From: Streptomyces ambofaciens ATCC 23877
GTDB lineage: Bacteria > Actinomycetota > Actinomycetes > Streptomycetales > Streptomycetaceae
DNA length: 64,000 bases
Direction: 5' to 3'
NCBI RefSeq assembly: GCF_001267885.1
Contig: NZ_CP012382.1
Coordinates: 62,001 to 126,000 of the forward strand
In this document: in pieces, positions 1 to 64,000 of the stretch
Numbering within the stretch: the first letter of the stretch is position 1
Layout: every line of letters starts with the position of its first letter
The notes under the pieces: model-generated
Seen by the model: the letters and a program-made list of their open reading frames with translations, nothing else
What the model was told of the DNA's origin: nothing
Databases searched by the model: none
Program-made: the position numbers and the translations under genes

Positions 1-119
1 GTCTGCGACCACGGCCCGGTTCCCCCGTCTCCATGAACACGGAACCCTAGGCGCCACCCCATAGGCGATCAAGATGTACGAGTTGGACTGTGGGTGGCGC
101 GGCTCGTCGAGCGGCGCTG

Positions 120-286
120 ACACCCCGTGACCGCCGCAACCGCCGCTATCCGTGCCGACGCCAGATCAAGCACACCATTCCCGCAACGAGTGCGCCAGCC
201 GCAGACGCCGTGGCAGCAGTGGCGGCCGACCCACCGGGTTCGACAAGCGCGCCTACATCTCCCACGGCACCGTCACCTCAATCTGA
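120..286 (+). pseudogene. IS5-type transposase C-terminal remnant
   Basis: Two short stretches in different frames resemble the C-terminal part of an IS5-family DDE transposase. The first, around 135-180, reads like the RRQIKHTIP segment. The second, from 206, reads RRGSSGGRPTGFDKRAY, close to the usual GSRGGRP.FDK.xY block that precedes the catalytic glutamate region, and stops at a TGA at 284-286. The frame change and early stop show the copy is dead. No terminal inverted repeats were seen, and the upstream part of the element would lie outside the window. The family is recognised from the motif alone, so the exact IS cannot be named. Confidence 0.55.
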
Positions 287-320
287 CTCCGGCTCCGCCG
301 GTGACCCCACCGGATGCGCC

Positions 321-1010
321 CTAGACATCGTCGAGTTGGACGGCCAGGCCGGCCAGATCGCCGGCGTGCAGGTCGAACTCGTCCGAGGAGGTGGGCGGGT
401 CGCCGACGGGGCGGGCGACGTAGGCGGTGCGCAGACCAAGGTTCTGTGCTCCCCGCAGGTCCCAGGCATGGGCGGCGACCATCAAGAGCCGATCCGGCGG
501 GCGTCCGGAAACGGTGACGGCCAGTTGGTAGACCGCTGGGTCCGGCTTGTAGGTCTGGGCCTCTTCGGCGGACAGGGCCTGGTGCCAGCGCAGTCCGGCG
601 TGGGCGTTGAGTCCCAGCAGCGCCGACCGGCTCGCGTTGGAGAGTCCGATGAGCGGGAACCGTTCGGCAAGTCGGGCGAGCCCTGCCACGGTGTCGGGCC
701 ACGGCGGGAGCCTGCGACCTGACAGGGCCAGCGCCGATACGGCGGCCGGGTCGTCGACTTCGGCGACATCGGCGACGAGCCGGGCTGCTTCCAGGTCGAG
801 GACGTCGCTGGGCAGGTAGGGCCGGACGCCGTCGAGGACGCAACGTTGCTCGCGGTCGATGTGCTGTTGCCACAGCGACAGAAGCTGTTCGACCCTGGAA
901 TCGTTGAGCGATGGGTCGAGTTCACGAATGCCGGCGCGGATACCGGCGGGTTCGTCGACGAGCGTGCCGAGCACGTCGAACACGATCACATCGATCTCTA
1001 GCTGTGGCAT
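321..1010 (-). CDS. HAD-superfamily hydrolase, haloacid dehalogenase type II-like
   Basis: A 229-residue cytoplasmic hydrolase of the HAD superfamily. Motif I is VFDVLGTLV with the nucleophilic Asp12. Motif II is the LSNAS segment in the middle, motif III is the lysine in YKPDPAVY, and motif IV is the MVAAHAWDLRGAQ segment, which is the form seen in L-2-haloacid dehalogenases rather than phosphatases (DxxGT instead of DxDGT). An alpha-helical cap occupies roughly residues 20-95. Length fits the family. The ATG start gives motif I at the expected distance from the N-terminus. It stands alone, with transposon debris downstream. Substrate is unknown; activity on halogenated acids is a family inference only. 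Confidence 0.85.
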   Translation of the reverse strand: MPQLEIDVIVFDVLGTLVDEPAGIRAGIRELDPSLNDSRVEQLLSLWQQHIDREQRCVLDGVRPYLPSDVLDLEAARLVADVAEVDDPAAVSALALSGRRLPPWPDTVAGLARLAERFPLIGLSNASRSALLGLNAHAGLRWHQALSAEEAQTYKPDPAVYQLAVTVSGRPPDRLLMVAAHAWDLRGAQNLGLRTAYVARPVGDPPTSSDEFDLHAGDLAGLAVQLDDV

Positions 1011-1364
1011 GCGGGAGGTCTCCTGGATAAAGCAGGGGCGGGAGAGCGGCTGTTGGCCGAACGCAGCGGGAAGCCACCCTGATTCCCGAACCTCACGGGC
1101 TGTGCGGCAACCGCATCAACGTCGCCACCGACCGCGCCCGCCAAACAGGAGGCACGGCCGGTGCACTATTTCCGAGTAGCCTCCGTAGCGAGCGCGGTGG
1201 CTCAGAGACGGGGTGTGGCTCCTTCCACGATCCGCCGGAACGGACAACCGTCTGCTGCCGGCGCGCGTAGCGCGCTCGCCCGTCGGCGCAGCAGCATGAC
1301 CGGATGGTCCCGTGGGTGAACCACGGACAGCCGCTCGCATCCGCTGGGTGACCAGTTCGGCTGT
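1011..1364. other. Intergenic stretch without a recognisable gene
   Basis: No reading frame here has a credible start, ribosome site and family resemblance. The stretch lies between the HAD gene and the ORF that follows the cold-shock gene. Possible decayed coding sequence cannot be excluded. Confidence 0.4.
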
Positions 1365-1508
1365 TCACTCTTCAGGCAGGTAGCTGGCCAGCTTCCGCAG
1401 GCTCGCCAGTACTCCCTCGACGGTGGGCGCGGACTCAGGGTCGGTGAGGTACTGCATGATCAGGTCGCTGACAGGGGCGGGTTGTGCGACGGGGCGGCGT
1501 CGCGGCAC
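1365..1508 (-). CDS. Small ORF in frame downstream of the cold-shock gene
   Basis: A 47-codon ORF (GTG start, TGA stop) ending LRKLASYLPEE. Its N-terminal part is basic and proline-rich, its C-terminal part looks helical. It lies in the same frame as the cold-shock gene: the cold-shock UGA at 1533-1535 is followed by eight more sense codons before this GTG with no further stop. It could be a separate translationally coupled peptide, the remnant of a longer cold-shock-domain protein whose linker acquired a stop, or a readthrough extension. No Shine-Dalgarno sequence is evident before the GTG. Not assigned to a family. Confidence 0.3.
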   Translation of the reverse strand: MPRRRPVAQPAPVSDLIMQYLTDPESAPTVEGVLASLRKLASYLPEE

Positions 1509-1532
1509 GTAGCCGGCTGGTGGGCGGCCAGA

Positions 1533-1736
1533 TCAGAGGCCGCGGACTTTGTCGGCCTGGGGGCCTCGCTGTCCCTGGGTGATCTCGAACTCGACCCGCT
1601 GGTTCTCCTCCAGGTTCCGGAAACCAGATCCCTGGATCGCGCTGAAGTGCACGAAGACGTCAGGGCCGCCCTCATCTGGGGAGATGAAGCCGAATCCCTT
1701 CTCTCCGTTGAACCACTTCACAGTGCCCTGCGCCAT
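1533..1736 (-). CDS. Cold-shock protein (CspA family)
   Basis: A 67-residue single cold-shock-domain protein that binds single-stranded RNA and DNA and is thought to melt RNA secondary structure. It has the RNP1 motif KGFGFI (residues 13-18) and the RNP2-like VFVHF. The chosen ATG follows AAGGGG with good spacing. Longer in-frame starts further upstream lack a ribosome site and would add a non-CSD tail. Length and sequence match typical Streptomyces cold-shock proteins. A second paralogue is at 23528-23731; this one has an acidic PDEGGP loop and ends KVRGL. See the in-frame ORF beyond its stop codon. Confidence 0.95.
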
Positions 1737-2004
1737 GCCTGCCCCTTGTGCCGTAGAGCGGGAACGTGGTCCGTTCCCGGCCGCAGCCACATCCTTTCCA
1801 TGCGGCATCTGGGTAAAACAGGCGGAAATGCTGACACCGGTACTCCGTTATGCGGGGTGACCCGCCGAATGGGAGTCGACGGCGCCGGCTGTGCCCGGGG
1901 GGGGGAGGCCGCCGCCTTGGTGCGGCTCCCCGGCGTGCGCCCGTGCCCCCGGGTCGTCCTGGGGCAGGCCGTCCGTGCGGTGGTGCCTGCCGGCCGAAGG
2001 CCGC

Positions 2005-2040
2005 GAACCCGCCCCGGCCCTCAAAGCCCGGGGCGGGTTC
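2005..2040 (-). terminator. Rho-independent-type hairpin after the beta-trefoil gene
   Basis: A perfect 13-bp inverted repeat (GAACCCGCCCCGG and its complement) with a loop of about 10 nt lies 9 bp beyond the stop codon of the minus-strand beta-trefoil gene. There is no clear U-tract, as is common in Streptomyces. Confidence 0.75.
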
Positions 2041-2048
2041 GGCGCGGC

Positions 2049-2618
2049 TTACGCGCGGTGGAGTTTCCAGTCGCCGACGTTCTGGGCCCGGTTGTAGTAG
2101 GCGTTGGTGCACACGTCGTACTTGCCGCCGGCGGGTCCGCCTCCGTTCGTCTCCAGGAAGCCGCCGTTGTCGCCGTAGGTGTTCCACAGGTGGATCACGT
2201 CGCCGGAGCGGACATGCTGGTCACCGGGGCTGGACGCCTGGGCGAAAAGGCGCCAGCGGCCGGTACCGGGGGCGCGGTCCTGGTCCTTGGACGTCGAGAC
2301 GTTGTACTTGCCGCCGCTGTTCTTCTGGTCGGCGGTCGCGTGCCCGTTGGTGTCGAGGTAGCCGCCGTCACCGCCGTAGAGGTTCCGCAGGTAGACCAGG
2401 TCCCCGCTGACCACGTTGGCACCAGCGGCCTTGCCCTCGGCGGAGAGGATCTGCCAGGTCCCCGTACCCTCTCCCCGCCTGGGCGAGTCCGCCGTCGACA
2501 CCGCGTACTTCGCCCCGCTGTCGCTGCTGTGGCCGTTGGTGTCCAGGTATCCGCCCGCCCAGTTGCTGTAGCCGTTCTGCAGGTGGACCTGGTCGCCGTA
2601 CTTCAGCTCGTTCGCCAT
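2049..2618 (-). CDS. Three-repeat beta-trefoil-like protein
   Basis: A 189-residue protein built of three homologous units of about 60 residues (roughly 7-65, 68-128, 130-189). Each runs: G-D-x-V/I-x-L-x-N-x-Y, then GGYLDTNG or GGFLETNG, then a KYxVxT strand, then a W-x-L strand. Threefold repetition of about 60 residues with this pattern suggests a beta-trefoil (lectin, fascin or ricin-B-like fold). There is no signal peptide, so it is probably cytoplasmic unless secreted by another route. The start chosen is the ATG of MANELKYGDQ; upstream in-frame sequence has no repeat character. The ligand is not known. A terminator hairpin follows the gene. Confidence 0.75.
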   Translation of the reverse strand: MANELKYGDQVHLQNGYSNWAGGYLDTNGHSSDSGAKYAVSTADSPRRGEGTGTWQILSAEGKAAGANVVSGDLVYLRNLYGGDGGYLDTNGHATADQKNSGGKYNVSTSKDQDRAPGTGRWRLFAQASSPGDQHVRSGDVIHLWNTYGDNGGFLETNGGGPAGGKYDVCTNAYYNRAQNVGDWKLHRA

Positions 2619-3032
2619 TCTTCTCCCTGGTCGACGGAGGGCATGCGGACGGCTCCCGCCCCGGTGGCCGGGTCGTCCCCCCGCAGCCATCCGAGTGTCA
2701 CAGTCCTGCGGCAGGCCTTGATCTGTCCGGGTGCCAAACCGCCCGTGAGGGGGGCACTGGAGGCGCGAGCGCGGTTCAAGGCCGCCAGGGGGCGCACGGA
2801 GCCGCGGCATCGTCCGTCCCGAGGCGGTCTGGGCCGCTCTCGCGGTAGCCGTCTGGAGATGCAGCGCCTGTGGACCTGGGTCCGCCTGCGTATCCGGCGC
2901 GTCCGGTGACGGGCCAGGGCCCGTGGAGCGGGGCCCCCGGCACACCGCGTGGCGTCCCTGCGCTGTCACGGGGGTCAGAGGGTGCGGGGGCTGCTCTGGG
3001 TCCTGCTCTCGCCCTGTCCGGGCGTTCGCTCT

Positions 3033-3596
3033 CTAGGCGGGGTCCAGTGGTCCGAGCAGCCACACGCCGGCGGAGGTGGGCTCCTCGTTGAAGTAGAAGT
3101 CACGGATGGCCTGGAGCATGTCGTCGCGGCTGATCAGGCCGTCGGTGTCCCGGTCGAGGCGGCCGAAGACCTCGCGGGCGTCCGCTTCAGGCAGCCCCAT
3201 CAGGGCGCCGGACCAGCGGACCTGCTCGTCCCGGGTCAGGTATCCGTCGCCGTCCTGGTCCGCGATGTCCATCAGCGCGTCGAGGAACGGCATGTAACCG
3301 GCGTCGAAGGAGGCGGGAGTGACCAGCAGTCCGGCGGCGAACGCCGCCTGGTACTCGGCGAGGCCGATGCGTCCGTCTGCGTCGGTGTCCGCGGCCTGTG
3401 ACAAGTGCTGCCACAGGCCGTCGCTCAACTCCCGCATGTGCTTGAGTGCGGGGGCTTCGGGCGCGAGCTGGAAGGCAGCGGCGAGGCGGTCGCAGGCCGA
3501 CTCGAAGTCGCCGCGGTCGATGTAGCCGTCATGGTTGGTGTCGAAGGTGGCGAAGCGGCGGGCGAGTTTGCGCTGCAGGAACGGCGAGATGTCCAT
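3033..3596 (-). CDS. Four-EF-hand calcium-binding protein (calmodulin-like)
   Basis: A 187-residue soluble protein with four EF-hand loops: [36 protein letters not shown] and [12 protein letters not shown]. Each has acidic residues at positions 1, 3, 5 and 12 and Gly at 6, so all four should bind calcium. This resembles the sarcoplasmic calcium-binding-protein-like EF-hand proteins found in Streptomyces. The ATG at 3596 follows AGGG with 8-nt spacing; a GTG three codons upstream is an alternative start. No signal peptide. A second set of EF-hands occurs in the MpaB fusion at 29918-31387. Role probably calcium buffering or sensing; partner unknown. Confidence 0.9.
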
Positions 3597-3854
3597 GACT
3601 GACACCCTGCCTGCCGCAGCAGCGCCTGAAACGCCGCTGACGAGCGGGGCTACCCGTAGGGGGCGCGCCGGGTCGGACAGCCGGCTGCGGCCGGGCGCTC
3701 ATCCGTCGGACGAGCGCGGGCGGTCATGGAAGCCGAAGGGAGCCTGCCGGCGGTCCCTGGTCGCGGGCGCGGTGCCGTGGGTTCCCGCAGCCTCCAGGGA
3801 AGTGCGGGATCCCGTCTGGTCCGGTGCCCGTCCCCTCGACGGACGAAGGAGTGG

Positions 3855-4451
3855 TTACTGCGGGACGGGTGTCTCACCGGAGACGGCCACGCCTGCCCGG
3901 CGGAAGTCCTCCAGGGTCGACGCGGTGGTGTCCGGGGCGACGCCGACCGAGTAGTCCAGGAGCACGCGGGCGCGGAACCCGTCCTTGACAGCATCCAACG
4001 CGGTGGCGCGGACGCAGTGGTCGGTGGCGATGCCCACCACGTCGACGTCTTCGACTCCCCGCGAGCGCAGCCACTCCGCCAGGGGTGTCCCGTGTTCATC
4101 GAAGCCTTCGAAACCGCTCTTGGAGGCGCTGTGAGCCCCCTTGAAGAAGACGGCGTCCACCTTGCCGCCGGTGGCAGCGGGAGCGAAGTTCGGGTGGAAC
4201 TCGCCGCCTTCGCCCCCGACCACGCAGTGGACGGGGAAGCTGTCCTTGAAGTCCGGGTTCTCGGAGAAGTGGCTGCCTGGGTCGATGTGGTGGTCCCGGG
4301 TGGCCACGATGTACTGGTAGTCGGTCCCCGCACTGCGCTCGACCAGAGCGGCGACAGCGGTCGCGATCCGCGCCCCGCCCGTGACCGGGACACTGCCTCC
4401 CTCACAGAAGTCGTTCTGCACATCCACGACGATCAACCCTCGGCTCATCAT
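3855..4451 (-). CDS. pncA: Nicotinamidase (isochorismatase-like hydrolase)
   Basis: A 198-residue cytoplasmic amidase predicted to hydrolyse nicotinamide to nicotinate and ammonia in NAD salvage. The catalytic triad is visible as Asp10 (VVDVQNDF), Lys104 (FFKG) and Cys146 (ATDHCVRA). The metal-site residues are Asp53, His55, His61 and His75 in the TRDHH..GSHF region. The cis-peptide segment before the active-site Cys is also conserved. Length fits bacterial PncA. Two adjacent ATG codons allow a start at 4451 or 4448. It stands alone with about 550 bp of non-coding DNA upstream. Confidence 0.92.
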   Translation of the reverse strand: MMSRGLIVVDVQNDFCEGGSVPVTGGARIATAVAALVERSAGTDYQYIVATRDHHIDPGSHFSENPDFKDSFPVHCVVGGEGGEFHPNFAPAATGGKVDAVFFKGAHSASKSGFEGFDEHGTPLAEWLRSRGVEDVDVVGIATDHCVRATALDAVKDGFRARVLLDYSVGVAPDTTASTLEDFRRAGVAVSGETPVPQ

Positions 4452-5006
4452 GAGCCCCCTTCAACGCGACGGAACAACCCCCCGCGTTCTACCGGCCCCA
4501 CACGCTCACCGACAGACAAAAGCGGTCGCGCTCACCCGCACGGACCACGATTGTTCACCGCAGAAACGCTTCGTGCCCGACCTCTATGACACGTCATCTC
4601 ATCTGGCTGAGTGAGCTGTGGCTTGTGCTGGGGGTCGTTGAGCGCCTAGTGACGCACGCGTTGCGGGAACTGTGCCGGCGGCTGGTACCGGAGGCACCGA
4701 CTCGGCCACAGGGCGGTGGCCGGCGTCGGCACGGTGGCTGTGAGGTGCGGCCCGCGATCGTGGACGTGTCGCCATCGGACTGCAGGTGGCAGCACCTGCC
4801 CACCGCTTCGTTCAGACCGCCGCCGGAAGCGACGGCTCACCACCGGTTCACCGAGCGGGCGCAGGCCAGGGGGGTGGGCCACGCTGCACCGCAGGCCGCA
4901 GGAGGTGTGCGAGCCGGGCGGCCACGGCGAGCGCACGAAGCCGCGTGGGACAGGACTGTCCGGCACCCACGGTGCGCTGACGTGTTCGTACGAAGGCGCG
5001 CGCGGG
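4452..5006. other. Intergenic stretch of about 555 bp with no supported gene
   Basis: Several open frames exist on both strands but none has family character, a ribosome site or third-position bias distinct from chance in GC-rich DNA. The promoter of the nicotinamidase gene must lie at the left end. No repeats or strong hairpins were noticed. Confidence 0.4.
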
Positions 5007-5681
5007 TCACTTGGTCTCGCGGGAACGCGGGGCCGGCAGGCGGAAGATGCCCGGCAGCCTGCGCAGGGCCTCGTCATCGCCGGCCGCCGTCGCGGCACCG
5101 GTCTCGGTCGCGTGGGAGAGGGTCAGCCTGCCGGCCGTCACCTCGGCGAGCACCTCCTTCGTGGTGGTGATCGTCGCGTCCGGGTGCCGGGTGGGCCCGT
5201 GGACCGTCTCGACGATGCCGTCGTCGACGCGGGCGTGGAAGATCTCGTCGTCGACGTGGAACTCGTAGACCGCGCGCAGTCCTGCGGCGGCATCGGGGTC
5301 GAAGCACGCCCGCAGGCCGAGCACGGCCCAGCTGGCGTGGAAGGTCTCGTCCGTGCGGCGCTCGTCCATGGCCCACTTCAGGCCCCACCGGGCCAGTGCC
5401 AGGACGGCGGGCCCGAGTTCCTCGCCCGCTTCGGTGAGCGCGTACGCGGGGGTGCGGGCGGGCGGCGGCAGAAGCACCTTGTGCGCGAGACCCTCGCGTT
5501 CCAGGTGTTTGAGCCGGGCCGCGAGCAGTCCGGTGCCCAGTCCGCGCAGGCCGGCTTGGAGGTCGCCGTACCGTTTGGGGCCGGTGAGCAGTTCGCGGAT
5601 GAGCAGCAGGGTCCAGCGCTCGCCCACGAGGTCGAGGGTGCGCGCGGTCGCGCAGTACTGTCGGTACGTTCGCTGCTCCAC
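5007..5681 (-). CDS. HxlR-family winged-helix regulator with C-terminal SCP2-like domain
   Basis: A 224-residue DNA-binding regulator. Residues about 8-100 form the HxlR winged helix, with the family hallmark C (residue 10) and the segments LDLVGERWTLLLIRELL, GPKRYGDLQ and LTEAG. Residues about 120-220 form a small ligand-pocket domain resembling the SCP2 sterol-carrier fold often fused to HxlR proteins in actinomycetes. It lies 39 bp downstream of an alpha/beta hydrolase on the same strand, so the two are probably one transcript and the hydrolase may act on, or be induced with, the regulator ligand. A likely operator-type palindrome is described at 6743-6780. Confidence 0.88.
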   Translation of the reverse strand: MEQRTYRQYCATARTLDLVGERWTLLLIRELLTGPKRYGDLQAGLRGLGTGLLAARLKHLEREGLAHKVLLPPPARTPAYALTEAGEELGPAVLALARWGLKWAMDERRTDETFHASWAVLGLRACFDPDAAAGLRAVYEFHVDDEIFHARVDDGIVETVHGPTRHPDATITTTKEVLAEVTAGRLTLSHATETGAATAAGDDEALRRLPGIFRLPAPRSRETK

Positions 5682-5720
5682 TCCCTCACTCTAGACTTCG
5701 CTCTTCCTGTTCTTGAAGCG

Positions 5721-6404
5721 TCACCGGGGGTCCGGGGGTGTCTCCAGGAGCAGCCGGGCGAGTGGTTCCGGGTCGGTCAGCATCACGTCGTGCGGGCCGT
5801 CGAGCGCGAGGGTCCGGTAGCCGAGAGCGGCGCCGAAGCGGTCGAACGGGTAGGCCGCGGGCCGGTAGTGGACGGCCGTGCCGGGGATGTGGTCGACGGC
5901 GTCGCTCAGCCGTGTGGCCTCGGTGAACGTGCGCAGCGCCTGAGGGACGAGGCGCTCGGCGAGCCAGGCCGTGTCGGCAGCGTCGACGATGCCGAAGGCC
6001 GCCGGGGGCGGGGCCGGGATCCACCGCCCGTCCCCGGATGTCCGGGCCGCCTCGCGTACGGCGGTGACGAAGGCGTCGGGGGCCAGTTCGAGCATGCTCG
6101 TTCCGTCGTGTCCGGCCCAGCCGTCCACGAGGACGAGGTGGTCGACGGCGTGGGGGCGCAGGTCCGCTGCCTGCCGGACGACGAGACCGGCGTAACTGTG
6201 GCCGACGAGGACGAGTTCCTCACCCGCCGGGACGGTGTCGAGGGCGGCGGCGACCGTTGCGGCGTCGTCGTGGAGCCCGTGGTCGCCGGACGTGCCGAGG
6301 TCCGGGGTGAGCGTGCGGGCTCCGGCGGCGTGCAGCAGGGGCACGAGCCGGTCCCAGGCCCAGGGTCGGTGCCAGGCGCCGTGGACGAGTACGTACGTGG
6401 TCAT
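5721..6404 (-). CDS. Alpha/beta hydrolase (methylesterase-like)
   Basis: A 227-residue soluble alpha/beta-hydrolase. The oxyanion motif HGAW is at residues 8-11, the nucleophile elbow GHSYAG has Ser70, and the C-terminal catalytic His sits in the DGPHDVML segment. The compact form with HGAWHRPWAW near the N-terminus is that of the salicylate-methylesterase/hydroxynitrile-lyase-like group. The ATG start puts the first strand TTYVLVHG directly at the N-terminus. The HxlR gene follows after 39 bp. Substrate unknown; an ester or lactone is likely. Confidence 0.85.
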   Translation of the reverse strand: MTTYVLVHGAWHRPWAWDRLVPLLHAAGARTLTPDLGTSGDHGLHDDAATVAAALDTVPAGEELVLVGHSYAGLVVRQAADLRPHAVDHLVLVDGWAGHDGTSMLELAPDAFVTAVREAARTSGDGRWIPAPPPAAFGIVDAADTAWLAERLVPQALRTFTEATRLSDAVDHIPGTAVHYRPAAYPFDRFGAALGYRTLALDGPHDVMLTDPEPLARLLLETPPDPR

Positions 6405-6742
6405 CGGTGCTCCTCGCGCAGCGGTGGCAGAGCGTGGCCGGCGCGCTTCGGCAGGTGCGCCTCATGAGGGTTGCCCTCGGCCCGGGTCATGTCGGACCCG
6501 AGCCGCCCGGCCTGTGGCCGAGCGGTCGGGGCGTGCGTCGGCGGGAAGTTGACGCTCTTCGGCCCTGGCATCGCCCCTCCCCCGGGGTTGTCGGCCTCCC
6601 AGGCTCGGGGGGCGCAGTGCGGGCAGCACACCGCCGTTGCCTGCGGCCCCGTTCGGCGGGCTCCGGTCACGGCCGCTGACGGCGGCCGACTCCTCACGCG
6701 CCGGCTCGCCACCCTTGCCAGGTCACCCTAGCCCGCGAGTTT

Positions 6743-6780
6743 CTGATTTTGAAGTGACTACTTCTAAAACAAGAAGCTAG
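6743..6780. promoter_or_regulatory. AT-rich palindromic island, candidate HxlR-type operator/promoter
   Basis: In otherwise GC-rich DNA this stretch is unusually AT-rich. It holds a perfect inverted repeat GAAGT-N4-ACTTC (6751-6764) flanked by TTTT and TAAAA. A second, interlocking repeat CTTCT-N6-AGAAG lies at 6761-6776. The form AAGT...ACTT resembles operators of HxlR and MarR proteins. It lies about 340 bp upstream of the hydrolase-HxlR pair and 200 bp upstream of the phosphatase gene in the other direction, so its target is uncertain. The 6405-6740 stretch to its left holds no gene I can support. Confidence 0.5.
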
Positions 6781-6972
6781 CCTTGCAGGGTTCCGCGCTG
6801 CCCGAGATGACCGCCGGGGCGACGGCCAGAGACGCCGTGCCGGGCGCAGGCCCAGGTCACCGGCGGCAGGAGCGTCCTCCTCCACGCGGTACGGCGAGGG
6901 TGCGCCGCGTTCCCGCCTACCGCCGCGGCACGCTCTTAGCCTCTGGACCGTTAACCGAATATTGTCGTATAT

Positions 6973-9096
6973 GTGACTCATGGGAATTCCGAGGACGGCG
7001 GCGACCTAGCCTCCTTGGACGAGGCGCTCGGCGCCACCGTGCGCCGTACGGGGGCACTGGCGGGTGGCGTGTACCTGCTGGCGGCGCAGGAACCGGTACT
7101 GGGGCTGGCCGCGGTCTGTGGCATGCCGATGACCACCGTGGCGCCGTGGCGGCGCGTGGCGGTCTCGGCCGCGGGACCCCTGTCGGAGGCGGTGCGGGAG
7201 GACCACCTGGTCTGGGTGGGCCGCCAGGAGGACATGGCCCGCCTGTATCCGAACGCCGCGGCCGGGATGCCCTACCAGTTCGCGGCGGCTTTCGTTCCCC
7301 TGCACGGCGTCCGCCGCTACGGCGTGATGGCACTGGTGTGGTCCAAGAGCCACCCGCCGTCCCTGACCCCGCGCGAACGCGGGCACATCCAGTCCAGCGC
7401 ACGGCGCCTGACCCAGGTGCTGGACCGGGCGCCCGCCTCGTGGGCCCTTCCGGACCAGCCGCGCACCGTACCGCTGCGGCGGCCCGACATCGCTCCGGCG
7501 CAGGCCCAGCTCGCCGCCGTCGACCTGGTCCAGCGGCTTCCCGTCGGCGCCCTCAGCCTCGACCTCGAGGGACGCGTCACCTACCTCAACGACGCGGCAG
7601 CCCAGCTGCTGGGCCGCCGGCCCGACCGGCTCCTGGGCAACCTGCCCTGGCAGGCCGTGCCCTGGCTCGACGACCCGGTCCACGAAGAGCACTACCGCGC
7701 AGCGGTCTTCAGCCGCGAGCCCGTCGCCTTCACCGCACTGCGCCCGCCCGACAGGTGGCTCGACTTCCGGCTGTACCCGGACGAGAGCGGTATCAGCGTC
7801 CTGGTCTCCCCCAACCACGACCGGCACCCCGCGGACGCACCGGCACCGCCCCGTATCAGCTCCCCTCTCACCACTCCCAAGAGCGGCACCGGGCGCATTC
7901 ACCAGCTGATCCACCTGTCGGCCGCGCTGAGCCAGACCGTCACCGTGACCGACGTGATCAACGTCGTGGCCGACCAGATCCTGCCCGCGTTCGGCGCCCA
8001 GGGACTGGTCGTCTCCGCCGCCGACGCCGGACGTCTGAAGATCACAGGCCACCGGGGCTACGACCCGCGCACCATCGCCCGCCTCGACGGCCTGCCGCTG
8101 GACACCGACATCACTCCCGCCGGCCCCGTTCTCCGCAACGGCGTCCCAGCCTTCTTCGCCGACCCCGAGGAGATGGCCCGCGCCTACCCGAGGGCCTCCA
8201 CGGTGAGCGACAAGCAGGCCTGGGCCTTCCTCCCGCTCGTGGTCTCCGACCGCCGCGTCGGCTGCTGCATCCTGTCCTACGACCACCCGCACCCTTTCAG
8301 TGCCGGCGACCGCGCGGTGCTCGTCTCACTGGGCGGTCTCATCGCCCAGGCCATGGACCGCGCCCTGCTCTACGACGCCAAGCACGACCTGGCCCACGGC
8401 CTGCAGCAGGCCCTTCTGCCGACGACCCTGCCGCGCGTCCCCGGTCTCGCCGTCGCCGCCCGGTACCTGCCGTCCGCCCACGGCATGGACATCGGCGGTG
8501 ACTTCTACGACCTGATCCGTCTCAGTGACACCGCCGCCGCCGCCGTCATCGGCGACGTACAAGGGCACAACATCAACGCCGCCGCCCTCATGGGGCAGGT
8601 CCGCACCGCCGTCCACGCCACCGCCGGCGCAGGCCCCGGGGAGGTCCTGGCCCGCACCGACCGGGTCCTGGCGGATCTGGAGACGGATCTGTTCGTGTCC
8701 TGCCTCTACGTCCACATCGACCTCGCCGGCCGGCGCCTCCACCTCGCCAGCGCGGGGCACCCTCCCCCGCTGCTGCGCGTACCGGCGCCCGCACCGCAGA
8801 CCCACGTCCTCGAAGTGGAGCCCGGCCCGCTGCTCGGCATCGACGCGAACCCGGGCACCCACTATCCGGTCACCAGCTCACCCCTGCCGGCCGGATCACT
8901 GCTGGCCCTCTACACCGACGGCCTCGTGGAGACGCCCGACACCGACATCACCGATTCCATCACCGCCCTGGCCCGCCATCTCACCAGCGCGGGCGACCAG
9001 CCGATCAGCGAGCTCGCCGACAACGTGGTGCACTACGCCGTGCCGCGGCACACGTACACCGATGACATCGCCCTGCTCCTGCTGCGCAGCCTCTGA
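6973..9096 (+). CDS. GAF-PAS-GAF SpoIIE-type PP2C phosphatase
   Basis: A 707-residue cytoplasmic sensor phosphatase. Order: GAF-like domain (about 10-150), PAS domain (about 185-270, with the LDLEGRVTYLNDAA strand), a second GAF (about 305-470), then a SpoIIE-type PP2C domain (about 490-705). The phosphatase has the metal-binding motifs GGDFYD (about 508-514), GDVQGHN (about 527), YTDGLVE (about 649) and YTDDIALLL. Such proteins dephosphorylate anti-anti-sigma factors in partner-switching cascades. No C-terminal HATPase domain is present, unlike many Streptomyces homologues. The start is GTG with a weak ribosome site. A possible substrate of the STAS type is encoded at 50364-50684, though not nearby. 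Confidence 0.93.
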   Translation: MTHGNSEDGGDLASLDEALGATVRRTGALAGGVYLLAAQEPVLGLAAVCGMPMTTVAPWRRVAVSAAGPLSEAVREDHLVWVGRQEDMARLYPNAAAGMPYQFAAAFVPLHGVRRYGVMALVWSKSHPPSLTPRERGHIQSSARRLTQVLDRAPASWALPDQPRTVPLRRPDIAPAQAQLAAVDLVQRLPVGALSLDLEGRVTYLNDAAAQLLGRRPDRLLGNLPWQAVPWLDDPVHEEHYRAAVFSREPVAFTALRPPDRWLDFRLYPDESGISVLVSPNHDRHPADAPAPPRISSPLTTPKSGTGRIHQLIHLSAALSQTVTVTDVINVVADQILPAFGAQGLVVSAADAGRLKITGHRGYDPRTIARLDGLPLDTDITPAGPVLRNGVPAFFADPEEMARAYPRASTVSDKQAWAFLPLVVSDRRVGCCILSYDHPHPFSAGDRAVLVSLGGLIAQAMDRALLYDAKHDLAHGLQQALLPTTLPRVPGLAVAARYLPSAHGMDIGGDFYDLIRLSDTAAAAVIGDVQGHNINAAALMGQVRTAVHATAGAGPGEVLARTDRVLADLETDLFVSCLYVHIDLAGRRLHLASAGHPPPLLRVPAPAPQTHVLEVEPGPLLGIDANPGTHYPVTSSPLPAGSLLALYTDGLVETPDTDITDSITALARHLTSAGDQPISELADNVVHYAVPRHTYTDDIALLLLRSL

Positions 9097-9501
9097 TCGA
9101 TCGTCCGCTCCGCCGAACCCATCGTGCGGGGATGGCCGACACGGACCGTGCACGTCGAGGGGATCCTTCGTGTGACCCTCTCCCGCTACCGGCTGAGCCG
9201 GCAACGGGAGCAGGCCGGCGCCGCAGCACACGTTCCGGACCACGGGCACCTGGCGGACGCCGACCCCCGGGGGACTACCGGCCACCACCTGCCCTCCCCG
9301 TGCCCTGCCGACGGCTTCCATAACGCGGTCGGAGCCGGGTACGGGGCACAGGCCACAAGACGGAACCAAACGCACGAACTTCCAGACTGGGAGTGACGTT
9401 CTCCATGTCGCCTACGGCCGCCCGAACAACGGTCGGCACGCTGCTCAGCCAGCAGCGCATGCCCCTGGCCGGCGCCGGGCCGTGACGGGCGGTCGAGCGG
9501 G
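9097..9501. other. Intergenic stretch between convergent phosphatase genes
   Basis: About 400 bp with no gene I can support. A plus-strand open frame of about 75-90 codons ending near 9396 has no family resemblance and no ribosome site. No strong hairpin was noticed. Confidence 0.4.
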
Positions 9502-10701
9502 TCAGTGAGCGGTCGGCGGCTTGCCGTGCCATTCGCAGAACAAGACAGTGGCGTCGTCCTCCAGGCGACTGTCGTGGTGGTCGAGAACAGCATGGATGAG
9601 GCGGCGCAGGGTTTCCGCGACAGGCAGGCCGTCAGCGTGGTGGCGGATGAGGAAGTCGGTGAAGCGCTCCACCCCGAACAGTTCACCGTGCGCGCCGCGG
9701 GCTTCGGTGATGCCGTCGGTGAACAGCAGCAGCCGGTCTCCGGGCTCGAGCTGGTCGGTGCACCCGTGGGCCGGCAGGCCGAGTCCGGTGCCCATGGGAC
9801 CGGCCGGTGAACAGTGCAGGGTGGTCACCCAGCGTCCGCCTCGGATGACCACCGGCAGCAGATGCCCGCGGTTGACCCAGCTCAGCTGTCCGGTAGCCAG
9901 GTCGAGGTCGGCGAGGATGCCGGTGACGTAGCGGCTGTGGCCGAACTGTTCCATCAGGGTTTCTTCGATGGCGTGGCTGACGGCGGCCAGAGGACTGCCC
10001 GAGCGGCGGTGGCTGCGGCAGGTGGCCATCGCCAGCGAGGCGGTCAGGCCGGCGGCGGTGTCGTGGCCCATGGCGTCGAAGACCGCCAGGTGCGCGTGGT
10101 CGTCGGCGATGGCGTAGTCGAAGGCGTCGCCGGCCACCTGGTAGGCGGGCTCCATCACCGCGCTCACCGTGAGTCGGTCGTTGGCGAAGGTGCGCGGCGG
10201 CATCAGCGTCCACTGCATCTCCGCCGGCACGCTCATCTCCCGGGTGCGGGTGAGGCGGGCGTGGGCGTCGCTGTTGTTCCGCTTGGAGACCAGCAACAGT
10301 CCGGCCATCGAGGCCAGCGCACGCACGACGTCCTGATCGGGAACGGTCGTCGTGCCGGGGGCCGGGTCGACGCGCAGGACACCCAGGCGTTCGGCGCCGT
10401 CGAGCACCGGTGACCAGCATGTACTGCCCGTGGGTGTGGTGGTGATCCGGAGCATGCGGTAAGCACGGCCGGGCAGCGTGCCCTCGATGCGCGCCTCCTG
10501 CCCGCCGTGGCCGGCGTCCAGCCCGACGCCGGTGACCTCCCGCAGCACGTCCTCCTGCAGGTCCGCCACGAACAGCCGGGCCCCGCCGGCGCCCGCGCGG
10601 CGAGCGGCTGCCCCGAGCAGAGCGGGCAGCTGGTCGAACGTCGCTGTGTGGCTGTCCTCCAGCAGTCGGCTCAGCGCCCGCCCCAGCGCCCCGGCACTCA
10701 C
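9502..10701 (-). CDS. GAF-SpoIIE-type PP2C phosphatase
   Basis: A 399-residue phosphatase with an N-terminal GAF-like domain (about 10-160) and a C-terminal SpoIIE-type PP2C domain (about 185-395). Metal motifs appear as QVAGDAFDY (usual form VGGDFYD), FDAMGHD, FTDGITEARG and EDDATVLF. The GTG start at 10701 follows AGGAGG with good spacing; a start 15 codons further up has no such site. It is transcribed toward the other phosphatase gene at 6973. The upstream GAF-ANTAR gene (10886-11611) is on the same strand, so the two may be co-transcribed. Likely target: a phosphorylated STAS anti-anti-sigma factor. Confidence 0.92.
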   Translation of the reverse strand: MSAGALGRALSRLLEDSHTATFDQLPALLGAAARRAGAGGARLFVADLQEDVLREVTGVGLDAGHGGQEARIEGTLPGRAYRMLRITTTPTGSTCWSPVLDGAERLGVLRVDPAPGTTTVPDQDVVRALASMAGLLLVSKRNNSDAHARLTRTREMSVPAEMQWTLMPPRTFANDRLTVSAVMEPAYQVAGDAFDYAIADDHAHLAVFDAMGHDTAAGLTASLAMATCRSHRRSGSPLAAVSHAIEETLMEQFGHSRYVTGILADLDLATGQLSWVNRGHLLPVVIRGGRWVTTLHCSPAGPMGTGLGLPAHGCTDQLEPGDRLLLFTDGITEARGAHGELFGVERFTDFLIRHHADGLPVAETLRRLIHAVLDHHDSRLEDDATVLFCEWHGKPPTAH

Positions 10702-10885
10702 AGCTGCTCCCTCCTGCCACCGCACCGGCCGACTGCGCGTCGGCACGCTGCGGCGGCCCGTTCCATGGCGATCTGCGGCCCCACCAAGGGCCCTGCGGGG
10801 TGCGGCGCTCGCAGGCCGGTACGCCGGTCACTGTCCGCTGCAGCAGTGGCCGGCGCCCGGGCGGAGATCCGGCCGGTCGGTCGTG

Positions 10886-11611
10886 TCATGGGCGGGGGCG
10901 CAGATCAGGAGGGTCGGGAGGCCGGCCGGTGACACCGGTGATCAACTCCCTGCACAGGTCGCGGAGTTTGATGTTGCGGTGCTGGGAGGCGGAGCGCAGG
11001 ATCGTGAAGGCTTCCTGGGCGGTGCACCGGTTCTGGCCCATGACCACACCGAGAGCCTGGTCGATGACGCTGCGGGACTGCATGGCGGTCTGCAGTTGAT
11101 CGGCGAATTCCTGCGTGTCGGCGATGCGCTGGGCCAGGGCGATGCCACCGGTGGCCTGGGCCGCCAGCGAACGCAGGGCGGTGAGGTCGGCATCCTCGAA
11201 CGCGGCGGGCGGGCCGGCGTACAGGTTGAGGGCGCCGGCGGTGTGGGTGTGGGCGGCGATCGGCAGCGAAAGGGAGGACCGGATGCCGCAGGAGGCGGCG
11301 TAGGCGGGGTAGTCGCCCCACCTGCTCTCGTCGAGCATGTCGCGGACGGTGACCTCCTCGTCCGTGCGCAGCGACTGCAGACAGGGACCGTCGTCCTGAC
11401 CGTACTGCTTCTCGTCCAGCTTCGGTGCCGGGGGCCCTGCGCTGACCACGGTGACGGGCCGGCCCTCACGCTCCAGGGTGACGCCGACGCCTTCGACGTG
11501 CGACAGCTCCAGGGCGGCATCTGCCAGCACCTGGAGGAAGTCCTCCAGCGAATCGGTTTCCAGCAGCCACTGAGTGATGTGGTTGCCGTCGTAGGCGTCC
11601 TGGGCACTCAT
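10886..11611 (-). CDS. GAF-ANTAR RNA-binding regulator
   Basis: A 241-residue protein with a GAF sensor domain (about 15-165) and an ANTAR RNA-binding domain (about 175-232). The ANTAR motif is visible as RSVIDQALGVVMGQNRCTAQ followed by a second amphipathic helix. ANTAR proteins bind paired-hexaloop RNA hairpins and act as antiterminators. The ATG at 11611 follows AAGGA at suitable spacing. It lies upstream of the SpoIIE-type phosphatase gene with a 184-bp gap. A second GAF-ANTAR protein is encoded at 13594-14319, so this block has two related sensors. Confidence 0.92.
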   Translation of the reverse strand: MSAQDAYDGNHITQWLLETDSLEDFLQVLADAALELSHVEGVGVTLEREGRPVTVVSAGPPAPKLDEKQYGQDDGPCLQSLRTDEEVTVRDMLDESRWGDYPAYAASCGIRSSLSLPIAAHTHTAGALNLYAGPPAAFEDADLTALRSLAAQATGGIALAQRIADTQEFADQLQTAMQSRSVIDQALGVVMGQNRCTAQEAFTILRSASQHRNIKLRDLCRELITGVTGRPPDPPDLRPRP

Positions 11612-12028
11612 CACGGTTCCTTCATCAGGCGCATGGCCTTCTCGGTCGGCATCGTCCTCGTGCCACCGGGGCAACGGACTCCGCAATCCGAAGGAACACC
11701 TCAGTGCGACCGCCGCTTCACTCCGGCACAGCCACCGGAGCAGCACGGTCTTCTCGTCTACAGCCCACCCTAGACGCGCGACAGGAGGGGCCGGTAGGTA
11801 CCACACGCTCAGCCGCGGCCCGCCATGCGAAGGACAGGCATCGTTTTGCCGCGGCTTTCGGCCCCGCAGCACCGCTTCGCAGGCAGCCGGCCCGGGCCCG
11901 CCGAAGCCCCCGGCCGCCGTGCCCAGGTCTTCCCAGGCCGGCCGGGGGCCTCGACATACCCGATGTGCAGCCGGCCCCGGCCTGACGGCTCGTGCGTATC
12001 CGCCGGGACCGGCCCGTCTGCCGACGGG
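11612..12028. other. Intergenic stretch without a supported gene
   Basis: About 415 bp separating the ANTAR gene from a set of small genes. Open frames on both strands are proline- and arginine-rich and have no family resemblance. The ANTAR gene promoter should be at the left end. Confidence 0.4.
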
Positions 12029-12199
12029 TCAGCTCTCCTCGCGTACGTCGTCCGGGCTGAGCCCGGCTTCCTCCATCGCCTCCCGCATGGTGCGCCCGGT
12101 GGCGCCGTCCGCCTGCTCGGCGGTCGTCTTCTCCTCGGGCGCCTCGATGACGTCGTCGGTGGACGTCGTCTTCGGGCGGTTCTCCTCGGGAACGGTCAC
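12029..12199 (-). CDS. Small acidic protein, 56 residues
   Basis: A short ORF with a GTG start preceded by AAGGAG at ideal spacing. The product is hydrophilic and acidic (many Glu, Asp, Thr), with a predicted amphipathic segment TGRTMREAMEEAGL and no Cys or membrane segment. It lies 33 bp downstream of another tiny hydrophilic gene on the same strand, also with a strong ribosome site, so they are probably one transcript. Not assigned to a named family. Codon third positions are strongly GC-biased, consistent with real coding. Confidence 0.65.
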   Translation of the reverse strand: MTVPEENRPKTTSTDDVIEAPEEKTTAEQADGATGRTMREAMEEAGLSPDDVREES

Positions 12200-12232
12200 G
12201 GTTTCTCCTTGCTCGTTCTTCTGCGAAGCGGC

Positions 12233-12427
12233 TCAGGCCGGGTGGTCCGGCTGCTGCTCCGGAGGCGTACCGCCGCCTTCTCCTCCGCCCTTGTTTCCGC
12301 GGTCCGTGCCATGGGCGCGGCCACCGCCCTCGTGGCCGGGCTGGGCCGCCTTGCGGGACTGGCTGTCCTGCGGTGTGCCTGCTCCCTTGTCACTGCGCCG
12401 CAGCTCGGGCTGTTGCGGGTTCGACAT
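12233..12427 (-). CDS. Small Gly/Gln-rich hydrophilic protein, 64 residues
   Basis: ATG start preceded by a very strong AAGGAGG site. The product is extremely hydrophilic, rich in Gly, Gln, Pro, Ser and charged residues, and looks intrinsically disordered. Such proteins are common in Streptomyces stress regions, sometimes with KGG-like or hydrophilin character. It sits upstream of the 56-residue acidic protein gene. No function can be assigned; a desiccation- or osmotic-stress role would be an inference from composition only. Confidence 0.7.
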   Translation of the reverse strand: MSNPQQPELRRSDKGAGTPQDSQSRKAAQPGHEGGGRAHGTDRGNKGGGEGGGTPPEQQPDHPA

Positions 12428-12574
12428 CGCTCCTCCTTGCTCCGCCTGTGTTCGTCGAGAGGCTTGTCCGTTACGGGTGGCGCATGGTCCCCGTGTGAAA
12501 CGTTCAGCCAGGCGTCCGCGGCGAAAACGTCAGCCGCCACGCGACGGGGCGTTTCCAGGCCCGCAAGAACATCT

Positions 12575-13021
12575 TCAGGAGGCCCTGCTGCGGTCCAGCG
12601 GGCCCCACGCCCCCGGCTGCTCGGTGATGATCCGCCTGGCCTTGGTGATGACCTCACCGGCGATCCAGCCGAGGGGTTCGACGTTTGTCACCAGCGGTTC
12701 GTTGTCCGGCCCGCGGGCCTGCTCGGCGCCGTGCAGGACCCACGGCCGGGTACCGGGGTCCCTGACGCGAGGCAGGTGGCAGTAGTCGTACAGCCGTCGA
12801 GCCACCCAGACGCGCACGGACCGTGTCCCCCACCAGTCCTCGACATCCAGCGGGCTGGCCGAAAGACCCGGCAGCCTGACGCCGGTCAGCTCATCCGAGC
12901 TGCAGCCGGTCACCAGGTCATATTCCGGTCCGCGGGACCAGCGGACATACAGGCCCTGGCGGCGACCGAGGAGGCGGACCAGGTCGTCGAGGCTGGTGAG
13001 GGTCGGCATAGCGGTGCTCAT
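12575..13021 (-). CDS. DUF6098 family protein
   Basis: A 148-residue protein matching from memory the DUF6098 family of Streptomyces. Hallmarks are LYVRWSRGPE near the N-terminus, the LTGVRLPGLSASPL segment, VRVWVARRLYDY, and RPWVLHG...GRGPDNEPLV toward the C-terminus. Function unknown; no catalytic pattern is obvious. The ATG start at 13021 lies 22 bp after the stop of the DUF5133 gene on the same strand, so the two are probably co-transcribed. DUF6098 genes are often found near DUF5133 and ANTAR genes, as here. Confidence 0.8.
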   Translation of the reverse strand: MSTAMPTLTSLDDLVRLLGRRQGLYVRWSRGPEYDLVTGCSSDELTGVRLPGLSASPLDVEDWWGTRSVRVWVARRLYDYCHLPRVRDPGTRPWVLHGAEQARGPDNEPLVTNVEPLGWIAGEVITKARRIITEQPGAWGPLDRSRAS

Positions 13022-13043
13022 GAGCTTGATCGCGCGGGGTGGG

Positions 13044-13274
13044 TCAGGTGGTGAGAAGGGTGCCGTCCTGCGCGGGCACGGCGTTGTCCAGTCGGCGCCG
13101 GGCGGCCAGGAAGGCCGAGTCGATGTCGCGGGTGCCGGTCGAGACGCACAGCGTGTAGGCGACGTCCTCCATCCGGCGACGCGTTTCCTCAGTGCCCCTT
13201 TCGGCATGCAGGGTCTGCAGCGTCTCGTACTGCTCGATGAGGTCCTTCAGCACCGCCGGGTGTGCCATGAGCAT
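13044..13274 (-). CDS. DUF5133 domain protein
   Basis: A 76-residue protein of the DUF5133 family, recognised by the N-terminal MLMAHPAVLKDLIEQYETL and the central RRRMEDVAYTLCVSTGTRD segment. Predicted all-helical and soluble. The ATG at 13274 follows GGGAGA at good spacing; an upstream in-frame ATG adds eight non-conserved residues. The DUF6098 gene follows after 22 bp. The GAF-ANTAR gene at 13594 is divergent, with about 320 bp between them that holds no supported gene. Function unknown; the family often occurs with ANTAR regulators. Confidence 0.85.
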   Translation of the reverse strand: MLMAHPAVLKDLIEQYETLQTLHAERGTEETRRRMEDVAYTLCVSTGTRDIDSAFLAARRRLDNAVPAQDGTLLTT

Positions 13275-13593
13275 CGCGATTCTCCCTTTTCGCCCCACTC
13301 ACATGGGTGATACACCGATGCGTGTTCCCCGGGCCCCGGGCGCCATGCCGATGCATTCACAGGCCCGGACCGGGTGCTCGGCGGTGTGCAACTGCTCTGC
13401 CGGCGTCGGGAGACCAAGCCGGCGCCCCACGCTGCGCACCAGGCTTTCGTGTGGAGGCGAGCCAACCGGGTATTCCGCCCCGCATGGCACTACGTCAGCC
13501 TCCTGCCACCTCCCGCCTCCGGCGCCGTGCGATGCGCGGTGCGTACCGTCACCGTGTTCCTGAGCACGGCCACGCCGCTCCCCCGCCGGTGCG

Positions 13594-14319
13594 GTGGGCT
13601 GCGCGGTGACCGCGGACGACAGCCTCGCAGCGCGGCTCGTCGCGTCCGCCGTGAAAGGCGGTGCCGTCGAAGAGGTCCCGCGCCGGGTGTGTGCGGCCGT
13701 CCGCGACGGGCTGGGGGTGGATGGTGCGACGGTGTCGCTGTTGACCGACACGCCTTCCCGCCAGCTGCTCGCCGCGTCGGACGATGCCGCGCTGTGCCTG
13801 GAGGAGATCCAGTTCACGGTGCTGGAGGGCCCCTGCATCAGTGCCGCGCACACGGGTGAGCTGGTGGCCGTGGACGACCTTGCAGACGAGCTGACACCGT
13901 GGCCGCTGTTCGGGGCGGCCATGCGGGAGCAACTGCCGCACGTGAGATCGGTGTACGCACTCCCCCTCTTCTTCGGCGACTACGTGCTGGGATCGATCGA
14001 CCTGCTGGGGCTTCGGGCCCGCGCCCTGCACGGTGAGAGCTTGGAGGTGGCCTCCGAGGTGGCCGACGCGGTGGCAGCCGCGCTCCTTCCGGTACGAGAA
14101 CTGATCATCACCGGTTCTCGGCCGCCTGCCTGGGAACCGGAGCCGGTCGTGCGTGCCCACTGGTTCGACACCGCGCGTGCCGTCGTGGCCCTGGCCGAGC
14201 GCCGGCGGCTGAGCCACGAGGACGCGCTGGCCGTCATGCGGGCCGATGCCTTTCGCACCGGGAAGACACTCGCGGACATCACCGCGGACATTCTGCGCGG
14301 CCCTCCGAACGCGCCCTGA
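13594..14319 (+). CDS. GAF-ANTAR RNA-binding regulator (second copy)
   Basis: A 241-residue protein with a GAF domain (about 15-165) and a C-terminal ANTAR domain (about 180-238), seen as TARAVVALAERRRLSHEDAL followed by AFRTGKTLADIT. It is only distantly similar to the ANTAR protein at 10886-11611. A GTG four codons downstream (13606) is an equally possible start; neither has a strong ribosome site. Divergent from the DUF5133-DUF6098 pair. Predicted to bind stem-loop RNA in response to a small ligand sensed by GAF. About 200 bp of non-coding DNA follow before the next small gene. Confidence 0.88.
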   Translation: MGCAVTADDSLAARLVASAVKGGAVEEVPRRVCAAVRDGLGVDGATVSLLTDTPSRQLLAASDDAALCLEEIQFTVLEGPCISAAHTGELVAVDDLADELTPWPLFGAAMREQLPHVRSVYALPLFFGDYVLGSIDLLGLRARALHGESLEVASEVADAVAAALLPVRELIITGSRPPAWEPEPVVRAHWFDTARAVVALAERRRLSHEDALAVMRADAFRTGKTLADITADILRGPPNAP

Positions 14320-14517
14320 GCATGCGCTGGGTGTTTGCTCACGCGGTGTGCGAAGCCGCCTGGTGTTCCCTTTCCTGATCCTTATCGGGAGAGTGGCGCG
14401 GCGTGCACAGTGGGTGGCGTCTGAACGGCGAGGAGTACGGTCCACGCTTTCGACGGCATTGAGGTGGTCGGATGCCCGCATGCAGGGGACCCGGGCTCCA
14501 GACAGTGAGGAGCCGTC

Positions 14518-14697
14518 ATGAGCAGGCAGAACGACGATGAACTGTCCCACCCGCTGGAACACGTCACCGGTGAGAAGGACGTCCACCCCGAAGACGAGCA
14601 ACGCCGGCGCCGACAGGACCGATCGACGTCGTCCGACGCGGAACGCACGGATGCGACGACGGACCCCGCCGAGGGGCCGGCGGAGGGCTCGTCATGA
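14518..14697 (+). CDS. Small charged protein, 59 residues
   Basis: ATG start preceded by GAGGAG at good spacing. The product is rich in Asp, Glu, Arg, Ser and Thr and lacks hydrophobic segments, so it is probably disordered. Its TGA overlaps the ATG of the hemerythrin gene (ATGA overlap), which implies translational coupling. Not assigned to a family. Its position suggests a partner or accessory of the hemerythrin. Confidence 0.7.
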   Translation: MSRQNDDELSHPLEHVTGEKDVHPEDEQRRRRQDRSTSSDAERTDATTDPAEGPAEGSS

Positions 14698-15377
14698 CCG
14701 TCTCGATCAGCGAGCAGGACACTGCCCGGCTAGGAGGAGCGGGCAGCATTCTGATGCGGCAGCGGCGAGAGCACGCCAGGCTCGACTCGATGATGCACCG
14801 CTACCTCGCCCGCGGTATGGCGCCTGACGGGCAGGACGAGCTGTGGCGGGAGATCGTGCAGCTGGTGTTCAGCCACGCGTTCGCCGAGGAGACCGTGCTG
14901 TGGCCCGTCCTGCGGCGTATCAGCGCCGACGGTCAGGACCTCACCGCGCGCGTCGAGCAGGAGCATCAAGAGATCAACGAGCTGATCGCCCGGATCGAGA
15001 AGTCCCCCGAGGACCCTCACCGCGGCGCGTGGATCCGGCAAGCGTTCGCCTTGATCGCGCAGGACATCCGTGACGAGGAGGACGAGCTGCTGCCGCGGAT
15101 GCGTGAAGCTCTGAGCGATCGCCGGCTACGGCAGATCGGTGCTGCCTGGGAGGCGGTGCGCGTGAGCGCGCCCACGCATCCTCACCCCGCGGTGTCTCGG
15201 CGTCCGCCCGGCAACGCGCTGAGCGGCCTCCCGCTCAGCGCCTTCGACCGGTTGCGCGACCTTGCCCCTGCCACCGCTCCGGCCGTCCGCCGCGCTGCAC
15301 TGGTCGCCGCGGGCACCGGCGCAGCGGCGGCCGTCACCCTCCTGGTGCGTCGCGCTGTCCGGCGTACGTGCATCTGA
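14694..15377 (+). CDS. Hemerythrin HHE-domain protein
   Basis: A 227-residue protein with an N-terminal hemerythrin-like four-helix bundle (about 18-145). The di-iron ligand pattern is visible: HARLD...H in helix 1, FSHAFAEETVLWP in helix 2, EQEHQEINELI in helix 3, and DEEDELLP in helix 4. Such proteins bind O2, NO or act in iron or redox sensing. The C-terminal 80 residues contain a short hydrophobic stretch AALVAAGTGAAAAVTLLV that may anchor it to the membrane, followed by a basic tail. Coupled to the upstream 59-residue gene. A second HHE protein is at 18871-19461. Confidence 0.9.
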   Translation: MTVSISEQDTARLGGAGSILMRQRREHARLDSMMHRYLARGMAPDGQDELWREIVQLVFSHAFAEETVLWPVLRRISADGQDLTARVEQEHQEINELIARIEKSPEDPHRGAWIRQAFALIAQDIRDEEDELLPRMREALSDRRLRQIGAAWEAVRVSAPTHPHPAVSRRPPGNALSGLPLSAFDRLRDLAPATAPAVRRAALVAAGTGAAAAVTLLVRRAVRRTCI

Positions 15378-15408
15378 CCCGCCGGCCGTTGCCGTACGGG
15401 CCGACCAG

Positions 15409-15540
15409 TTGCGGGGCGAGTACGAAGCCCGGTACGCCGCCTTGCGCCGTATGCTCCTGAAACGGCTCGCCGTTGGTGCGTCGCTCCTGCTGGTCTGCGC
15501 CGGCGCCCTGAGCACCGGCTTCCACCTGCTGCCCCACTGA
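15409..15540 (+). CDS. Possible small single-pass membrane protein
   Basis: A short ORF downstream of the hemerythrin gene with a charged N-terminal part and a hydrophobic segment LAVGASLLLVCAGALSTG. The frame continues upstream without a stop, so the start (TTG at 15409 or ATG at 15451) is a guess and no ribosome site is convincing. It may also be the C-terminal remnant of a larger gene. Confidence 0.3.
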   Translation: MRGEYEARYAALRRMLLKRLAVGASLLLVCAGALSTGFHLLPH

Positions 15541-15643
15541 CCCGGCCCTCTTGTTCGGCAGCTCTGCCCGTGTCTCACCCCGCGGGAGGGCAAGGCCGGG
15601 TCCATCGCCTGCACCGGCGTACACCAGGCCGAGCCGGCCGTCG

Positions 15644-16339
15644 TCAGGCGGTGGTTCGTCCGTGGCGGGAGCCGGCGTAGGCGGCGTCGCGCAGGCGGCG
15701 CAGTCGTCCGGTGGGCCGGAGTCCGGGAAGGCTGTGGGCGTAGGGGTCGTAGGACACGGTGCTGGTGGCCGGGGCGGTGTGCGCGGCTTCCAGGGACAGG
15801 GACGCGAAGGTGGTCCACGGCTCGTCGGGGGCGGCCGCGCGCAGGTCGAAGCGGACGGGCCGGCGGGCGAGTTCCTGCCACAGCGTCGGCAGGGTGTCTC
15901 CAGAGGTGGCGTCCGCATCCGAGGCGGGGAAGGCCGCCAGTACCCGGTCGCGATCTCCCATCCGGTAGGACAGCAGGGTGGAGTACGGCCCCTTCAGGGC
16001 GTCGGGTCGCAGCAGCGGCAGGTGCCGGCCGAGCCGGCCGCTTCGGCTGGAGGTGAACAGCAGGTCGAGTGTGTTGCCGGGGCCGTCGGCGTCCTCGACG
16101 CGCACGGCCAGGCCCAGGCCGTCCGGCAGCCTTCGGGGCAGTCCGAGCGCCCGGGACCAGCGCACCGTCGCCGGGTAGGTGCCGGGCCGGTCCAGCCAGG
16201 GCACGTCCCAGCGGGCGTCCGTGCGGCCGGCCACGGTCAGCGTTCCCGTGCACAGCACGCCGTGGGGGTGCAGGGCCGGTGCCGAGCGCCACCGGGCCAC
16301 CCGGCCCGCCAGAGGGCGAGCGAGGCGGCTGACGGTCAT
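15644..16339 (-). CDS. Catalase-fold-like protein of unknown function
   Basis: A 231-residue protein. The N-terminal LHPHGVLCTGTL segment and the later RFDLRAAAPDEPWTTF strand region recall heme-catalase superfamily barrels, but the usual heme-binding Tyr and full active site are not evident. Similar Streptomyces proteins are often annotated as phosphodiesterases, without a visible basis in this sequence. The C-terminus (DPYAHSLPGLRP) resembles a conserved tail of these proteins. Its ATG overlaps the stop of the alcohol dehydrogenase gene (16336-16339), so the two are translationally coupled and probably functionally linked. Confidence 0.6.
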   Translation of the reverse strand: MTVSRLARPLAGRVARWRSAPALHPHGVLCTGTLTVAGRTDARWDVPWLDRPGTYPATVRWSRALGLPRRLPDGLGLAVRVEDADGPGNTLDLLFTSSRSGRLGRHLPLLRPDALKGPYSTLLSYRMGDRDRVLAAFPASDADATSGDTLPTLWQELARRPVRFDLRAAAPDEPWTTFASLSLEAAHTAPATSTVSYDPYAHSLPGLRPTGRLRRLRDAAYAGSRHGRTTA

Positions 16340-17523
16340 GCGGCCCCTCGGGGCTCGGGGCGGATGACGGCGCGGACGCAGCCGTCGGTCTTCTGCTTGA
16401 ACATGTCGTAGGCCCTGGGCGCCTGGTCGAGGGAGAGGGTGTGGGTCGCCAGGTGGGCCGTCTCGATCTCGCCGGCGGCGAGCCGCTCCAGGAGCATCGG
16501 GATGTAGCGCTGGCCGTGCATCTGGGCGCCGCGGACGGTGAGCCCCTTGTTGATCACGGCGCCGAGCGGGAACTTGTCGACGGCTCCGGCGAAGACGCCG
16601 AGGATGAAGACGGTGCCGGCCTTACGGCAGGCGTGGATGGCCTGGCGTACGGCGGTGGGCCGGTCGCTCTGGAGGCGGAGCTGCTGTTTGGCCTGGTCGT
16701 ACAGGTGCGCGGGGCCGTCGCTGTGCGCCTCCATGCCGACGGCCTCGATGCACACGTCCGGGCCGCGTCCGCCGGTGCGTTCGCGCAGTTCCGCGGCGAC
16801 GTCCGTGCTCGTGTAGTCGAGGGTCTCCGCGCCGACGTACCGCTCGGTCATGGCCAGCCGCTCGGGGATGCGGTCGATGGAGATCACCCGCTCGGCACCC
16901 TTGAGGATCGCCGCCCTGGCCGCCATCTGCCCCACCGCGCCGCAGCCCCAGACGGCGACCACGTCACCGGGTTTCACCCCGGCCAGGTCGGCGCCCATCC
17001 ACCCGGTGGGCACGGAGTCGGAGACGAACAGGGCGCTGGTGTCGTCGATGCCCTCGGGCACCTTGAAGGCGCCGTAGTCGGCGAAGGGCACGCGGACGTA
17101 CTCGGCATGGCTGCCGCGCAGCCCGCCCATGGCGTGGGAGTAGCCGAAGATGCCGGCGGTCTCGTAGCCGAAGAGGGCCTGTCCGACGCCCGGGTTGGTG
17201 TTCGTGTTGTCGCACAGGGACCACAGGTCGTTGGCGCAGTACCAGCAGCGTCCGCAGCCGACGAACGAGCACACGACGACCCGGTCACCGACCTTGTGCT
17301 TGCGCACGGCGGAGCCGGTCTCCACGACCTCGCCGACGAACTCGTGGCCGATCACGTCACCGGCGCGCATCGCCGGGATGTAGCCGCCGATGAGGTGCAG
17401 GTCGGAGCCGCAGGTGGTGCCCGCGATCAGTCGTACGACGATGTCCTGGTCGTTGCGCAGCTCCGGGTCGGGGACCTGCTCGACGGACAGCTTGTTCACG
17501 CCTTCCCAGCACAGCGCCTTCAC
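16336..17523 (-). CDS. Zinc-dependent alcohol dehydrogenase (formaldehyde-dehydrogenase-like)
   Basis: A 395-residue medium-chain dehydrogenase. Catalytic zinc ligands are Cys38 and His60-Glu61. The structural zinc Cys cluster is C90-x2-C93-x2-C96-x7-C104. The Rossmann motif WGCGAVGQMAA is near residue 190 and a second-strand acidic residue (SIDRIPERL) suggests NAD preference. Length and insertions fit the glutathione-independent formaldehyde dehydrogenase-like subgroup. It is coupled by ATGA overlaps both to the upstream membrane-anchored gene (17520-18008) and to the downstream catalase-fold gene, making a three-gene operon. Substrate not established. Confidence 0.93.
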   Translation of the reverse strand: MKALCWEGVNKLSVEQVPDPELRNDQDIVVRLIAGTTCGSDLHLIGGYIPAMRAGDVIGHEFVGEVVETGSAVRKHKVGDRVVVCSFVGCGRCWYCANDLWSLCDNTNTNPGVGQALFGYETAGIFGYSHAMGGLRGSHAEYVRVPFADYGAFKVPEGIDDTSALFVSDSVPTGWMGADLAGVKPGDVVAVWGCGAVGQMAARAAILKGAERVISIDRIPERLAMTERYVGAETLDYTSTDVAAELRERTGGRGPDVCIEAVGMEAHSDGPAHLYDQAKQQLRLQSDRPTAVRQAIHACRKAGTVFILGVFAGAVDKFPLGAVINKGLTVRGAQMHGQRYIPMLLERLAAGEIETAHLATHTLSLDQAPRAYDMFKQKTDGCVRAVIRPEPRGAA

Positions 17524-18008
17524 AGCACTCCCTCCCCGCCGGAGCGACGGGTGAACACCTCGACCAGCTTGCCGCCCGGCGTGGGGCGGGTCGTGGGCGG
17601 CGCGTCGGGCCGCAGTACCTCACCCGCCTCCAGCAGGGACTTGGCGTCACGCAGCGCGCGCCGCAGCTCCTGGCGCGGGTCCTGCCCGGCCAGGCGTGCG
17701 GGCACGGAGGCGGACGCGGCGGGCACGGGCTCCTTGAAGCGTGCGGCCAGTTCCGTGCCGCGGTCGCCCGGTGCCGGCCGGATCTGCACGTCGATCCGCT
17801 CCGCGAGGTCGTCCAGCGGCGGCGGCAGCTTCCCCTCGGAACCCACATCGGCGGGCGTCCGGTTGACCGTCACGGTGAGCCAGCGGTCACCCGCCCACTC
17901 CTGCGCCCGGCTGCCGGCCTGCTCCCCGCTCCTGTGCGACGGCCGGGACCGTCGCACGGCCGCCGCCCCGGCGGCCGCGACCGCGGCCGTCCACACCAGC
18001 TTCTTCAT
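17520..18008 (-). CDS. Membrane-anchored protein, SRPBCC/cyclase-like remnant domain
   Basis: A 162-residue protein with a short N-terminal hydrophobic segment (LVWTAAVAAAGAAAV), a basic linker, and a domain beginning DRWLTVTVNRTP and continuing with PAPGDRGTELAARF, reminiscent of the polyketide-cyclase/SRPBCC-like proteins of Streptomyces. The C-terminal part GEVLRPDAPPTTRP is a tail. ATG start after GGAGGG. First gene of the operon with the zinc alcohol dehydrogenase, which it overlaps by 4 nt. Function unknown. Confidence 0.7.
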   Translation of the reverse strand: MKKLVWTAAVAAAGAAAVRRSRPSHRSGEQAGSRAQEWAGDRWLTVTVNRTPADVGSEGKLPPPLDDLAERIDVQIRPAPGDRGTELAARFKEPVPAASASVPARLAGQDPRQELRRALRDAKSLLEAGEVLRPDAPPTTRPTPGGKLVEVFTRRSGGEGVL

Positions 18009-18117
18009 CAAAAGCCCTCCGCTTCGGTGGCCACCCGGCGGCCCACCGTCCGGCGCCGGGTTTCCGTGACCGCCGGAGTGAAACGGGAACGGTCGGAGGG
18101 GGGCGGGAGCCGGGCCA

Positions 18118-18672
18118 GTGAGCCGGGGAGGCGTGGGTACCCGCGACGGCATGATGAAGCGCGCGCTGTGGCAGGGGCTGGTGGCCGGCACGGCCGGGGT
18201 GCTGGCGATGACGCTGGGCGAGAAGGCGGAGCAGCGGCTGACCGGTCGCCGTGACTCCCACGTGCCCGCCCGGACCCTGGAACGCCTGACCGGCATGCGG
18301 GAGTATCCCGGCCGTCAGCCTGTGCCGGTGAACCTGGCCATGCACGTGGGGCAGGGCGCCCTTCTCGGCGTGCTGCGGTCGGTGATGGCGCACGCCGGGC
18401 TGCGGGGGCCCTGGTCGTCGGCGAAGTTCACCGTCGTCCGCCTCACCACCGACCAGATCCTGGAGAACGCCACCGGCGTCGGCGCCCCGCCCCAGACCTG
18501 GCCGCGCCGCGAACTCGTCGTCGACGTGCTCCACAAGAGCGTGTACGCCTTCGCCGCCGGCGTGGTGGCCGACGCCCTGGCCGCCGGCTCGGGCCCCGGG
18601 CCGGGGCAACGGCACGCCGCCATGCTCCCCGGCCGCCACGCCGACGTGGGTCCTGTGCCGCGGAGAGGATGA
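18118..18672 (+). CDS. Small integral membrane protein of unknown function
   Basis: A 184-residue protein with hydrophobic segments near residues 17-35 (LVAGTAGVLAMTLG), 73-90 and 135-155. The region between carries the WSSAKFTVVRLTTDQILEN segment. No enzyme motif was recognised. GTG start at 18118 follows GGGAG at good spacing; ATG codons at 18151 and 18154 are alternatives. Divergent from the alcohol dehydrogenase operon across a gap of about 110 bp. The stretch downstream to 18870 contains no supported gene. Confidence 0.7.
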   Translation: MSRGGVGTRDGMMKRALWQGLVAGTAGVLAMTLGEKAEQRLTGRRDSHVPARTLERLTGMREYPGRQPVPVNLAMHVGQGALLGVLRSVMAHAGLRGPWSSAKFTVVRLTTDQILENATGVGAPPQTWPRRELVVDVLHKSVYAFAAGVVADALAAGSGPGPGQRHAAMLPGRHADVGPVPRRG

Positions 18673-18870
18673 CCCGCCGTCCAGCGGCTCCCTCGTGAGG
18701 TGCCCGGCGCCTCACGGGACGGGGTCACTCGCCGGTCGTCCTGGCGACCAGCGCGCCGTACGTCAGCTGAAGGGCGTCCGCGCCGGCCAGCGCGGTGGAG
18801 ATCAGCCTGCGCCGCGGCAGCGCCCCCGGGCGGGATCCTTTCCTGGTCGCAGGCGGGGTGGCCGGTGTGG

Positions 18871-19461
18871 TCAGCCCTTGCCCATGGCCTTGCGGACGGT
18901 GTCCTTGGTGCGGTCCATGAGGGCGGCGACCGGTCCGAGCGCCATGTTCTTCGCCCCGGACTCGACGCCGGGGTGGGGGCGGGTGGGGGCCATGGCTTCG
19001 GCGGCCTTGATGGCCTTGGCCATCGCGGCGAGGTTGGTGACGTCGGTGCTGCGGCGGATGTGGGTGAACTCGTAGCGTTCCTCGGCCCGCGCGTGCTCCT
19101 GGACGTCCTTGCGCAGCTTGAGCAGCTGGGGCATGAACTTCGGGTCGTCGGTGTCCATCTCGTCGAGTGCGGACAAGGTCTCCTTGGCGGCCTTCTCCTC
19201 GGCGAGGCGGTCCTTGACCACCTGCTCGCCGCCGGGGAAGCCCTTGCGGGCGAAGGGGTGCACCACCTCCTCCTCGGCCGTCTCGTGCACGGCCAGCAGG
19301 CGCACCAGACGGTGGAAGGCGTCGCGGCGTTCCTCGCCGGTGGCGGCCTCGACCTCGTCGAAGAGGTTGCGGATGTCGCCGTGCTGGCGCATCAGCAGGG
19401 AGACGACGTCGTCGTCCTTGGCCATGTCGTCCCCGGCGTGCGGAGTCTTCAGCTCGGACAT
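18871..19461 (-). CDS. Hemerythrin HHE-domain protein (second copy)
   Basis: A 196-residue soluble protein with a hemerythrin-like domain over residues about 18-150: LMRQHGDIRNLFDE, LVRLLAVHETAEEEVVHP and the later EHARAEERYEFTHI. These His and Glu residues fit a di-iron or oxygen-binding site. The C-terminal 45 residues are basic. ATG start after AAAGG. It lies 10 bp downstream of the ferritin-like gene on the same strand, so both are likely co-transcribed; together they suggest an iron or oxidative-stress function. Confidence 0.9.
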   Translation of the reverse strand: MSELKTPHAGDDMAKDDDVVSLLMRQHGDIRNLFDEVEAATGEERRDAFHRLVRLLAVHETAEEEVVHPFARKGFPGGEQVVKDRLAEEKAAKETLSALDEMDTDDPKFMPQLLKLRKDVQEHARAEERYEFTHIRRSTDVTNLAAMAKAIKAAEAMAPTRPHPGVESGAKNMALGPVAALMDRTKDTVRKAMGKG

Positions 19462-19471
19462 CGCGGCCTTT

Positions 19472-20671
19472 CTACTTCTCGCGCTGGGAGGGGTCGGGGT
19501 GCTCGCCCTCGGTCTGGACGCGGTACTCGCGGCCGAACATCTCCTGGTGCTCGTGGATCACCCGGTCGCTCGGCGGGGCCTCGCCGCCGTGGATCTGCTC
19601 CTGCATCTGCTCGAACCGCTCGTGCGCCTCGCGTACGTAGCCCGCGCCCAGGGTCGTGAGGTCCATCTGGGTGTCGAGCAGCTCGCGCAGGTAGCCCTTG
19701 TTCGGCTCGAAGGTGAGCACGTTGGGCAGCTCGGGGGCCAGCACCGAGGCGGGATCGCGGCCGTCGTGCCTGCGCATCAGGTCGCAGGCGGCGTGCAGGT
19801 GCTCCAGCTCCATGTTCAGGTGCAGCTCCCAGATCGCCTTGACCTTGGGGTCGCTCTCCTGCTCCATGAAGGAGTAGTACAGGTAGCACTCGTTGTACTC
19901 GTGGTTGACCAGCTGCTCCCACCACGTCTCGCCCGGGTCCACCAGGGACTCGTAGTGGGTGACGTGCTCCTCCTCGATCAGCCCGATCTCCTGGTAGAGC
20001 TGGCGGGCGATCGGCTCCATGTAGGTGGGGCCGGTGTTCATGTAGAAGTTCATGGTCTGCTGCTCCGCCGACATGATCGTCAGCGCGTGCAGCTTCGACA
20101 GCGGGTTCGTCTCGTCCTTGGCGTAGGGGTCGCGGACGTTGTCCACCGGGTTGCGGTGGTGGAACCTGGTGGGACGGCCGGGCATGACCTCGGTGAGGTT
20201 GTCGACGATCGACTCGGCCTTGCGGTGCTCGATCATCTCGTACAGGTTGGCGTACCGGTACAGGTGGTCGAAGTCCTCCAGCACCCCGAACTGGTACGCC
20301 TGCTTCAGATACGGGTCCGGCTCCATACGGGCCACCCATGCCGTCAGGTCCACGGCCACCTGCTCGTAGGCGATGGTCGTCTCCAGCACCGACGACACCC
20401 CTGGAAGCAGCCAGTTCACGACCTTCTGCTGCTGTGCCTCGATGTAGCGCACCCGCGCCAGCTGCCGTTTGACCTCGGGGTCGACGGTGTTGCGGGCGAG
20501 CTGGTGGCTGAACAGGATCGCCTCCACCTCGATCCCGTTCATGGTGATGATCCGGCAGCGGGTGTACGGGTCGCAGTGGTCCGGGTCGATTGGGTCCACG
20601 TTCAGTTCCCGCCAGCTCCGCAGCTGACGGTCCAGCGGGATACCCCGCTGCTCCAGCGGATTGAACGTCAT
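19472..20671 (-). CDS. Ferritin-like superfamily protein
   Basis: A 399-residue protein with repeated Glu/His pairs typical of ferritin-like di-iron bundles: SAEQQTMNFYM, IEEEHVTHYESL, NHEYNECYLYYSFMEQE and HLNMELEHLHAA. The E..H and E..xxH spacings suggest a metal site. Another upstream helix pair (HRKAESIVDN) completes the bundle. ATG at 20671 follows GAGGAG with good spacing; an in-frame ATG 40 codons upstream is not supported. Co-transcribed with the hemerythrin. Likely oxidative-stress or iron-related; specific activity unknown. The 20672-20920 stretch upstream holds its promoter region and no gene. Confidence 0.82.
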   Translation of the reverse strand: MTFNPLEQRGIPLDRQLRSWRELNVDPIDPDHCDPYTRCRIITMNGIEVEAILFSHQLARNTVDPEVKRQLARVRYIEAQQQKVVNWLLPGVSSVLETTIAYEQVAVDLTAWVARMEPDPYLKQAYQFGVLEDFDHLYRYANLYEMIEHRKAESIVDNLTEVMPGRPTRFHHRNPVDNVRDPYAKDETNPLSKLHALTIMSAEQQTMNFYMNTGPTYMEPIARQLYQEIGLIEEEHVTHYESLVDPGETWWEQLVNHEYNECYLYYSFMEQESDPKVKAIWELHLNMELEHLHAACDLMRRHDGRDPASVLAPELPNVLTFEPNKGYLRELLDTQMDLTTLGAGYVREAHERFEQMQEQIHGGEAPPSDRVIHEHQEMFGREYRVQTEGEHPDPSQREK

Positions 20672-20920
20672 CAGGCACTCTCCTCGTTGACAGGCCGAGC
20701 GGTGGAGTACCCCGGGCTCGCCGTCTTCACATCCGCCAAGTCGGCAGGAGTCCCATGCTTCGCTGGCCGGAGGAAACACGCCACGTCCCACGCCCAGTCA
20801 GCCGATCCTGTGCCCCTTCTGACCTAGTCGGGAGGTTCAGCGGCCGCCCGTCGGTGCCTGTCCGACGCCGCAGACGGGGCGCGGGGACGGAGCCGGCACA
20901 CGATGCCAGGAGCCGGCCGG

Positions 20921-21849
20921 TCACCGGGTGTCGGTCAGGCCGCCGGTGACGGCGATCACCTCCCCCACGGTGAAGCTGGAATCGGCGTCCGAGGCCAGGT
21001 ACACGTAGGCGGGGGCCACCTCCTCCGGCTGGGCGACACGGCCCATCGGGGCAGAGCTGCCCAGGTGGGTGAGGTAGTCGTCGGGAAAGCGCTGACCTGC
21101 CACGTTCAGGACGGTCCAGGTGGGTCCCGGCGAGACGACGTTGGCGCGGACGCCCCGGGCCGCCAGGTGCGAGGCGATGGACTTGGTGAAGACCACCATG
21201 GCGGCCTTGGAGGCCGCGTAGTCCACATCATGTCGCTGCCCTTGAGGGCTTCCTCGGAGGCGGTGGCGATCACCGCGTCTCCGTGCGACAGGTACGGCAG
21301 GGCCGCCATGAGCAGGTGGAAGTAGGCGTAGACGTTGGTCTTGAAGACCCGGTCGAAGTCCTCGGCCGTGAGGTCCGTGATGTCGTTCTGGCTGTTGAGG
21401 TATGCGGCGTTGCTCACCAGCACGTTGAGGCCGCCCAGTTCGGCGACGGTGCGCTTCACCACGTCGGCGCAGAAGGACGGGTCGCACAGGTCGCCGGGGA
21501 GCAGCAGGCAGGTGCGTCCCTCCTTCTCCACGGCCTCGCGTGTCTCGGCGGCGTCCCGCTCCTCCTCGGGGAGGTAGACGATGGCGACGTCGGCGCCCTC
21601 GCGGGCGTAGAGCACGGCGACCGAGCGGCCGATGCCGGAGTCGCCGCCCGTGATCAGGGCGACCTTGTTCTGCAGCTTGCCGGAACCGCGGTAGTTGGGG
21701 GCGAGGTAGCGCGGCCGCACTTCCATCTCGGCCTCCAGGCCGGGGCGCTGCTGGCGCTGGAAGCGGTACGGCGGGGTGATCTCCGCTTCCTCCTGCGGCA
21801 TGGCCGGCCGCTCGTCCGGTGCCCTGCCCGTTGCCTTCCTCTGCCCCAT
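20921..21849 (-). pseudogene. Frameshifted short-chain dehydrogenase (SDR)
   Basis: An SDR of the general-stress type (long N-terminal tail ending ...YRGSGKLQNKVALITGG). The N-terminal half (21849 down to about 21225) has GGDSGIGRSVA and the VSNAAY motif. The C-terminal half continues in another frame with YAASKAAMVVFT (catalytic Tyr and Lys) and ends AVTGGLTDTR. A one-base loss near 21222-21224, in the codons between ...KGSDMMW and DYAASK, explains the shift. Everything else looks intact, so this is a very recent mutation or an assembly error. ATG at 21849 follows AAGGGA. Predicted to be NAD(P)-dependent. Confidence 0.88.
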
Positions 21850-22114
21850 GATGCTGGTCCCTTCGCGAGCTGTTGGGCTGTCTGTGGGGCCGCCTACCGG
21901 CGGCGCCCCCACACGCGTGTTCATGCCGTGTGAACCCAAACGGCCGGGGCCCGACGGCCGTCCAGCACGCTTCATGCGACTGGGGCGTTGAAGGGGATCA
22001 GCCGGGGCGCCCGGTAGTGGGTATGGGTTGCGGCCTGCACGCCAGCGGCGGTAACAGCAGCCAGCACAAGGAGGTGGAGCACCCGCGTTCCAAAATCGGT
22101 CGACAGACGCAGCC

Positions 22115-23077
22115 GTGAACCACTGTGATGGCTGCGACTGCCCGCCGCACGGAGCGGGCCGGCCATGGGAGCTGTTCTTGGTAGCTGCGAGAACTGCGGA
22201 AACACGCCCTCAGATCGACGAGGCACTGGTCAGGTGCCTGGTCGACACTCAGTTCCCGCAGTGGGCGGACCTGGCCCTGAAGCTGCTCGACCCCGCCGGC
22301 TCCGATCATGTGATCTACCGGTTGGGCGAGGAACTGTCCGTCCGGCTTCCGCGCCATCCCGGAGCCATCGGGCAGGCCAGGAAGGAATCGCAGTGGCTGC
22401 CCCAGCTCGCCCCGCACCTCCCCCTGGCCATCCCGGTACCAGTGGCAGTGGGCGGCCCCGGCTTCGGTTACCCGTGGCCGTGGGCGGTGTCCCGCTGGCT
22501 GGACGGCGAGGTGGCGACCGTTGACGCGCTGGGCGACTCCCCCGAGGCGGCCATCGAACTGGCTCGGTTCCTGGCCGCCTTGCAGCGGTTCCCCCTCGAG
22601 GACATCCCCGCCGGGGACGCCGGGGAAGCCCTCACCGGCCGTCCGTTGTCCGACCGGGACCGCGCGACGCGGGCCGCCATCGCCGAGGTGGACGGCGTGT
22701 TCGACACAGCAGCGATGACGCAACTGTGGAACGCGGCACTGAGCGCGCCCGGATGGGACCGCTCTCCGGTGTGGTTCCACGGCGACTTCCACACCGGCAA
22801 CCTGCTGACCTCCCACGGCTGCCTCAGCGCCGTCATCGACTTCGGCGGGCTCGGCACAGGCGACCCGGCCTGCGACCTGATGATCGCCTTCACCCTGATG
22901 TCGGCAGACAGCCGAGCCGCCTTCCGCGATGCGCTCGGCGTGGACGATGCCACCTGGATGCGGGGGCGCGGCTGGGCCCTGGCCACCGGCCTGAACGCCT
23001 ACACCTCCTACGCCGCCGTCAACCCCCGGGTCGCCGCGCAGACGACCCGGCAGATCACCCACGCCCTCGTCGGCTGA
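22115..23077 (+). CDS. Aminoglycoside phosphotransferase (APH)-family protein
   Basis: Kinase-like phosphotransferase with the catalytic HGDFHTGNLL loop and the metal-binding IDFGGLGTGDPACDL motif. An N-lobe glycine/ATP region includes VIYRLGEELSVRLPRH with the nucleotide-binding residue in the strand. The family usually begins just before the segment IDEALVRCLV, so the GTG at 22115 (320 residues) probably overstates the N-terminus by about 25-30 residues. Cytoplasmic. A hydroxyl- or amino-sugar-like substrate is a family inference; resistance function is not implied. Stands alone. Confidence 0.85.
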   Translation: MNHCDGCDCPPHGAGRPWELFLVAARTAETRPQIDEALVRCLVDTQFPQWADLALKLLDPAGSDHVIYRLGEELSVRLPRHPGAIGQARKESQWLPQLAPHLPLAIPVPVAVGGPGFGYPWPWAVSRWLDGEVATVDALGDSPEAAIELARFLAALQRFPLEDIPAGDAGEALTGRPLSDRDRATRAAIAEVDGVFDTAAMTQLWNAALSAPGWDRSPVWFHGDFHTGNLLTSHGCLSAVIDFGGLGTGDPACDLMIAFTLMSADSRAAFRDALGVDDATWMRGRGWALATGLNAYTSYAAVNPRVAAQTTRQITHALVG

Positions 23078-23086
23078 CAACGGCAA

Positions 23087-23116
23087 CGGCACGGCACGGC
23101 ACGGCACGGCACGGCA
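23087..23116. repeat. Six tandem CGGCA units
   Basis: Six perfect copies of the pentamer CGGCA directly after the stop codon of the APH-family gene, preceded by one near-copy. A slippage-prone microsatellite, outside any gene. Confidence 0.9.
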
Positions 23117-23399
23117 CTCAGCGGCGATCCACCTCATGGTGGCAGCCTCCGCATGAGGCCGGATGCTCGCGAAGGGGTTCTCCGGCCGGTGGGCGACCGG
23201 GGCGCGGAAGCGCGGGTGCGCCACATTTGCCGTCGCGCGGGTGCGCCCATATCTGCGTTCGCGAGCCGAGATTTCAGCGGAACTGGCGGACAGGTTCTTT
23301 GCCGCAATGAGGGGAGGGGAATTCTTCACCGTACACGGGCCGCTGCGGCGTGCTACTGTCGATCTCAGTTGCAGTTGTGGTTCCCGAATCAAGTGCTCT

Positions 23400-23527
23400 C
23401 CGGCCGGTCCTGTGCCGCTGGAAACGCTTTTGTACTTCCGGTCTTTTTCCGGGCGGGGTGATCATTGCGGCGACACGGTGTCCGCACGGTGCGGACTGCC
23501 GGTGCACTGCCCCGAAGGAGAAATGAC
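23400..23527 (+). promoter_or_regulatory. Leader/promoter region of the second cold-shock gene
   Basis: A pyrimidine-rich stretch (CTTTTGTACTTCCGG and CTTTTTCC) is followed by two adjacent small hairpins, GACAC-GG-TGTC-like (about 23472-23483) and CCGCAC-GG-TGCGG (about 23482-23494). The gene start lies at 23528. Cold-shock genes commonly have long structured leaders; the boundaries given here are approximate. Confidence 0.4.
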
Positions 23528-23731
23528 ATGGCTGCTGGTACCGTGAAGTGGTTCAACGCGGAAAAGGGTTTCGGCTTCATCGAGCAGGACGGTGGCGGCG
23601 CTGATGTGTTCGCCCACTACTCGAACATCGCCGCCCAGGGCTTCCGCGAGCTGCTGGAGGGCCAGAAGGTGAACTTCGACATCGCACAGGGCCAGAAGGG
23701 CCCGACGGCCGAGAACATCGTTCCCGCCTGA
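23528..23731 (+). CDS. Cold-shock protein (CspA family, second copy)
   Basis: A 67-residue cold-shock-domain RNA chaperone with RNP1 KGFGFI (residues 13-18) and the RNP2-like VFAHY. ATG preceded by AAGGAG. A strong terminator follows at 23753-23790, so it forms its own short transcript ahead of a DEAD-box helicase gene. The ending AENIVPA is typical of Streptomyces Csp proteins. The pairing of a cold-shock protein with a helicase suggests joint action on structured RNA in the cold. Confidence 0.96.
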
Positions 23732-23752
23732 CGCTGACTGTCGCGTACTTGT

Positions 23753-23790
23753 AGCTGGGGCCCGCATCCTTCGGGGTGCGGGCCCCAGCT
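23753..23790 (+). terminator. Strong hairpin terminator after the cold-shock gene
   Basis: A long near-perfect stem with AGCTGGGGCCCGCA in the left arm and its complement in the right, with a short loop around CCTTCGG, 21 bp after the stop codon. Confidence 0.9.
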
Positions 23791-24079
23791 GCATGCGTTT
23801 TCCCGTGGTGGTTTCACCTGGGGACGACACCAGGAATCCGTAGGCTCACCGCACACGGACCATCCTTCAAGGGTGCAGACGCATCCCTTCCCAGCTGTCA
23901 CCGTGGGCGCTTCGAACAGTGATTCCACACCACGCCACCCCTTTCAGCGTCTTCACCCGCATGGATTCTTTTCGCGGGTCGGATTCGCTGCCGCGTTCCA
24001 CCGGCCTTTCATGCAGTTCTCCGTGCTGCTTTCCGCTGCGGGAATTCCTTGATATGCGCCGCGTCGAGGAAGGTTCCGC

Positions 24080-25579
24080 ATGAACCGCACACGTACGAAC
24101 GACCGTTTCGCCCGCACCCGTAACAACGGCGGCGACTCCGCCAGGGGCAACAGCCGCTTCGGCTCGCCCGCCCCGCGCCGCTCCGGCGGACCGAGCCGCT
24201 CCGCCGGTCACGGCCGCCGGCCCGCCGCGATGCAGGGCGAGTTCGCCCTCCCCGAGACGATCACCCCCGCGCTGCCCTCCGCGGACGCCTTCGCCGATCT
24301 CGACATGCCCCGGGAACTGCTGGCCGCACTCGGCTCGCAGGGCGTGACGGTCCCCTTCCCGATCCAGGCCGCCACCCTGCCGAACTCCCTCGCGGGCCGC
24401 GACGTCCTCGGCCGCGGGCGCACCGGTTCCGGCAAGACCCTGGCCTTCGGGCTGGCCCTGCTGGCCCGCACGGCCAAACGGCGCGCCGAGGCCCGGCAGC
24501 CGCTGGGGCTGGTGCTCGTGCCCACCCGTGAGCTGGCCCAGCAGGTCACCGACGCCCTCACCCCCTACGCCCGCTCGGTGAAGCTGCGTCTGGCCACCGT
24601 GGTGGGCGGGATGCCCATCGGCCGGCAGGCGAGCGCGCTGCGCGGCGGGGCCGAGATCGTCGTCGCCACCCCCGGGCGTCTCAAGGACCTCATCACCCGC
24701 GGCGACTGCCGCCTGGACCAGGTCGCCGTCACCGTCCTGGACGAGGCCGACCAGATGGCCGACATGGGCTTCATGCCGCAGGTCACCGCCCTGCTCGACC
24801 AGGTCCGCCCCGAAGGCCAGCGCATGCTGTTCTCCGCCACCCTGGACCGCAACGTCGACCTGCTCGTGCGCCGCTACCTCAGCGACCCCGTCGTCCACTC
24901 CGTCGACCCCTCGGCCGGCGCCGTCACGACCATGGAGCACCACGTGCTCCACGTCCACGGCGCCGACAAGCACGCGGCCACCACCGAGATCGCCGCACGC
25001 GACGGCCGGGTGCTGATGTTCCTGGACACCAAGCACGCCGTCGACCGCCTCACCGAGCACCTCCTCAACAGCGGGGTACGGGCCGCCGCCCTGCACGGAG
25101 GCAAGTCCCAGCCGCAGCGCACCCGCACCCTCACCCAGTTCAAGGACGGACACGTGAGCGTGCTGGTGGCGACCAACGTCGCGGCCCGCGGCATCCACGT
25201 CGACAGCCTCGACCTCGTCGTCAACGTCGACCCGCCCACCGACCACAAGGACTACCTCCACCGCGGCGGCCGCACCGCCCGCGCCGGCGAGTCCGGCAGC
25301 GTCGTCACCCTGGTCACCCCCAACCAGCGCCGCGGCATGACCCGCCTCATGGCCACCGCGGGCATCGTCCCGCAGACCACCCAGGTCCGCGCGGGCACCG
25401 AGGACCTCCACCGCATCACCGGCGCCCAGGCACCCTCCGGCATCCCCGTCGTCATCACCGCACCCGTGGCCGAGCGCCCCAAGAAGCGCGGCTCCACCTC
25501 ACGCGGCCGACGCCGCCCCGCCTCGGCCACCCGCCGCGCAGCCGTGCTTCCGCCCGGTGCCGCTGTGGCCGCCGCATAG
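24080..25579 (+). CDS. DEAD-box RNA helicase
   Basis: A 499-residue ATP-dependent RNA helicase. Order of motifs: a basic, Arg/Gly/Ser-rich N-terminal tail (1-50); Q motif PFPIQAATLP; Walker A GRGRTGSGKT; Ia PTRELAQQ; Ib TPGRL; II DEAD; III SAT; V ARGIHVDSLDLVVN; VI HRGGRTARAG. The C-terminal tail is basic and low-complexity. ATG after GAGGAAGG. Lies downstream of a cold-shock gene and upstream of a CBS gene and an SCO5918-type gene, an order I recall as conserved in Streptomyces (the SCO5918-SCO5921 region). Likely unwinds structured mRNA or rRNA at low temperature. Confidence 0.95.
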   Translation: MNRTRTNDRFARTRNNGGDSARGNSRFGSPAPRRSGGPSRSAGHGRRPAAMQGEFALPETITPALPSADAFADLDMPRELLAALGSQGVTVPFPIQAATLPNSLAGRDVLGRGRTGSGKTLAFGLALLARTAKRRAEARQPLGLVLVPTRELAQQVTDALTPYARSVKLRLATVVGGMPIGRQASALRGGAEIVVATPGRLKDLITRGDCRLDQVAVTVLDEADQMADMGFMPQVTALLDQVRPEGQRMLFSATLDRNVDLLVRRYLSDPVVHSVDPSAGAVTTMEHHVLHVHGADKHAATTEIAARDGRVLMFLDTKHAVDRLTEHLLNSGVRAAALHGGKSQPQRTRTLTQFKDGHVSVLVATNVAARGIHVDSLDLVVNVDPPTDHKDYLHRGGRTARAGESGSVVTLVTPNQRRGMTRLMATAGIVPQTTQVRAGTEDLHRITGAQAPSGIPVVITAPVAERPKKRGSTSRGRRRPASATRRAAVLPPGAAVAAA

Positions 25580-25626
25580 ACCTGTCCTTGATCAAGAGTC
25601 CGGCCCATCCGCACAGGAGGCACCCG

Positions 25627-26031
25627 TTGGCGCTTGGACAGTTACCGGCTCGCTCCGTCGGCGCTCACCCCGTGCACGGCACGGTGGTCGACGCCATGGA
25701 CGCGGCCGGACCGCAGGTCTGGTACGACATGACCGTCGAGGTGGCGCTGTCCGTCATGGCCGCCGCACGTGCGGAGCATCTGGTGGTCTGCGACGAGGAC
25801 GCCCGGTGCGTGGGCCTGGTCACCCAGGCCCGGCTCACCGCCGTCCGGGACAGCTCCGGATACACCGACCGGATCCGCCTGGCCGACATCACCGACGGCA
25901 GCCAGCCCTTCGTGTCACCGTCGGCCACGAGGGCCGAAGCCGAGGACGCGGTGCCCTGCGGGCGGCTCGGGCCCGTGCCCGTGGTCGACGAACACGGCAG
26001 CGTCCTGGGCGTCCTTGCGCTCTTCCGCTGA
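25627..26031 (+). CDS. CBS-domain protein
   Basis: A 134-residue protein with one recognisable CBS half (about 25-65, ending VGLVTQARLTAV) and a second shorter half ending GSVLGVLALFR. CBS pairs bind adenosyl ligands. The start is a TTG directly preceded by AGGAGG at ideal spacing; an upstream TTG at 25588 lacks such a site. Lies 48 bp after the helicase gene and before the SCO5918-type gene, so it is part of that operon. Ligand and partner unknown. Confidence 0.85.
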   Translation: MALGQLPARSVGAHPVHGTVVDAMDAAGPQVWYDMTVEVALSVMAAARAEHLVVCDEDARCVGLVTQARLTAVRDSSGYTDRIRLADITDGSQPFVSPSATRAEAEDAVPCGRLGPVPVVDEHGSVLGVLALFR

Positions 26032-26080
26032 CCGCTGGACGGCGGTCAGGCCCACCCTCCCCTTCTGCCTGTGAGGCATC

Positions 26081-26389
26081 ATGCGCTGTGTCATCGCCCG
26101 CTTCCCGTTCGACCTGACCAAGAACGGCGTGCTGGAATCGATGAAGGGCATCAAACCCGAGCCGGTCACCGGCGAGTCCGTGATCATCGGGCGACGCCAC
26201 TACCCCGTCAAGCAGGTCGGCCAGGTCATCACCCGCCAGGACCGCCGCGACTTCAGCGCCGGAGAGGTGCTGAGAGCCATGGCCCGGCTCGGGTTCACCT
26301 GCCGCACCGTCCCCGAGGCCGCACCCGTCCGCGTGCAGAGCGCGTTCCAGCGGGCTTCCGCGATGCTCGGCACTCCCCTGCCCGTCTGA
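26081..26389 (+). CDS. SCO5918-family protein
   Basis: A 102-residue protein beginning MRCVIARFPFDL and containing the GESVIIGRRHYPVKQVGQVI segment, which matches from memory the conserved Streptomyces SCO5918 family. Function unknown. It is the last gene of the helicase-CBS set, followed by a strong bidirectional terminator at 26443-26480. Small, basic, probably soluble; an RNA-related role would fit the context but is not shown. Confidence 0.82.
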   Translation: MRCVIARFPFDLTKNGVLESMKGIKPEPVTGESVIIGRRHYPVKQVGQVITRQDRRDFSAGEVLRAMARLGFTCRTVPEAAPVRVQSAFQRASAMLGTPLPV

Positions 26390-26442
26390 CCGACGCACGC
26401 TGACCGGAGCAGCAGTCCCCGCCCGGGGCGTGACCGGTACCG

Positions 26443-26480
26443 GGGCCGTCCTTCCGACCCCCGTGGCGAAAGGACGGCCC
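26443..26480. terminator. Bidirectional hairpin terminator
   Basis: Perfect 11-bp stem GGGCCGTCCTT with its complement, loop of about 16 nt, between the converging SCO5918-type and secreted-protein genes. Confidence 0.85.
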
Positions 26481-26503
26481 TGGCGTCTGCGGTGGCCGCC
26501 TGG

Positions 26504-27127
26504 TCAGTACAGCTTGTTGACGGCCGTGGTCGTGGTCTTCTTGAAGGCGGTCACGGGCGCGTTGTGGAAGTCGCCCATCTGGCCCCACTTCACGACGGTG
26601 ACGGTCCTGCCGTCCCGTCCGACCGACAGCAGGGCGATGTCGGTGGCGCCCCAGGTCGTCTCGGTGTGCAGGCCGCGGACGCGGGCGCCTTCCTCGACCG
26701 GCAGCTTGCCGTAGTCCCGGCTCTCGGCCTCGACGTCGGGCGTGGTCTCCTCGATGCGGTCGGCGCAGGTGCGGACCAGGTCGTCGTAGTGCTTCGCCAA
26801 CGCCTTGGCCTGGGCGGCCGTGCCCGTGACGACGGTCAACTGCACGGCGGTGGTGTCCAGGTCGGTCCAGAACTCCCGGTGCCGGTAGTCGTAGGAGGGC
26901 ACGCCCTCCGTGCTCACGCAGAGGCCGAGTCCCTCCGGGAATCCCTCGGTGACCGGGCCGGCGGTCCAGGACGACGTCGGGTGCGGCGGCAGCTGGGAGG
27001 CCGACAGGAACGTGGGCGCGGCCGCCTTCGGCGCGGCGCCGGCGGCCGGTGCCGTGAGGACCGTGCCCGCCGCGAGGGCGGCGACGGCCAGTGCGGTGCA
27101 AGCGCTCGTTCGGATGCGCAAGGACAT
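26504..27127 (-). CDS. Secreted protein with signal peptide, function unknown
   Basis: A 207-residue protein with a clear Sec signal peptide: basic MSLRIRTS, hydrophobic core TALAVAALAAGTVL, and cleavage near AAGAAP. The mature part has two Cys (in LGLCVS and RTCADR, likely a disulfide), and the segments TDIALLSVGRDGRTVTVVKWG and KKTTTTAVNKLY. The pattern is somewhat like extracellular PknH-type sensor domains, but I am not certain. ATG start after a GGGGGAA site. Divergent from the HTH-membrane protein at 27364 across 236 bp, which may reflect a functional pair. Confidence 0.7.
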   Translation of the reverse strand: MSLRIRTSACTALAVAALAAGTVLTAPAAGAAPKAAAPTFLSASQLPPHPTSSWTAGPVTEGFPEGLGLCVSTEGVPSYDYRHREFWTDLDTTAVQLTVVTGTAAQAKALAKHYDDLVRTCADRIEETTPDVEAESRDYGKLPVEEGARVRGLHTETTWGATDIALLSVGRDGRTVTVVKWGQMGDFHNAPVTAFKKTTTTAVNKLY

Positions 27128-27363
27128 GAGAGTTCCCCCGTGGGTGAGTGCGTGGTGGTGGATGCCGCGGCGAGGCCGGCTGGTCGGCCCGGGCCTGGCC
27201 GGTGCGGTACCAAGAGCATCAGCGGTCACAGCGGCCGGGCGCAACAGCCGGCGGCCGATCGGGCACGGTGGAACCATCCCAGCCCCTGTGACGTGCAGGT
27301 ACATGGGGTGCCTGGGATACCGTCCCGGGGCCGGGCGGGGGCGTACGAGGACCAGGGGGGCCT

Positions 27364-28872
27364 GTGTCGGCACAGGACGACGGCAGCGGCGTCGACGAGG
27401 TGGCCACGTTCGCGGCGCTGCTGCGGGCGCTGAAGGAGCGCACGGACCGCAGTTACGGCTCGCTGGCCCGCCGTCTGGGCATGAACACCTCGACACTGCA
27501 CCGCTACTGCGCGGGTGACGCGGTGCCGCTCGACTTCGCTCCCGTGGAACGCTTCGCGGCCCTGTGCGGGGCGACCGCGGAGCAGCGTCTGGAACTTCAC
27601 CGCCGTTGGCTGCTGGCCGTGGCGGTCCGCAGCCGGCCTCGTAGAGCGGGGGCGGCGGGGAGTGCGCCCAAGGCCGCGGCGGCGACGGAGACGGAGACGG
27701 CCGTGAACGCCGCGGCGGACGGACCGGACACCGCGGTGGAGGGCAGCACCGGGCCGGACACGGCAGGACCGAAGGGCGACGGCGGCCCGTTGGCCGCCCC
27801 GGACACCCACGGCGGCCCGGTCGTCGCCCCGGCGACGACGGCGATGACGGCCGGCGGCCATCCGGCCGGCGGCCGTCCGGTCGGCGAGGCGGACCCTGTG
27901 CCCGGTGTGCCCGCGCCGCCGCGCCGGGCCTGGTACCGCCGTAGACGTCCGGTGGCCGGGCTGGCCTGCGTCTGTGCCGTGCTCGCGACGCTCGGGGCCC
28001 TGTCCGCGCTGCCCGACGGGCGGCGGGCGTCCGCCGACGGTCCGGCCCGGGCCGATGCCGGTCCCAGCACGTCCGGTCCGGCGCCCTCCGGCAGGGCGCA
28101 GGCCCGTGTGCCTGAGCGACGGGGCGCCTCGCCCGGCCCGAGCGGCACCCCCGCCTCCGAGCGGCCGTCGGGCTCCGCCACCCCCAAGGAGAAGCCGGGC
28201 ACCTCTCGGCCGCCCGGTGCGACCTCCGTTGCGCCCCGCGGCGAGGAGTCCGCCGGGCTGCCGCTCGCCTGGTCCGTCGACTCCCAGGCCTGGGAGCTCG
28301 GCTGCGGTCACGACTACGTCATCGCCAAGCCGCCGGGCCAGGTCCCCCCGCCCCCCGCCCCGCAGGACGCGGCGCCCTGGGCGGCGACGCAGAGCGCGGT
28401 GCACGGCGGCGAGACGCTCGTGCGGCTGTCGGTGCAGGGGCGCAGCGACACGGCCGTCGTGCTGGAGGCGCTGCGCGTGCGCGTGGTCGGCCGTACGGCA
28501 CCGGCCGAGGGCAACGCCTACGCCATGGACCAGGGTTGTGGCGGCGCGGTCACTCCGCGGTACTTCGACGTGGACCTGGACAAGGACCGACCCATCGCCC
28601 GCGCGGTCGCCGGAAACGACACCGGCACGCCGATCCCGGCCGTGCGGATGCCCTACCGCGTCTCGGCCAAGGACCCCGAGGTGCTGCTGGTCACGGCCAA
28701 GACCAGCTCGTGCGACTGCCGCTGGTACCTGGAGCTGGACTGGTCCTCCCAGGGCCGCCGGGGCACCGTGCGCATCGACGACGACGGCCGCCCGTTCCGC
28801 ACCAGCGCCATCGCCGGTCTGCCCCGGTACCTGTACGACACCCTGGAACGCCGGTGGGGGCCCTACAGCTGA
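27364..28872 (+). CDS. Helix-turn-helix protein with transmembrane segment and extracytoplasmic domain
   Basis: A 502-residue membrane regulator. Residues about 12-75 form an XRE-type HTH (SYGSLARRLGMNTSTLHRYC). A long Ala/Pro/Gly-rich linker follows, then a transmembrane segment around 195-215 (VAGLACVCAVLATLGAL), then a Ser/Pro-rich spacer and an extracytoplasmic domain from about 295 with Cys pairs (LGCGHDY, QGCGG and SSCDCRWYLELDW). This architecture, cytoplasmic HTH plus external sensor, occurs repeatedly in Streptomyces. GTG start at 27364 after a GGGGGG site. Target genes are not known; the adjacent divergent secreted protein is a candidate. Confidence 0.85.
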   Translation: MSAQDDGSGVDEVATFAALLRALKERTDRSYGSLARRLGMNTSTLHRYCAGDAVPLDFAPVERFAALCGATAEQRLELHRRWLLAVAVRSRPRRAGAAGSAPKAAAATETETAVNAAADGPDTAVEGSTGPDTAGPKGDGGPLAAPDTHGGPVVAPATTAMTAGGHPAGGRPVGEADPVPGVPAPPRRAWYRRRRPVAGLACVCAVLATLGALSALPDGRRASADGPARADAGPSTSGPAPSGRAQARVPERRGASPGPSGTPASERPSGSATPKEKPGTSRPPGATSVAPRGEESAGLPLAWSVDSQAWELGCGHDYVIAKPPGQVPPPPAPQDAAPWAATQSAVHGGETLVRLSVQGRSDTAVVLEALRVRVVGRTAPAEGNAYAMDQGCGGAVTPRYFDVDLDKDRPIARAVAGNDTGTPIPAVRMPYRVSAKDPEVLLVTAKTSSCDCRWYLELDWSSQGRRGTVRIDDDGRPFRTSAIAGLPRYLYDTLERRWGPYS

Positions 28873-28876
28873 GGAC

Positions 28877-28902
28877 GGGCACGTGGGGGGCCACGTGCGC
28901 CC
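28877..28902 (+). terminator. Hairpin terminator after the HTH-membrane gene
   Basis: Inverted repeat GCACGTGG-N4-CCACGTGC extended by flanking GG/CC pairs, 5 bp after the stop codon. Confidence 0.7.
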
Positions 28903-29033
28903 GGTCGCCTGCCAGGGACCCGAACGTACGCGTCAAGGGTGACGGCCGCCCCTTTGGCCGGTCAGGGCCCCTTTCACACTGTCAGACTGCCGCAGACAAG
29001 GGCTCTGGCGGGGCGTGGATCGGGTAAGACGGG

Positions 29034-29918
29034 GTGGGCGTGACCAAGCACGGTGCCATCGAGCATGCCGCTTCGAGCGGAACGGGGCCGGGCCTGGAGG
29101 ACCGCGGTGTTCCGCGTGCACGCGCGGATCCGCAGGAGCGGCCGGGCGCACCGCAGTACGGTGACGGGCTCGGCGGGCAGCGGCAGGACGGTCGACCGGT
29201 GCGCGGGGTGCCGCGGCACGTGGCCTGCGTGATGGACGGCAACGGCCGCTGGGCGCAGCGGCGTTCGCTTCCCCGCACCGACGGGCACCGAGCCGCGGAG
29301 ACCACGGTCATCGACACCATCGAGGCGGCCCGGGCCGCCGGAGTCGAGTGGCTGAGCCTGTATGCCTTCTCCACCGAGAACTGGAACCGTCCCGGCCCTG
29401 AGGTCGCGTTCCTGATGCGTCTGGTGCGCCGGGTCGTGCGCAAGCATGCGCCGTTGCTGCTGGCCCGTGGCATCCGCTGCCGTTTCCTGGGGGCCGCCGA
29501 CCCGCGCATCCCCCGCGAACTGGCCCGGGACTTCGAGGACCTGACGACGCTGACCGCCGGCAATCGGGGGATGACGCTGACCGTCGCCTTCGACCATGGG
29601 GGGCGCCGCGACATCGTGGAGGCCGCACGGTCGCTGATCCGCGGCGGGACGGCCGCCGAGGAGGTGACCGAGCAGCTGTTCGCGGACCACCTGCCCTTCC
29701 CCGACACCCCCGACGTGGATCTGGTCATCCGCACCTCCGGCGAGCAGCGCATCTCCAACTTCATGCTCTGGCAGGTCGCCTACGCCGAGTGGGTCTTCCC
29801 CGAGGTGCTCTGGCCGGACTTCCGGGCCTCGGACTTCCTCGCCTGCCTGCATACCTACCGGTGCCGTGACCGCCGCTTCGGCGGCGTGCCGGCCGCGACG
29901 AACGGAGACCGTTCCTGA
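29034..29918 (+). CDS. Cis-prenyltransferase (isoprenyl transferase, UppS family)
   Basis: Enzyme that condenses isopentenyl diphosphate onto an allylic diphosphate to make Z-polyprenyl chains. Seen: the DGNGRWAQRR diphosphate/Mg motif with the key Asp near residue 68, the AFSTENWNRP segment, the RTSGEQRISNFMLWQ motif and AEWVFPEVLWPDF. From the GTG at 29034 the N-terminus has about 58 residues before the first core motif, longer than usual, so translation may begin later (for example a GTG near 29199). The last base of its stop codon is the first base of the next gene, implying tight coupling to the MpaB/EF-hand gene. Probably an extra paralogue, not the essential cell-wall UppS. Confidence 0.92.
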   Translation: MGVTKHGAIEHAASSGTGPGLEDRGVPRARADPQERPGAPQYGDGLGGQRQDGRPVRGVPRHVACVMDGNGRWAQRRSLPRTDGHRAAETTVIDTIEAARAAGVEWLSLYAFSTENWNRPGPEVAFLMRLVRRVVRKHAPLLLARGIRCRFLGAADPRIPRELARDFEDLTTLTAGNRGMTLTVAFDHGGRRDIVEAARSLIRGGTAAEEVTEQLFADHLPFPDTPDVDLVIRTSGEQRISNFMLWQVAYAEWVFPEVLWPDFRASDFLACLHTYRCRDRRFGGVPAATNGDRS

Positions 29919-31387
29919 TGAGCGACACCACGACAGCGACCGGCGAGGTACCCCTGTTCGGGCCGGAATCCCAGTTCGGTTCCTTCTTCGACGACCCGCG
30001 CTGGGCCCTGGCCATGATCCGCGCCACTGTGCTGGAGGCCGCGCACCCGCAGATCGGCGCCGCCCTCGTCGACAACTCCACCTTCGTCGCCCACCCCTGG
30101 CGCCGGCTGCGCAACACCTTCCTGAGCATGCGGCGGATGTTCGGCGCGGACGCGTCGGTCCGTGAACGGGAGGCCGCCCGGCTCAACCGGCTGCACGCCC
30201 GGATGAGCGGCTCCGACTCCCGCGGCCGCGCCTACGACGCGATGGACCGGTCCGCCCGGGCCTGGGTGGTCGCCACGCTCTTCGAGAGCGCGGTCACCAT
30301 GTGCCGGCTAAGCGGCCAGCCGCTCGGCCAGGACACGATGGAGCGGATGTACGCCGAGTACCGCGCCTTCCTCGCCGCGCTCGACGGCGACGCCACCGCG
30401 CTTCCTGAGGAACTGGGCGACTTCTGGCGGTACTTCGACGAGGTCGTCGAGAACGAGCTGGAGAACACCGAAGCGGCCCGCGTCATCCTCTACCGGCTCT
30501 TCGACCACCTGCCCGCCCCGGCGCTGCTGGACGGTGCACCGGCCCTGTGGGCGGCCGGCCGCACCGTCGCCGGTCCGCTGCTGGGGGCGATCACCGTCGC
30601 CTCGCTTCCCGAGCCGTACCGGCGCCGGGCCGGTCTGCCGGAGATGCCCGGCGCCGCGGCCCTCATGCAGGGGGCCTACCTGGCCACCGGGCTCGCCCGC
30701 TTCCTGCCACAGGGCTGGATCAACGCCGAGAGCATCATCGAGGTCCTCTCCCTCTCTCCCGACAGCGACGACCCCCGCGCCCGGACCGTGACCGCGCTGC
30801 GCTCCCGTATGCGGCGCGCGGCGGCCCTGCTCCGTCTCCTGTCGCCGCTGAGCGACGACCCCGGCCCCGAGCCGGGCCCGGCAGCCTCCGTTCCGGGCTC
30901 GGAAGAGGGCCGGCGTTCGGCGGAGGACTTCTTCCGTAAGGTGCTGGACCAGACGGGCGACGGCCACCTCGACTGGCCGGACCTCGCCGCCATGGCCCGC
31001 GAACTGGCCACCCGCCTCGACCTGGACGAGCCCGAGGAGACCCGTCTCTACGACGCCTTCGCCGCCTGGTGGCGCGAGCTGCAGGCCGCCCTCGACACGG
31101 ACGGCGACGGCCGCGTCAGCGCCGGCGAGTACGCCGCCGCCGTCCCCTCACTCGCCGGGCCGGCCCTCATCCGCGCCGCCGAGGTCCTCTTCGACGTCAC
31201 CGACAAGGACGGCAGCGGAACCATCGACGCCGACGAGTACCGGGCCCTCTTCCGCACCGCCTTCCACCGCGACCTGGCCACCACCGACGGCACCTGCAGC
31301 CGCAGCGCCTTCGTGGGCGACTTCCTGTCCTTCATGTCGGGACGCCGCACGAGCACCCCGTACGACCCCCTGCTCGCCGACGCCTGA
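29918..31387 (+). CDS. MpaB/DUF2236-type protein fused to EF-hands
   Basis: A 489-residue protein. The N-terminal part (about 20-290) resembles oxygenase MpaB/DUF2236 proteins: DDPRWALAMIRATVLEAAHP, the TFVAHPWRRLRNT segment, and later LYRLFDHLPAPALLDGAPALWA and YRRRAGLPEMP. A Pro/Gly-rich linker follows, then a C-terminal EF-hand module with loops DTDGDGRVSAGE and DKDGSGTIDADE and a weaker loop QTGDGHLDWPD. Fusion of this fold to calcium-binding hands is unusual in my knowledge. It is coupled (TGATG) to a cis-prenyltransferase, suggesting action on a prenyl product. Reaction unknown. Confidence 0.78.
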   Translation: MSDTTTATGEVPLFGPESQFGSFFDDPRWALAMIRATVLEAAHPQIGAALVDNSTFVAHPWRRLRNTFLSMRRMFGADASVREREAARLNRLHARMSGSDSRGRAYDAMDRSARAWVVATLFESAVTMCRLSGQPLGQDTMERMYAEYRAFLAALDGDATALPEELGDFWRYFDEVVENELENTEAARVILYRLFDHLPAPALLDGAPALWAAGRTVAGPLLGAITVASLPEPYRRRAGLPEMPGAAALMQGAYLATGLARFLPQGWINAESIIEVLSLSPDSDDPRARTVTALRSRMRRAAALLRLLSPLSDDPGPEPGPAASVPGSEEGRRSAEDFFRKVLDQTGDGHLDWPDLAAMARELATRLDLDEPEETRLYDAFAAWWRELQAALDTDGDGRVSAGEYAAAVPSLAGPALIRAAEVLFDVTDKDGSGTIDADEYRALFRTAFHRDLATTDGTCSRSAFVGDFLSFMSGRRTSTPYDPLLADA

Positions 31388-31506
31388 CACGCGTGCCCAA
31401 GGGAGACGGGGGGCGGGCGCATGCAGCCGTTGCTCCGCCGGATGGACGTTTCCACTCCGGGGTGCCCACCGGGTACGGTGACCCGCCCCGAGCGGGACTG
31501 CTGCGT

Positions 31507-32385
31507 TCACGGTCGGGTGCCGTCGATGTGCTCGAGCAGGGTCCTGGCTTCGGCGGTGCGGCGGTGGTCGGGGCCGAAGGAGGCCAGGCAGGCATCGTGG
31601 GCGGCTGCGGCCCGGCCCCGGGCTTCGGGGGTGCGGTGCAGTCCCAGCAGGGCGGTGGCGAGGGCGACTTCGACGGCGCCCGTATCGGGGTGCCGCTGGT
31701 CTGCGGGCAGGGCGCGGTACAGCTCGCCGGCGCCCTGCGCCTCGGTGAGGGCGTCTTCGCAGCGGGCCTGGCCGTTGAGGCTGCGCGCCAGGCCCAGACG
31801 CAGGACCAGGGGCAACCGGTCACGTTCGCGATGGGCGGCCAGGGCCTGACGGGCGAGTGTCTCGGCCTCCTGGTGACGTTCCTGCGCGTTGAGGGCGAAG
31901 ACGAGCCCGTTGCGGGCGGCCCCCGCCAGGCGTGCCATGTCCGGGCCGGTGCCGCGGCCCGCCATCTCGGCGACGGCCGCACACTCCGCTTCGCACTCGG
32001 CGTGCCGGCCGAGTGCGGTCATCGCCTGGGCGCGGTCCGAGCGCAGCTTCAGGGTCAGAAAGTGATCGGCTCCGAAGATCCTGCTGGAGACGGGCAGCGC
32101 TTCGTCGTAGGTGTCGAGTGCCTCGGCGTGGCGGCCCTGGGCGCCCGTCGCGATCGCGGCGATGTTCAGCGCTGCGGCGGCGTACTCGTCGTCCTGCGGC
32201 CGCGACCGGGCCACGGCGCGGGCTTCGGCCTCCGCCTCTGCGTAACGCCCGGCTTCGTAGAGGGCTTTGGCCTCTGCCAAGGGCGTTCCCGTCATACGTC
32301 GGGCGGCGCTTCCGCTTCCGCTTCGGCTTCGGCTTCGGCTTCGGCTGCGCGGCCGGAAGAATCTCATGACCGGGAGTTCAGGCAT
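31507..32385 (-). CDS. Tetratricopeptide-repeat protein with RS-repeat N-terminus
   Basis: TPR-rich protein (roughly residues 32-290 from the first ATG) with repeated LxxxG.Y.EA helices such as AKALYEAGRYAEAEAEA and ALDTYDEALPVSSRIFG. The first 30 residues contain a run of Arg-Ser and Gly-Ser dipeptides coded by a hexanucleotide microsatellite. No clear ribosome site precedes the ATG at 32385 or the one at 32367. A later ATG at 32295 (MTGTPLAEAK), just before the TPR core, follows GGAAG, so the microsatellite could lie in the leader instead of the protein. Function: protein-protein scaffold; partner unknown. Confidence 0.75.
   Translation of the reverse strand: MPELPVMRFFRPRSRSRSRSRSGSGSAARRMTGTPLAEAKALYEAGRYAEAEAEARAVARSRPQDDEYAAAALNIAAIATGAQGRHAEALDTYDEALPVSSRIFGADHFLTLKLRSDRAQAMTALGRHAECEAECAAVAEMAGRGTGPDMARLAGAARNGLVFALNAQERHQEAETLARQALAAHRERDRLPLVLRLGLARSLNGQARCEDALTEAQGAGELYRALPADQRHPDTGAVEVALATALLGLHRTPEARGRAAAAHDACLASFGPDHRRTAEARTLLEHIDGTRP
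32311..32346. repeat. Hexanucleotide microsatellite, six units
   Basis: Two TCCGCT units followed by four TCGGCT units. On the minus strand they encode Arg-Ser/Gly-Ser-like dipeptides at the N-terminus of the TPR protein, if translation begins at 32385. Confidence 0.9.
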
Positions 32386-32461
32386 TCGAGGGCCGAGCGG
32401 AGGGTTCGGCGGATGCTGTTCGCGCCCTTGTCCGAGGGGAGATCACCTAAGGTACTGCGGC

Positions 32462-33199
32462 ATGACGCTGCAACTGGTTCAGGTGAACTTCAAGGCGGGG
32501 GACGACTCGGCGCTCGGCCGTTTCTGGGCGCAGGCGCTCGGCTGGGGGGTGTCCAGCGAAGGACCCGGCGTCACCAACCTGGAACCCGTGGGCTTCGACT
32601 GGCCGGACCCCTCCGCCGTCTGTGTCGATCTCGTACGCGTCCCGGATCCGCAGACGGTGAAGTGCCGCGTGCACCTCGAGCTCGCCACCGCCTCCGATGC
32701 CCACCGGGCGGACATGGTCGAACGTCTCCAGGAGCTCGGGGCGACGCCCGCCGAGGGGGGCCGGGGTGACGCGCGGGGGACGGTGCTGGCCGATCCGGAA
32801 GGCAACGTGTTCACGGTCCTGGAGCCTCGGGACCTCTACCGGGACACCGGGCCGATAGCCGCCGTGGTCGTCGAGTGCGCCGATCCGCGGGCCATGGTCG
32901 GGTTCTGGGGCGAGGCGCTCGACTGGACCGTCCACGAGCTGAGCGACGACCGCGCCCTGCTGCGCTCCGTCAAGGGCGTCGGACCGTACCTGGAGTTCCG
33001 CCGCGTGCCCGACGGCGAGGCCGTGTGGACCCGCGTCCATCTCGACGTGATGTCCGACCCCGTCGAGGACCAGGCGAGGGAGACCGCCCGGCTCGAAGGG
33101 CTCGGCGCGGTACGGGCCGACGTGGGTCAGGGCGACGTGCCCTGGGTCGTCCTGGCCGACCCGGAGGGCAACGAGTTCTGCGTTCTGGGCCGGGGCTGA
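32462..33199 (+). CDS. Tandem VOC (glyoxalase-like) domain protein
   Basis: A 245-residue protein made of two vicinal-oxygen-chelate domains (about 1-118 and 128-245). Both end in the signature pattern LADPEGNxFxVL (once as GTVLADPEGNVFTVLE and once as WVVLADPEGNEFCVLG). Metal ligands of the classical glyoxalase site are only partly present. The ATG at 32462 opens with TLQLVQVNFKAGDD, the first beta strand. Divergent from the TPR gene across 76 bp. The substrate is unknown. Confidence 0.85.
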   Translation: MTLQLVQVNFKAGDDSALGRFWAQALGWGVSSEGPGVTNLEPVGFDWPDPSAVCVDLVRVPDPQTVKCRVHLELATASDAHRADMVERLQELGATPAEGGRGDARGTVLADPEGNVFTVLEPRDLYRDTGPIAAVVVECADPRAMVGFWGEALDWTVHELSDDRALLRSVKGVGPYLEFRRVPDGEAVWTRVHLDVMSDPVEDQARETARLEGLGAVRADVGQGDVPWVVLADPEGNEFCVLGRG

Positions 33200-33275
33200 C
33201 CGGCGCGGAAGCCCCGTCCGTTCCGCTCCTGCGAAGACGGTGCGGCGCGGCTCTCGCCGGTTCCGGCAGGCGGTG

Positions 33276-34277
33276 TCATCCGCCGACCCTGCCGGCCGTG
33301 ATCTGCCGGCCGCGGGTGGCGTCGACCACGATGGGGATGCCGTCGGGGATGTGCCCTTCAAGATTGCTGAGCAGCCCTTCGACCGGGGGCAGGTCGCCGG
33401 GGCTGCGTACGTGGATGTACAGGGTCCGGGACTGTGCGTCGACGCTGGTGACCATCGCGCCGGGGGTGTGCGTGAGCCACCGCTCGGCGGCGCTCTTGGC
33501 TCTGAGGGTCCAGGTGTTGAGCAGCACGGTGGCGACCGTGTGGGCGCCCAGGGGGAGCATGACGGCCGTGAAGAGCAGCCCGAGCATGACGTGGGCGCGG
33601 CGTGGCCGCCGCAGGACGCGCCGTCCGGCGGGGCGGGTGTATCCGAGGGCGGTGAAGACGACCATGCCGGCGAAGACGAGGGCGAAGAGGTTGGACGAGA
33701 AGAGGACCAGCGCGCCCAGCGCCGGCCACCACGCCCCCTGGCCGGCGCAGACGCCGGTGACCACGAGGGGCGGTACGAGGGAGATCGCGATGGCCACTCC
33801 GGGCAGGACCGCGGCGACATCCTTGCGGGCCAGTGCCACGGCGCCGGCGAAGCCCGTGGCCAGGGCGGAGATCAGGTCCAGTAGGCCCGGGGAGGTCCGG
33901 CCGGAGATCTGGCTGTTGGTCAGCAGGTCGTAGGACTGGGGCACGACCAGTGAGGCCACTGCCCCGACCAGGATCACCAGCAGGCATCCGAGGGTCACGA
34001 AGGCGGCGGCGGTGGTGCGGCGGCGTTGTACGGCACCGAGGGCGATTCCCATGATGGGGGTGGACAGCGGTGCGATGATCATCGCGCCGATGACGGTGGC
34101 GGTGGAGTCCGTCAGGATGCCGCCCGCCGCGATCACGGCGGACAGCGTGAGCATGGTCCAGAAGGCCGACTGCTTCGAGCGGCTGTCCCCCGACGAGAGG
34201 TCGAGGTCCTGCTGGAGGTCGTCCAGAGAGCGGCGTTGGCGGTCGGGCAGAACCTTGGCACGGAGTTGGCCGGGCAT
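33276..34277 (-). CDS. DUF389 integral membrane protein
   Basis: A 333-residue membrane protein with six or more hydrophobic segments. The conserved DUF389 core is visible: FWTMLTLSAVIAAGGILTDS, AMIIAPLSTPIMGIALG, and later GVAIAISLVPPLVVTGV. A cytoplasmic C-terminal region of about 90 residues (from AKSAAERWLTHTPG) follows. Family function is unknown, with transport suggested. ATG start; no operon partner. Downstream is the VOC gene (convergent, about 75 bp). Confidence 0.9.
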   Translation of the reverse strand: MPGQLRAKVLPDRQRRSLDDLQQDLDLSSGDSRSKQSAFWTMLTLSAVIAAGGILTDSTATVIGAMIIAPLSTPIMGIALGAVQRRRTTAAAFVTLGCLLVILVGAVASLVVPQSYDLLTNSQISGRTSPGLLDLISALATGFAGAVALARKDVAAVLPGVAIAISLVPPLVVTGVCAGQGAWWPALGALVLFSSNLFALVFAGMVVFTALGYTRPAGRRVLRRPRRAHVMLGLLFTAVMLPLGAHTVATVLLNTWTLRAKSAAERWLTHTPGAMVTSVDAQSRTLYIHVRSPGDLPPVEGLLSNLEGHIPDGIPIVVDATRGRQITAGRVGG

Positions 34278-34370
34278 GTGGGTCAGTATCGTGACCGGGG
34301 CCGTCCCCTCCGGGCAGGAACACGACCCGCGTGAACGTCACGTCGGCCATCAGGGCGCGCGGCCGGCCCG

Positions 34371-34649
34371 GTGGAACTCAGCACTCGGGTACGCCGCCCG
34401 CTCCCGTCCCGCGATCGTGCGGCGGGCACCGCCTGCGCCGCACCGCAGGTCTCGCCCGCCCTCGTCGCGGCGATGCTGAAGACCGAGAGCGACTTCGATC
34501 CGCACCTGAGCGATCCCGCCGCGGACGAGTACGGCATCGCCCGCTGGACCTCCCGCGTGCTGCGGTACTACCTCCCGCCGGGCCGGCAGGACCGTGGCCC
34601 GCGGCCCCCGCTCGACGCCGGGACGTCCCGGCACCGCCCGCGTCCGTGA
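34371..34649 (+). pseudogene. Lytic transglycosylase-like remnant
   Basis: The segment VSPALVAAMLKTESDFDP with the catalytic-type Glu, followed by DEYGIARWTSRVLRYYLPPG, is recognisable as the start of a Streptomyces transglycosylase-like (SLT) domain. It has no signal peptide, no remainder of the lysozyme fold and ends abruptly in a Pro/Arg-rich tail, so it is a fragment. It lies between DUF389 and the kinase genes. Confidence 0.6.
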
Positions 34650-34785
34650 CACCGGCGCGGACGGTGGCCGCCTCCTGCGGGAGGCAGTTCTCAACGTCCC
34701 AGGTCAGTCGGTCCGCTGCTCCCGTCTAGGCTTCTGTCCCGGGCCGGCCCGTCGGCCGGCCGGGGAGCAGGGGGATGACGGTTCG

Positions 34786-36387
34786 ATGAGCAGCACCACC
34801 GAGGTGTTCCAGCCGCTTCAGGCGGGTGACCCCGCTGTCGTGGCCGACTACCGGCTCGTGGCCCGGCTCGGCGCGGGGGGCATGGGCCGGGTGTACCTGT
34901 CGCACACCCAGGGCGGCCGCCCGGTGGCGATCAAGGTGGTGCGGCCGGAGCTCGCCGACGATCCGGGCTTCCGGCGGCGTTTCCGCAGGGAGGTGGAGGC
35001 CGCCCGCCGGGTCAGGGGCGCCTACACCGCGGAACTCGTCGACGCCGACACCGACGGCGTACCGCCCTGGCTCGCCACGCTGTACGTGCCCGGGCCGTCC
35101 CTGACGGCGGCCGTTGCCCGGCGGGGCCCGCTGCCGGTGTCCGCCGTGCTGTGGTTGATGGCCGGCGTGGCCGAGGCGCTCGAGGCGATCCACGGCGTGG
35201 GGGTGGTGCACCGGGACCTCAAGCCATCCAACGTGCTGCTGGCCGCTGACGGGCCGCGGGTGATCGACTTCGGTATCTCGGTCGCCGCCGACCTCTCCTC
35301 GCACACCGCTACCGGCGCAACGGTCGGCACGCCGCACTTCATGGCGCCCGAGCAGGCGACCGCCGGTGAGGTGTCCCCGGCGACCGACGTCTTCGCCCTG
35401 GCCCAGACGGCGGCCTTCGCGGCGCTGGGCGAACCGTTGTACGGGGAGGGCATAGCGCCGGTCGTGCTGTACCGGATCGTGCACGAGGAACCCGATCTGT
35501 CCCGGTTGCCGGAGCCGTTGCGTCCGCTGTTCGCCCGGTGTCTGGCGCCCGATCCGCGGGAGCGGGCCACGCCGGCGGAGGTCGTCGAGTGGTGCCGGGA
35601 GCGTCTTGGAGCGGACGCCGACGCGGGCGCCGGGCCGGCCGTGTGGCGCGAGGTCACGGGACCCGAGGCGAGTGTTCCGGACCCGGTGGGCACTCCCGTG
35701 GATCCGTCGACGGCGGCCTCGACGCTGTTGCTCGGGCCCGCCCGGCGCCGGGTGCCGCGCGGACGGCGAGCCGCGCTGATCGCGGGTGGGGCCGTGGCGG
35801 CGGGCGCTCTGGTGCTGACGGGTTGGACGTGGTTCGCCGGTGACCGGTTCGGCCTCGGCGAGCGGGCCGCGGACAACTCCCCTTCGGCTCCCGCACCGAC
35901 GCATTCCGCCCGGTCCACGGCGTCACCGTCGAGCACTCCGCAGGCCGTTGGCGCCTCCCCCGGGCCGTCGCGGTCCGCCCCGGACGCCTCCGCGTCCTCG
36001 GGAACGGAGGTGCTGTCCCCCGCGTTGCTGTACGAGACGAACTCCCTGAGCCTGGACGAACCGAAGCTCCGCACCGACCGTGCGGGCGACATCCGTCTGA
36101 ACTGCGAGGACGACGACGCCTGCGCGCTGGAGAGCGACACCAGCCTGTTCGTGCAGCTGTTCAACGGCAAGGCCGCCTCCCTCGACGTCTGCCGCCACCT
36201 CCTCAGCGGCGCCACCAGTCCCGAGTACCGCACCTGGTCCCTCGCGGCGGCCGAGGAGGGCACCCAGCTCTGTGTCGGGAACGACTCGGGCGACGTCGGA
36301 GCGCTCAGGATCCAGGTCAAGCAGACGGCCCTGCGCGAGGAGGCCTTCCTGCAACTGGGCATGACCGTCTGGGAGAAGAAGGCCTGA
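34786..36387 (+). CDS. Transmembrane serine/threonine protein kinase (PknB-like)
   Basis: A 533-residue Hanks-type kinase. Glycine loop LGAGGMGRVYL (about 28-38), catalytic Lys50, catalytic loop VVHRDLKPSN with Asp144, DFG at 161-163 and the activation-segment anchor GTPHFMAPEQ. A linker leads to one transmembrane helix (about 325-345, AALIAGGAVAAGALVLTGW). The outside part has a Ser/Pro/Ala-rich stalk and a Cys-containing domain (NCEDDDACALES and DVCRHLLSG) rather than PASTA repeats. ATG at 34786 after GGGGGA. Probably senses an extracytoplasmic signal; substrates unknown. Confidence 0.94.
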   Translation: MSSTTEVFQPLQAGDPAVVADYRLVARLGAGGMGRVYLSHTQGGRPVAIKVVRPELADDPGFRRRFRREVEAARRVRGAYTAELVDADTDGVPPWLATLYVPGPSLTAAVARRGPLPVSAVLWLMAGVAEALEAIHGVGVVHRDLKPSNVLLAADGPRVIDFGISVAADLSSHTATGATVGTPHFMAPEQATAGEVSPATDVFALAQTAAFAALGEPLYGEGIAPVVLYRIVHEEPDLSRLPEPLRPLFARCLAPDPRERATPAEVVEWCRERLGADADAGAGPAVWREVTGPEASVPDPVGTPVDPSTAASTLLLGPARRRVPRGRRAALIAGGAVAAGALVLTGWTWFAGDRFGLGERAADNSPSAPAPTHSARSTASPSSTPQAVGASPGPSRSAPDASASSGTEVLSPALLYETNSLSLDEPKLRTDRAGDIRLNCEDDDACALESDTSLFVQLFNGKAASLDVCRHLLSGATSPEYRTWSLAAAEEGTQLCVGNDSGDVGALRIQVKQTALREEAFLQLGMTVWEKKA

Positions 36388-36642
36388 GGGGTGGGGCGGC
36401 GGGCCCGCGCACGCGGTGACGGGCGCGCAGCCGGCGGACCGCCGAGCAGGTCGCGGCGCCTGCGTGGGGGCGTCCCCGCGGGAGCAGCCGGACTCCGCGC
36501 GCATCGTGCTCCCCGGGCCGGGGGCCGGGGGCCGGGGATCACTGCGGGAGGCTTTCCCTCAGAGCGCCGCTTCCGAGTTGCCGCCGGGAGCACGGTGCCG
36601 TGTCCGGTCCCGAGGGCGTGGTCAGTTTCGCCCCTGCCGCAC

Positions 36643-36677
36643 AGGGCGGCCCCGGTGTGGCGCGTCGGGGCCGCCCT
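36643..36677 (-). terminator. Hairpin terminator after the lipoprotein gene
   Basis: Perfect inverted repeat AGGGCGGCCCCG and its complement with an 11-nt loop, 12 bp beyond the stop codon of the minus-strand lipoprotein gene. The rest of the 36388-36689 gap holds no gene. Confidence 0.8.
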
Positions 36678-36689
36678 CCGGCCTGCGGG

Positions 36690-37574
36690 TCAGCTCTGCT
36701 GCCGGCTCTGCTTCATCACTTCGTTCGTCATGTCGGCGACCTGGCCGGCCGGCGGTGCCTGTGCCTCGACCTCGGTGCCGAAGTCGGAGTAGTTCATCAC
36801 CATGGTCATCTTGATCTGCTGCGGTGCGGCGCTGTTCTCCGCCTTGGCGCCGGCGGAGGGCGCGCCCTTGACGCTCATGTCGAGCTGCTGGCGCCGCAGC
36901 CGTCCGTCGCCGTCGAGCCAGACCTGCATCGGCAGCGTCGGGCCGACCTGCCGGCGCAGCTGGTCGCCGCCCGGCAGCTCGGCGACGTCCACCGACACCT
37001 TGTAGTGGGTGGTGTCGACGCCGTCGATCTTCTCCTGGCCGACCTTGGTGACGTCCTGGTCGGTGATGGCCTTGGCGTAGGCGGCCGACTGGGCCGGGTC
37101 ACCGATCTGCCCGGCGTTCACGCCCAGTGCCTGCGCGGCCTTCTTCAGGTCGATCTTCATCCAGGTCTTGCCGCCCGGGGCCTTCTGCCCCGGCACCTTC
37201 TGATAGAGGACCTGGTCGACCACGCGCTGCTCGATGCTCTTGCCCTGGGCGGTCACGGTCATGACGCTGTCGCCCTCTTGGAAGTCGAGCGCCCCCTTGC
37301 CGTCGGTGGTGATCGACTCCTGCGGCGCGGAGAGCTTCATGTTGATCGTCATTTTGGCCGTCTCCGCCTCGGCCGTCCTGTCGTAGGCGGCCCGCACCTG
37401 CGTGGTGCCCTGCTCCTGCGCCCCCGCATCGCCGCTCGCGCTCGCGCTTCCGCTCGATGCCGTACCGGCCTTCTGCGACTTCGGCTCCTCGTCACCGCCG
37501 CAGCCCGTCAGTACGGCACTCGCCATGACGGCGGCCACGCCGATCGCGCTCGCCTTCATCCCCCTGCTCGGCAT
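36690..37574 (-). CDS. LppX/LprG-like lipoprotein
   Basis: A 294-residue exported lipoprotein. The signal peptide ends in a lipobox AVLTGC with Cys25, followed by GGDEEPKSQKAG and an Ala/Ser/Gly linker. The mature domain (about 60-290) has the features of the LppX_LprAFG family: GALDFQEGDSVMTVTA, VVDQVLYQKVPG, IDGVDTTHYKVSVD and LPMQVWLDGDGRLRRQ. Family members carry lipids between membrane and surface in actinobacteria. ATG after GGGGAG; an internal ATG five codons later is an alternative. Terminator follows. Confidence 0.9.
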   Translation of the reverse strand: MPSRGMKASAIGVAAVMASAVLTGCGGDEEPKSQKAGTASSGSASASGDAGAQEQGTTQVRAAYDRTAEAETAKMTINMKLSAPQESITTDGKGALDFQEGDSVMTVTAQGKSIEQRVVDQVLYQKVPGQKAPGGKTWMKIDLKKAAQALGVNAGQIGDPAQSAAYAKAITDQDVTKVGQEKIDGVDTTHYKVSVDVAELPGGDQLRRQVGPTLPMQVWLDGDGRLRRQQLDMSVKGAPSAGAKAENSAAPQQIKMTMVMNYSDFGTEVEAQAPPAGQVADMTNEVMKQSRQQS

Positions 37575-37723
37575 GTGAACTCCCCATCTCCTCAACGGCT
37601 TGCGGCCACTGCGGCCCTGCGGCTTTCTGCCGTCCCGAATGCCCCGGGGCAGGCGGAACACACGCTGGCCGGTGCGGAGTTGACGCGGTGCGCCCTCCGC
37701 CGCGCGGGTGCGGGCGGGCGGGT

Positions 37724-38422
37724 TCAGCCGCCGTGCGGGGGCCGGTCGCCGGGCGCGAGCCGGGGGGCGAAGGGCCCGTGCAGGGCTGCCCAGTGCAGGA
37801 GCAGGAGGGTTTTTCCGTCGGTGATGCGTCCGTCGGTGGTCATGGCGAGGGCCTCGGTGAAGGGGAGTTCGAGTACCTCGATGTCCTCGCCCTCCTCCTC
37901 CACTCCCCCGCCGGCGGCGAGGCGGTCGGCCGGGGTGTAGGGGGCGGCGAAGAAGTGCAGGCGCTCGGTGACCGAGCCCGGGCTCATGTAGGCGTCGAGG
38001 ACGTGGGTGAGCGGGCCGAGCCTGACGCCGAGTTCCTCGGCGCTCTCGCGGCGGATCGCGGTGGCCGGGTCGTCCGCGTCGAGCAGTCCGGCCGCCGCCT
38101 CGACGAGCATGCCGTCGGGGTGGCCGTTGACGTAGGCCGGGTAGCGGAACTGACGGGTGAGCAGGACGCGGCCGCGGTCGGTGTCGTAGGGCAGGACGAC
38201 GGCGCCGTTGCCGCGGTCGTAGGTCTCGCGCTGCTGGGTCTCCCATCGTCCGTCGCGGCGCCGGTAGTCGAAGGTGGTGCGGCGCAGGACGTGCCAGCCC
38301 TGCGAGGTGAGCTCGACGTCGCGTATCCGCACGCGGGGGTTGCGCTCGAGGCCGCGTCCGGCGAGGTGGAGACCGGTGCGCCCGCGGTGGTCGGGGATGT
38401 CGACACCCGGGCGGCTTGTCAC
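37724..38422 (-). CDS. Nudix hydrolase (nucleotide-sugar diphosphatase-like)
   Basis: A 232-residue Nudix protein. The Nudix box lies in the EAAAGLLDADDPATAIRRES..AEELG region, with RES-AEEL intact while the first Glu of the GX5E pattern is Asp. The N-terminal LTSQGWHVLRRTTFDYRRRDG and VVLPYDTDRGRVLLTRQFR resemble ADP-ribose or GDP-mannose pyrophosphatases. Overlaps by 4 nt (ATGA) with the upstream DUF4406 gene, so the two are coupled and perhaps act in nucleotide housekeeping. Confidence 0.88.
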   Translation of the reverse strand: MTSRPGVDIPDHRGRTGLHLAGRGLERNPRVRIRDVELTSQGWHVLRRTTFDYRRRDGRWETQQRETYDRGNGAVVLPYDTDRGRVLLTRQFRYPAYVNGHPDGMLVEAAAGLLDADDPATAIRRESAEELGVRLGPLTHVLDAYMSPGSVTERLHFFAAPYTPADRLAAGGGVEEEGEDIEVLELPFTEALAMTTDGRITDGKTLLLLHWAALHGPFAPRLAPGDRPPHGG

Positions 38423-38802
38423 GCGGCCGCCTGCGGGGTGCGGCGGGGAAGGTCGGCGGCGTCGTGGTAGACGGGCAGGCCGCGCCGGCGGGCGGTGGCG
38501 ACGTCCTGGTCAGCGCCGGCGGAGTCACCCGGCAGGCGCAGCACGGCGTCGCAGTGGGCGAGCAGCCGGTCGGCTGCCGGGTAGAGGACCTGGTCGGCGA
38601 GGGGGTCGGTGGGGCCGGCACCGGCGGAGCGCAGGACGGGCAGGGCGATCCACTCGCCGATCACGGGGAGGTGGCCGGCCGCGAAGACGGGCCAGGCGGC
38701 GGCTTCGAGGCGGGCGAGGTTGGCGGCCATGGCCTGCGGGTCGCCGCCGGTGCCGGAGCGGTACGGGCCGGCGATCAGGATGAGCAGGGGCTTGTCGTTC
38801 AT
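38419..38802 (-). CDS. DUF4406 / nucleoside 2-deoxyribosyltransferase-like protein
   Basis: A 127-residue protein of the nucleoside deoxyribosyltransferase-like fold: LLILIAGPYRSG near the N-terminus, HLPVIGEWIALPVLR in the middle, and AHCDAVLRLPGDSAGADQDV with the conserved acidic residues. It probably cleaves or exchanges nucleoside bases, or is an uncharacterised relative. ATG at 38802 is 48 bp from the divergent DeoR gene, so a shared control region regulated by that DeoR protein is likely. Coupled to the Nudix gene downstream. Confidence 0.82.
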   Translation of the reverse strand: MNDKPLLILIAGPYRSGTGGDPQAMAANLARLEAAAWPVFAAGHLPVIGEWIALPVLRSAGAGPTDPLADQVLYPAADRLLAHCDAVLRLPGDSAGADQDVATARRRGLPVYHDAADLPRRTPQAAA

Positions 38803-38850
38803 GACCGCTAAGATACATGCAGGATCGTGCAACAACCGGAAGGAACGTGA
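38803..38850. promoter_or_regulatory. Short divergent control region
   Basis: Only 48 bp separate the divergent DUF4406 and DeoR genes. It is AT-richer than its surroundings and contains ATACATGCAGG...CGTGCAACA, with two TGCA boxes 10 bp apart, a possible DeoR operator. Autoregulation is inferred. Confidence 0.45.
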
Positions 38851-39609
38851 ATGCTGGCTGCTGAACGACGCGAGCACCTGCTCGCTCTGCTCGCCCGCAC
38901 GGGAAAGATCGTGGCCAAGGACGTCGCCGCCGACCTGGGCATCTCCGAGGACAGCGTGCGGCGCGACCTGCGCGACCTCGCCGCGGAGGGGCTGTGCCAG
39001 AGGGTGTACGGTGGTGCGCTGCCCGCGTCGCCCGCGGTGGTGGACTACGACGCGAGGCGGGTGGTGGCCCCGGAGGGCAAACGCAAGGTCGCCGCGGTGG
39101 CCGCCGCACTGGTACGGCCGGGCGGTTCGCTGATCCTCGACGGCGGCACCACCGCCCTCGCGGTGGCGCGGGCGCTGCCGCAGGAGCTCACCTGCACGGT
39201 GATCACCCACAGCCCGACGATCGCCACGGCTCTGATCGACCACCCGGGGGCGGAGCTCTTCCTGCTCGGCGGGCGCGTCTTCAAGCACTCGGCGGTCACC
39301 TGCGGTGCCGCCGCGGTCGAGGCCGCGCAGAACGTCTCCGCCGAGCTGTGCCTGCTCGGCGTCACCGGTGTGCACCCCGAGGCGGGACTGACCACCGCGG
39401 ACGCCGACGAGGCGGCGATGAAACGCGCCCTGGCAGCGCGGGCCGCGGACACCTACATCCTCGCCTCCTGCGAGAAGATCGGAACGGCCTCGCCCTACCG
39501 CGTCCTGCCGTGGGAGAAGATCACCGGACTGATCACCGACGCCGATCCCCACGACACGGTCGTCGGACGGCTCAGGGCCCTGGGCGTCAAGACCCTCACC
39601 GCCGAATGA
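38851..39609 (+). CDS. DeoR/GlpR-family transcriptional regulator
   Basis: A 252-residue regulator. N-terminal DeoR helix-turn-helix (about 6-60): VAKDVAADLGISEDSVRRDL followed by AEGLCQRVYGGAL. C-terminal sugar-phosphate-binding domain with ILDGGTTALAVARAL and FLLGGRVFKHSAVT, and the EAAMKRALAARA segment. ATG after GGAAGGAA. It probably represses the divergent DUF4406-Nudix pair in response to a phosphorylated sugar or nucleoside. The next gene overlaps its stop codon. Confidence 0.92.
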   Translation: MLAAERREHLLALLARTGKIVAKDVAADLGISEDSVRRDLRDLAAEGLCQRVYGGALPASPAVVDYDARRVVAPEGKRKVAAVAAALVRPGGSLILDGGTTALAVARALPQELTCTVITHSPTIATALIDHPGAELFLLGGRVFKHSAVTCGAAAVEAAQNVSAELCLLGVTGVHPEAGLTTADADEAAMKRALAARAADTYILASCEKIGTASPYRVLPWEKITGLITDADPHDTVVGRLRALGVKTLTAE

Positions 39610-40034
39610 AGAAGCAGCCCGGCAGCAGCCGGCCGCACCAGGACCAGCCGGCCGCAGCCGCCGCTCGCCCCGCGCCCGGGGAACCGGAGCACCCCCTCCT
39701 CCGCGACGTCTTCCCGGACCTCGTCGCCGAACTGACCGCCCTTCTGCAGGACGAGGGGGAGAGCGAACTGGCGGTCTGCGCGCGGGACCTGCGGCTGGTC
39801 GAGGAGTGCGGCTGCGGCGACGGCTTCTGCCAGAGCATCCGGACGGCAGATCATCCGCGGGGGCGGCCCTACGGCCCGGGCCACCGGTGCGTACCTCTCT
39901 CGCCCTCGACGGGCATGCTGATCCTGGACGTCGTGGACGGCCGGATCGTGTACATCGAGGTACTCGACCGGCCGCCCCTGCTCCGCCTGGAAGAACGGGC
40001 TCAGCCGAAGGGGCCGCCGGCGGCGAAGGCGTAG
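39606..40034 (+). CDS. Conserved protein with CGCGDGFC motif
   Basis: A 142-residue protein overlapping the DeoR stop (ATGA). Key features are LRLVEECGCGDGFCQS, with three Cys in a CxC-x4-C pattern, and GMLILDVVDGRIVYIEVLDRPPL near the C-terminus. The Cys set could bind a metal. The N-terminus is low-complexity. Its 3' end overlaps the convergent SGNH hydrolase gene by 34 bp. Not assigned to a named family. Confidence 0.75.
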   Translation: MKKQPGSSRPHQDQPAAAAARPAPGEPEHPLLRDVFPDLVAELTALLQDEGESELAVCARDLRLVEECGCGDGFCQSIRTADHPRGRPYGPGHRCVPLSPSTGMLILDVVDGRIVYIEVLDRPPLLRLEERAQPKGPPAAKA

Positions 40035-41152
40035 GCGGCGAAGCGCCTGCCCATGCGGCGGTACGCGGCGGCGGTGGGGTGGAGGCCGTCGCCCAGGTCG
40101 TCCGCCTCGTGCGGGCCGAGCAGTGTTCGTCCGTCGAGATGGTGGAGGTGGGGATCGGACGCCTGGCGTGCCGCGGCGATCCGGGCCAGCTCGGCACGGA
40201 CCACCGTCAGCGTCAGTGCGCCGCCGGCCACGTCGGCCGGGTCGCCCAGGGCGGCGATCCTCCCGTCCGGTCCGGTCGCGGCCGGGCCGGGAACCTGCTC
40301 AAGGGCGGGACAGCTCACCGGGGAGATCAGCAGCAGCGGGGTGTCGGGGTGGCCGTCGCGGATCGTGTCCAGGAATCCGTGGAGCGCCGGGCCGAACGTC
40401 CGCAGCCGGAAGGCGGACAGGGCCACGATGTTGATGCCCACCTTGAGGCTGATCAGGTCGGCGGGCATGTCGCGGATCGTCCGGGCGACGTAGGGGTCCA
40501 GCAGGGCGTTGCCCGCCTGGCTGAGGTTGATCACCTCCGTATCTGCGAGCGCGGCCGCCACCACCGGCCAGGTCCCGGTCGGGCCGTCGGCCTCGATGCA
40601 GTGGCTGATGGAACTTCCGTGGTGCACCCAGCGGCGCCGCCCGTCCGGCAGCGGTGCCAGCACCTCGCCGTCAGCGCGCAGTGCCACCAGTTCCGTAGGG
40701 GTCTGCTGGGGAAGCCACAGCTCGACGTTCTTCATGCCCCTCGGCAGTCCGGCGAACCGCACGGTCCCGGGCTTGCCCGCGACGAGTCGCTGGCGGGCCC
40801 CGGGGCCCGCCATCCGCAGCACGTTGCCCACCGGCGCCTGCCGGCGCCCGGCCAGGGCGCCGTCCACCAGCAGCTCGAGCATTCCGGTCGGGCGAGGGCG
40901 GGGGTCGCCGTCGAGCCGGGCGGTGGAGGTGAGTACCTCGAACTCCAGGGTGCGCGCGTCGGTGCGGAACACCAGCCGCACCCCCGAAGGCATCACGGTC
41001 GGTGCATGGACCGAGGGGTCCTGGTACTGCTCCTTGGTCCACGCGGGCAACCGGCGCGGCATCACCCCCGCCGGTGTGGTCTCCAGGTCCAGCGCACCCC
41101 GCCACTCCACCGGCCCGCCGACCAGGGGAACCGCCCGCATCCTCACCGTCAT
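40001..41152 (-). CDS. SGNH/GDSL-family hydrolase
   Basis: A 383-residue esterase. Residues about 1-170 form an N-terminal beta-sandwich-like domain; the C-terminal SGNH domain begins near WVHHGSSISH (the GDS-type Ser), continues with NLSQAGNA (block II Gly), LKVGINIVAL (block III Asn) and ends with DDLGDGLHPTAAAY (Asp-His). No signal peptide, so it is probably cytoplasmic. Overlaps the CGCGDGFC gene at its 3' end by 34 bp on the other strand. Likely an acetyl or acyl esterase. Confidence 0.9.
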   Translation of the reverse strand: MTVRMRAVPLVGGPVEWRGALDLETTPAGVMPRRLPAWTKEQYQDPSVHAPTVMPSGVRLVFRTDARTLEFEVLTSTARLDGDPRPRPTGMLELLVDGALAGRRQAPVGNVLRMAGPGARQRLVAGKPGTVRFAGLPRGMKNVELWLPQQTPTELVALRADGEVLAPLPDGRRRWVHHGSSISHCIEADGPTGTWPVVAAALADTEVINLSQAGNALLDPYVARTIRDMPADLISLKVGINIVALSAFRLRTFGPALHGFLDTIRDGHPDTPLLLISPVSCPALEQVPGPAATGPDGRIAALGDPADVAGGALTLTVVRAELARIAAARQASDPHLHHLDGRTLLGPHEADDLGDGLHPTAAAYRRMGRRFAAYAFAAGGPFG

Positions 41153-41213
41153 CGCTCCCGTCCTCCCGGGCCGGTGCGCCTGGCAGCGGGCGCCGGGCCG
41201 GTGTCCGCGTACT

Positions 41214-41768
41214 TCACCGGCGCCCGCCGGGCTCCCAGTGGTGGACCTCGATGTCCGCGTACCGGTCCGCGGTCAGGACGGCGCGGGCCGCCTCCGGGCC
41301 CGGGGCCCCGAGGAGCACCGCCGTGCCCAGCCATGTGCCGCCGTCATCGGACAGCAGCGGCCCGTAGGCGATCAGCTCGTCCTGGCCGGGCGGCGGGGCG
41401 AGGTCGGCGGCCGGGCCCTGGCCGAGGCCCAGCACCAGGTACCGGCTGCCGTCGCCGCGGCCACCGGGCGCATCCCACATGGTGCGCCCCAGCACGTTGC
41501 GCCACCGGCGCAGCAGCACGTCCCGGTACGCACCGGCCTGGTAGGCGGGCTCGTCGAAGGCGAACGCGCGGGCGTCGGAGGCGGCGGGCAGGTCGACGAT
41601 GTGCACGCTTCCCGTGGGCGTTTCCCCGTCGTCGGCGAAGGTCGGGCCGCGGGCGATCAGTTCCTTCGCGTACCGGTCCATGTAGGACCAGTGCTCCTCC
41701 TGCAGCTCCTCGCGCAGCGCGAGGGAGCCCATCCGGTCCCGGTGATAGCAGAAGTACTCCATGACCAC
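41214..41768 (-). CDS. YCII-domain protein
   Basis: A 184-residue protein with two YCII-like halves. The first (about 1-95) has YFCYHRDRMGSLALREEL, ARGPTFADDGETPTGS and FAFDEPAYQAGAY; the second (about 100-184) has YLVLGLGQGP, AYGPLLSDDGGTWLG and LTADRYADIEVHHW. YCII domains carry a His-Asp pair proposed to be catalytic. The first half is the more complete. Same strand as the SGNH gene, 61 bp upstream. Function unknown. Confidence 0.82.
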   Translation of the reverse strand: MVMEYFCYHRDRMGSLALREELQEEHWSYMDRYAKELIARGPTFADDGETPTGSVHIVDLPAASDARAFAFDEPAYQAGAYRDVLLRRWRNVLGRTMWDAPGGRGDGSRYLVLGLGQGPAADLAPPPGQDELIAYGPLLSDDGGTWLGTAVLLGAPGPEAARAVLTADRYADIEVHHWEPGGRR

Positions 41769-41910
41769 GGACCCTTCCTCACCGAGGGCGCCGTCTCAAC
41801 CGGCTTTCGGCGGCGAGCTCCCCGCGTCCCGTTCCGAAAGGCGTGACGAAGCCCCCGCGGCGCCGGCGGCCCCGGTGCGGGACGGCCGGCAGCCACCCGA
41901 TGGTCCCAGG

Positions 41911-41950
41911 GCCGGTGCGGGACACGCCGGTGCGGGACACGCCGGTGCGG
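41911..41950. repeat. 15-bp tandem repeat, 2.7 copies
   Basis: Unit GCCGGTGCGGGACAC, twice complete and then partial, in the 336-bp gap (41769-42104) between the YCII gene and the isomerase-like gene. The gap otherwise holds no supported gene. Confidence 0.85.
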
Positions 41951-42104
41951 GCGAGCCGGGTGCGTGTGCCGGAGGGTCGATCGCTCACGGGCGATGACTT
42001 TGCTCCGCGGTGAGAGTCTCCTGCACGAGCCTGCCCGCCGGACGCACCCCTGCTTCCGGCCCGGACGCGACGCAGAGCACGACCCGCGACAGGAGACCTT
42101 CCCC

Positions 42105-42770
42105 GTGAACGACCCCGAGCCGACCGTCGACCGCAGCCGCGGAAGAGGCCTCTGGCCCCTGATCCGCACCGAGCGGGCGGCGCTGGCGGCCGACCTCGAA
42201 GACCTGACCGACGAGCAGTGGGCCACACCCTCGCTGTGCACCGGCCTGACGGTGCGTGAGGTGCTGGCCCATCTCACCGCGGGTGCGAGCCTCGACACCG
42301 TGCGCTGGCTGGCGGGGGTGATCCGCTGCCGGTTCGACTTCGACAAGCAGGTCGCCGTACGGCTGGCCGAGCAGCTGGGCGCGGCTCCGGCCGAGACCCT
42401 CGGTCGGTTTCGGCGGATCGTGCCGAGCACCACCAAGCCTCCCCTGCCCGTCATCGCCATGCTGGGCGAGACGCTCGTGCACGGCGAGGACATCCGGCGC
42501 CCGCTGGGCATCCGTCACGCGTACCCGGTCGACGTCCTCACGCAGGTGGCCGAGTACTACCGCGGCTCGGACCTCGTCGTCCTCGCCAAGGGACGCATCG
42601 GCGGACTGCGACTCTCCGCGAACGACGGCCCCTTCACGACCGGTTCTGGATCTGCGGTGTCCGGCCCCACCCTGGCCCTGGTGATGGCCATGACCGGACG
42701 CGCCGCGTACTGCGACGACCTCGAGGGCGAGGGAGTGGACCTTCTCCGCAGCCGCTGCGAGAGGGCGTGA
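42105..42770 (+). CDS. Maleylpyruvate isomerase/DinB-family protein
   Basis: A 221-residue protein of the mycothiol-dependent maleylpyruvate isomerase-like DinB fold. Seen: LIRTERAALAADLEDLTDEQW, LTVREVLAHLTAG with the metal-type His, and ETLVHGEDIRRPLG with a second His-Asp set. GTG at 42105 follows AGGAG at good spacing. The protein probably uses mycothiol, in keeping with actinomycete physiology. A clear terminator follows. Substrate not established. Confidence 0.85.
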   Translation: MNDPEPTVDRSRGRGLWPLIRTERAALAADLEDLTDEQWATPSLCTGLTVREVLAHLTAGASLDTVRWLAGVIRCRFDFDKQVAVRLAEQLGAAPAETLGRFRRIVPSTTKPPLPVIAMLGETLVHGEDIRRPLGIRHAYPVDVLTQVAEYYRGSDLVVLAKGRIGGLRLSANDGPFTTGSGSAVSGPTLALVMAMTGRAAYCDDLEGEGVDLLRSRCERA

Positions 42771-42775
42771 GACGA

Positions 42776-42817
42776 CGCCGGGGCATCCGGGCCGTCTCCG
42801 GGCCGGATGCCCCGGCG
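42776..42817 (+). terminator. Hairpin terminator
   Basis: Perfect 15-bp stem (CGCCGGGGCATCCGG and its complement) with a 12-nt loop, 5 bp after the stop of the DinB-type gene. Confidence 0.9.
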
Positions 42818-42866
42818 TGAAGAGTGTCGCGTACACCGCGCGGCCCAGGGCCCTACGCTGGTCCGC

Positions 42867-43925
42867 ATGCCGACCCGTGTGCCGATCAGCGACGAGCTGC
42901 GTTCCGTGTTCGGCTCCCCCATGCGGGCCGTCCTCCTGGACAGCAGTCCGCGCTCCCGGGTGTGGCGGGTCGAGCTGAGCGGTGGCAGCCGGGTGATCGT
43001 CAAGCAGATCGCCGACGGGGGCGGGACCGGGTCCGACGGGGACGCGCGCTACGCGCGGGAGGTCGCCGCGCTGCGGCTCGCCGCGCGGGCGACCCGGCCG
43101 GCCGTGGCGCCCGCGCTCCTGGCAACGGACCCGGCGTCACGCGTGATGGTCCTGGAACACCTGGACGATCTCGGCGCGGCCGACGACTGGATGCCCGGCT
43201 ACGCCGAGTCCCTGGCCCGGCTGCACGCGCTCACCGGGCCGGCCGACACGGGAACGCTCCCCGCCTGGTTGGGGCCGACCGCCGCCGACGCCGAGTCCTT
43301 CCTCGCGCTCGCCACGGCCCTCGACGTCGCCGTCCCGCCCCACGTGCCGGACGAGCTCGCCGGCCTGCTCGACCGGCTCGACCCGGCGTCCCACCATGCG
43401 CTGCTGCACGGGGACCCCTGCCCCGGCAACGACCTGCGCACCGCCGCCGGCGTCCGGTTCGTCGACTTCGAGCAGGCGTCGCTGGGCAACGGCCTGGTCG
43501 AACTCGCCTACCTGCGCATCGGCTTCCCGACCTGCTGGTGCGCCATGTCGGCCACCGCCGCGCCCCTCGCGGAGGCCGAGGCCGTCTACCGTGCCACCTG
43601 GCGCGGCCTCACCGGCAGGGACGTTCCCGGAGACCTCGCCGACGCCTGCGCCGGCTGGCTGATCCGTGGCGACGCACTCGTCGAACGCGCCCACCGCGAG
43701 ACCGTCGACCACCTCGCGCGGGTGCCCGCGGAAGACTTCACGTGGGGTTACGTCTCCGCCCGCGAACGCCTCGTCCACCGGCTCGGCGTGGCCGCCGGCC
43801 TGACCCGCGAACACGACCGCCTGCACGCCCTCGGGCAGCTCAGCGCGGCGTTGGCCGTGCGCCTGCTGGAACGGTGGCCGGCCCTGCGCCCGCTCCCCAC
43901 CCACCGCACACGGCCCTGGTCCTGA
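42867..43925 (+). CDS. APH-family phosphotransferase
   Basis: A 352-residue kinase-like protein. N-lobe with SRVWRVELSGGSRVIVKQIAD (ATP-binding Lys in IVKQ), catalytic loop LLHGDPCPGNDL, and metal motif FVDFEQASLGNGLVELAYL. ATG at 42867. Larger than the first APH-family protein (22115). Family members phosphorylate antibiotics or small alcohols and amines, but nothing shows the substrate here. No adjacent partner: the next gene begins 230 bp away, a stretch with no supported gene. Confidence 0.85.
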   Translation: MPTRVPISDELRSVFGSPMRAVLLDSSPRSRVWRVELSGGSRVIVKQIADGGGTGSDGDARYAREVAALRLAARATRPAVAPALLATDPASRVMVLEHLDDLGAADDWMPGYAESLARLHALTGPADTGTLPAWLGPTAADAESFLALATALDVAVPPHVPDELAGLLDRLDPASHHALLHGDPCPGNDLRTAAGVRFVDFEQASLGNGLVELAYLRIGFPTCWCAMSATAAPLAEAEAVYRATWRGLTGRDVPGDLADACAGWLIRGDALVERAHRETVDHLARVPAEDFTWGYVSARERLVHRLGVAAGLTREHDRLHALGQLSAALAVRLLERWPALRPLPTHRTRPWS

Positions 43926-44157
43926 CCGCCCGCCGGCTCACCGGGGCAGGGGGTGTGCCTGCGCCCAGCCGGTATCCGCGAGCCCTCCTGCCGCGCAGAC
44001 GGCGCCCACGGCATGCCGCCGCGGTCCCGGGGCACAGGGGCGCGATCCTGAATCCGCCAAGGCCGGTGAGCGGAGGATGTCGAGAAGGTGCCGCCGGCTC
44101 CGTCCCAGGGACGTCAGCGGCCGCCACCGGCCGCACGAGGAAGAAGGAGAGAGCAGC

Positions 44158-44598
44158 ATGGCGATTCAGCGGATGGACAACGTCGGCATCGTCGTCGAGG
44201 ACCTGGACGCCGCCGTCGCGTTCTTCGTGGAACTCGGCATGGAGCTGGAGGGCCGGACGGAGGTCGAGGGCCTCGTCGCCGACCAGTGCACCGGACTCGA
44301 CGGCGTCCACTGCGACATCGCGATGCTCCGGACCCCGGACGGCCACAGCCGGCTCGAGCTGGCGAAGTACCGCAGCCCCGCGGCGACCAGCGCCGGCCCA
44401 CGCAACGCGCCGCACAACATCCTGGGCACGCACCGCGTCATGTTCGCCGTCGACGACCTCGAGGACACCCTCGCCCGCCTGCGCCCGCACGGCGGCGAAC
44501 TCGTCGGCGAGATCGCCCGGTTCCAGGACAGCTACGCGCTCTGCTACATCCGCGGCCCTGAGGGGATCATCGTCGGACTGGCCGAGCAGCTGCACTGA
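44158..44598 (+). CDS. VOC (glyoxalase-like) family protein
   Basis: A 146-residue single-chain VOC protein: MDNVGIVVEDLDAAVAFFVELG, RLELAKYRSP, HRVMFAVDDLEDTLARL and ALCYIRGPEGIIVGLAEQL. The metal ligands appear as the Glu of RLELAKY, the His before RVMFAV and the Glu in PEGIIVGLAE. ATG preceded by AAGGAG. Stands alone; a terminator follows. Could be a lactoylglutathione-lyase-like enzyme or a resistance-type binder; undecided. Confidence 0.87.
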   Translation: MAIQRMDNVGIVVEDLDAAVAFFVELGMELEGRTEVEGLVADQCTGLDGVHCDIAMLRTPDGHSRLELAKYRSPAATSAGPRNAPHNILGTHRVMFAVDDLEDTLARLRPHGGELVGEIARFQDSYALCYIRGPEGIIVGLAEQLH

Positions 44599-44709
44599 CA
44601 GGCGCGCGAGCCGCACCATGCGTCCGAGCAGGTTCCCACCCTCCCGGCATCCCGGCCGGCCTCGGGGAGGGGGCTCCGCCGTGCGTCCGCGGTCCCGGCT
44701 CCGCGGGGC

Positions 44710-44748
44710 GGCCGCCCCCGGTGCACTGGGGAACCACCGGGGGCGGCC
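44710..44748. terminator. Hairpin terminator, probably bidirectional
   Basis: Perfect 13-bp stem (GGCCGCCCCCGGT and complement) with a 13-nt loop, between the VOC gene on the plus strand and a 40-residue minus-strand ORF. Confidence 0.85.
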
Positions 44749-44764
44749 CGGAGCCCGAAGGCCC

Positions 44765-44887
44765 CTAATGGTGGAGCAGCCTTTCGACCAGGGACCACAG
44801 CGCGCGCGCTGCGATGGCGATCCCGAGGCGTTCGGCCGCTGTACGTACCCACCCCTTGCGGGGCGCGGCATTCTCCGTTGCCACCAT
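44765..44887 (-). CDS. Small basic amphipathic peptide, 40 residues
   Basis: A short ORF, ATG start after GAGGTGGG, ending TAG just before the terminator. The product begins MVATENAAPRKGW and continues as an amphipathic helix (RLGIAIAARALWSLVERLL). Such a helical end could bind a membrane surface. It is not recognised as a known family, and its short length makes the call uncertain, but the ribosome site, codon bias and downstream terminator all agree. Confidence 0.5.
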   Translation of the reverse strand: MVATENAAPRKGWVRTAAERLGIAIAARALWSLVERLLHH

Positions 44888-45349
44888 CTGCCCACCTCAC
44901 CTCATCTTGTTGGGCCAGGGCCGCCGGGAGGTCCCGGCGTCCCCCCAGCGGGAGCCGGGCAACCAAGCGGCCCCGGCCTGCCAACTGATGAGGTGTGGCA
45001 GTTCAACGCTACGAGTCGCCCGGGGCGTTGAGAAGGGGCCGGCGGGTGGATTCGGGCCGGCAGGCAGGCACACCGGTCGCAGCCGCCTCACTGGCACCGG
45101 GAGGCCCCGCTGCCGCACTCACGGGGGGGGCGGGGGCGAGGCAGCCTGACCGCCCCCCTTATGGGCACGAGTGACCCCGAACAGGGTGGAGCGGCATCAA
45201 CTGCCCGACATGATGTGATCCGGCCACTTAGGGGCGACGTCGGCAACCCCTCAGAGCGATGTGGAGGCAACGTGTTGACACTGCGGAGGTAGCGTGCCGG
45301 AGGGTCGGTTATGGTTCAGCCGTCAACATGTGAACGAGAGGGGGCGTCT
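44888..45349. other. Intergenic stretch with promoter-like element
   Basis: About 460 bp with no supported gene. A perfect TTGACA hexamer occurs near 45274, but no good -10 hexamer lies 16-18 bp downstream. The GTG of the YGQQ protein is about 75 bp further on. Confidence 0.35.
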
Positions 45350-45670
45350 GTGAACACGCCTAATCAACCGCCGCAGCAGTACGGGCAGCAGGCGTATGGG
45401 CAGCAGGCGTACGGGCAGCCGCCCCAACCGCAGTACGGGCAGCAGGGGTACCCCCAGCCGCCGCAGCCCTACGCGCCGCAGCCGATCATCATCAACAACA
45501 ACGTGTCGGCGGCCGCTTCGGCGTCGGCCGCGGCGTTCGCCGGCGGGTACGGCCGCAGGAAACGCCAGTCCTTCTGGGCGCACTTCTGGCTGTTCCTGTT
45601 CACCGCGGGCCTGGGCAACATCGCCTACGCCTGGTACGTGAGCGACTGGAACAAGAAGCGCGGACTGTAG
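45350..45670 (+). CDS. Tail-anchored protein with YGQQ-rich N-terminus
   Basis: A 106-residue protein. The first 45 residues are Gln/Pro/Tyr/Gly-rich with repeated YGQQAYGQ-type units, likely disordered. A NNN-Ala/Ser-rich linker follows, then the basic RRKRQ and a hydrophobic segment FWAHFWLFLFTAGLGNIAYAWYV near the C-terminus. The charge pattern suggests the Gln-rich part faces the cytoplasm. GTG start after AGGGGG. Small membrane proteins of this design are common in Streptomyces; the function is unknown. Confidence 0.75.
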   Translation: MNTPNQPPQQYGQQAYGQQAYGQPPQPQYGQQGYPQPPQPYAPQPIIINNNVSAAASASAAAFAGGYGRRKRQSFWAHFWLFLFTAGLGNIAYAWYVSDWNKKRGL

Positions 45671-45781
45671 TAGCCCGGCCGCGGCGCGGAGGGCCGTGCC
45701 GCGCGTGGCCGCCGGCCGGCTCAGGTGACGTCTGCCGCGGTGACGGCGTCGGGGTGCCCAAAGGACTCCGCACTCCTTGAT

Positions 45782-46366
45782 TCACGCGGCCCTCTCGGGC
45801 CGGCGCACGCGGTAGCGCAGGTGCGTGACGTCGCGGTCCTCGAGGCGTCGTACGAGGTCGAGTTCGATGTGACGAGCGCCCAGGTGGTCGAAGAGCCGTC
45901 GGCCGTCGCCGAGGAGGACCGGGACCAGGTGGATCTCCATCTCGTCCAGCTGCCCGGACCGCAGCAGTGCCTGGGCGGCTCCCGCCCCGTGGACCATGAC
46001 CGGCCGGTCGCCCGCGGCTGCGCGAGCCTGCCGGGCGCAGTCCTCGACGTCGGTGACGAAACGCGCGTGGCCCGGTGGCACGTCCCCGTCCTCCACCCGG
46101 TGGGTGAGTACGAAGATCGGCACACCGTCGTGGTGGTCGCCCTGCCAGCGCCCGGCGAGTTCGAAGGTCCGGCGGCCGGAGATCACCGCGCCGCTCGCCC
46201 GCGCCTCGCGGTAGACCTGGCCGCTCGGGCCGTCGGACTCCCGGTCGTCGAGCCAGTTGAACAGGCGTCCGCCGTCGCGTCCGAGTTCCTGCCCCGGCCG
46301 GTCGTCGGGGCCGGCGATGAAGCCGTCGAGCGACATCGACATGTACAGCCGGATCGGGTTGTTCAT
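45782..46366 (-). CDS. Dihydrofolate-reductase-fold (RibD C-terminal-like) protein
   Basis: A 194-residue protein of the RibD_C/DHFR-like family: YMSMSLDGFIAGPDD at the N-terminus, GAVISGRRTFELAGRW in the middle and HGAGAAQALLRSGQLDEMEIHLVPVLLGDGRRLFDHLG toward the end. The GR-R and G-x-G segments fit NADPH binding. ATG after GGGAGG. Probably a reductase in an unidentified pathway, not the essential folate enzyme. Monocistronic. Confidence 0.88.
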   Translation of the reverse strand: MNNPIRLYMSMSLDGFIAGPDDRPGQELGRDGGRLFNWLDDRESDGPSGQVYREARASGAVISGRRTFELAGRWQGDHHDGVPIFVLTHRVEDGDVPPGHARFVTDVEDCARQARAAAGDRPVMVHGAGAAQALLRSGQLDEMEIHLVPVLLGDGRRLFDHLGARHIELDLVRRLEDRDVTHLRYRVRRPERAA

Positions 46367-46555
46367 CCTGGCCTCCCTCGCTCCTGCAGGACACCGGGTC
46401 CGGTGGTGCCTGATCCGCCCGGGCGGGCGTGTCATCAGGTAGACCGCAGGGAGGCGGCGCATTCATCGGTCCGGCGCGCCGCCCCGCGGCCGGGCCCCGG
46501 GGGGGCGGGGGCCGCGGCCGGCGCTCCGGTCCGTGCCGGGGCGCCGGCGGCTGTC

Positions 46556-46948
46556 TCAGCCGGTGTGCACCTCGGTGTTCTGGCCTGCGTGCAGCAGCCA
46601 CCTGCCGTCGTCCTGCCTGGTCATGACGTACAGCGGAGTGCCTTGCGTGTCGCCCTGTGCCGAGTGGTAGGTCTGGCGGACCTTGACGGCCGCCACGTCG
46701 GCGCGCAGGAACTGCGTGTGCACTGCCTCGTAGGTGACCTCGCCGTCCCAGCTCGCGGCGGGCAGCACGGCGCGGGTGAACTCGGCGATCGCGTCGAAGC
46801 CGATGAGGACCTTGCCGTGGGCGGTCGTCCACAGGGCGTCGGGGTGGAACAGGGCGAGGAATCCCTCCACGTCCTTGGCGCGCTGGACGCGCTCGACGGT
46901 GGCCACGACCTGTTCGATGGCCTTGATGTCCGCGGGGTCGGTGTTCAT
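46556..46948 (-). CDS. SnoaL-like/SgcJ-type small protein
   Basis: About 130 residues with the NTF2/SnoaL cone fold: DIKAIEQVVATVERVQRAKD, FLALFHPDALWTTAHG, GFDAIAEFTRAVLPA and TYHSAQGDTQGTPLYVMTRQDDGRW. Similar proteins are annotated SgcJ/EcaC oxidoreductase-like. ATG at 46948 or a GTG three codons upstream. Divergent from the DLH-like gene across about 110 bp. Function not shown. Confidence 0.8.
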   Translation of the reverse strand: MNTDPADIKAIEQVVATVERVQRAKDVEGFLALFHPDALWTTAHGKVLIGFDAIAEFTRAVLPAASWDGEVTYEAVHTQFLRADVAAVKVRQTYHSAQGDTQGTPLYVMTRQDDGRWLLHAGQNTEVHTG

Positions 46949-47060
46949 ACGGATCACTCTGCGACCTCAAGTAAACATGAGGTCAAGCCCTGGTTGTCGG
47001 TGCCGGGGACCATACTCGTGCCGCGGCGCCGCCCGGGCACCGCAGCGCGAGGGGAGCGAC

Positions 47061-47639
47061 ATGGCCGAGGTACTGGTTTTCCACCACGGGCACGGACTGA
47101 CCGCCGGCGTCCTGGAGTTCGCCGAGCGGCTGAGCGGGGCCGGACACACCGTCCACACCCCGGACCTGTTCGAGGGGCAGGTGTTCGACAGCCTCCAGGA
47201 GGGCATCGCCTACGTCGAGAAGATCGGGTTCGGCACGTTCCTCGCGCGGGGATGCGCCGTCGCCGAGGGGCTGCCCGGGGACCTCGTCCTCCTCGGGTTC
47301 TCGCTCGGGGTCCTGCCGGCGCAGAAGCTGGCCCAGACCCGCCCGGGCGCGAGGGGTGCGGTGCTGTTCGAGGCGTGTGTGCCCGTCTCGGAGTTCGGCG
47401 GCGTCTGGCCCCAGGGCGTTCCCGTGCAGGTCCACGGCATGGACGCGGACCCGTTCTTCTGCGGTGAGGGCGACGTGGACGCGGCCCGTGCGCTCGCCGG
47501 GACGGCCGCGGACGCCGAGCTGTTCCTCTACCGCGGCGAGAGGCACCTGTTCACCGACAGCAGCCTGCCCTCGCACGACGAGCACGCTGCAGCGCTGGCC
47601 ACCCGGCGGGTGCTCGACTTCCTCGAGCGCACCGCATAG
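47061..47639 (+). CDS. Dienelactone-hydrolase-family protein
   Basis: A 192-residue alpha/beta-hydrolase of the DLH family. The nucleophile elbow is GFSLG with Ser81, where classical dienelactone hydrolases have Cys. The catalytic Asp is in HGMDADPFF and the His in GERHLFTDSS. The N-terminus AEVLVFHHGHGLT supplies the first strand. ATG after GAGGGGAG. Stands between the divergent SnoaL-like gene and a secreted-protein gene. Substrate unknown. Confidence 0.86.
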   Translation: MAEVLVFHHGHGLTAGVLEFAERLSGAGHTVHTPDLFEGQVFDSLQEGIAYVEKIGFGTFLARGCAVAEGLPGDLVLLGFSLGVLPAQKLAQTRPGARGAVLFEACVPVSEFGGVWPQGVPVQVHGMDADPFFCGEGDVDAARALAGTAADAELFLYRGERHLFTDSSLPSHDEHAAALATRRVLDFLERTA

Positions 47640-47741
47640 CCGGCGTTGACGGCGGCGGAACCACGTCCGGCGGACCACGGCCGGGATCATGGCCCGATCT
47701 GCATGCTTGACGCTGCTTATCGGGCGGTTCCACGCTGTACT

Positions 47742-47783
47742 CGCATTCAACGTATTCAACGCATTCACCCGTGAATGCGTTGA
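47742..47783 (+). promoter_or_regulatory. Triple 9-bp repeat overlapping a perfect 28-bp palindrome
   Basis: Three tandem 9-mers (CGCATTCAA, CGTATTCAA, CGCATTCAC) at 47742-47768 run into a perfect inverted repeat of 13-bp arms with a 2-bp centre at 47756-47783 (TCAACGCATTCAC and complement). The site is AT-richer than its surroundings and lies 18 bp before the ATG of the secreted protein, so it is a good candidate operator, or an mRNA hairpin occluding the start. Confidence 0.7.
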
Positions 47784-47801
47784 CCTCATCTTGAGGGGAT
47801 C

Positions 47802-48179
47802 ATGGTCAAACGAGTTGTCTCTGTGCTGGTGACCGCGCTCGCGGCAGCCACTCTTTCGGCGCCGGCGGCATCGGCGGGTCAATCCGCCGGCTGCAACTGG
47901 TTCGCCAAGGTGCCGACGGTCAGTTCCACCGGCAGGATCGTCGGCGTAGGGGGGCGTACCGGCTGTACGAACAAGATCAACCTGTCGGTCGAAGTACGCA
48001 GGGTGATCGACAATTGGCCCGACCAGACCGTCGCCTCCGGAACCTCCTGGTCTTTCGTCACCGGAAGCGTCACCGTCTACGGGGACAGGCAGGCGGGATG
48101 CCACGACTACTTCACGGAAACGATCTGGGAAGGGACGTCCACCAAGATTCAGTCCGCGGTCATGCGCTCCTGCAGGTGA
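47802..48179 (+). CDS. Small secreted protein with signal peptide
   Basis: A 125-residue protein. Signal peptide: basic MVKR, hydrophobic VVSVLVTALAAATLSAP, cleavage after ASA. The mature part has four Cys (in AGCNWF, TGCTNK, AGCHDY and RSCR), likely two disulfides, and a predicted all-beta region ending TVYGDRQAG. ATG after GAGGGG. A striking palindrome lies just upstream. The 3' end overlaps the convergent saccharopine-dehydrogenase-like gene by 31 bp. No family assigned. Confidence 0.75.
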   Translation: MVKRVVSVLVTALAAATLSAPAASAGQSAGCNWFAKVPTVSSTGRIVGVGGRTGCTNKINLSVEVRRVIDNWPDQTVASGTSWSFVTGSVTVYGDRQAGCHDYFTETIWEGTSTKIQSAVMRSCR

Positions 48180-49201
48180 CGTGTCTCGACCTCGACGTGG
48201 GGGGCGAGGGCGCGCAGGAAGTCGGGGGCGTCGAAGAGCTCGCCGGCGGAGGTGACGCCGACGGCCTTGACGCGGTGGGTGAGGACGCGGTCGAGGGCTT
48301 CGACGACGAGGGGCGCGGTGACGGCGTAGATGTCCTGGCCGGTGGCCGTGGCCCGGCGTTCGGCGCCGCCTGAGCGGACGACGACGTCGACGAGGAAGGT
48401 CTGGGCGGAGCGTCCGCTCTCGTCGGCGGCGGCCGGGGCCGGGGTGTCCGGGGTGGCGACGTCGCGGACCGCCTCGGCGTTCATGTAGGTGGTCACGTCG
48501 GGGATGGCCAGGTGCTGGGAGACGGTCACCACGTCCGCCATGGTGAACTCCGCGATCACCGAGCGGCGTCCCACCGGCTCCGGGAAGGTCCACTGCGCGG
48601 TGGGCGCGGCGTCGGTGCGGTGTTCCCACTGTCCGCCGCGGTAGCGCAGGCGGGCGTTGCCGCGCCGCTCGCGGGAGACGGCGCCCGACAGGCGGGTGCC
48701 GGCGGTGGGGTGCCAGTTGCTGAGCGCGTAGGCGATGTGGGCCTCGTCGGCCGAGGTCCACTCCCCCATCGCCGCGGTGGTCAGCAGGTCGCCGAGGCCG
48801 CCGAAGAAGGCCATGGCCGGGACGATCACCGCTCCCGTGTCCCGGGCCCGGTGGCGGAAGTGCGCGTAGGTGTCGAGGTTGGCCTCGAGCTCGGCGGCCA
48901 CGTCCAGGTACGGGATGCCGGCGCGGAGCGAGGCTTCGATCACCGGGCCGGTGGTCGAGGCGAACGGGCCGGCGCAGTTGATGACCGCCGCCGCACCGGC
49001 CAGGGCCCGGTCCAGCGAGGCCGGGTCGTCGACCGACGCCACCCGGGCCTGCAGTCCGTGCAGGTCGGCCACTTCGCCCAGCGCCCGCGCGTCGCGTCCG
49101 GACAGGACCGGGACGTAGCCGCGCGCGGTGAGTTCCGCGACCACGAACCGTCCGGTGTGACCGTACGCGCCGAACACCGCCACCAGCGGGCCTGCTTCCA
49201 T
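48149..49201 (-). CDS. Saccharopine-dehydrogenase-like NAD(P)-binding protein
   Basis: A 350-residue protein. Rossmann motif GAYGHTGRFVVAEL (starting at residue 10), then LSGRDARALGEVADLHG, INCAGPFASTTGPVIEA and YLDVAAELE, the pattern of saccharopine dehydrogenase-like (Sacchrp_dh_NADP) oxidoreductases. The C-terminal half is a separate domain with VTTYMNAEAVRDV. ATG at 49201, divergent from the GlxA-type regulator at 49310, which may control it. Substrate unknown; trans-acting enoyl reductases belong to the same family. Confidence 0.87.
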   Translation of the reverse strand: MEAGPLVAVFGAYGHTGRFVVAELTARGYVPVLSGRDARALGEVADLHGLQARVASVDDPASLDRALAGAAAVINCAGPFASTTGPVIEASLRAGIPYLDVAAELEANLDTYAHFRHRARDTGAVIVPAMAFFGGLGDLLTTAAMGEWTSADEAHIAYALSNWHPTAGTRLSGAVSRERRGNARLRYRGGQWEHRTDAAPTAQWTFPEPVGRRSVIAEFTMADVVTVSQHLAIPDVTTYMNAEAVRDVATPDTPAPAAADESGRSAQTFLVDVVVRSGGAERRATATGQDIYAVTAPLVVEALDRVLTHRVKAVGVTSAGELFDAPDFLRALAPHVEVETRHLQERMTAD

Positions 49202-49309
49202 GAGACTGCTCCCGTGTGCTCGATCGTCCGCTGCGGCGGGGATCCGCCGGCGGCCTGTCCCCCACATCCTGTGCTTCCGGCGGGCCTTCGCACGACCGTC
49301 GGAAACGAC

Positions 49310-50269
49310 ATGCCGCATACACTTTCGGACATGCATCGCGTCGCGCTGGCCGTCACCGACGGCATGCTCCATTACGAACTGTCCGTGGCCCTCGAGGTGT
49401 TCGGCAGTGACCTGTCGCATGTCGTGGACCCCTGGTACGACTTCGCCCTCTGCGGGCCCGCTCCGGTGCGCGTCGACCGCTTCCGTCTGGAGCCCGACCA
49501 CGGGCTCGAGGTCCTTGCGCGGGCCGACACGGTGCTGGTGCCCGGGTGGGCCGACACCGACCGCGAGCCTTCTGCGGACCTGGTCGAGGCGGTGCGCGCG
49601 GCCCACGCGGCCGGCGCCCGGGTGGCGTCGCTGTGCACGGGCGCCTTCGTCCTGGGCGCCGCCGGCCTGCTCGACGGCAGACGTGCCACCACGCACTGGG
49701 CCCACACCGGGGAGCTGGCCCGGCGGTACCCGGCCGCCACCGTCGATCCGGACGTCCTGTACGTCGACAACGGTGACGTTCTCACCTCGGCGGGCAAGGC
49801 CGCCGCCATGGACCTGTGCCTGCACCTGGTCCGCCTCGACCACGGCTCGGCCGACGCCAACAAGATCGCCCGCCGGCTGGTCGTCCCCCCGCACCGTGAC
49901 GGCGGCCAGGCCCAGTTCATCGCCACCCCCGTCCCGGAGCCGGGCGGCGGCCATCCCCTCGGTGAGCTCTTCCCCTGGGTCCTCCAGCGCCTCGACCAGC
50001 CCCTCACCGTCGAGGACCTGGCCCGCCGGGCGGGACTGAGCTCACGTCACCTGGCGCGTCACTTCAAGCACCTCACCGGCACGACGCCCCTGCAGTGGCT
50101 CCACACCCAACGCATCCGCCGCGCGCAGGAGTTGCTGGAGACCACCGACGCCACCGTCGACGCCGTCGCCGGGGCCGCCGGCATGGGCACCGCCACCACC
50201 CTGCGCCGCCACTTCCAGCGCACCGTCGGCGTCCCGCCCGACACCTACCGGCGCACCTTCCGCCCCTGA
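49310..50269 (+). CDS. GlxA-type AraC-family regulator with DJ-1/PfpI domain
   Basis: A 319-residue regulator. N-terminal DJ-1/PfpI-like domain (about 8-185) with the nucleophile-elbow-like SLCTGAFVLGAAGLL and THWAHT segment, then a C-terminal AraC HTH pair (about 225-318): TVEDLARRAGLSSRHLARHF and ATVDAVAGAAGMGTATTLRR. ATG at 49310; a second in-frame ATG at 49331 starts closer to the DJ-1 core. Divergent from the saccharopine-dehydrogenase-like gene, the likely target. The ligand is unknown. Confidence 0.92.
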   Translation: MPHTLSDMHRVALAVTDGMLHYELSVALEVFGSDLSHVVDPWYDFALCGPAPVRVDRFRLEPDHGLEVLARADTVLVPGWADTDREPSADLVEAVRAAHAAGARVASLCTGAFVLGAAGLLDGRRATTHWAHTGELARRYPAATVDPDVLYVDNGDVLTSAGKAAAMDLCLHLVRLDHGSADANKIARRLVVPPHRDGGQAQFIATPVPEPGGGHPLGELFPWVLQRLDQPLTVEDLARRAGLSSRHLARHFKHLTGTTPLQWLHTQRIRRAQELLETTDATVDAVAGAAGMGTATTLRRHFQRTVGVPPDTYRRTFRP

Positions 50270-50363
50270 GGCGACAGTGGCGGGGAGAGGACCCGGAAGG
50301 GGCGGCCGTTTCGGGTGTGATCCGGTCCGTCGGCCGGGGCCGGTGCCCGCCCCCGCGCGCCTG

Positions 50364-50684
50364 CTACGGCGTGTCGGGGGCCAGGCGGCTGGAGTCCAGG
50401 GCGGGGTCCAGGCCGGCGGCGAGGGCCAGCAGCCGCAGCGGCTGCGGGCCCAGGCCCGTCACCTTCGTCGTGCGCGGCGGGCCGCCCGGCGGCGCGGGGT
50501 CGAAGAGGAGGTGGAGACCGGCGACGTCCATGAACGTGGCCTCGCCCATGTCCCACAGCAGGTCGGTCACGGCCGCCGGGAGCGCGGCGGTGGCTGCCCG
50601 CAGCGGGGGCAGGGTGTCGTAGTCGATCACTCCGCGCGGGCTGATCCGTGCGCGGGTGCCGTCGATCGTGGTGGTGATGTTCAT
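50364..50684 (-). CDS. STAS-domain protein (anti-anti-sigma-factor-like)
   Basis: A 106-residue STAS protein. Order: ARISPRGVIDYDTLPPLRAA, then LLWDMGEATFMDVAGLHLLF, where Asp-Met-Asp around DVAGL replaces the usual phosphorylatable Ser in the DxSGL motif (the residue is Asp-Val). Thus it may not be controlled by phosphorylation in the usual way. ATG start at 50684. It could belong to the partner-switching system of the two phosphatases at 6.9-10.7 kb, but it is 40 kb away. An orphan terminator lies upstream at 50793-50828. Confidence 0.78.
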   Translation of the reverse strand: MNITTTIDGTRARISPRGVIDYDTLPPLRAATAALPAAVTDLLWDMGEATFMDVAGLHLLFDPAPPGGPPRTTKVTGLGPQPLRLLALAAGLDPALDSSRLAPDTP

Positions 50685-50792
50685 GCGGGGCGCGCCCCCT
50701 TCCGGGGGTTGATGAGCCCAAAGGCGGACCGCCCCTCGGTGGCGGGGCGGGCCGGCAATGGCGGGTTCCGGGTGCCCGGAGTGGGGGCGACT

Positions 50793-50828
50793 CCCGAAAA
50801 CCAAAGGCCGGCACCTGTGGTGCCGGCC
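50793..50828 (-). terminator. Orphan intrinsic terminator reading leftward
   Basis: A perfect 9-bp stem (GGCCGGCAC and complement, 50806-50828), followed on the minus strand by a U-rich tract TTTGGTTTT. It looks like a true intrinsic terminator for a minus-strand transcript, but no gene is evident to its right. Confidence 0.65.
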
Positions 50829-51109
50829 GGTCTCGTGTCACTCCACCGTCGCACACACCGCCGCGGCGGGCCAGGGGGCCCGGCCGGCGCCCTTCGAGGG
50901 GTACGTGCGCGCTGCCGGGCCCCCGGTACACGCCCGTCGCATGCCCGGGAGGGGCTGACGGCCGAGGTCGCCGGGGGCGGTGCGGCCGGCTCGTCGACGT
51001 GATGTGGAGCAACTGGGTTCAGTGCCCGCAGGAATGGTGAAGAAACCCGGGAATTAGGCCGTGTGTTCCACCGGTCGGCGGGCACGAGGAGCGGCGGAGG
51101 TCGATACAC

Positions 51110-51280
51110 ATGGTTCCCCTGCTTCTCGTTCTGCTGCTGGCTCTCATCCTCTTCGGCGCGGGCTTCGCGCTGAAGGCGCTGTGGTGGATCGCCGTGATCG
51201 TGCTGGTGGTCTGGCTGCTGGGCTTCGTCGTCCGTTCCGTGGACAGTGGCGGCCGCAAGGGCCGCTGGTATCGCTGGTAG
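51110..51280 (+). CDS. Small hydrophobic membrane protein, 56 residues
   Basis: ATG start preceded by GGAGG. Two hydrophobic helices (VPLLLVLLLALILFGAGFAL and WWIAVIVLVVWLLGFVV) and a basic C-terminal tail ending RKGRWYRW. Short double-pass membrane peptides of this type (often called hydrophobic protein) are widespread in Streptomyces. Function unknown. The 50829-51109 stretch upstream has no supported gene. Codon bias and ribosome site support it as real. Confidence 0.8.
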   Translation: MVPLLLVLLLALILFGAGFALKALWWIAVIVLVVWLLGFVVRSVDSGGRKGRWYRW

Positions 51281-51533
51281 ACCCGCAGTACGAACCGACG
51301 CGAGCATCGGTGGGGCCCCGGACAGAGTCGTCCGGGGCCCCACCGGCGTACTGGGTGCCCGAAGGCCGTCGCGGCACCGGAGCGAGGCTCCGACGGCGGT
51401 GGGGCCGGTGCGCGGAGCCTTCTCCCGTGCCGGCCGGTGCTGTTTTGAGCCTGCTCGAATCCTTTGGTTCCGTCGTCCCGCGGCGCCTACGTTTTTTGCA
51501 CCGGGGACGGTCCCAAGACATCGGGAGGGCGCA

Positions 51534-51908
51534 ATGCGACATCACAGCGGCAAGGGCGGCAGGCGTGCGCGAGTGACCCTGATATCGGCGTTCACGTTGG
51601 CCTCGGGGCTGGTGCTCGCCTCGGGCGGGACGGCGGCTGCGGCGGACGGTTACGGCCGCTGCCCCGACGGCCGGGCCTGCTACTTCGTCGACTCGAACGG
51701 CGACGGGGACTTCAACTACCCCACGTCCTGTGGGAACTTCCACCTCCGCGCGTACGCCGGGAAGATCTCCTCGGTCCGCACGCACGGGAATCCGGTCCAG
51801 CTGCGGGACGTGAACCAGAATCCGATCGGCTACGTGGGCCCCTGGACCGCGACCAACCTCTCGCTGAGCGAGAACGACAAGGCGCACTGGTTCGAGGTCA
51901 TCTGCTGA
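51534..51908 (+). CDS. Secreted peptidase inhibitor I36-like protein
   Basis: A 124-residue protein with a signal peptide (basic MRHHSGKGGRRARV, hydrophobic TLISAFTLASGLVLASG, cleavage near AAAAD). The mature part has RCPDGRACYFVDSNGDGDF, and Cys residues in TSCGNFHL and at the C-terminal end, which resembles beta/gamma-crystallin-like peptidase inhibitors of family I36 (SMPI type). ATG after GGGAGG. Followed by another secreted-protein gene on the same strand with a 61-bp gap, likely one transcript. Confidence 0.78.
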   Translation: MRHHSGKGGRRARVTLISAFTLASGLVLASGGTAAAADGYGRCPDGRACYFVDSNGDGDFNYPTSCGNFHLRAYAGKISSVRTHGNPVQLRDVNQNPIGYVGPWTATNLSLSENDKAHWFEVIC

Positions 51909-51969
51909 GCCGGCGAGCCACGATGCCGGGACGCACGTCCCGGCCGGGATCCCGAGAACGGAGAACACG

Positions 51970-52380
51970 GTGCACATCGCACGCACAGCACGGAAGGCTG
52001 CAACCGCCCTCGCTGCGGCGGGGGTCATCGCCGTCGTGGCGACGAGTCCCGCCGGCGCGGCAGCTGACGGGGCGCAGGACGAGACGCGCTGCGCCACCAT
52101 CGCCCAGGTGGACCGCAACCTGCGCATCTGCGTCAAGACGGGGCCGGGCATCCCCACCCACGTGTGGGTCGACAACAAGAGCGGCGTCACGTACTTCGGA
52201 GTCCAGTTACGGGTCGTCCAGCACAACGGTCCGATCGTGCGGGTCGGCAGCCCCTTCACGCTGCACGCGCACAGCATCGGGGGTATGGAGCAGCTCGGTC
52301 TGCCCAACGGCTGCTACTTCGGGCAGGTGACCCTGGGCGGCACACCCTGGTACGGCACTGCGGAACCTGCCTGCGTGTGA
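51970..52380 (+). CDS. Small secreted protein, 136 residues
   Basis: GTG start preceded by GGAG. Signal peptide with TALAAAGVIAVVATSPAGAAA and cleavage near AAADG. The mature part has Cys in TRCATIA, RICVKTG, NGCYFGQ and PACV, likely two disulfides, and beta-rich strands (HVWVDNKSGVTYFGV). Downstream partner of the I36-like gene. No family recognised. It may be a small extracellular binding or inhibitor protein. Confidence 0.72.
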   Translation: MHIARTARKAATALAAAGVIAVVATSPAGAAADGAQDETRCATIAQVDRNLRICVKTGPGIPTHVWVDNKSGVTYFGVQLRVVQHNGPIVRVGSPFTLHAHSIGGMEQLGLPNGCYFGQVTLGGTPWYGTAEPACV

Positions 52381-52404
52381 GCTGCCGTTGCCCGCTCGGC
52401 CGAT

Positions 52405-52554
52405 CCTGGCCATGGCGTCGCGCGGATGCCGGGTGACGGCCCTGTGGGCGAGACCGCTCCAGTAGCCGATGGGCTGAGTGGCCGGCATGTCGTCGGGGGT
52501 GGTCGGGTCGGTCGGCGCCTGGTCGGTGGTGGTGTCCGTCGGCGGTCTCCTCAT
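52405..52554 (-). pseudogene. Truncated MarR-family regulator, N-terminal remnant
   Basis: A minus-strand ATG at 52554 opens a frame that soon reads ATQPIGYWSGLAHRAVTRH and RDAMARI, which matches from memory the N-terminus of Streptomyces MarR-type regulators. Homology ends before the winged helix, and the frame then runs into unrelated residues. It lies upstream of, and divergent from, an AhpD-like gene, where such a MarR could once have been a controller. The remaining gap 52555-52779 holds nothing recognisable. Confidence 0.55.
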
Positions 52555-52779
52555 CGCGACGCTATATCCCTCCGCGTCGTCTTCGGCGGGTGGGGCGTGC
52601 TGTGCGGTGGGGTTGCCGCCGGTGGCGTAGTCCGGCCGGTTGGGGAGGGGGTGTGGCCTGTTGGCGGTGTTCCGGGTCGAGGGTCGCTGGAGGAACGGTC
52701 GGGGGCCGGGGCGGGGGGCCTCGGGGGGCGGGCATGCTGGCGGTGGCCGGTGCGGGCGGAGAAGTTTTCTGCGGGCGCC

Positions 52780-52806
52780 GGTCACATTTTCTGTTTTCGG
52801 GTCGTC
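52780..52806 (+). promoter_or_regulatory. ECF41-type promoter of the AhpD-like gene
   Basis: GGTCACA (52780-52786), a 16-bp spacer, and CGTC (52803-52806). This matches the bipartite promoter recalled for ECF41 sigma factors (TGTCACA...CGTC) in six of seven -35 bases, with the predicted start point about 55 nt before the ATG. The same sequence and spacing occur before the sigma gene itself at 57038-57064. Confidence 0.75.
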
Positions 52807-52867
52807 AGTGCAGTGAAGGCATCGCGGCCGTTCGCCACCGGCCGCTTATGGATTTGTGGAGGAACCC

Positions 52868-53332
52868 ATGACTGCTCGTATGCCCAACCCCGCGATCGTC
52901 GCCGGTCCCGAGGTCATCCCGGCGCTGCTGGGCGTGGCCGGTGCGGTGAAGAACACCGGTGTGCCGGAGGCCACGATCAACCTGATCTACCTGCGTGCCA
53001 GCCAGATCAACGGCTCCAGCTGGAACGTGCACAAGCACGCCGCCGACCTGAAGGCGGCCGGTGAGAGCGACGAGCGGATCAGCACCGTCGCGGCCTGGCG
53101 TGAGACGCCGTTCTTCACTCCCGAGGAGCGTGCCGCGCTGGCGCTGGCCGAGGCGGCGACGCGGCTGAGCGACCGTCAGGGGGACGCGGTGTCGGACGAG
53201 GTGTGGGCCGAGGCCGCCAAGTACTTCAGTGACCAGCAGCTCGCCGGGATCCTGCTGGCCACGGGTCTGAGCAACTTGTGGCACCGGCTGATCCCCACCA
53301 CCCGCCAGGCCGCGGGGCCGGTCGCCGGCTGA
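52868..53332 (+). CDS. AhpD-like carboxymuconolactone-decarboxylase-family protein without active-site Cys
   Basis: A 154-residue all-helical AhpD/CMD protein. The signature that normally reads NGC-xx-C-xxx-H is here NGSSWNVHKH: both Cys are replaced (Ser50 and Asn53), while the final His57 remains. The rest of the fold is intact (SDERISTVAAWRETPFF, LALAEAATRLSD). So the alkylhydroperoxidase reaction by the Cys pair is unlikely; another function or a partner role is inferred. ATG at 52868. An ECF41-type promoter precedes it. It is a paralogue of the protein at 59607, which retains the Cys pair. Confidence 0.88.
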   Translation: MTARMPNPAIVAGPEVIPALLGVAGAVKNTGVPEATINLIYLRASQINGSSWNVHKHAADLKAAGESDERISTVAAWRETPFFTPEERAALALAEAATRLSDRQGDAVSDEVWAEAAKYFSDQQLAGILLATGLSNLWHRLIPTTRQAAGPVAG

Positions 53333-53393
53333 CCACCGGCGCGGGTCGGGGCGGGGCGGACCGTGCCCCGCTGCTGTGTGCCCTCGCCCGTCC

Positions 53394-54812
53394 CTACGGT
53401 GCGGCGGGGCGGGCCAGGGAGCGGTCCACGAGGGCTGCGGCCGCTCCGGTGTAGGCGGCCGGGTCCAGCAGGCCGGCCAGTTCCGCGGGGGTGAGGACGC
53501 CTTCGAGCGCGGGGTGTCCGGCCAGGACGTCGGCCAGCGGGCGGGAGGTCTCGGCCGCCTGGTGGGAGGCGTGGGTGAGGAGTTGCTTCGCCTCGGCCGT
53601 GCCGAGGCGGGGGGCGAGGACGGCGCTGAGGCGTTCGGAGACGATCTGCCCGCCGGTCGCCTCGAGGTTGGCGCGCATCCGGTCGGGGTGGACGGTCAGT
53701 CCCCGGGCCAGTTCGGCGGCGGTGGCGGCGGCGCCGCCGGTCAGGCGCAGTGCCTCGCGCAGGGGCTGCCACTCGGCGTGCCACAGGCCGGCGGAGCGTT
53801 CGTCCTCGGCGGGCATGCAGTGGGCCAGGACGGAGGCGAGGGCGGGGACCTGGAGGGCGGCCGAGCGGATGAGGGTGGCCAGGACGGGGTTGCGTTTGTG
53901 GGGCATCGCCGAGGAGGCGCCGCGGCCGGCCGCGGCGGGCTCGGTGACCTCGCCGATCTCGGTGCGGGTCAGTACCTGCACGTCGGCGGCGATCTTGCCG
54001 AGGGCGCCGGCGGTGTGGGCGAGGGCGGCGCCCAGGTCGGTGACGGGGGTGCGCAGCGCGTGCCAGGGCAGGGCGGGTGCGCTCAGGCCGGTCTCCTCGG
54101 CGTAGGCGGCGGTCAGGTCCTCGATCAGGGCTCGGGGGGTGGCGGCGGGGCCTGCGTGCTGGAGGTAGCCGGCGAGGGTGCCGGCCGCGCCGCCGAGGGA
54201 GACGGGCAGGCCGTGGGCGGTGATGCGGGACAGGCGTTCGGCGGCGTCCAGGACGAGTTCGCGCCAGCCGGCCGCCTTCAGGCCGAAGGTGGTGGGTACG
54301 GCGTGCAGGGTCAGGGTGCGGCCCGCCATGACGGTGTCTCGGTGCCGGGCGGCGAGGCCGGCCAGGGCGGCGGCGGTCTCGTGCAGGTCGGCGGTGATCA
54401 GGTCCAGGGCGCGGGCCGCGACGAGCATGGCGGCGGTGTCGAAGACGTCCTGGCTCGTGGAGCCGCGGTGGACGTATTCGGCGGCCTCGGGTGAGTGTGC
54501 CGCGACCTGCGCGGTGAGGGCTTGGACCAGGGCGACGACGGGGTTGGCGGTCTCGCGGGCGGCGAGGGCCACCTGGCGCACGTCGAGGTGGCCGGCCCGG
54601 GCGCAGGCGGTGATGGTGCGGGCCGCCGCAGAGGGGACCGTGCCGCACCGGGCCTGGGCGCGGGCCAGGGCGGCCTCGGCGTCGAGCATCGCCTGCAGCC
54701 AGGCGGTGTCGCTGACGGCCGCCTCGACGCGGGTGCCGGCCCGCACCGGGGAGAGCAGGCCGGTGTCCGGTGGGCAGGCGGGGCCGGCGGGGGCGGGCTG
54801 GTCGCGGCTCAT
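53394..54812 (-). CDS. PcaB/CreD-type lyase (aspartase/fumarase superfamily)
   Basis: A 472-residue lyase. Superfamily features: VHRGSTSQDVFDTA (His and Ser region), and the signature loop GASSAMPHKRNP near residue 300. Closest by pattern to 3-carboxy-cis,cis-muconate cycloisomerase (PcaB), the group that also contains the nitrosuccinate lyase CreD. Its ATG overlaps the stop of the upstream FAD/NAD(P)-binding gene (54809-54812), so the two are coupled. No protocatechuate dioxygenase genes are present, which speaks against a complete beta-ketoadipate pathway. Convergent with the AhpD-like gene. The nitrosuccinate role is inferred from the pairing, not shown. Confidence 0.85.
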   Translation of the reverse strand: MSRDQPAPAGPACPPDTGLLSPVRAGTRVEAAVSDTAWLQAMLDAEAALARAQARCGTVPSAAARTITACARAGHLDVRQVALAARETANPVVALVQALTAQVAAHSPEAAEYVHRGSTSQDVFDTAAMLVAARALDLITADLHETAAALAGLAARHRDTVMAGRTLTLHAVPTTFGLKAAGWRELVLDAAERLSRITAHGLPVSLGGAAGTLAGYLQHAGPAATPRALIEDLTAAYAEETGLSAPALPWHALRTPVTDLGAALAHTAGALGKIAADVQVLTRTEIGEVTEPAAAGRGASSAMPHKRNPVLATLIRSAALQVPALASVLAHCMPAEDERSAGLWHAEWQPLREALRLTGGAAATAAELARGLTVHPDRMRANLEATGGQIVSERLSAVLAPRLGTAEAKQLLTHASHQAAETSRPLADVLAGHPALEGVLTPAELAGLLDPAAYTGAAAALVDRSLARPAAP

Positions 54813-56836
54813 GAGGCCTTCCTGGCCGGTGCGGGGCCGGTGGCGGTGTCGGGGGCCGCGAGTGTCGTCGTGGCGGGCGGTGCGGCGGCTCGGGCCGGTT
54901 CGGGCAGGGCGAGGGCGGCTGCCGCGATGGCGTCGGAGTCCTCCAGGGTCACCGAGCCGACTCCGGGCCGGATGCCGGCCGCGGTCACCCAGTGGACGGA
55001 CTCGGTGGGCACCCCGTAGGCGAAGCGCCTGGGGTGGGCGGTGCCGGCGGCGTCCACCAGGTGGTAGGGGCGGGCGGAGACGGCGAGGCCGCCGGTCTCG
55101 TAGTCCTGGCCGTCCGCGCCGGGGACGCGGTGGGGGCGGCACTGGCCGGTGTGCAGCAGCTGGTTCATCAGCGGGTCGGCGGTGCGGCGCAGGTCGATCT
55201 CCGGCAGCCGGGACTCGATGAGCGTGGTGGCGTGGACGTGCACGCCGGGGATGTCGCTGGTGTGCGTGAAGCGGGGGCCGTCCGGGGCGTGGGGGTCGGC
55301 CTCGACGCGCATGCCGGGGCCGGTGACCTCCAGGACGCCCGCGTCGATGAGGGCGGCCATCTCCTCGATGCGGGAGGCGGGCGGGCCGATGGACAGGTAG
55401 GCGTTGAGCGGGGTGTACCAGCCGTCGAGTTCGTCGCGGTGGGAGGCCGCGTCGAGGCCGGCGTGGTCGACGGCGAGCCGGATCTCGTTGCGCAGGTCGC
55501 GCAGGATGTCCAGGGCCGCCTTGCGGGGTCCGCTGACGTTGCCGAGGCGGGCCTGGCGGACGTCGTCGTCGAGGTGGGCGCGCAGCCAGGTGCGGAAGGC
55601 GTCCAGGTCGCCGAAGGTGCGCTCGCCGTAGGGGCGGGAGACCAGGGACCAGTCCCAGCGCTCGGCGACGGGGACGGCGAAGACGTCCAGGAGGTGTTCC
55701 TGCGGGGGGCCGGGCGGGGTGTGCAGGTACTGTCCGGCGAACTCGGCGACCTGGTCCGGGGTGTGGCCGCGGGCGGTCAGGAGGGTCTCGTAGTAGACGC
55801 TCTCGACCTCCCTGGCGATCAGCGGCCACAGGTCGGCGGTGAAGCGGACCGGGCGGGGCCGGCCGCCGGGGGCGCGCAGGGCCTGGGCGTGGCGGGCGGT
55901 GAGCAGCCGGGGGAAGTAGCGGCCGTGGGCGCCCTTCTCGTTCTCGCCGCGTGCCTGGTAGGGCACGCCGCGCCGCGAACCGGCGTACAGGCGCGGTTCG
56001 CGGCCCGAGGGGTGGTAGACGAGCCGGCCGCCGGTGCGGGTGAAGGTGCCGCCCCGGCCCTGGGTGAACAGGGCCGTGTAGTCGAAGAAGTTCAGGCCCA
56101 GTCCGCGCAGCAGGACCTTCTCGCCGGGGGCGACGCAGGTCAGGTCGGTGTCGGCGGGGTTGGCGGGGGCGAGGTAGGTCAGGCCGTGGCGGGCGGCGAA
56201 GGCGGCGAGCCGCTGTTCGGTGCCGGTGGGCCTGGCCGGTACGTGGCCCTGGGCCAGGACGACCGCGGACAGGCCGGTCAGGCGGGTGCCGTCCTCCAGG
56301 AGCACGCTCTGGGCGGGGTGGGGCCCGGCGGCCGTCTCCTCGCTCAGGGCGACGGCCCGCGCGGGGTGCACGCGGACGGTGACGTGGGCCGGGGCTTCGG
56401 CGATGACCTGCCGGAACACCCACATCAGGTAGTGCCCGTACAGGGCGCGGGTGGGATAGGTGTCCGGTCCCAGGGCGCGTGCCTCGGCGAGGGTCTCCTC
56501 GTCGTGGGCGAGGTGGGGGCCGGTGTTCAGGGCGCCGGCGCCCAGTGCTCGGGCCCACTGGTGGAGGCTGGGGCCTTCCTCCAGGGGGCCTTCGGTCTGG
56601 ACGCTGGCGTCGGTGAACACCGTGACCTGGGAGGCGACGGTGTTCATCAGCAGGTGCCGGGACTGGGTGGGCCGCCAGACCCGGCCGGAGCCGGGGGGCG
56701 AGGGGTCGGCCACGTGCACGGTGACGCGGTCCCAGCGCGGGTTCTTGCGTTCGTGGGCGCACAGCCGTTCCAGTACGGACAGTCCGCGCGGTCCGGCGCC
56801 CACGATGCACAGGTCCATGTGCCCGGTGCCCGCCAT
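54809..56836 (-). CDS. FAD/NAD(P)-binding monooxygenase-like protein (CreE-type)
   Basis: A 675-residue flavoprotein. Dinucleotide motif LCIVGAGPRGLSVLER with GAGPRG at residues 13-18, HLLMNTVASQVTVFTD, the HLAHDEETLAEARALGP and YPTRALYGHYLMW segments, and a second site near VVLAQGHVP. The architecture is that of the large FAD/NAD(P)-binding (NAD_binding_9) proteins that include CreE, the monooxygenase oxidising aspartate to nitrosuccinate. ATG at 56836 (MAGTGHMDL); an ATG six codons later is an alternative. Coupled to the lyase downstream. Flavin chemistry is clear; the substrate is an inference. Family members without a lyase partner are common, so the pairing is what matters. Confidence 0.82.
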   Translation of the reverse strand: MAGTGHMDLCIVGAGPRGLSVLERLCAHERKNPRWDRVTVHVADPSPPGSGRVWRPTQSRHLLMNTVASQVTVFTDASVQTEGPLEEGPSLHQWARALGAGALNTGPHLAHDEETLAEARALGPDTYPTRALYGHYLMWVFRQVIAEAPAHVTVRVHPARAVALSEETAAGPHPAQSVLLEDGTRLTGLSAVVLAQGHVPARPTGTEQRLAAFAARHGLTYLAPANPADTDLTCVAPGEKVLLRGLGLNFFDYTALFTQGRGGTFTRTGGRLVYHPSGREPRLYAGSRRGVPYQARGENEKGAHGRYFPRLLTARHAQALRAPGGRPRPVRFTADLWPLIAREVESVYYETLLTARGHTPDQVAEFAGQYLHTPPGPPQEHLLDVFAVPVAERWDWSLVSRPYGERTFGDLDAFRTWLRAHLDDDVRQARLGNVSGPRKAALDILRDLRNEIRLAVDHAGLDAASHRDELDGWYTPLNAYLSIGPPASRIEEMAALIDAGVLEVTGPGMRVEADPHAPDGPRFTHTSDIPGVHVHATTLIESRLPEIDLRRTADPLMNQLLHTGQCRPHRVPGADGQDYETGGLAVSARPYHLVDAAGTAHPRRFAYGVPTESVHWVTAAGIRPGVGSVTLEDSDAIAAAALALPEPARAAAPPATTTLAAPDTATGPAPARKAS

Positions 56837-57037
56837 GTTCCTGTGCTCGGCGGCCGGTGTCCTCCGGCCGGTGACGTCGGGGTGATGGAGCGGGAATCCG
56901 GCGAGCCGGCCCGGGCCATCGTCAGGTGAACGGTCCACAGCGCCTCCTTGTGCGCGCCACCGTCGGCCGCCTCGCTCAATCAGCGCTCGGTCCCCGCTGG
57001 AGGACGAGGTCGCCGCGCACGCGCCGAGCGGGTGCGC

Positions 57038-57064
57038 GGTCACATCGGGGTGCTCTCGTGCGTC
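57038..57064 (+). promoter_or_regulatory. ECF41-type promoter of the sigma gene
   Basis: GGTCACA (57038-57044), 16-bp spacer, CGTC (57061-57064), identical in both boxes and spacing to the site at 52780-52806. The sigma-gene ATG is 35 bp after the -10 box. Autoregulation by the sigma factor is inferred. Confidence 0.75.
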
Positions 57065-57098
57065 AAGGTGGGGAGAACCGATCGGGAGGAGACCTGGC

Positions 57099-57962
57099 AT
57101 GGACGAGCAGGAATGGCTGGCCGAGCAGTTCGAGGGCGCCCGTGGGCATCTGCGGGCGGTCGCGTACCGCATGCTGGGCTCCCTCACCGAGGCGGACGAC
57201 GCGGTGCAGGAGGCGTGGCTGCGGCTGAACCGGGCCTACGACAGTGACATCGAGAACCTGCGCGGGTGGCTGACCACGGTGGTGGGCCGGGTGTGCCTGG
57301 ACATGCTGAAGTCGCGCCGGATCCGCCGGGAGGACCCGTTCGAGTCGGTGGTCCACGTGCCGGACTACGTCCAGGAGGAGGAGGGGGATCCGGAGCAGCG
57401 CGCGCTGCTGGCGGACTCGGTGGGGCTGGCGCTGCTGGTGGTGCTGGAGGCGCTGGACCCGGCGGAGCGGCTGGCGTTCGTGCTGCACGACATGTTCGGT
57501 GTGCCGTTCGACGAGATCGCGCCGATCGTCGAGCGGACCCCGGCGGCGGCCCGGCAGCTGGCCAGCCGCGCGCGGCGCCGGGTGCGGGGCGGGTCCGCGG
57601 TGCCGGACCCGGACCTGGCCAAGCGGCGTGAGGTGGTCGAGGCGTTCTTGTCCGCTGCGCGCGGCGGGGACTTCGAGGCGCTGCTGAACGTGCTGGATCC
57701 CGGTGTGGTGGCCCGCTCGGACGGCCGGCTGGGGGCGCGGGGCGCGCCGGCGGTGGCGTCGACGGCGGCGGCGTTCGCGCGGATCGCGGAGGTGGCGCAG
57801 CTGGCGCTGATCAACGGTTCGCCCGGTGTGATCGCCGCGCACGCCGGGGAGGGTTTCCGGGCGATGACGTTCGACGTCGCGGGCGGCTGCATCACCGAGA
57901 TCGACGTCATCACCGATCCGGAGCGGCTGCTGACCCTGGACCTGGCGCTGCTGGAGGGCTGA
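57099..57962 (+). CDS. ECF sigma factor with SnoaL-like domain (SigJ/ECF41 type)
   Basis: A 287-residue sigma factor. Region 2 (about 10-75: LRAVAYRMLGSLTEADDAVQ and AWLRLNRAY), region 4 (about 110-165: ALDPAERLAFVLHDMFGVPF and PAAARQLASRARRR), then a C-terminal SnoaL-like domain (about 175-285) which in ECF41 proteins modulates activity in place of an anti-sigma factor. The usual ECF41 motif DGGGK appears here as DGRLGAR, and NPDKL as DPERLL, so it is a divergent member. ATG after GGAGGAG. ECF41 genes are typically linked to carboxymuconolactone decarboxylase, oxidoreductase or epimerase genes, as here. Confidence 0.9.
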   Translation: MDEQEWLAEQFEGARGHLRAVAYRMLGSLTEADDAVQEAWLRLNRAYDSDIENLRGWLTTVVGRVCLDMLKSRRIRREDPFESVVHVPDYVQEEEGDPEQRALLADSVGLALLVVLEALDPAERLAFVLHDMFGVPFDEIAPIVERTPAAARQLASRARRRVRGGSAVPDPDLAKRREVVEAFLSAARGGDFEALLNVLDPGVVARSDGRLGARGAPAVASTAAAFARIAEVAQLALINGSPGVIAAHAGEGFRAMTFDVAGGCITEIDVITDPERLLTLDLALLEG

Positions 57963-58016
57963 GGGTCGCGGGCGCCCCTCGCGCCGCCCCGGGGAGCAGG
58001 GCCGGTACCCCTGTCC

Positions 58017-58200
58017 CCGGGGCGGCGCCCGTTGTGCGGGGGGCGCGGGACGTCGACGTCGTCACCGCGGCCGAGTCCGTCTTGGGGGCGGCGCCCGTGT
58101 GCAGGGGGCGGATCGTCCGTCTTCGGGGCGGCGTCCCGATCGCAGGCAGTGCGGTTGGTCTGTCTTCGGGGCGGTGCCTGATTGCAGGGGGTGCGGATCG
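58017..58200. repeat. Four imperfect copies of a GGGGCGG...TGCGG element
   Basis: In the 338-bp gap before the acyltransferase gene, a block of about 33 bp recurs four times (about 58017, 58082, 58123 and 58164). Each has a GGGGCGG(C/T) core, then CC(C)G/TG, and a later CAGG(G/C) with TGCGG. The middle copies also share CTTCGGGGCGG. They may be a leader or transcription-control array. Confidence 0.6.
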
Positions 58201-58300
58201 CCGCCCGAGCGAAGTTCGAGTCGTGTGCCGTCTAATCGCCCGCGCAGCGGTGCTCCGCCCCGTCTGCGGATCACGTACCGATGGGCGAGGAGGCTTTCGC

Positions 58301-59539
58301 GTGGCACACGACGAGTTGACCGGTGGTGGTTTTCCGCCGACGGCGGTCGGCGAGGGCGGCGCGGCCGGGCCCGGCGCCCCGGCCCAGGGGTCTGCCGAGG
58401 GGCCGGACAAGGCGGGGCGGTCCCGTTCGGCGCGGCTGGACTCGCTGACGGGGCTGCGGTTCGGTGCGGCGCTGCTGGTGTTCTTCAACCACGTCGGCCT
58501 GCCCTTCCCCCATCTGCGGTTGCTGGAGTCGGACTCGGCGGCGATGAACCTGTTCGACGTGACCGGCAACGCGGGTGCGCTGGGCGTCACGTTCTTCTTC
58601 GTGCTGAGCGGTTTCGTCCTGACGTGGTCGGCGCGTGAGCGGGACACCGCCGCGCGGTTCATGCGTCGCCGGCTGGTGAAGATCTACCCGAACTACGTGA
58701 TCACCTGGGCGCTGGCGCTGGTGCTGTTCGCGTCGGCGTACACCACCACGGGCACGGCGATCGCCAACCTGTTCATGGTGCACGTGTGGGTGCCGGACTT
58801 CGACGTGTTCTCCAGCGTGAACCAGCCGAGCTGGTCGCTGGGGTGCGAGGCGTTCTTCTACGCGTGCTTCCCGCTGCTGCACTCCTGGTTCACGCGGATC
58901 CGTGCCGAGCACCTGACGTACTGGATCGCGGCGGTGACGGCGGGCATCATCGCCACGCCGTGGGCGGCGTACGTGTTCATCGCGGACAAGCCCTACTTCC
59001 CGGGTGCCTCGCTGGGTGCGACGGTCTCCGCCGAGCAGTACTGGTTCGCCTACAACCTGCCGGTGACGCGGGTGCTGGACTTCGCGCTGGGCATGCTGGT
59101 CGCGCAGGCGGTGATCCGCGGGCGCTGGTTCAACATCGGCATGGTGTGGTCGGGTGTGCTGCTGGCGGGCAGTTATGTGCTGTGCTCGCACGTGCCGTTC
59201 CTGTACTCGCAGCGTTCGGTGACCATCATCCCGATCGTGCTGCTGATCGCGGCCGCCGCGACGGCGGACATCCGGGGCACGACGAGCTGGTTCCGGGGCC
59301 GGACGATGCTGTGGCTGGGCGAGATCTCGTTCGCGTTCTACCTGGTCCACTTCATCGTGCTGACCTATATGCGCAAGGAGCTCGAGGGGACCTTCTCGGT
59401 CGCCGAGACCACCGGGCTGGTGGCGCTGGGGCTGGTGATCAGCGTGCTGGCGTCGTGGGCGCTGTACGCGCTGGTGGAGCGGCCGATCACCCGGCGGTTC
59501 TCCTCCTCGCGGCGTGCCCGGCGTGCGGTGGCGTCCTGA
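58301..59539 (+). CDS. Acyltransferase-3-family membrane protein
   Basis: A 412-residue integral membrane O-acyltransferase of the acyltransferase-3 group. Hallmarks: RLDSLTGLRFGAALLVFFNHVG with the catalytic His, GVTFFFVLSGFVLTWSAR, RRRLVKIYPNYVI, and at least nine hydrophobic segments. It ends RPITRRFSSSRRARRAVAS. The N-terminus has 42 residues of low-complexity, cytoplasmic sequence. GTG at 58301 follows GAGGAGG. Probably acylates a polysaccharide or small product; in this setting, possibly a secondary metabolite. Confidence 0.9.
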   Translation: MAHDELTGGGFPPTAVGEGGAAGPGAPAQGSAEGPDKAGRSRSARLDSLTGLRFGAALLVFFNHVGLPFPHLRLLESDSAAMNLFDVTGNAGALGVTFFFVLSGFVLTWSARERDTAARFMRRRLVKIYPNYVITWALALVLFASAYTTTGTAIANLFMVHVWVPDFDVFSSVNQPSWSLGCEAFFYACFPLLHSWFTRIRAEHLTYWIAAVTAGIIATPWAAYVFIADKPYFPGASLGATVSAEQYWFAYNLPVTRVLDFALGMLVAQAVIRGRWFNIGMVWSGVLLAGSYVLCSHVPFLYSQRSVTIIPIVLLIAAAATADIRGTTSWFRGRTMLWLGEISFAFYLVHFIVLTYMRKELEGTFSVAETTGLVALGLVISVLASWALYALVERPITRRFSSSRRARRAVAS

Positions 59540-59606
59540 GGGCGTTCGCCGGCGCGGCCCGGCGGCCCGGCATCCGCGAGGGGGTACCGGGCCGCCGTGG
59601 CGGCTT

Positions 59607-60062
59607 TCACCAGGCCTGGCCGGCCACTTGACGGGTGGTGGCGTTGAGGCGGTTGAAGAAGTTGGCCACCGCGCACATCATCACGATCGCGGCCAGGCCC
59701 TTCTCGTCGTAGTGGCGGGCGGCCTCCTGCCAGACGGCGTCCGGGACGGCGTCCTCGCGGTCGGCGAGGCGGGTGGAGTGCTCGGCGAGCGCCAGGGCGG
59801 CGCGTTCGGCGTCGGTGAAGAAGGGCGCGTCGCGCCAGGCCGCCACGGTGGCCAGGCGTTCGTCGCTCTCGCCGGCCTTGCGGGCGCTGCGGGAGGAGGC
59901 GTCGACGCAGGCGCTGCAGCCGTTGATCTGGCTGACGCGCAGGTGGACGAGTTCCAGTGTGGGCTGCGGGACGCCGCCCTGCCGGGTCGCCTTCATCAGG
60001 GCGCCGATGGCCTGCGTGGCGCCGGGCAGGACACCGGCCGGGTTGGTCATCCGTGCTTCCAT
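59607..60062 (-). CDS. AhpD-like carboxymuconolactone-decarboxylase-family protein with CxxC
   Basis: A 151-residue AhpD/CMD protein, paralogue of the one at 52868. It has NGCSACVDASS: Cys49 and Cys52 form the redox CxxC, but the His that should follow four residues after the second Cys is Ser56. So a complete AhpD charge relay is not present. ATG at 60062 with an alternative four codons later. Third of three AhpD-like genes in this locus, separated by 69 bp from the next one upstream. Possible peroxide or thiol-disulfide role; unproven. Confidence 0.9.
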   Translation of the reverse strand: MEARMTNPAGVLPGATQAIGALMKATRQGGVPQPTLELVHLRVSQINGCSACVDASSRSARKAGESDERLATVAAWRDAPFFTDAERAALALAEHSTRLADREDAVPDAVWQEAARHYDEKGLAAIVMMCAVANFFNRLNATTRQVAGQAW

Positions 60063-60131
60063 GATCGGGATCTGCTTTCGGTGAGTGCGGACGGGACATG
60101 CGCTGGTGCGCGGCGGACGGCCGCGCGGGTG

Positions 60132-60683
60132 TCAGGGGTGGGTGTCGTCGTGCCGTACGAGGGGCCAGTCGACGCTGACCCGGGCGGTCTTGCCGACGTA
60201 GGTGGTCAGGGTGTTGAGGGCGAGGTGGGCGACGATCTCGGTGATCTGCCCGCCGCTGAGGCCGCTGCCGCGGGCGGCGGCCAGTTCGGTGTCGCTCAGC
60301 GTGCCCCGGTGGCGTATCAGGGCGCGGGTGAGCAGCAGGGCCGCCCCGGTGAGCGGGTCCTGGGCCTTCGCCCGGCGGGCGCGGTGCGCCTGGTGGTGGC
60401 TCAGTCCGGCCACCTTGGTGCCGGTGTAGGTGTGCCAGGACAGGCCGTAGTCGCAGCCGTTCTCCTGCGCGACCAGCAGCGCGATGCTCTCCTGGGCGGC
60501 CGCGGGCAGGGTTCCGGTGCCCAGGGCGCGCCGCAGGTCGAGGAAGCCTCTGAGTGCCGCGGGGCTGTGCGCCATCGCCTTGGTGAGGTTGGGCGTCAGG
60601 CCCAGCGCGTGCTGGGCCGCCTCCAGCAGGGCCGCCGCCTCGCCGGTGGCGTTCTCCGGCTGGATGAGGGGAAGTCCGCTCAC
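60132..60683 (-). CDS. AhpD-like family protein with CxxG
   Basis: A 183-residue AhpD/CMD-fold protein, longer at the N-terminus. The active-site segment is ENGCDYGLSWHT: Cys77 is present, Gly80 replaces the resolving Cys, and His84 is present. The N-terminal PENATGEAAALLEAA and ALGLTPNLTKAMAHSP are typical of the larger peroxidase-related subgroup. ATG at 60683. Its upstream neighbour is the SDR gene (76-bp gap), and the AhpD-like gene at 59607 is downstream, so an SDR-AhpD-AhpD operon is likely. Confidence 0.88.
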   Translation of the reverse strand: MSGLPLIQPENATGEAAALLEAAQHALGLTPNLTKAMAHSPAALRGFLDLRRALGTGTLPAAAQESIALLVAQENGCDYGLSWHTYTGTKVAGLSHHQAHRARRAKAQDPLTGAALLLTRALIRHRGTLSDTELAAARGSGLSGGQITEIVAHLALNTLTTYVGKTARVSVDWPLVRHDDTHP

Positions 60684-60758
60684 GGTGCGGGTCTCGCTTC
60701 CTGGGTGTCGAGGATCGCGTGGTGCGCAGGCCCGCCCGGCTTCGGCGGGCCCGGGGCA

Positions 60759-61472
60759 TCACCAGGGCAGCGGGCCCTCGTTCTTGAAGAACTGGGCGTT
60801 GGGGCCGTCGGCGTCCAGCGTCGCCAGGCGTACGGCGATCCGGGCGCCCTCGGCGGCCGTGATGAAGCCCATGCCGTTGTTGATGTCGGTGATGCAGTAG
60901 CCGGGGTCGCAGGCGTTGACCTTGATCGGGGTGCCCCACAGTTCCTTGGCGTAGGTCACGGTGATCATGTTGAGTGCGGCCTTGGAGGAGTTGTACGGCA
61001 TGTTGTTCAGCGGCCACAGCGGGCTGTCCTGGACCATCACCTGGGTCATGGAGGCGAGTTCGCTGGACTGGTTGACGATGCGGGCGGCCGGCGCGCGGCG
61101 CAGCAGCGGCAGCATCGAGTTGGTCACCGTGACGACGCCGTAGACGTTGGTCTCGTAGACGCGGCGCAGCGTCTCGGTGGTGGTGGCGCTGGGCAGGCCC
61201 AGCGGCGGCGGGACGGTGACGCCGGCGTTGTTCACCAGGATGTCCAGCCGGCCGTACTCCGCCTCGATCCACCGGGCGGCGGCCTCGACGCTGTCCGGGT
61301 CGGTCACGTCGAGCTGGACGTGGGGCTGGCCGAGCTGCTCGCCCGCCTCCTTGCCGCGCTGCCCGTCGCGGGCACCGATGACGGCGGTGATGCCCAGTTC
61401 GCCGAGCTGGCGCGCAACCTCGAAACCGATTCCCTTGTTTGCTCCCGTGACGAGAGCGATCTTGTCGGTCAT
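60759..61472 (-). CDS. Short-chain dehydrogenase/reductase
   Basis: A 237-residue SDR. Cofactor motif TGANKGIGFEVAR, NNAG motif LVNNAGVTVP, catalytic PYNSSKAALN (Tyr-xxx-Lys) and downstream PGYCITDINNG. The motif ANKGIG and the Arg in ARDGQRG suggest NADP preference, as in carbonyl-reductase-like SDRs. ATG at 61472, divergent from the SARP gene at 61616 across 143 bp. First gene of a probable operon with the two AhpD-like genes. Substrate unknown. Confidence 0.93.
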   Translation of the reverse strand: MTDKIALVTGANKGIGFEVARQLGELGITAVIGARDGQRGKEAGEQLGQPHVQLDVTDPDSVEAAARWIEAEYGRLDILVNNAGVTVPPPLGLPSATTTETLRRVYETNVYGVVTVTNSMLPLLRRAPAARIVNQSSELASMTQVMVQDSPLWPLNNMPYNSSKAALNMITVTYAKELWGTPIKVNACDPGYCITDINNGMGFITAAEGARIAVRLATLDADGPNAQFFKNEGPLPW

Positions 61473-61536
61473 CCCTGCCTCTCCACTTCAGCATCCGGAA
61501 GGTGGCCTTCGGGCCTGCTACCAGCGTGGACGAGGC

Positions 61537-61568
61537 CGTTCATAGGTACGCGATGCGTTCGCTATAGG
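61537..61568. promoter_or_regulatory. Candidate divergent promoter/SARP region
   Basis: Two similar boxes, CGTTCATAGGT (from 61537) and CGTTCGCTATAGGT (from 61556), 19 bp apart between the divergent SDR and SARP genes. The TATAGG element suits a -10 site for the rightward gene. Repeat spacing is not the 11 or 22 bp usual for SARP operators. Confidence 0.4.
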
Positions 61569-61615
61569 TGCCGGCCGGCCAACCTGGCCGGTTTCGGAAG
61601 GGGACTGCGGCAGTC

Positions 61616-64000
61616 ATGACGGTGCGTTTTTCGATCCTGGGTCCGGTGGAGGTGTCGGTGGCGGGGCGGCCCCTGCCCGGGACGGCGCCCCGGCACCGGG
61701 GGGTGCTGGCCTATCTGCTGCTGAACGCCCGGACCGTGCTCGGCGCGGAGCAGATCATCGACGCGATGTGGGGGCCGGCGCCGCCGGACACGGCCCGGGC
61801 GCAGGTCCACGCGACCATCGCGGCGCTGCGCCGGGTGCTGCGCACCGCGGACGCGGCCCATCTGCTGGAGACCCGGCCGGCCGGATACGTGATCACGCCG
61901 CAGGCCGGGCAGCTGGACCTGGAGGACTTCACCGACCAGCTCCGCGAGGTGCGGGAGACCGACGACCCCGCACGGGCCGCGGCCCGGATCAGACGGGCGC
62001 TGTCGCTGTGGCGGGGGCGGCCGCTGGCGGACGTGAAGGCCGACTACGCCGACAGTGCCCGGGCCCGGCTGCAGGAGCGGCAGCTGACCGTCTACGAGCA
62101 GCTGGCGGAGCTGGAGCTGTCGCTGGGCCGGCACGAGGAGATCGTCGACGAGCTGGCCGCGCTGGTGGCCGCGCATCCGCTGCGGGAGCGGCTGGCGGGC
62201 CGGCTGATGCTGGCCCTGCACCGGGCGGACCGGCAGGCCGATGCCCTGGCCGTGGCCCGCGGGCTGCGCCGCACCCTCACCGAGCAGCAGGGCCTGGACC
62301 CCGGCCGGGCGTTCGTCGCGCTGGAGGCGGCCATCCTGCACGACGACCCGGCGCTGGCGCTGGCGACGGCGCCGACACTCCCACCGGCACCGGCACCGGC
62401 ACCGGCGGCGGCAGCGGCGGCGGGGTCGGGGGTGGGGGCGGGGGTGCGGCCGGCGCCGGCCGGGCCCGCGCCGGACCGCGCCGCTCGTGCGCGGCGGGCG
62501 AACTTCCTGCCCTACGACGCGCCGGACTTCTCCGGGCGCACCGCCGAGCTGGCGCAGCTGCTGGACGAGCGGCCCGGTGCGGGCGGGCCGGTGACGGTGT
62601 CGTTGATCGACGGCATGGCGGGCATCGGCAAGACGGCCCTGGCCGTGCACGCCGGGCACCGGCTCGCCCAGCGGTATCCGGACGGACAGCTCTTCGTCGA
62701 CCTGCAGGCGCACACGGCGCAGCGGGCGCCCCTGGACGCGGGCAGCGCGCTGGGAGTGCTGCTGCGTCAGCTCGGCGTTGCGCCCGAGCGGATCCCGCCC
62801 TCGGCGGCGGAGCGGGCCGGGCTGTGGCGGGCCGAGCTGGCCGACCGGCGGGTGCTGGTGATCCTGGACAACGCGGCCGGCACCGACCAGGTGCGGCCGT
62901 TCCTGCCGGGCACGACGCGCAGTCTGCTGCTGGTCACCAGCCGGCGGCGGCTGACGGGCCTGGACGGGGCGGCGTGCCTGTCGCTGGACCCGCTGCCGGC
63001 GGCGGACGCGATCGGGCTGTTCACCCGGATCGTGGGCAAGCGGGTGGACGAGGAGCCGCTGGCCGCGCTGGACATCCTGCACCTGTGCGGGTTCCTGCCG
63101 CTGGCGGTGCGGATCGCCGCCGCCCGGCTGCGTCACCGGCCCCGGTGGAGCGCGGCCCACCTGGCCGACCGGCTGCGCGACCAGCGCCGCCGCCTGGCCG
63201 AACTGTCCACCACCGAGCGGGGGGTGGCCGCCGCGTTCGCCATGTCGTACCAGCAGCTGGACGCCGAGCAGCGGCGGATGTTCAGGCTGCTGGGGCTGCA
63301 CCCGGGGCCCGACGCCGACGGCCGGGCGGCGGCGGCACTGGCGGGGGTGGCGCCCGAGCGGGCCGAGCGCCTGCTGGAGGAGCTGCTGGACGCGCACATG
63401 GTGCGCCAGCACGAGGCCGGCCGCTACACCTTCCACGATTTACTGCGCCGGTACGCGCACACCCTGGCCGAGGACGAGGAGCCCCCCGCCGTGCGGCGGG
63501 CCGCGCTGGACCGGCTCTTCGACCACTTCGTCGCGGGCGCCTCGGCGGCCGCCGCGCTGCTGTTCCCCCACAGCCGCGGCGCCCGCCCCGCTCCCCCGGC
63601 CGGCGCCGCGCCCGGTACGGCGGTGGCGTGGCTGCGCGACGCGCAGCAGGCGCAGGCGTGGCTGGACGCCGAGCGGGCCGGACTGCTCGCGGCCGGCGCG
63701 TACATGGCCGCGCACGGGTGGCTGGCGCACACGGCCCGCCTGGCGTCCGCGCTGCACCGTTACCTGTACGACCGGGCGCTGCACGCCGACGCGCTCGCGC
63801 TGGGCGAGCAGGCGCTGCAGGCCAGCGCGCTCAGCGGGGACCGTACCGCCCAGGGCCGGTTCCTGACCGATCTGGCGTGGCTGTACTGGCGGCGGGGCTG
63901 TGACGCGCGGGCGGCCCGGCACGCCGCGCGGGCGGCCCGCCTGGCCCGGCAGGCGGGTGACCGCTCGGGTGAGGCGCGGGCGCGGGACTGCCTGGGCCAC
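61616..64000 (+). CDS. AfsR-like SARP regulator with NB-ARC domain (partial)
   Basis: An open frame of 795 codons to the window end, so the protein is cut. N-terminal OmpR-type winged helix (about 1-95: FSILGPVEVSVAGRPL and AQVHATIAALRRVLR), then the bacterial transcriptional activation (BTAD) domain (about 96-245: FTDQLREVRETDD), a Pro/Ala/Gly linker coded by CCGGCA repeats near 62380-62430, an NB-ARC ATPase with the P-loop DGMAGIGKTAL (333-340 for GMAGIGKT), later RYTFHDLLRRYA, and the start of TPR repeats. Members switch on antibiotic clusters. ATG after AAGGGG. Divergent from the SDR operon. Confidence 0.93.
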   Translation, partial: MTVRFSILGPVEVSVAGRPLPGTAPRHRGVLAYLLLNARTVLGAEQIIDAMWGPAPPDTARAQVHATIAALRRVLRTADAAHLLETRPAGYVITPQAGQLDLEDFTDQLREVRETDDPARAAARIRRALSLWRGRPLADVKADYADSARARLQERQLTVYEQLAELELSLGRHEEIVDELAALVAAHPLRERLAGRLMLALHRADRQADALAVARGLRRTLTEQQGLDPGRAFVALEAAILHDDPALALATAPTLPPAPAPAPAAAAAAGSGVGAGVRPAPAGPAPDRAARARRANFLPYDAPDFSGRTAELAQLLDERPGAGGPVTVSLIDGMAGIGKTALAVHAGHRLAQRYPDGQLFVDLQAHTAQRAPLDAGSALGVLLRQLGVAPERIPPSAAERAGLWRAELADRRVLVILDNAAGTDQVRPFLPGTTRSLLLVTSRRRLTGLDGAACLSLDPLPAADAIGLFTRIVGKRVDEEPLAALDILHLCGFLPLAVRIAAARLRHRPRWSAAHLADRLRDQRRRLAELSTTERGVAAAFAMSYQQLDAEQRRMFRLLGLHPGPDADGRAAAALAGVAPERAERLLEELLDAHMVRQHEAGRYTFHDLLRRYAHTLAEDEEPPAVRRAALDRLFDHFVAGASAAAALLFPHSRGARPAPPAGAAPGTAVAWLRDAQQAQAWLDAERAGLLAAGAYMAAHGWLAHTARLASALHRYLYDRALHADALALGEQALQASALSGDRTAQGRFLTDLAWLYWRRGCDARAARHAARAARLARQAGDRSGEARARDCLGH

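Follow-up and report, generated by a model that had tools for sequence, protein, structure and literature searches.

Do two matching promoter-like sequences in the 64,000-nucleotide stretch of the Streptomyces ambofaciens genome analysed here (the window) answer to one sigma factor, and if so, which genes would that factor control? According to the available text of PMC12181624, PMC4506494, and PMC7343708, the locus is the kinamycin (alp) cluster, which is duplicated in the terminal inverted repeats. The original prediction held that the same bipartite site, with exactly 16 bp between its halves, precedes both an AhpD-like gene (CMDa) and a gene for a SnoaL-fused sigma factor. Searching the window for KGTCACA-N16-CGTC returned these two sites as the only exact matches (Table 1), with gaps of 61 bases to the CMDa ATG and of 34 bases to the ATG of the sigma gene. 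Sequence comparison indicates that both are very probably targets of one sensor-fused sigma factor encoded in the antibiotic cluster.

Table 1. Promoter sites and genes of the locus, in window coordinates.
Feature	Position	Strand	Remarks
ECF41-type promoter site GGTCACA-N16-CGTC	52780..52806	+	before CMDa; exact match
CMDa, carboxymuconolactone decarboxylase/AhpD-fold protein without CxxC	52868..53332	+	proposed target; Pfam CMD, 58.5 bits
creD-like nitrosuccinate lyase (alp2G)	53394..54812	-	outside regulon; NCBIfam NF052556, 785.5 bits (cut-off 650)
creE-like FAD monooxygenase (alp2F)	54809..56836	-	outside regulon; Pfam NAD_binding_9
ECF41-type promoter site GGTCACA-N16-CGTC	57038..57064	+	before sigma gene (putative autoregulation); exact match
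ECF41-like sigma factor	57099..57962	+	sigma2 + sigma4 + predicted SnoaL/NTF2-like C-terminal domain (residues ~171-276)
CMDb, second CMD gene	59607..60062	-	CxxC present (CSAC); best upstream match here 8/11

A first-order Markov model of both strands gives an expectation of 0.13 exact GGTCACA-N16-CGTC matches in 64 kb, against the two observed. Allowing one mismatch adds three more places in the window, and the resulting five compare with a chance mean of 3.99. Genome-wide, GTCACA-N16-SGTC occurs 43 times versus 7 for the reversed pattern (39 places when four recurrences in the second terminal repeat are counted once), and GTCACA-N13..19-CGTC 113 times versus 49. Judged by script-made gene calls in the flanks of the first 30 of the 43 N16 places, 8 lie at most 300 bp before a gene start, 13 inside genes, and 9 elsewhere between genes; the exporter site described below is counted among these 9 because the short locus cuts the exporter gene. 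The 23 examined places whose spacer has another length divide into 3, 11, and 9 in the same order. The motif on its own is weak evidence, and conservation is strong evidence. The agreement had been called chance-free; the two sites are exact, but the term is too strong for the motif by itself. Many genome-wide hits away from genes had been named as grounds for abandoning the idea, and the bare pattern goes part of the way there; the case therefore rests on conservation.

The sigma factor has an ECF core, with Pfam Sigma70_r2 and Sigma70_r4_2 above their cut-offs, and matches SigJ of Mycobacterium tuberculosis (ECF41; PDB 5xe7) with an E-value of 7.8e-39. Its predicted structure (mean pLDDT 80.6) gives fold matches to SigG1, SigJ, and NTF2-like proteins, and the C-terminal domain is by prediction a SnoaL/NTF2 fold, in support of the SnoaL-fused, ECF41-type factor originally proposed. 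The large rmsd between the model and 5xe7 means that the domain arrangement of the model is not that of the crystal. The protein scores 246.2 bits with the NCBIfam SigJ model NF007214, under the cut-off of 271, and the ECF41 linker YVGPWLPEP and C-terminal NPDKL quoted in the available text of PMC7730460 correspond here to HVPDYVQEE and DPERL, alike in position and not in letters. In the newer ECF classification the candidate groups are ECF41, ECF56, ECF205, ECF294, and ECF295, and we term the factor ECF41-like.

The site before the sigma gene is conserved. A spacer-16 site matching at least 10 of 11 positions lies upstream of 58 of 80 relatives of the gene, and 51 of these 58 sites fall between -78 and -52. 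At the same threshold other spacers are found in 0-12 of the 80, and none of the 80 has a site inside the gene. Lowering the threshold to 9/11 gives 68 relatives for spacer 16, up to 35 for spacer 19, and 33 for spacer 12; the first base of the 68 sites is T in 32, G in 23, and C in 13. The predicted autoregulation is thus backed by this conservation. The sigma proteins of S. ambofaciens, L040, G289, G184, G236, and S. rochei fall into a single clade (100/99), which excludes that of G248. Neither CMDa nor the sigma gene has an upstream site in G236; in G248 none was found before CMDa, the sigma gene, or the exporter, and only CMDb has one.

Between the two sites lies a lyase scoring above its family cut-off beside a CreE-type flavoprotein, as in the nitrous-acid pair CreD/CreE. 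These are the genes published as alp2G (creD) and alp2F (creE) of the kinamycin cluster, and deletion of alp2F abolishes kinamycin, according to the available text of PMC12181624. The original prediction had noted that the pair lacks a site of its own, and the best match that we found, before creE, reaches 8/11. It had nevertheless placed the pair inside the regulon, which we reject: the genes are on the opposite strand, siteless, and known as alp2G/alp2F, and the ECF41-type reading therefore holds without them. Of the proposed regulon span of 52.8-57.1 kb, CMDa and the sigma gene stand and creDE do not; the regulon also seems to reach an exporter and a hairpin outside the window.

CMDa has lost the CxxC motif, a feature missed in the original prediction; SSWN takes its place in all five cluster orthologues. 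Orthologues (at least 72%) occur in 5 of 372 Streptomyces genomes, and a family-wide draw of 297 genomes returned S. ambofaciens only (E 1e-55). In the related genomes G184, G236, and G248 CMDa sits next to a sigma gene read in the same direction, and an 11/11 site precedes CMDa in three of the five clusters (S. ambofaciens, G184, and G289). It is likely a partner of the sigma factor, as first proposed, and from the gene orders the two look like ancestral neighbours now split by creDE, which had previously gone unnoticed. Within 5 kb the sigma gene has CMDa, CMDb, and an SDR gene as neighbours, which agrees with the genes typically linked to ECF41 factors, those for a carboxymuconolactone decarboxylase, an oxidoreductase, or an epimerase. 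Homologues of CMDb are preceded by ECF41-type sites (10/11 or 11/11) in G184, G236, and G248. As targets in S. ambofaciens, the SDR-CMDc-CMDb operon and an acyltransferase gene are unconvincing (best matches 9/11 and 8/11).

Two further putative members lie outside the window. A DHA2-type exporter, conserved with 77-85% identity between six loci, is preceded by an 11/11 site in four of the six (S. ambofaciens, G289, G184, and L040), and is very probably driven by the same sigma factor, judging from these upstream sequences. An exact site is also followed by a conserved, strong, GC-rich hairpin of ~90 nt in three clusters (S. ambofaciens, at C1:127604-127694 on the minus strand, G289, and G236), which we regard as a candidate RNA very probably under the same control. 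In S. ambofaciens and G289 the hairpin lies directly 3' of an FAD hydroxylase gene, as would a mere terminator of the hydroxylase operon with an incidental site beside it. We consider this doubtful: conservation of the region starts at the promoter site and not at the hydroxylase stop codon, and in G236 the site and hairpin lie elsewhere, after a divergent gene and with the nearest same-strand upstream gene end ~1.1 kb away (script gene calls).

The alignment of the hairpin, which comprises three sequences only, pairs in 93.3% of cells versus 29-63% when slid; across these three sequences one pair has changed on both sides, a count equalled by 166 of 500 shuffles. The element has no Rfam match, and the published small-RNA list for S. 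ambofaciens numbers 45. No ORF of at least 15 aa closes within ~300 nt after the site in S. ambofaciens or G289, and a small protein was rejected; by eye, the open ATG frame of S. ambofaciens recurs in neither G289 nor G236. A search of 140 relatives of G236 gave no copy of the RNA beyond that of G236; a G355 match to the RNA model (E 0.004) and short hairpin matches (E 8e-5 to 9e-4) were treated as chance. When the loop was compared with 62 genes of S. ambofaciens, the start of a SARP gene, AlpV-like by inferred name, ranked best at -18.1, not significantly different from the shuffled mean of -17.8. A SARP gene of G289 scored -20.2 with the G289 loop, within the range of shuffled controls, and the G236 stretches examined contain no AlpV relative.

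The genome encodes about a dozen ECF41-like paralogues, and the sites could be real ECF41-type promoters with CMDa, perhaps also the exporter, driven mainly by one of these other factors and no single regulon. The paralogue at C1:2920318 has an exact TGTCACA-N16-CGTC upstream and could recognise the alp promoters, and other paralogues at 442-465 kb lie among GGTC-type sites. This is improbable given that CMDa is physically linked to the alp-sigma clade in G184 and G236, and that three of the four alp-cluster sites begin with GGTCACA, whereas the listed paralogue sites begin with TGTCACA. That only the sigma-gene site is real, with autoregulation alone and with the CMDa, exporter, and hairpin matches as chance hits or decayed remnants, is very improbable: 13 of the 30 N16 places do fall inside genes and the CMDa site is missing from G236 and G248, but the same targets carry 11/11 sites in several genomes, and the hairpin site is kept where the sequence upstream of it has diverged.

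We therefore favour, with good but not full confidence, an ECF41-type sigma regulon in the alp cluster that comprises the sigma gene, CMDa, the exporter, and the hairpin and may serve ligand-sensing self-protection or feedback. The sigma factor would transcribe its own gene and CMDa. Ancestrally, the two genes may have run in the same direction from a single promoter before CMDa; now creD and creE, read from the opposite strand, separate the two, and a second copy of the promoter precedes the sigma gene. The same factor would also drive the DHA2-family exporter and the ~90-nt RNA. Its fused SnoaL/NTF2-like domain may keep it inactive until a cluster-derived aromatic molecule binds, whereupon exporter, CMDa, and RNA would rise together. 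A more specific version, which we put forward only tentatively, is a product or intermediate sensor in diazofluorene (kinamycin-type) clusters: the pocket would bind the cluster's own aromatic polyketide and switch on the exporter, the thiol-less CMD, and the RNA, whose conserved, C-rich UCCCCC loop could pair with ribosome-binding sites, possibly those of SARP activators, closing a negative feedback.

The ECF41 promoter and decarboxylase linkage on which the original prediction drew match the available text of Wecke 2012 (PMC3426412), where TGTCACA-n16-CGTC is given together with operons of the COE-ECF type whose promoter precedes the COE gene. The alp system resembles ECF41 in its sigma2/sigma4 domains with a SnoaL-like extension, its promoter type, its carboxymuconolactone decarboxylase linkage, and the lack of an anti-sigma factor among annotated neighbours. 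It differs in that CMDa lacks CxxC, the site starts with GGTCACA, creDE splits the sigma gene from CMDa, and the exporter and hairpin look like extra targets. The targets in that text are COE and sigma genes only, and the proposed exporter and RNA therefore exceed the precedent. The antibiotic-cluster setting sets the S. ambofaciens factor apart from the ECF41 factors of that text and from SigJ alike. SigG1 of Streptomyces tsukubaensis (ECF56; PDB 7qh5), with its partner RsfG, has no clear autoregulation peak according to the available text of PMC7730460, in contrast to the alp sigma gene with its own promoter site. The proposed edge of the kinamycin cluster is alp2G, and CMDa is therefore beyond the published boundary as given in the available text; the words sigma, ECF, and AhpD do not occur in that of PMC12181624, nor sigma in that of PMC4506494.

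The available text of a review (PMC8999054) describes ECF41 signals only as "likely small molecules". A polyketide-cyclase-type sensor fold in aromatic polyketide clusters, together with an exporter promoter, makes the ligand question testable with few candidate molecules. If the proposed regulon is real, the kinamycin system would extend to CMDa, the sigma factor, and an arm for export, perhaps with a regulatory RNA as well.

The original prediction placed one ECF41-type bipartite promoter before two genes of S. ambofaciens: the sigma gene, which encodes an ECF41-like factor with a SnoaL/NTF2-like C-terminal domain, and CMDa, a carboxymuconolactone decarboxylase (CMD)/AhpD-fold gene at window 52868-53332. 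Both sites read GGTCACA-N16-CGTC and lie exactly at the predicted positions; no other exact match occurs in the window, where a first-order Markov model expects 0.13. The bare pattern is not specific: genome-wide, GTCACA-N16-SGTC has 43 matches (39 with terminal-repeat copies counted once; 7 for the reversed pattern), and among the first 30, for which flanks were obtained, 13 lie inside genes called by our own script and 8 lie at most 300 bp before a called start.

The ECF41-type reading of the two sites is well supported by their conservation. The best match within 250 bp upstream was taken for 80 relatives of the sigma gene, all with enough upstream DNA, and a site with spacer 16 and at least 10/11 motif positions precedes 58 of them, in 51 cases at -78 to -52. 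The other spacers from 12 to 20 reach 10/11 in 0-12 of the 80, and 250 bp inside the same genes contain no 10/11 match. A 9/11 threshold is less discriminating (68 of 80 for spacer 16 versus 5-35 for other spacers, with 35 for spacer 19 and 33 for spacer 12). Several relatives (e.g., L042, L048, L061, and L068) have a divergent CMD gene preceded by a second site on the opposite strand, and 14 of 30 Streptomyces loci of CMDa relatives, S. ambofaciens included, have an 11/11 site within 300 bp upstream (spacer 16 in 11, spacer 17 in three).

CMDa is likely the partner of the sigma gene. Close orthologues occur in five of 372 Streptomyces genomes (S. ambofaciens, G184, G236, G248, and G289), and relatives at E 1e-40 in 59. 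CMDa lies directly upstream of the sigma gene in G184 and G236 and directly downstream in G248, on the same strand each time. An 11/11 site precedes CMDa in S. ambofaciens, G184, and G289, and none does in G236 or G248. In the COE-ECF order, according to Wecke 2012 (PMC3426412), the promoter lies upstream of COE only. The same rule is followed in G184, where the sigma gene directly follows CMDa and its own best match is a poor one (9/11 with spacer 17), and in S. ambofaciens, G289, S. rochei (L039), and S. gossypii (L040), where CMDa is not directly before the sigma gene and the latter has its own 10/11 or 11/11 site. G236 and G248 depart from this rule, with no site before either gene.

The five cluster orthologues of CMDa all carry SSWN in place of CxxC, unlike the ECF41-linked CMDs described by Wecke 2012 (PMC3426412), all of which have CxxC. 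Because it lacks this motif, CMDa is unlikely to be a thiol peroxidase and may have a binding or other catalytic role. Among the 120 homologues listed of 2,072, 96 have CxxC, 18 SxxN, and one SxxS, and five escaped the search expression, four of which appear by eye to be S/A-x-W-N. A CxxC-free CMD/AhpD-fold group comprises 23 of the 120 listed, mostly S/A-x-W-N and including an Actinomadura member. To the left of CMDa (window 51534-52380), two small proteins of 124 and 136 aa begin, judged by eye, with what resembles a signal peptide; neither Pfam nor NCBIfam gave a match for the second.

The window (C1:62001-126000) belongs to an 8.39-Mb two-contig genome, in which an identical second copy of the sigma gene places it within the terminal inverted repeat (TIR). 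The lyase between CMDa and the sigma gene is a nitrosuccinate lyase (NF052556, 785.5 bits versus a cut-off of 650), adjoined by a CreE-type flavoprotein. PMC12181624 describes this arrangement, a creE-like alp2F upstream of a creD-like alp2G, TIR-duplicated beside the alp (kinamycin) cluster of S. ambofaciens ATCC 23877, reports that kinamycin requires alp2F, and proposes alp2G as the cluster edge, so CMDa lies just outside the cluster. The paper mentions "five genes between alp2F and alp1X", which by our count would include the sigma gene, and its main text contains none of the terms "sigma", "ECF", and "AhpD". Titles and abstracts of open-licence PMC papers, without supplements, yielded no paper on this regulon. 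Presumed minimal type II PKS genes, recognized by eye, lie about 43 kb to the right of the sigma gene. Beside the kinamycin genes, C1:149150-153570 (L229:7150-11570) contains a run of genes whose beginnings resemble, by eye, those of TatD hydrolase, sugar-phosphate isomerase-like, UbiA-like, and inositol-phosphate-synthase-like proteins, a run that we take to resemble ebo operons.

The five CMDa genomes share kinamycin-type genes, namely relatives of the S. ambofaciens cluster's hydroxylases and exporter and, presumably, a hydrazine set. Minimal-PKS relatives (65-94% identity) are found in S. ambofaciens, G184, G236, and G248, and the G289 stretches hold only a 37% relative. S. ambofaciens, G236, G248, and G289 carry the lyase/flavoprotein pair (creDE) on the same stretch; it is absent from the cluster stretches of G184, which has relatives elsewhere in its genome, and from the 20.9-kb S. 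gossypii locus with its sigma gene, exporter, and CMD genes. The pair may have entered between CMDa and the sigma gene in the S. ambofaciens lineage, and we exclude it from the regulon.

Features of the proposed regulon and its surroundings
Feature	Location	Strand	Remark
ECF41-type site	window 52780-52806		before CMDa; exact
ECF41-type site	window 57038-57064		before sigma gene; exact
Second sigma gene copy	C1:8183982-8184842		identical
ECF41-type site	C1:127695-127721	minus	before hairpin; exact; between convergent genes
Hairpin, candidate small RNA	C1:127604-127694 (L131:1604-1694)	minus	~90 nt; just right of window
Hairpin homologue	G289:C47:19300-19386
Hairpin homologue	G236:C1:217669-217750
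DHA2-family MFS exporter	C1:134302-135810	minus	EmrB model 232.1 bits, cut-off 230.2
Minimal type II PKS genes (presumed)	C1:162168-164985

Beyond the window, the regulon probably includes an exporter and a candidate RNA. A GGTCACA-N16-CGTC site lies 134 bases before the start of the exporter gene; the exporter orthologues share 77-85% mutual identity, and the site is 11/11 in S. ambofaciens, G289, G184, and S. gossypii. The G248 exporter has no upstream site. In G236, a 10/11 site precedes another CMD gene (CMDb), itself upstream of the exporter on the same strand (L224:14037-16690), which indicates that site placement shifts between regulon members. The sequence behind the hairpin site is kept in G289 (75%) and G236 (73%), directly behind an exact site each time, and the neighbours differ in G236; site and hairpin thus behave as a unit. 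Each of the three sequences folds as a single long hairpin (z -5.6, -3.2, and -3.9) whose loop contains a conserved UCCCCC; covariation among the three is not significant, and Rfam has no matching family at E 1. Across 392 Streptomyces genomes, a covariance model found strong matches in three, each of them one of the five CMDa genomes, and a weak fourth in G355 (E 0.004); neither G184 nor G248 yielded the element.

The sigma proteins of S. ambofaciens, S. rochei, S. gossypii, Streptomyces sp. B-S-A12 (L041), G184, and G236 form one clade (support 100/99, from a bootstrap that had yet to settle), in which L041 and G289 are apparently one record; the G248 protein falls outside. Among 12 ECF41-like paralogues examined in S. 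ambofaciens, an exact TGTCACA..CGTC site precedes the gene at C1:2920318, adjoined by a CxxC CMD gene, and exact TGTCACA..GGTC sites surround three at 442-465 kb. Eight GTCACA-N16-GGTC sites lie around these three sigma genes at C1:442026-464486 (L123, L124, L164-L171), four of them inside script-called genes, and the region resembles another local regulon, one that uses GGTC as a variant -10 element. In the alp cluster, three of four sites start with GGTCACA, which may insulate them from the paralogues.

The two window sites are best regarded as belonging to a small regulon of the cluster, without creDE, for which the best mechanism we can propose would be ligand-sensing self-protection.
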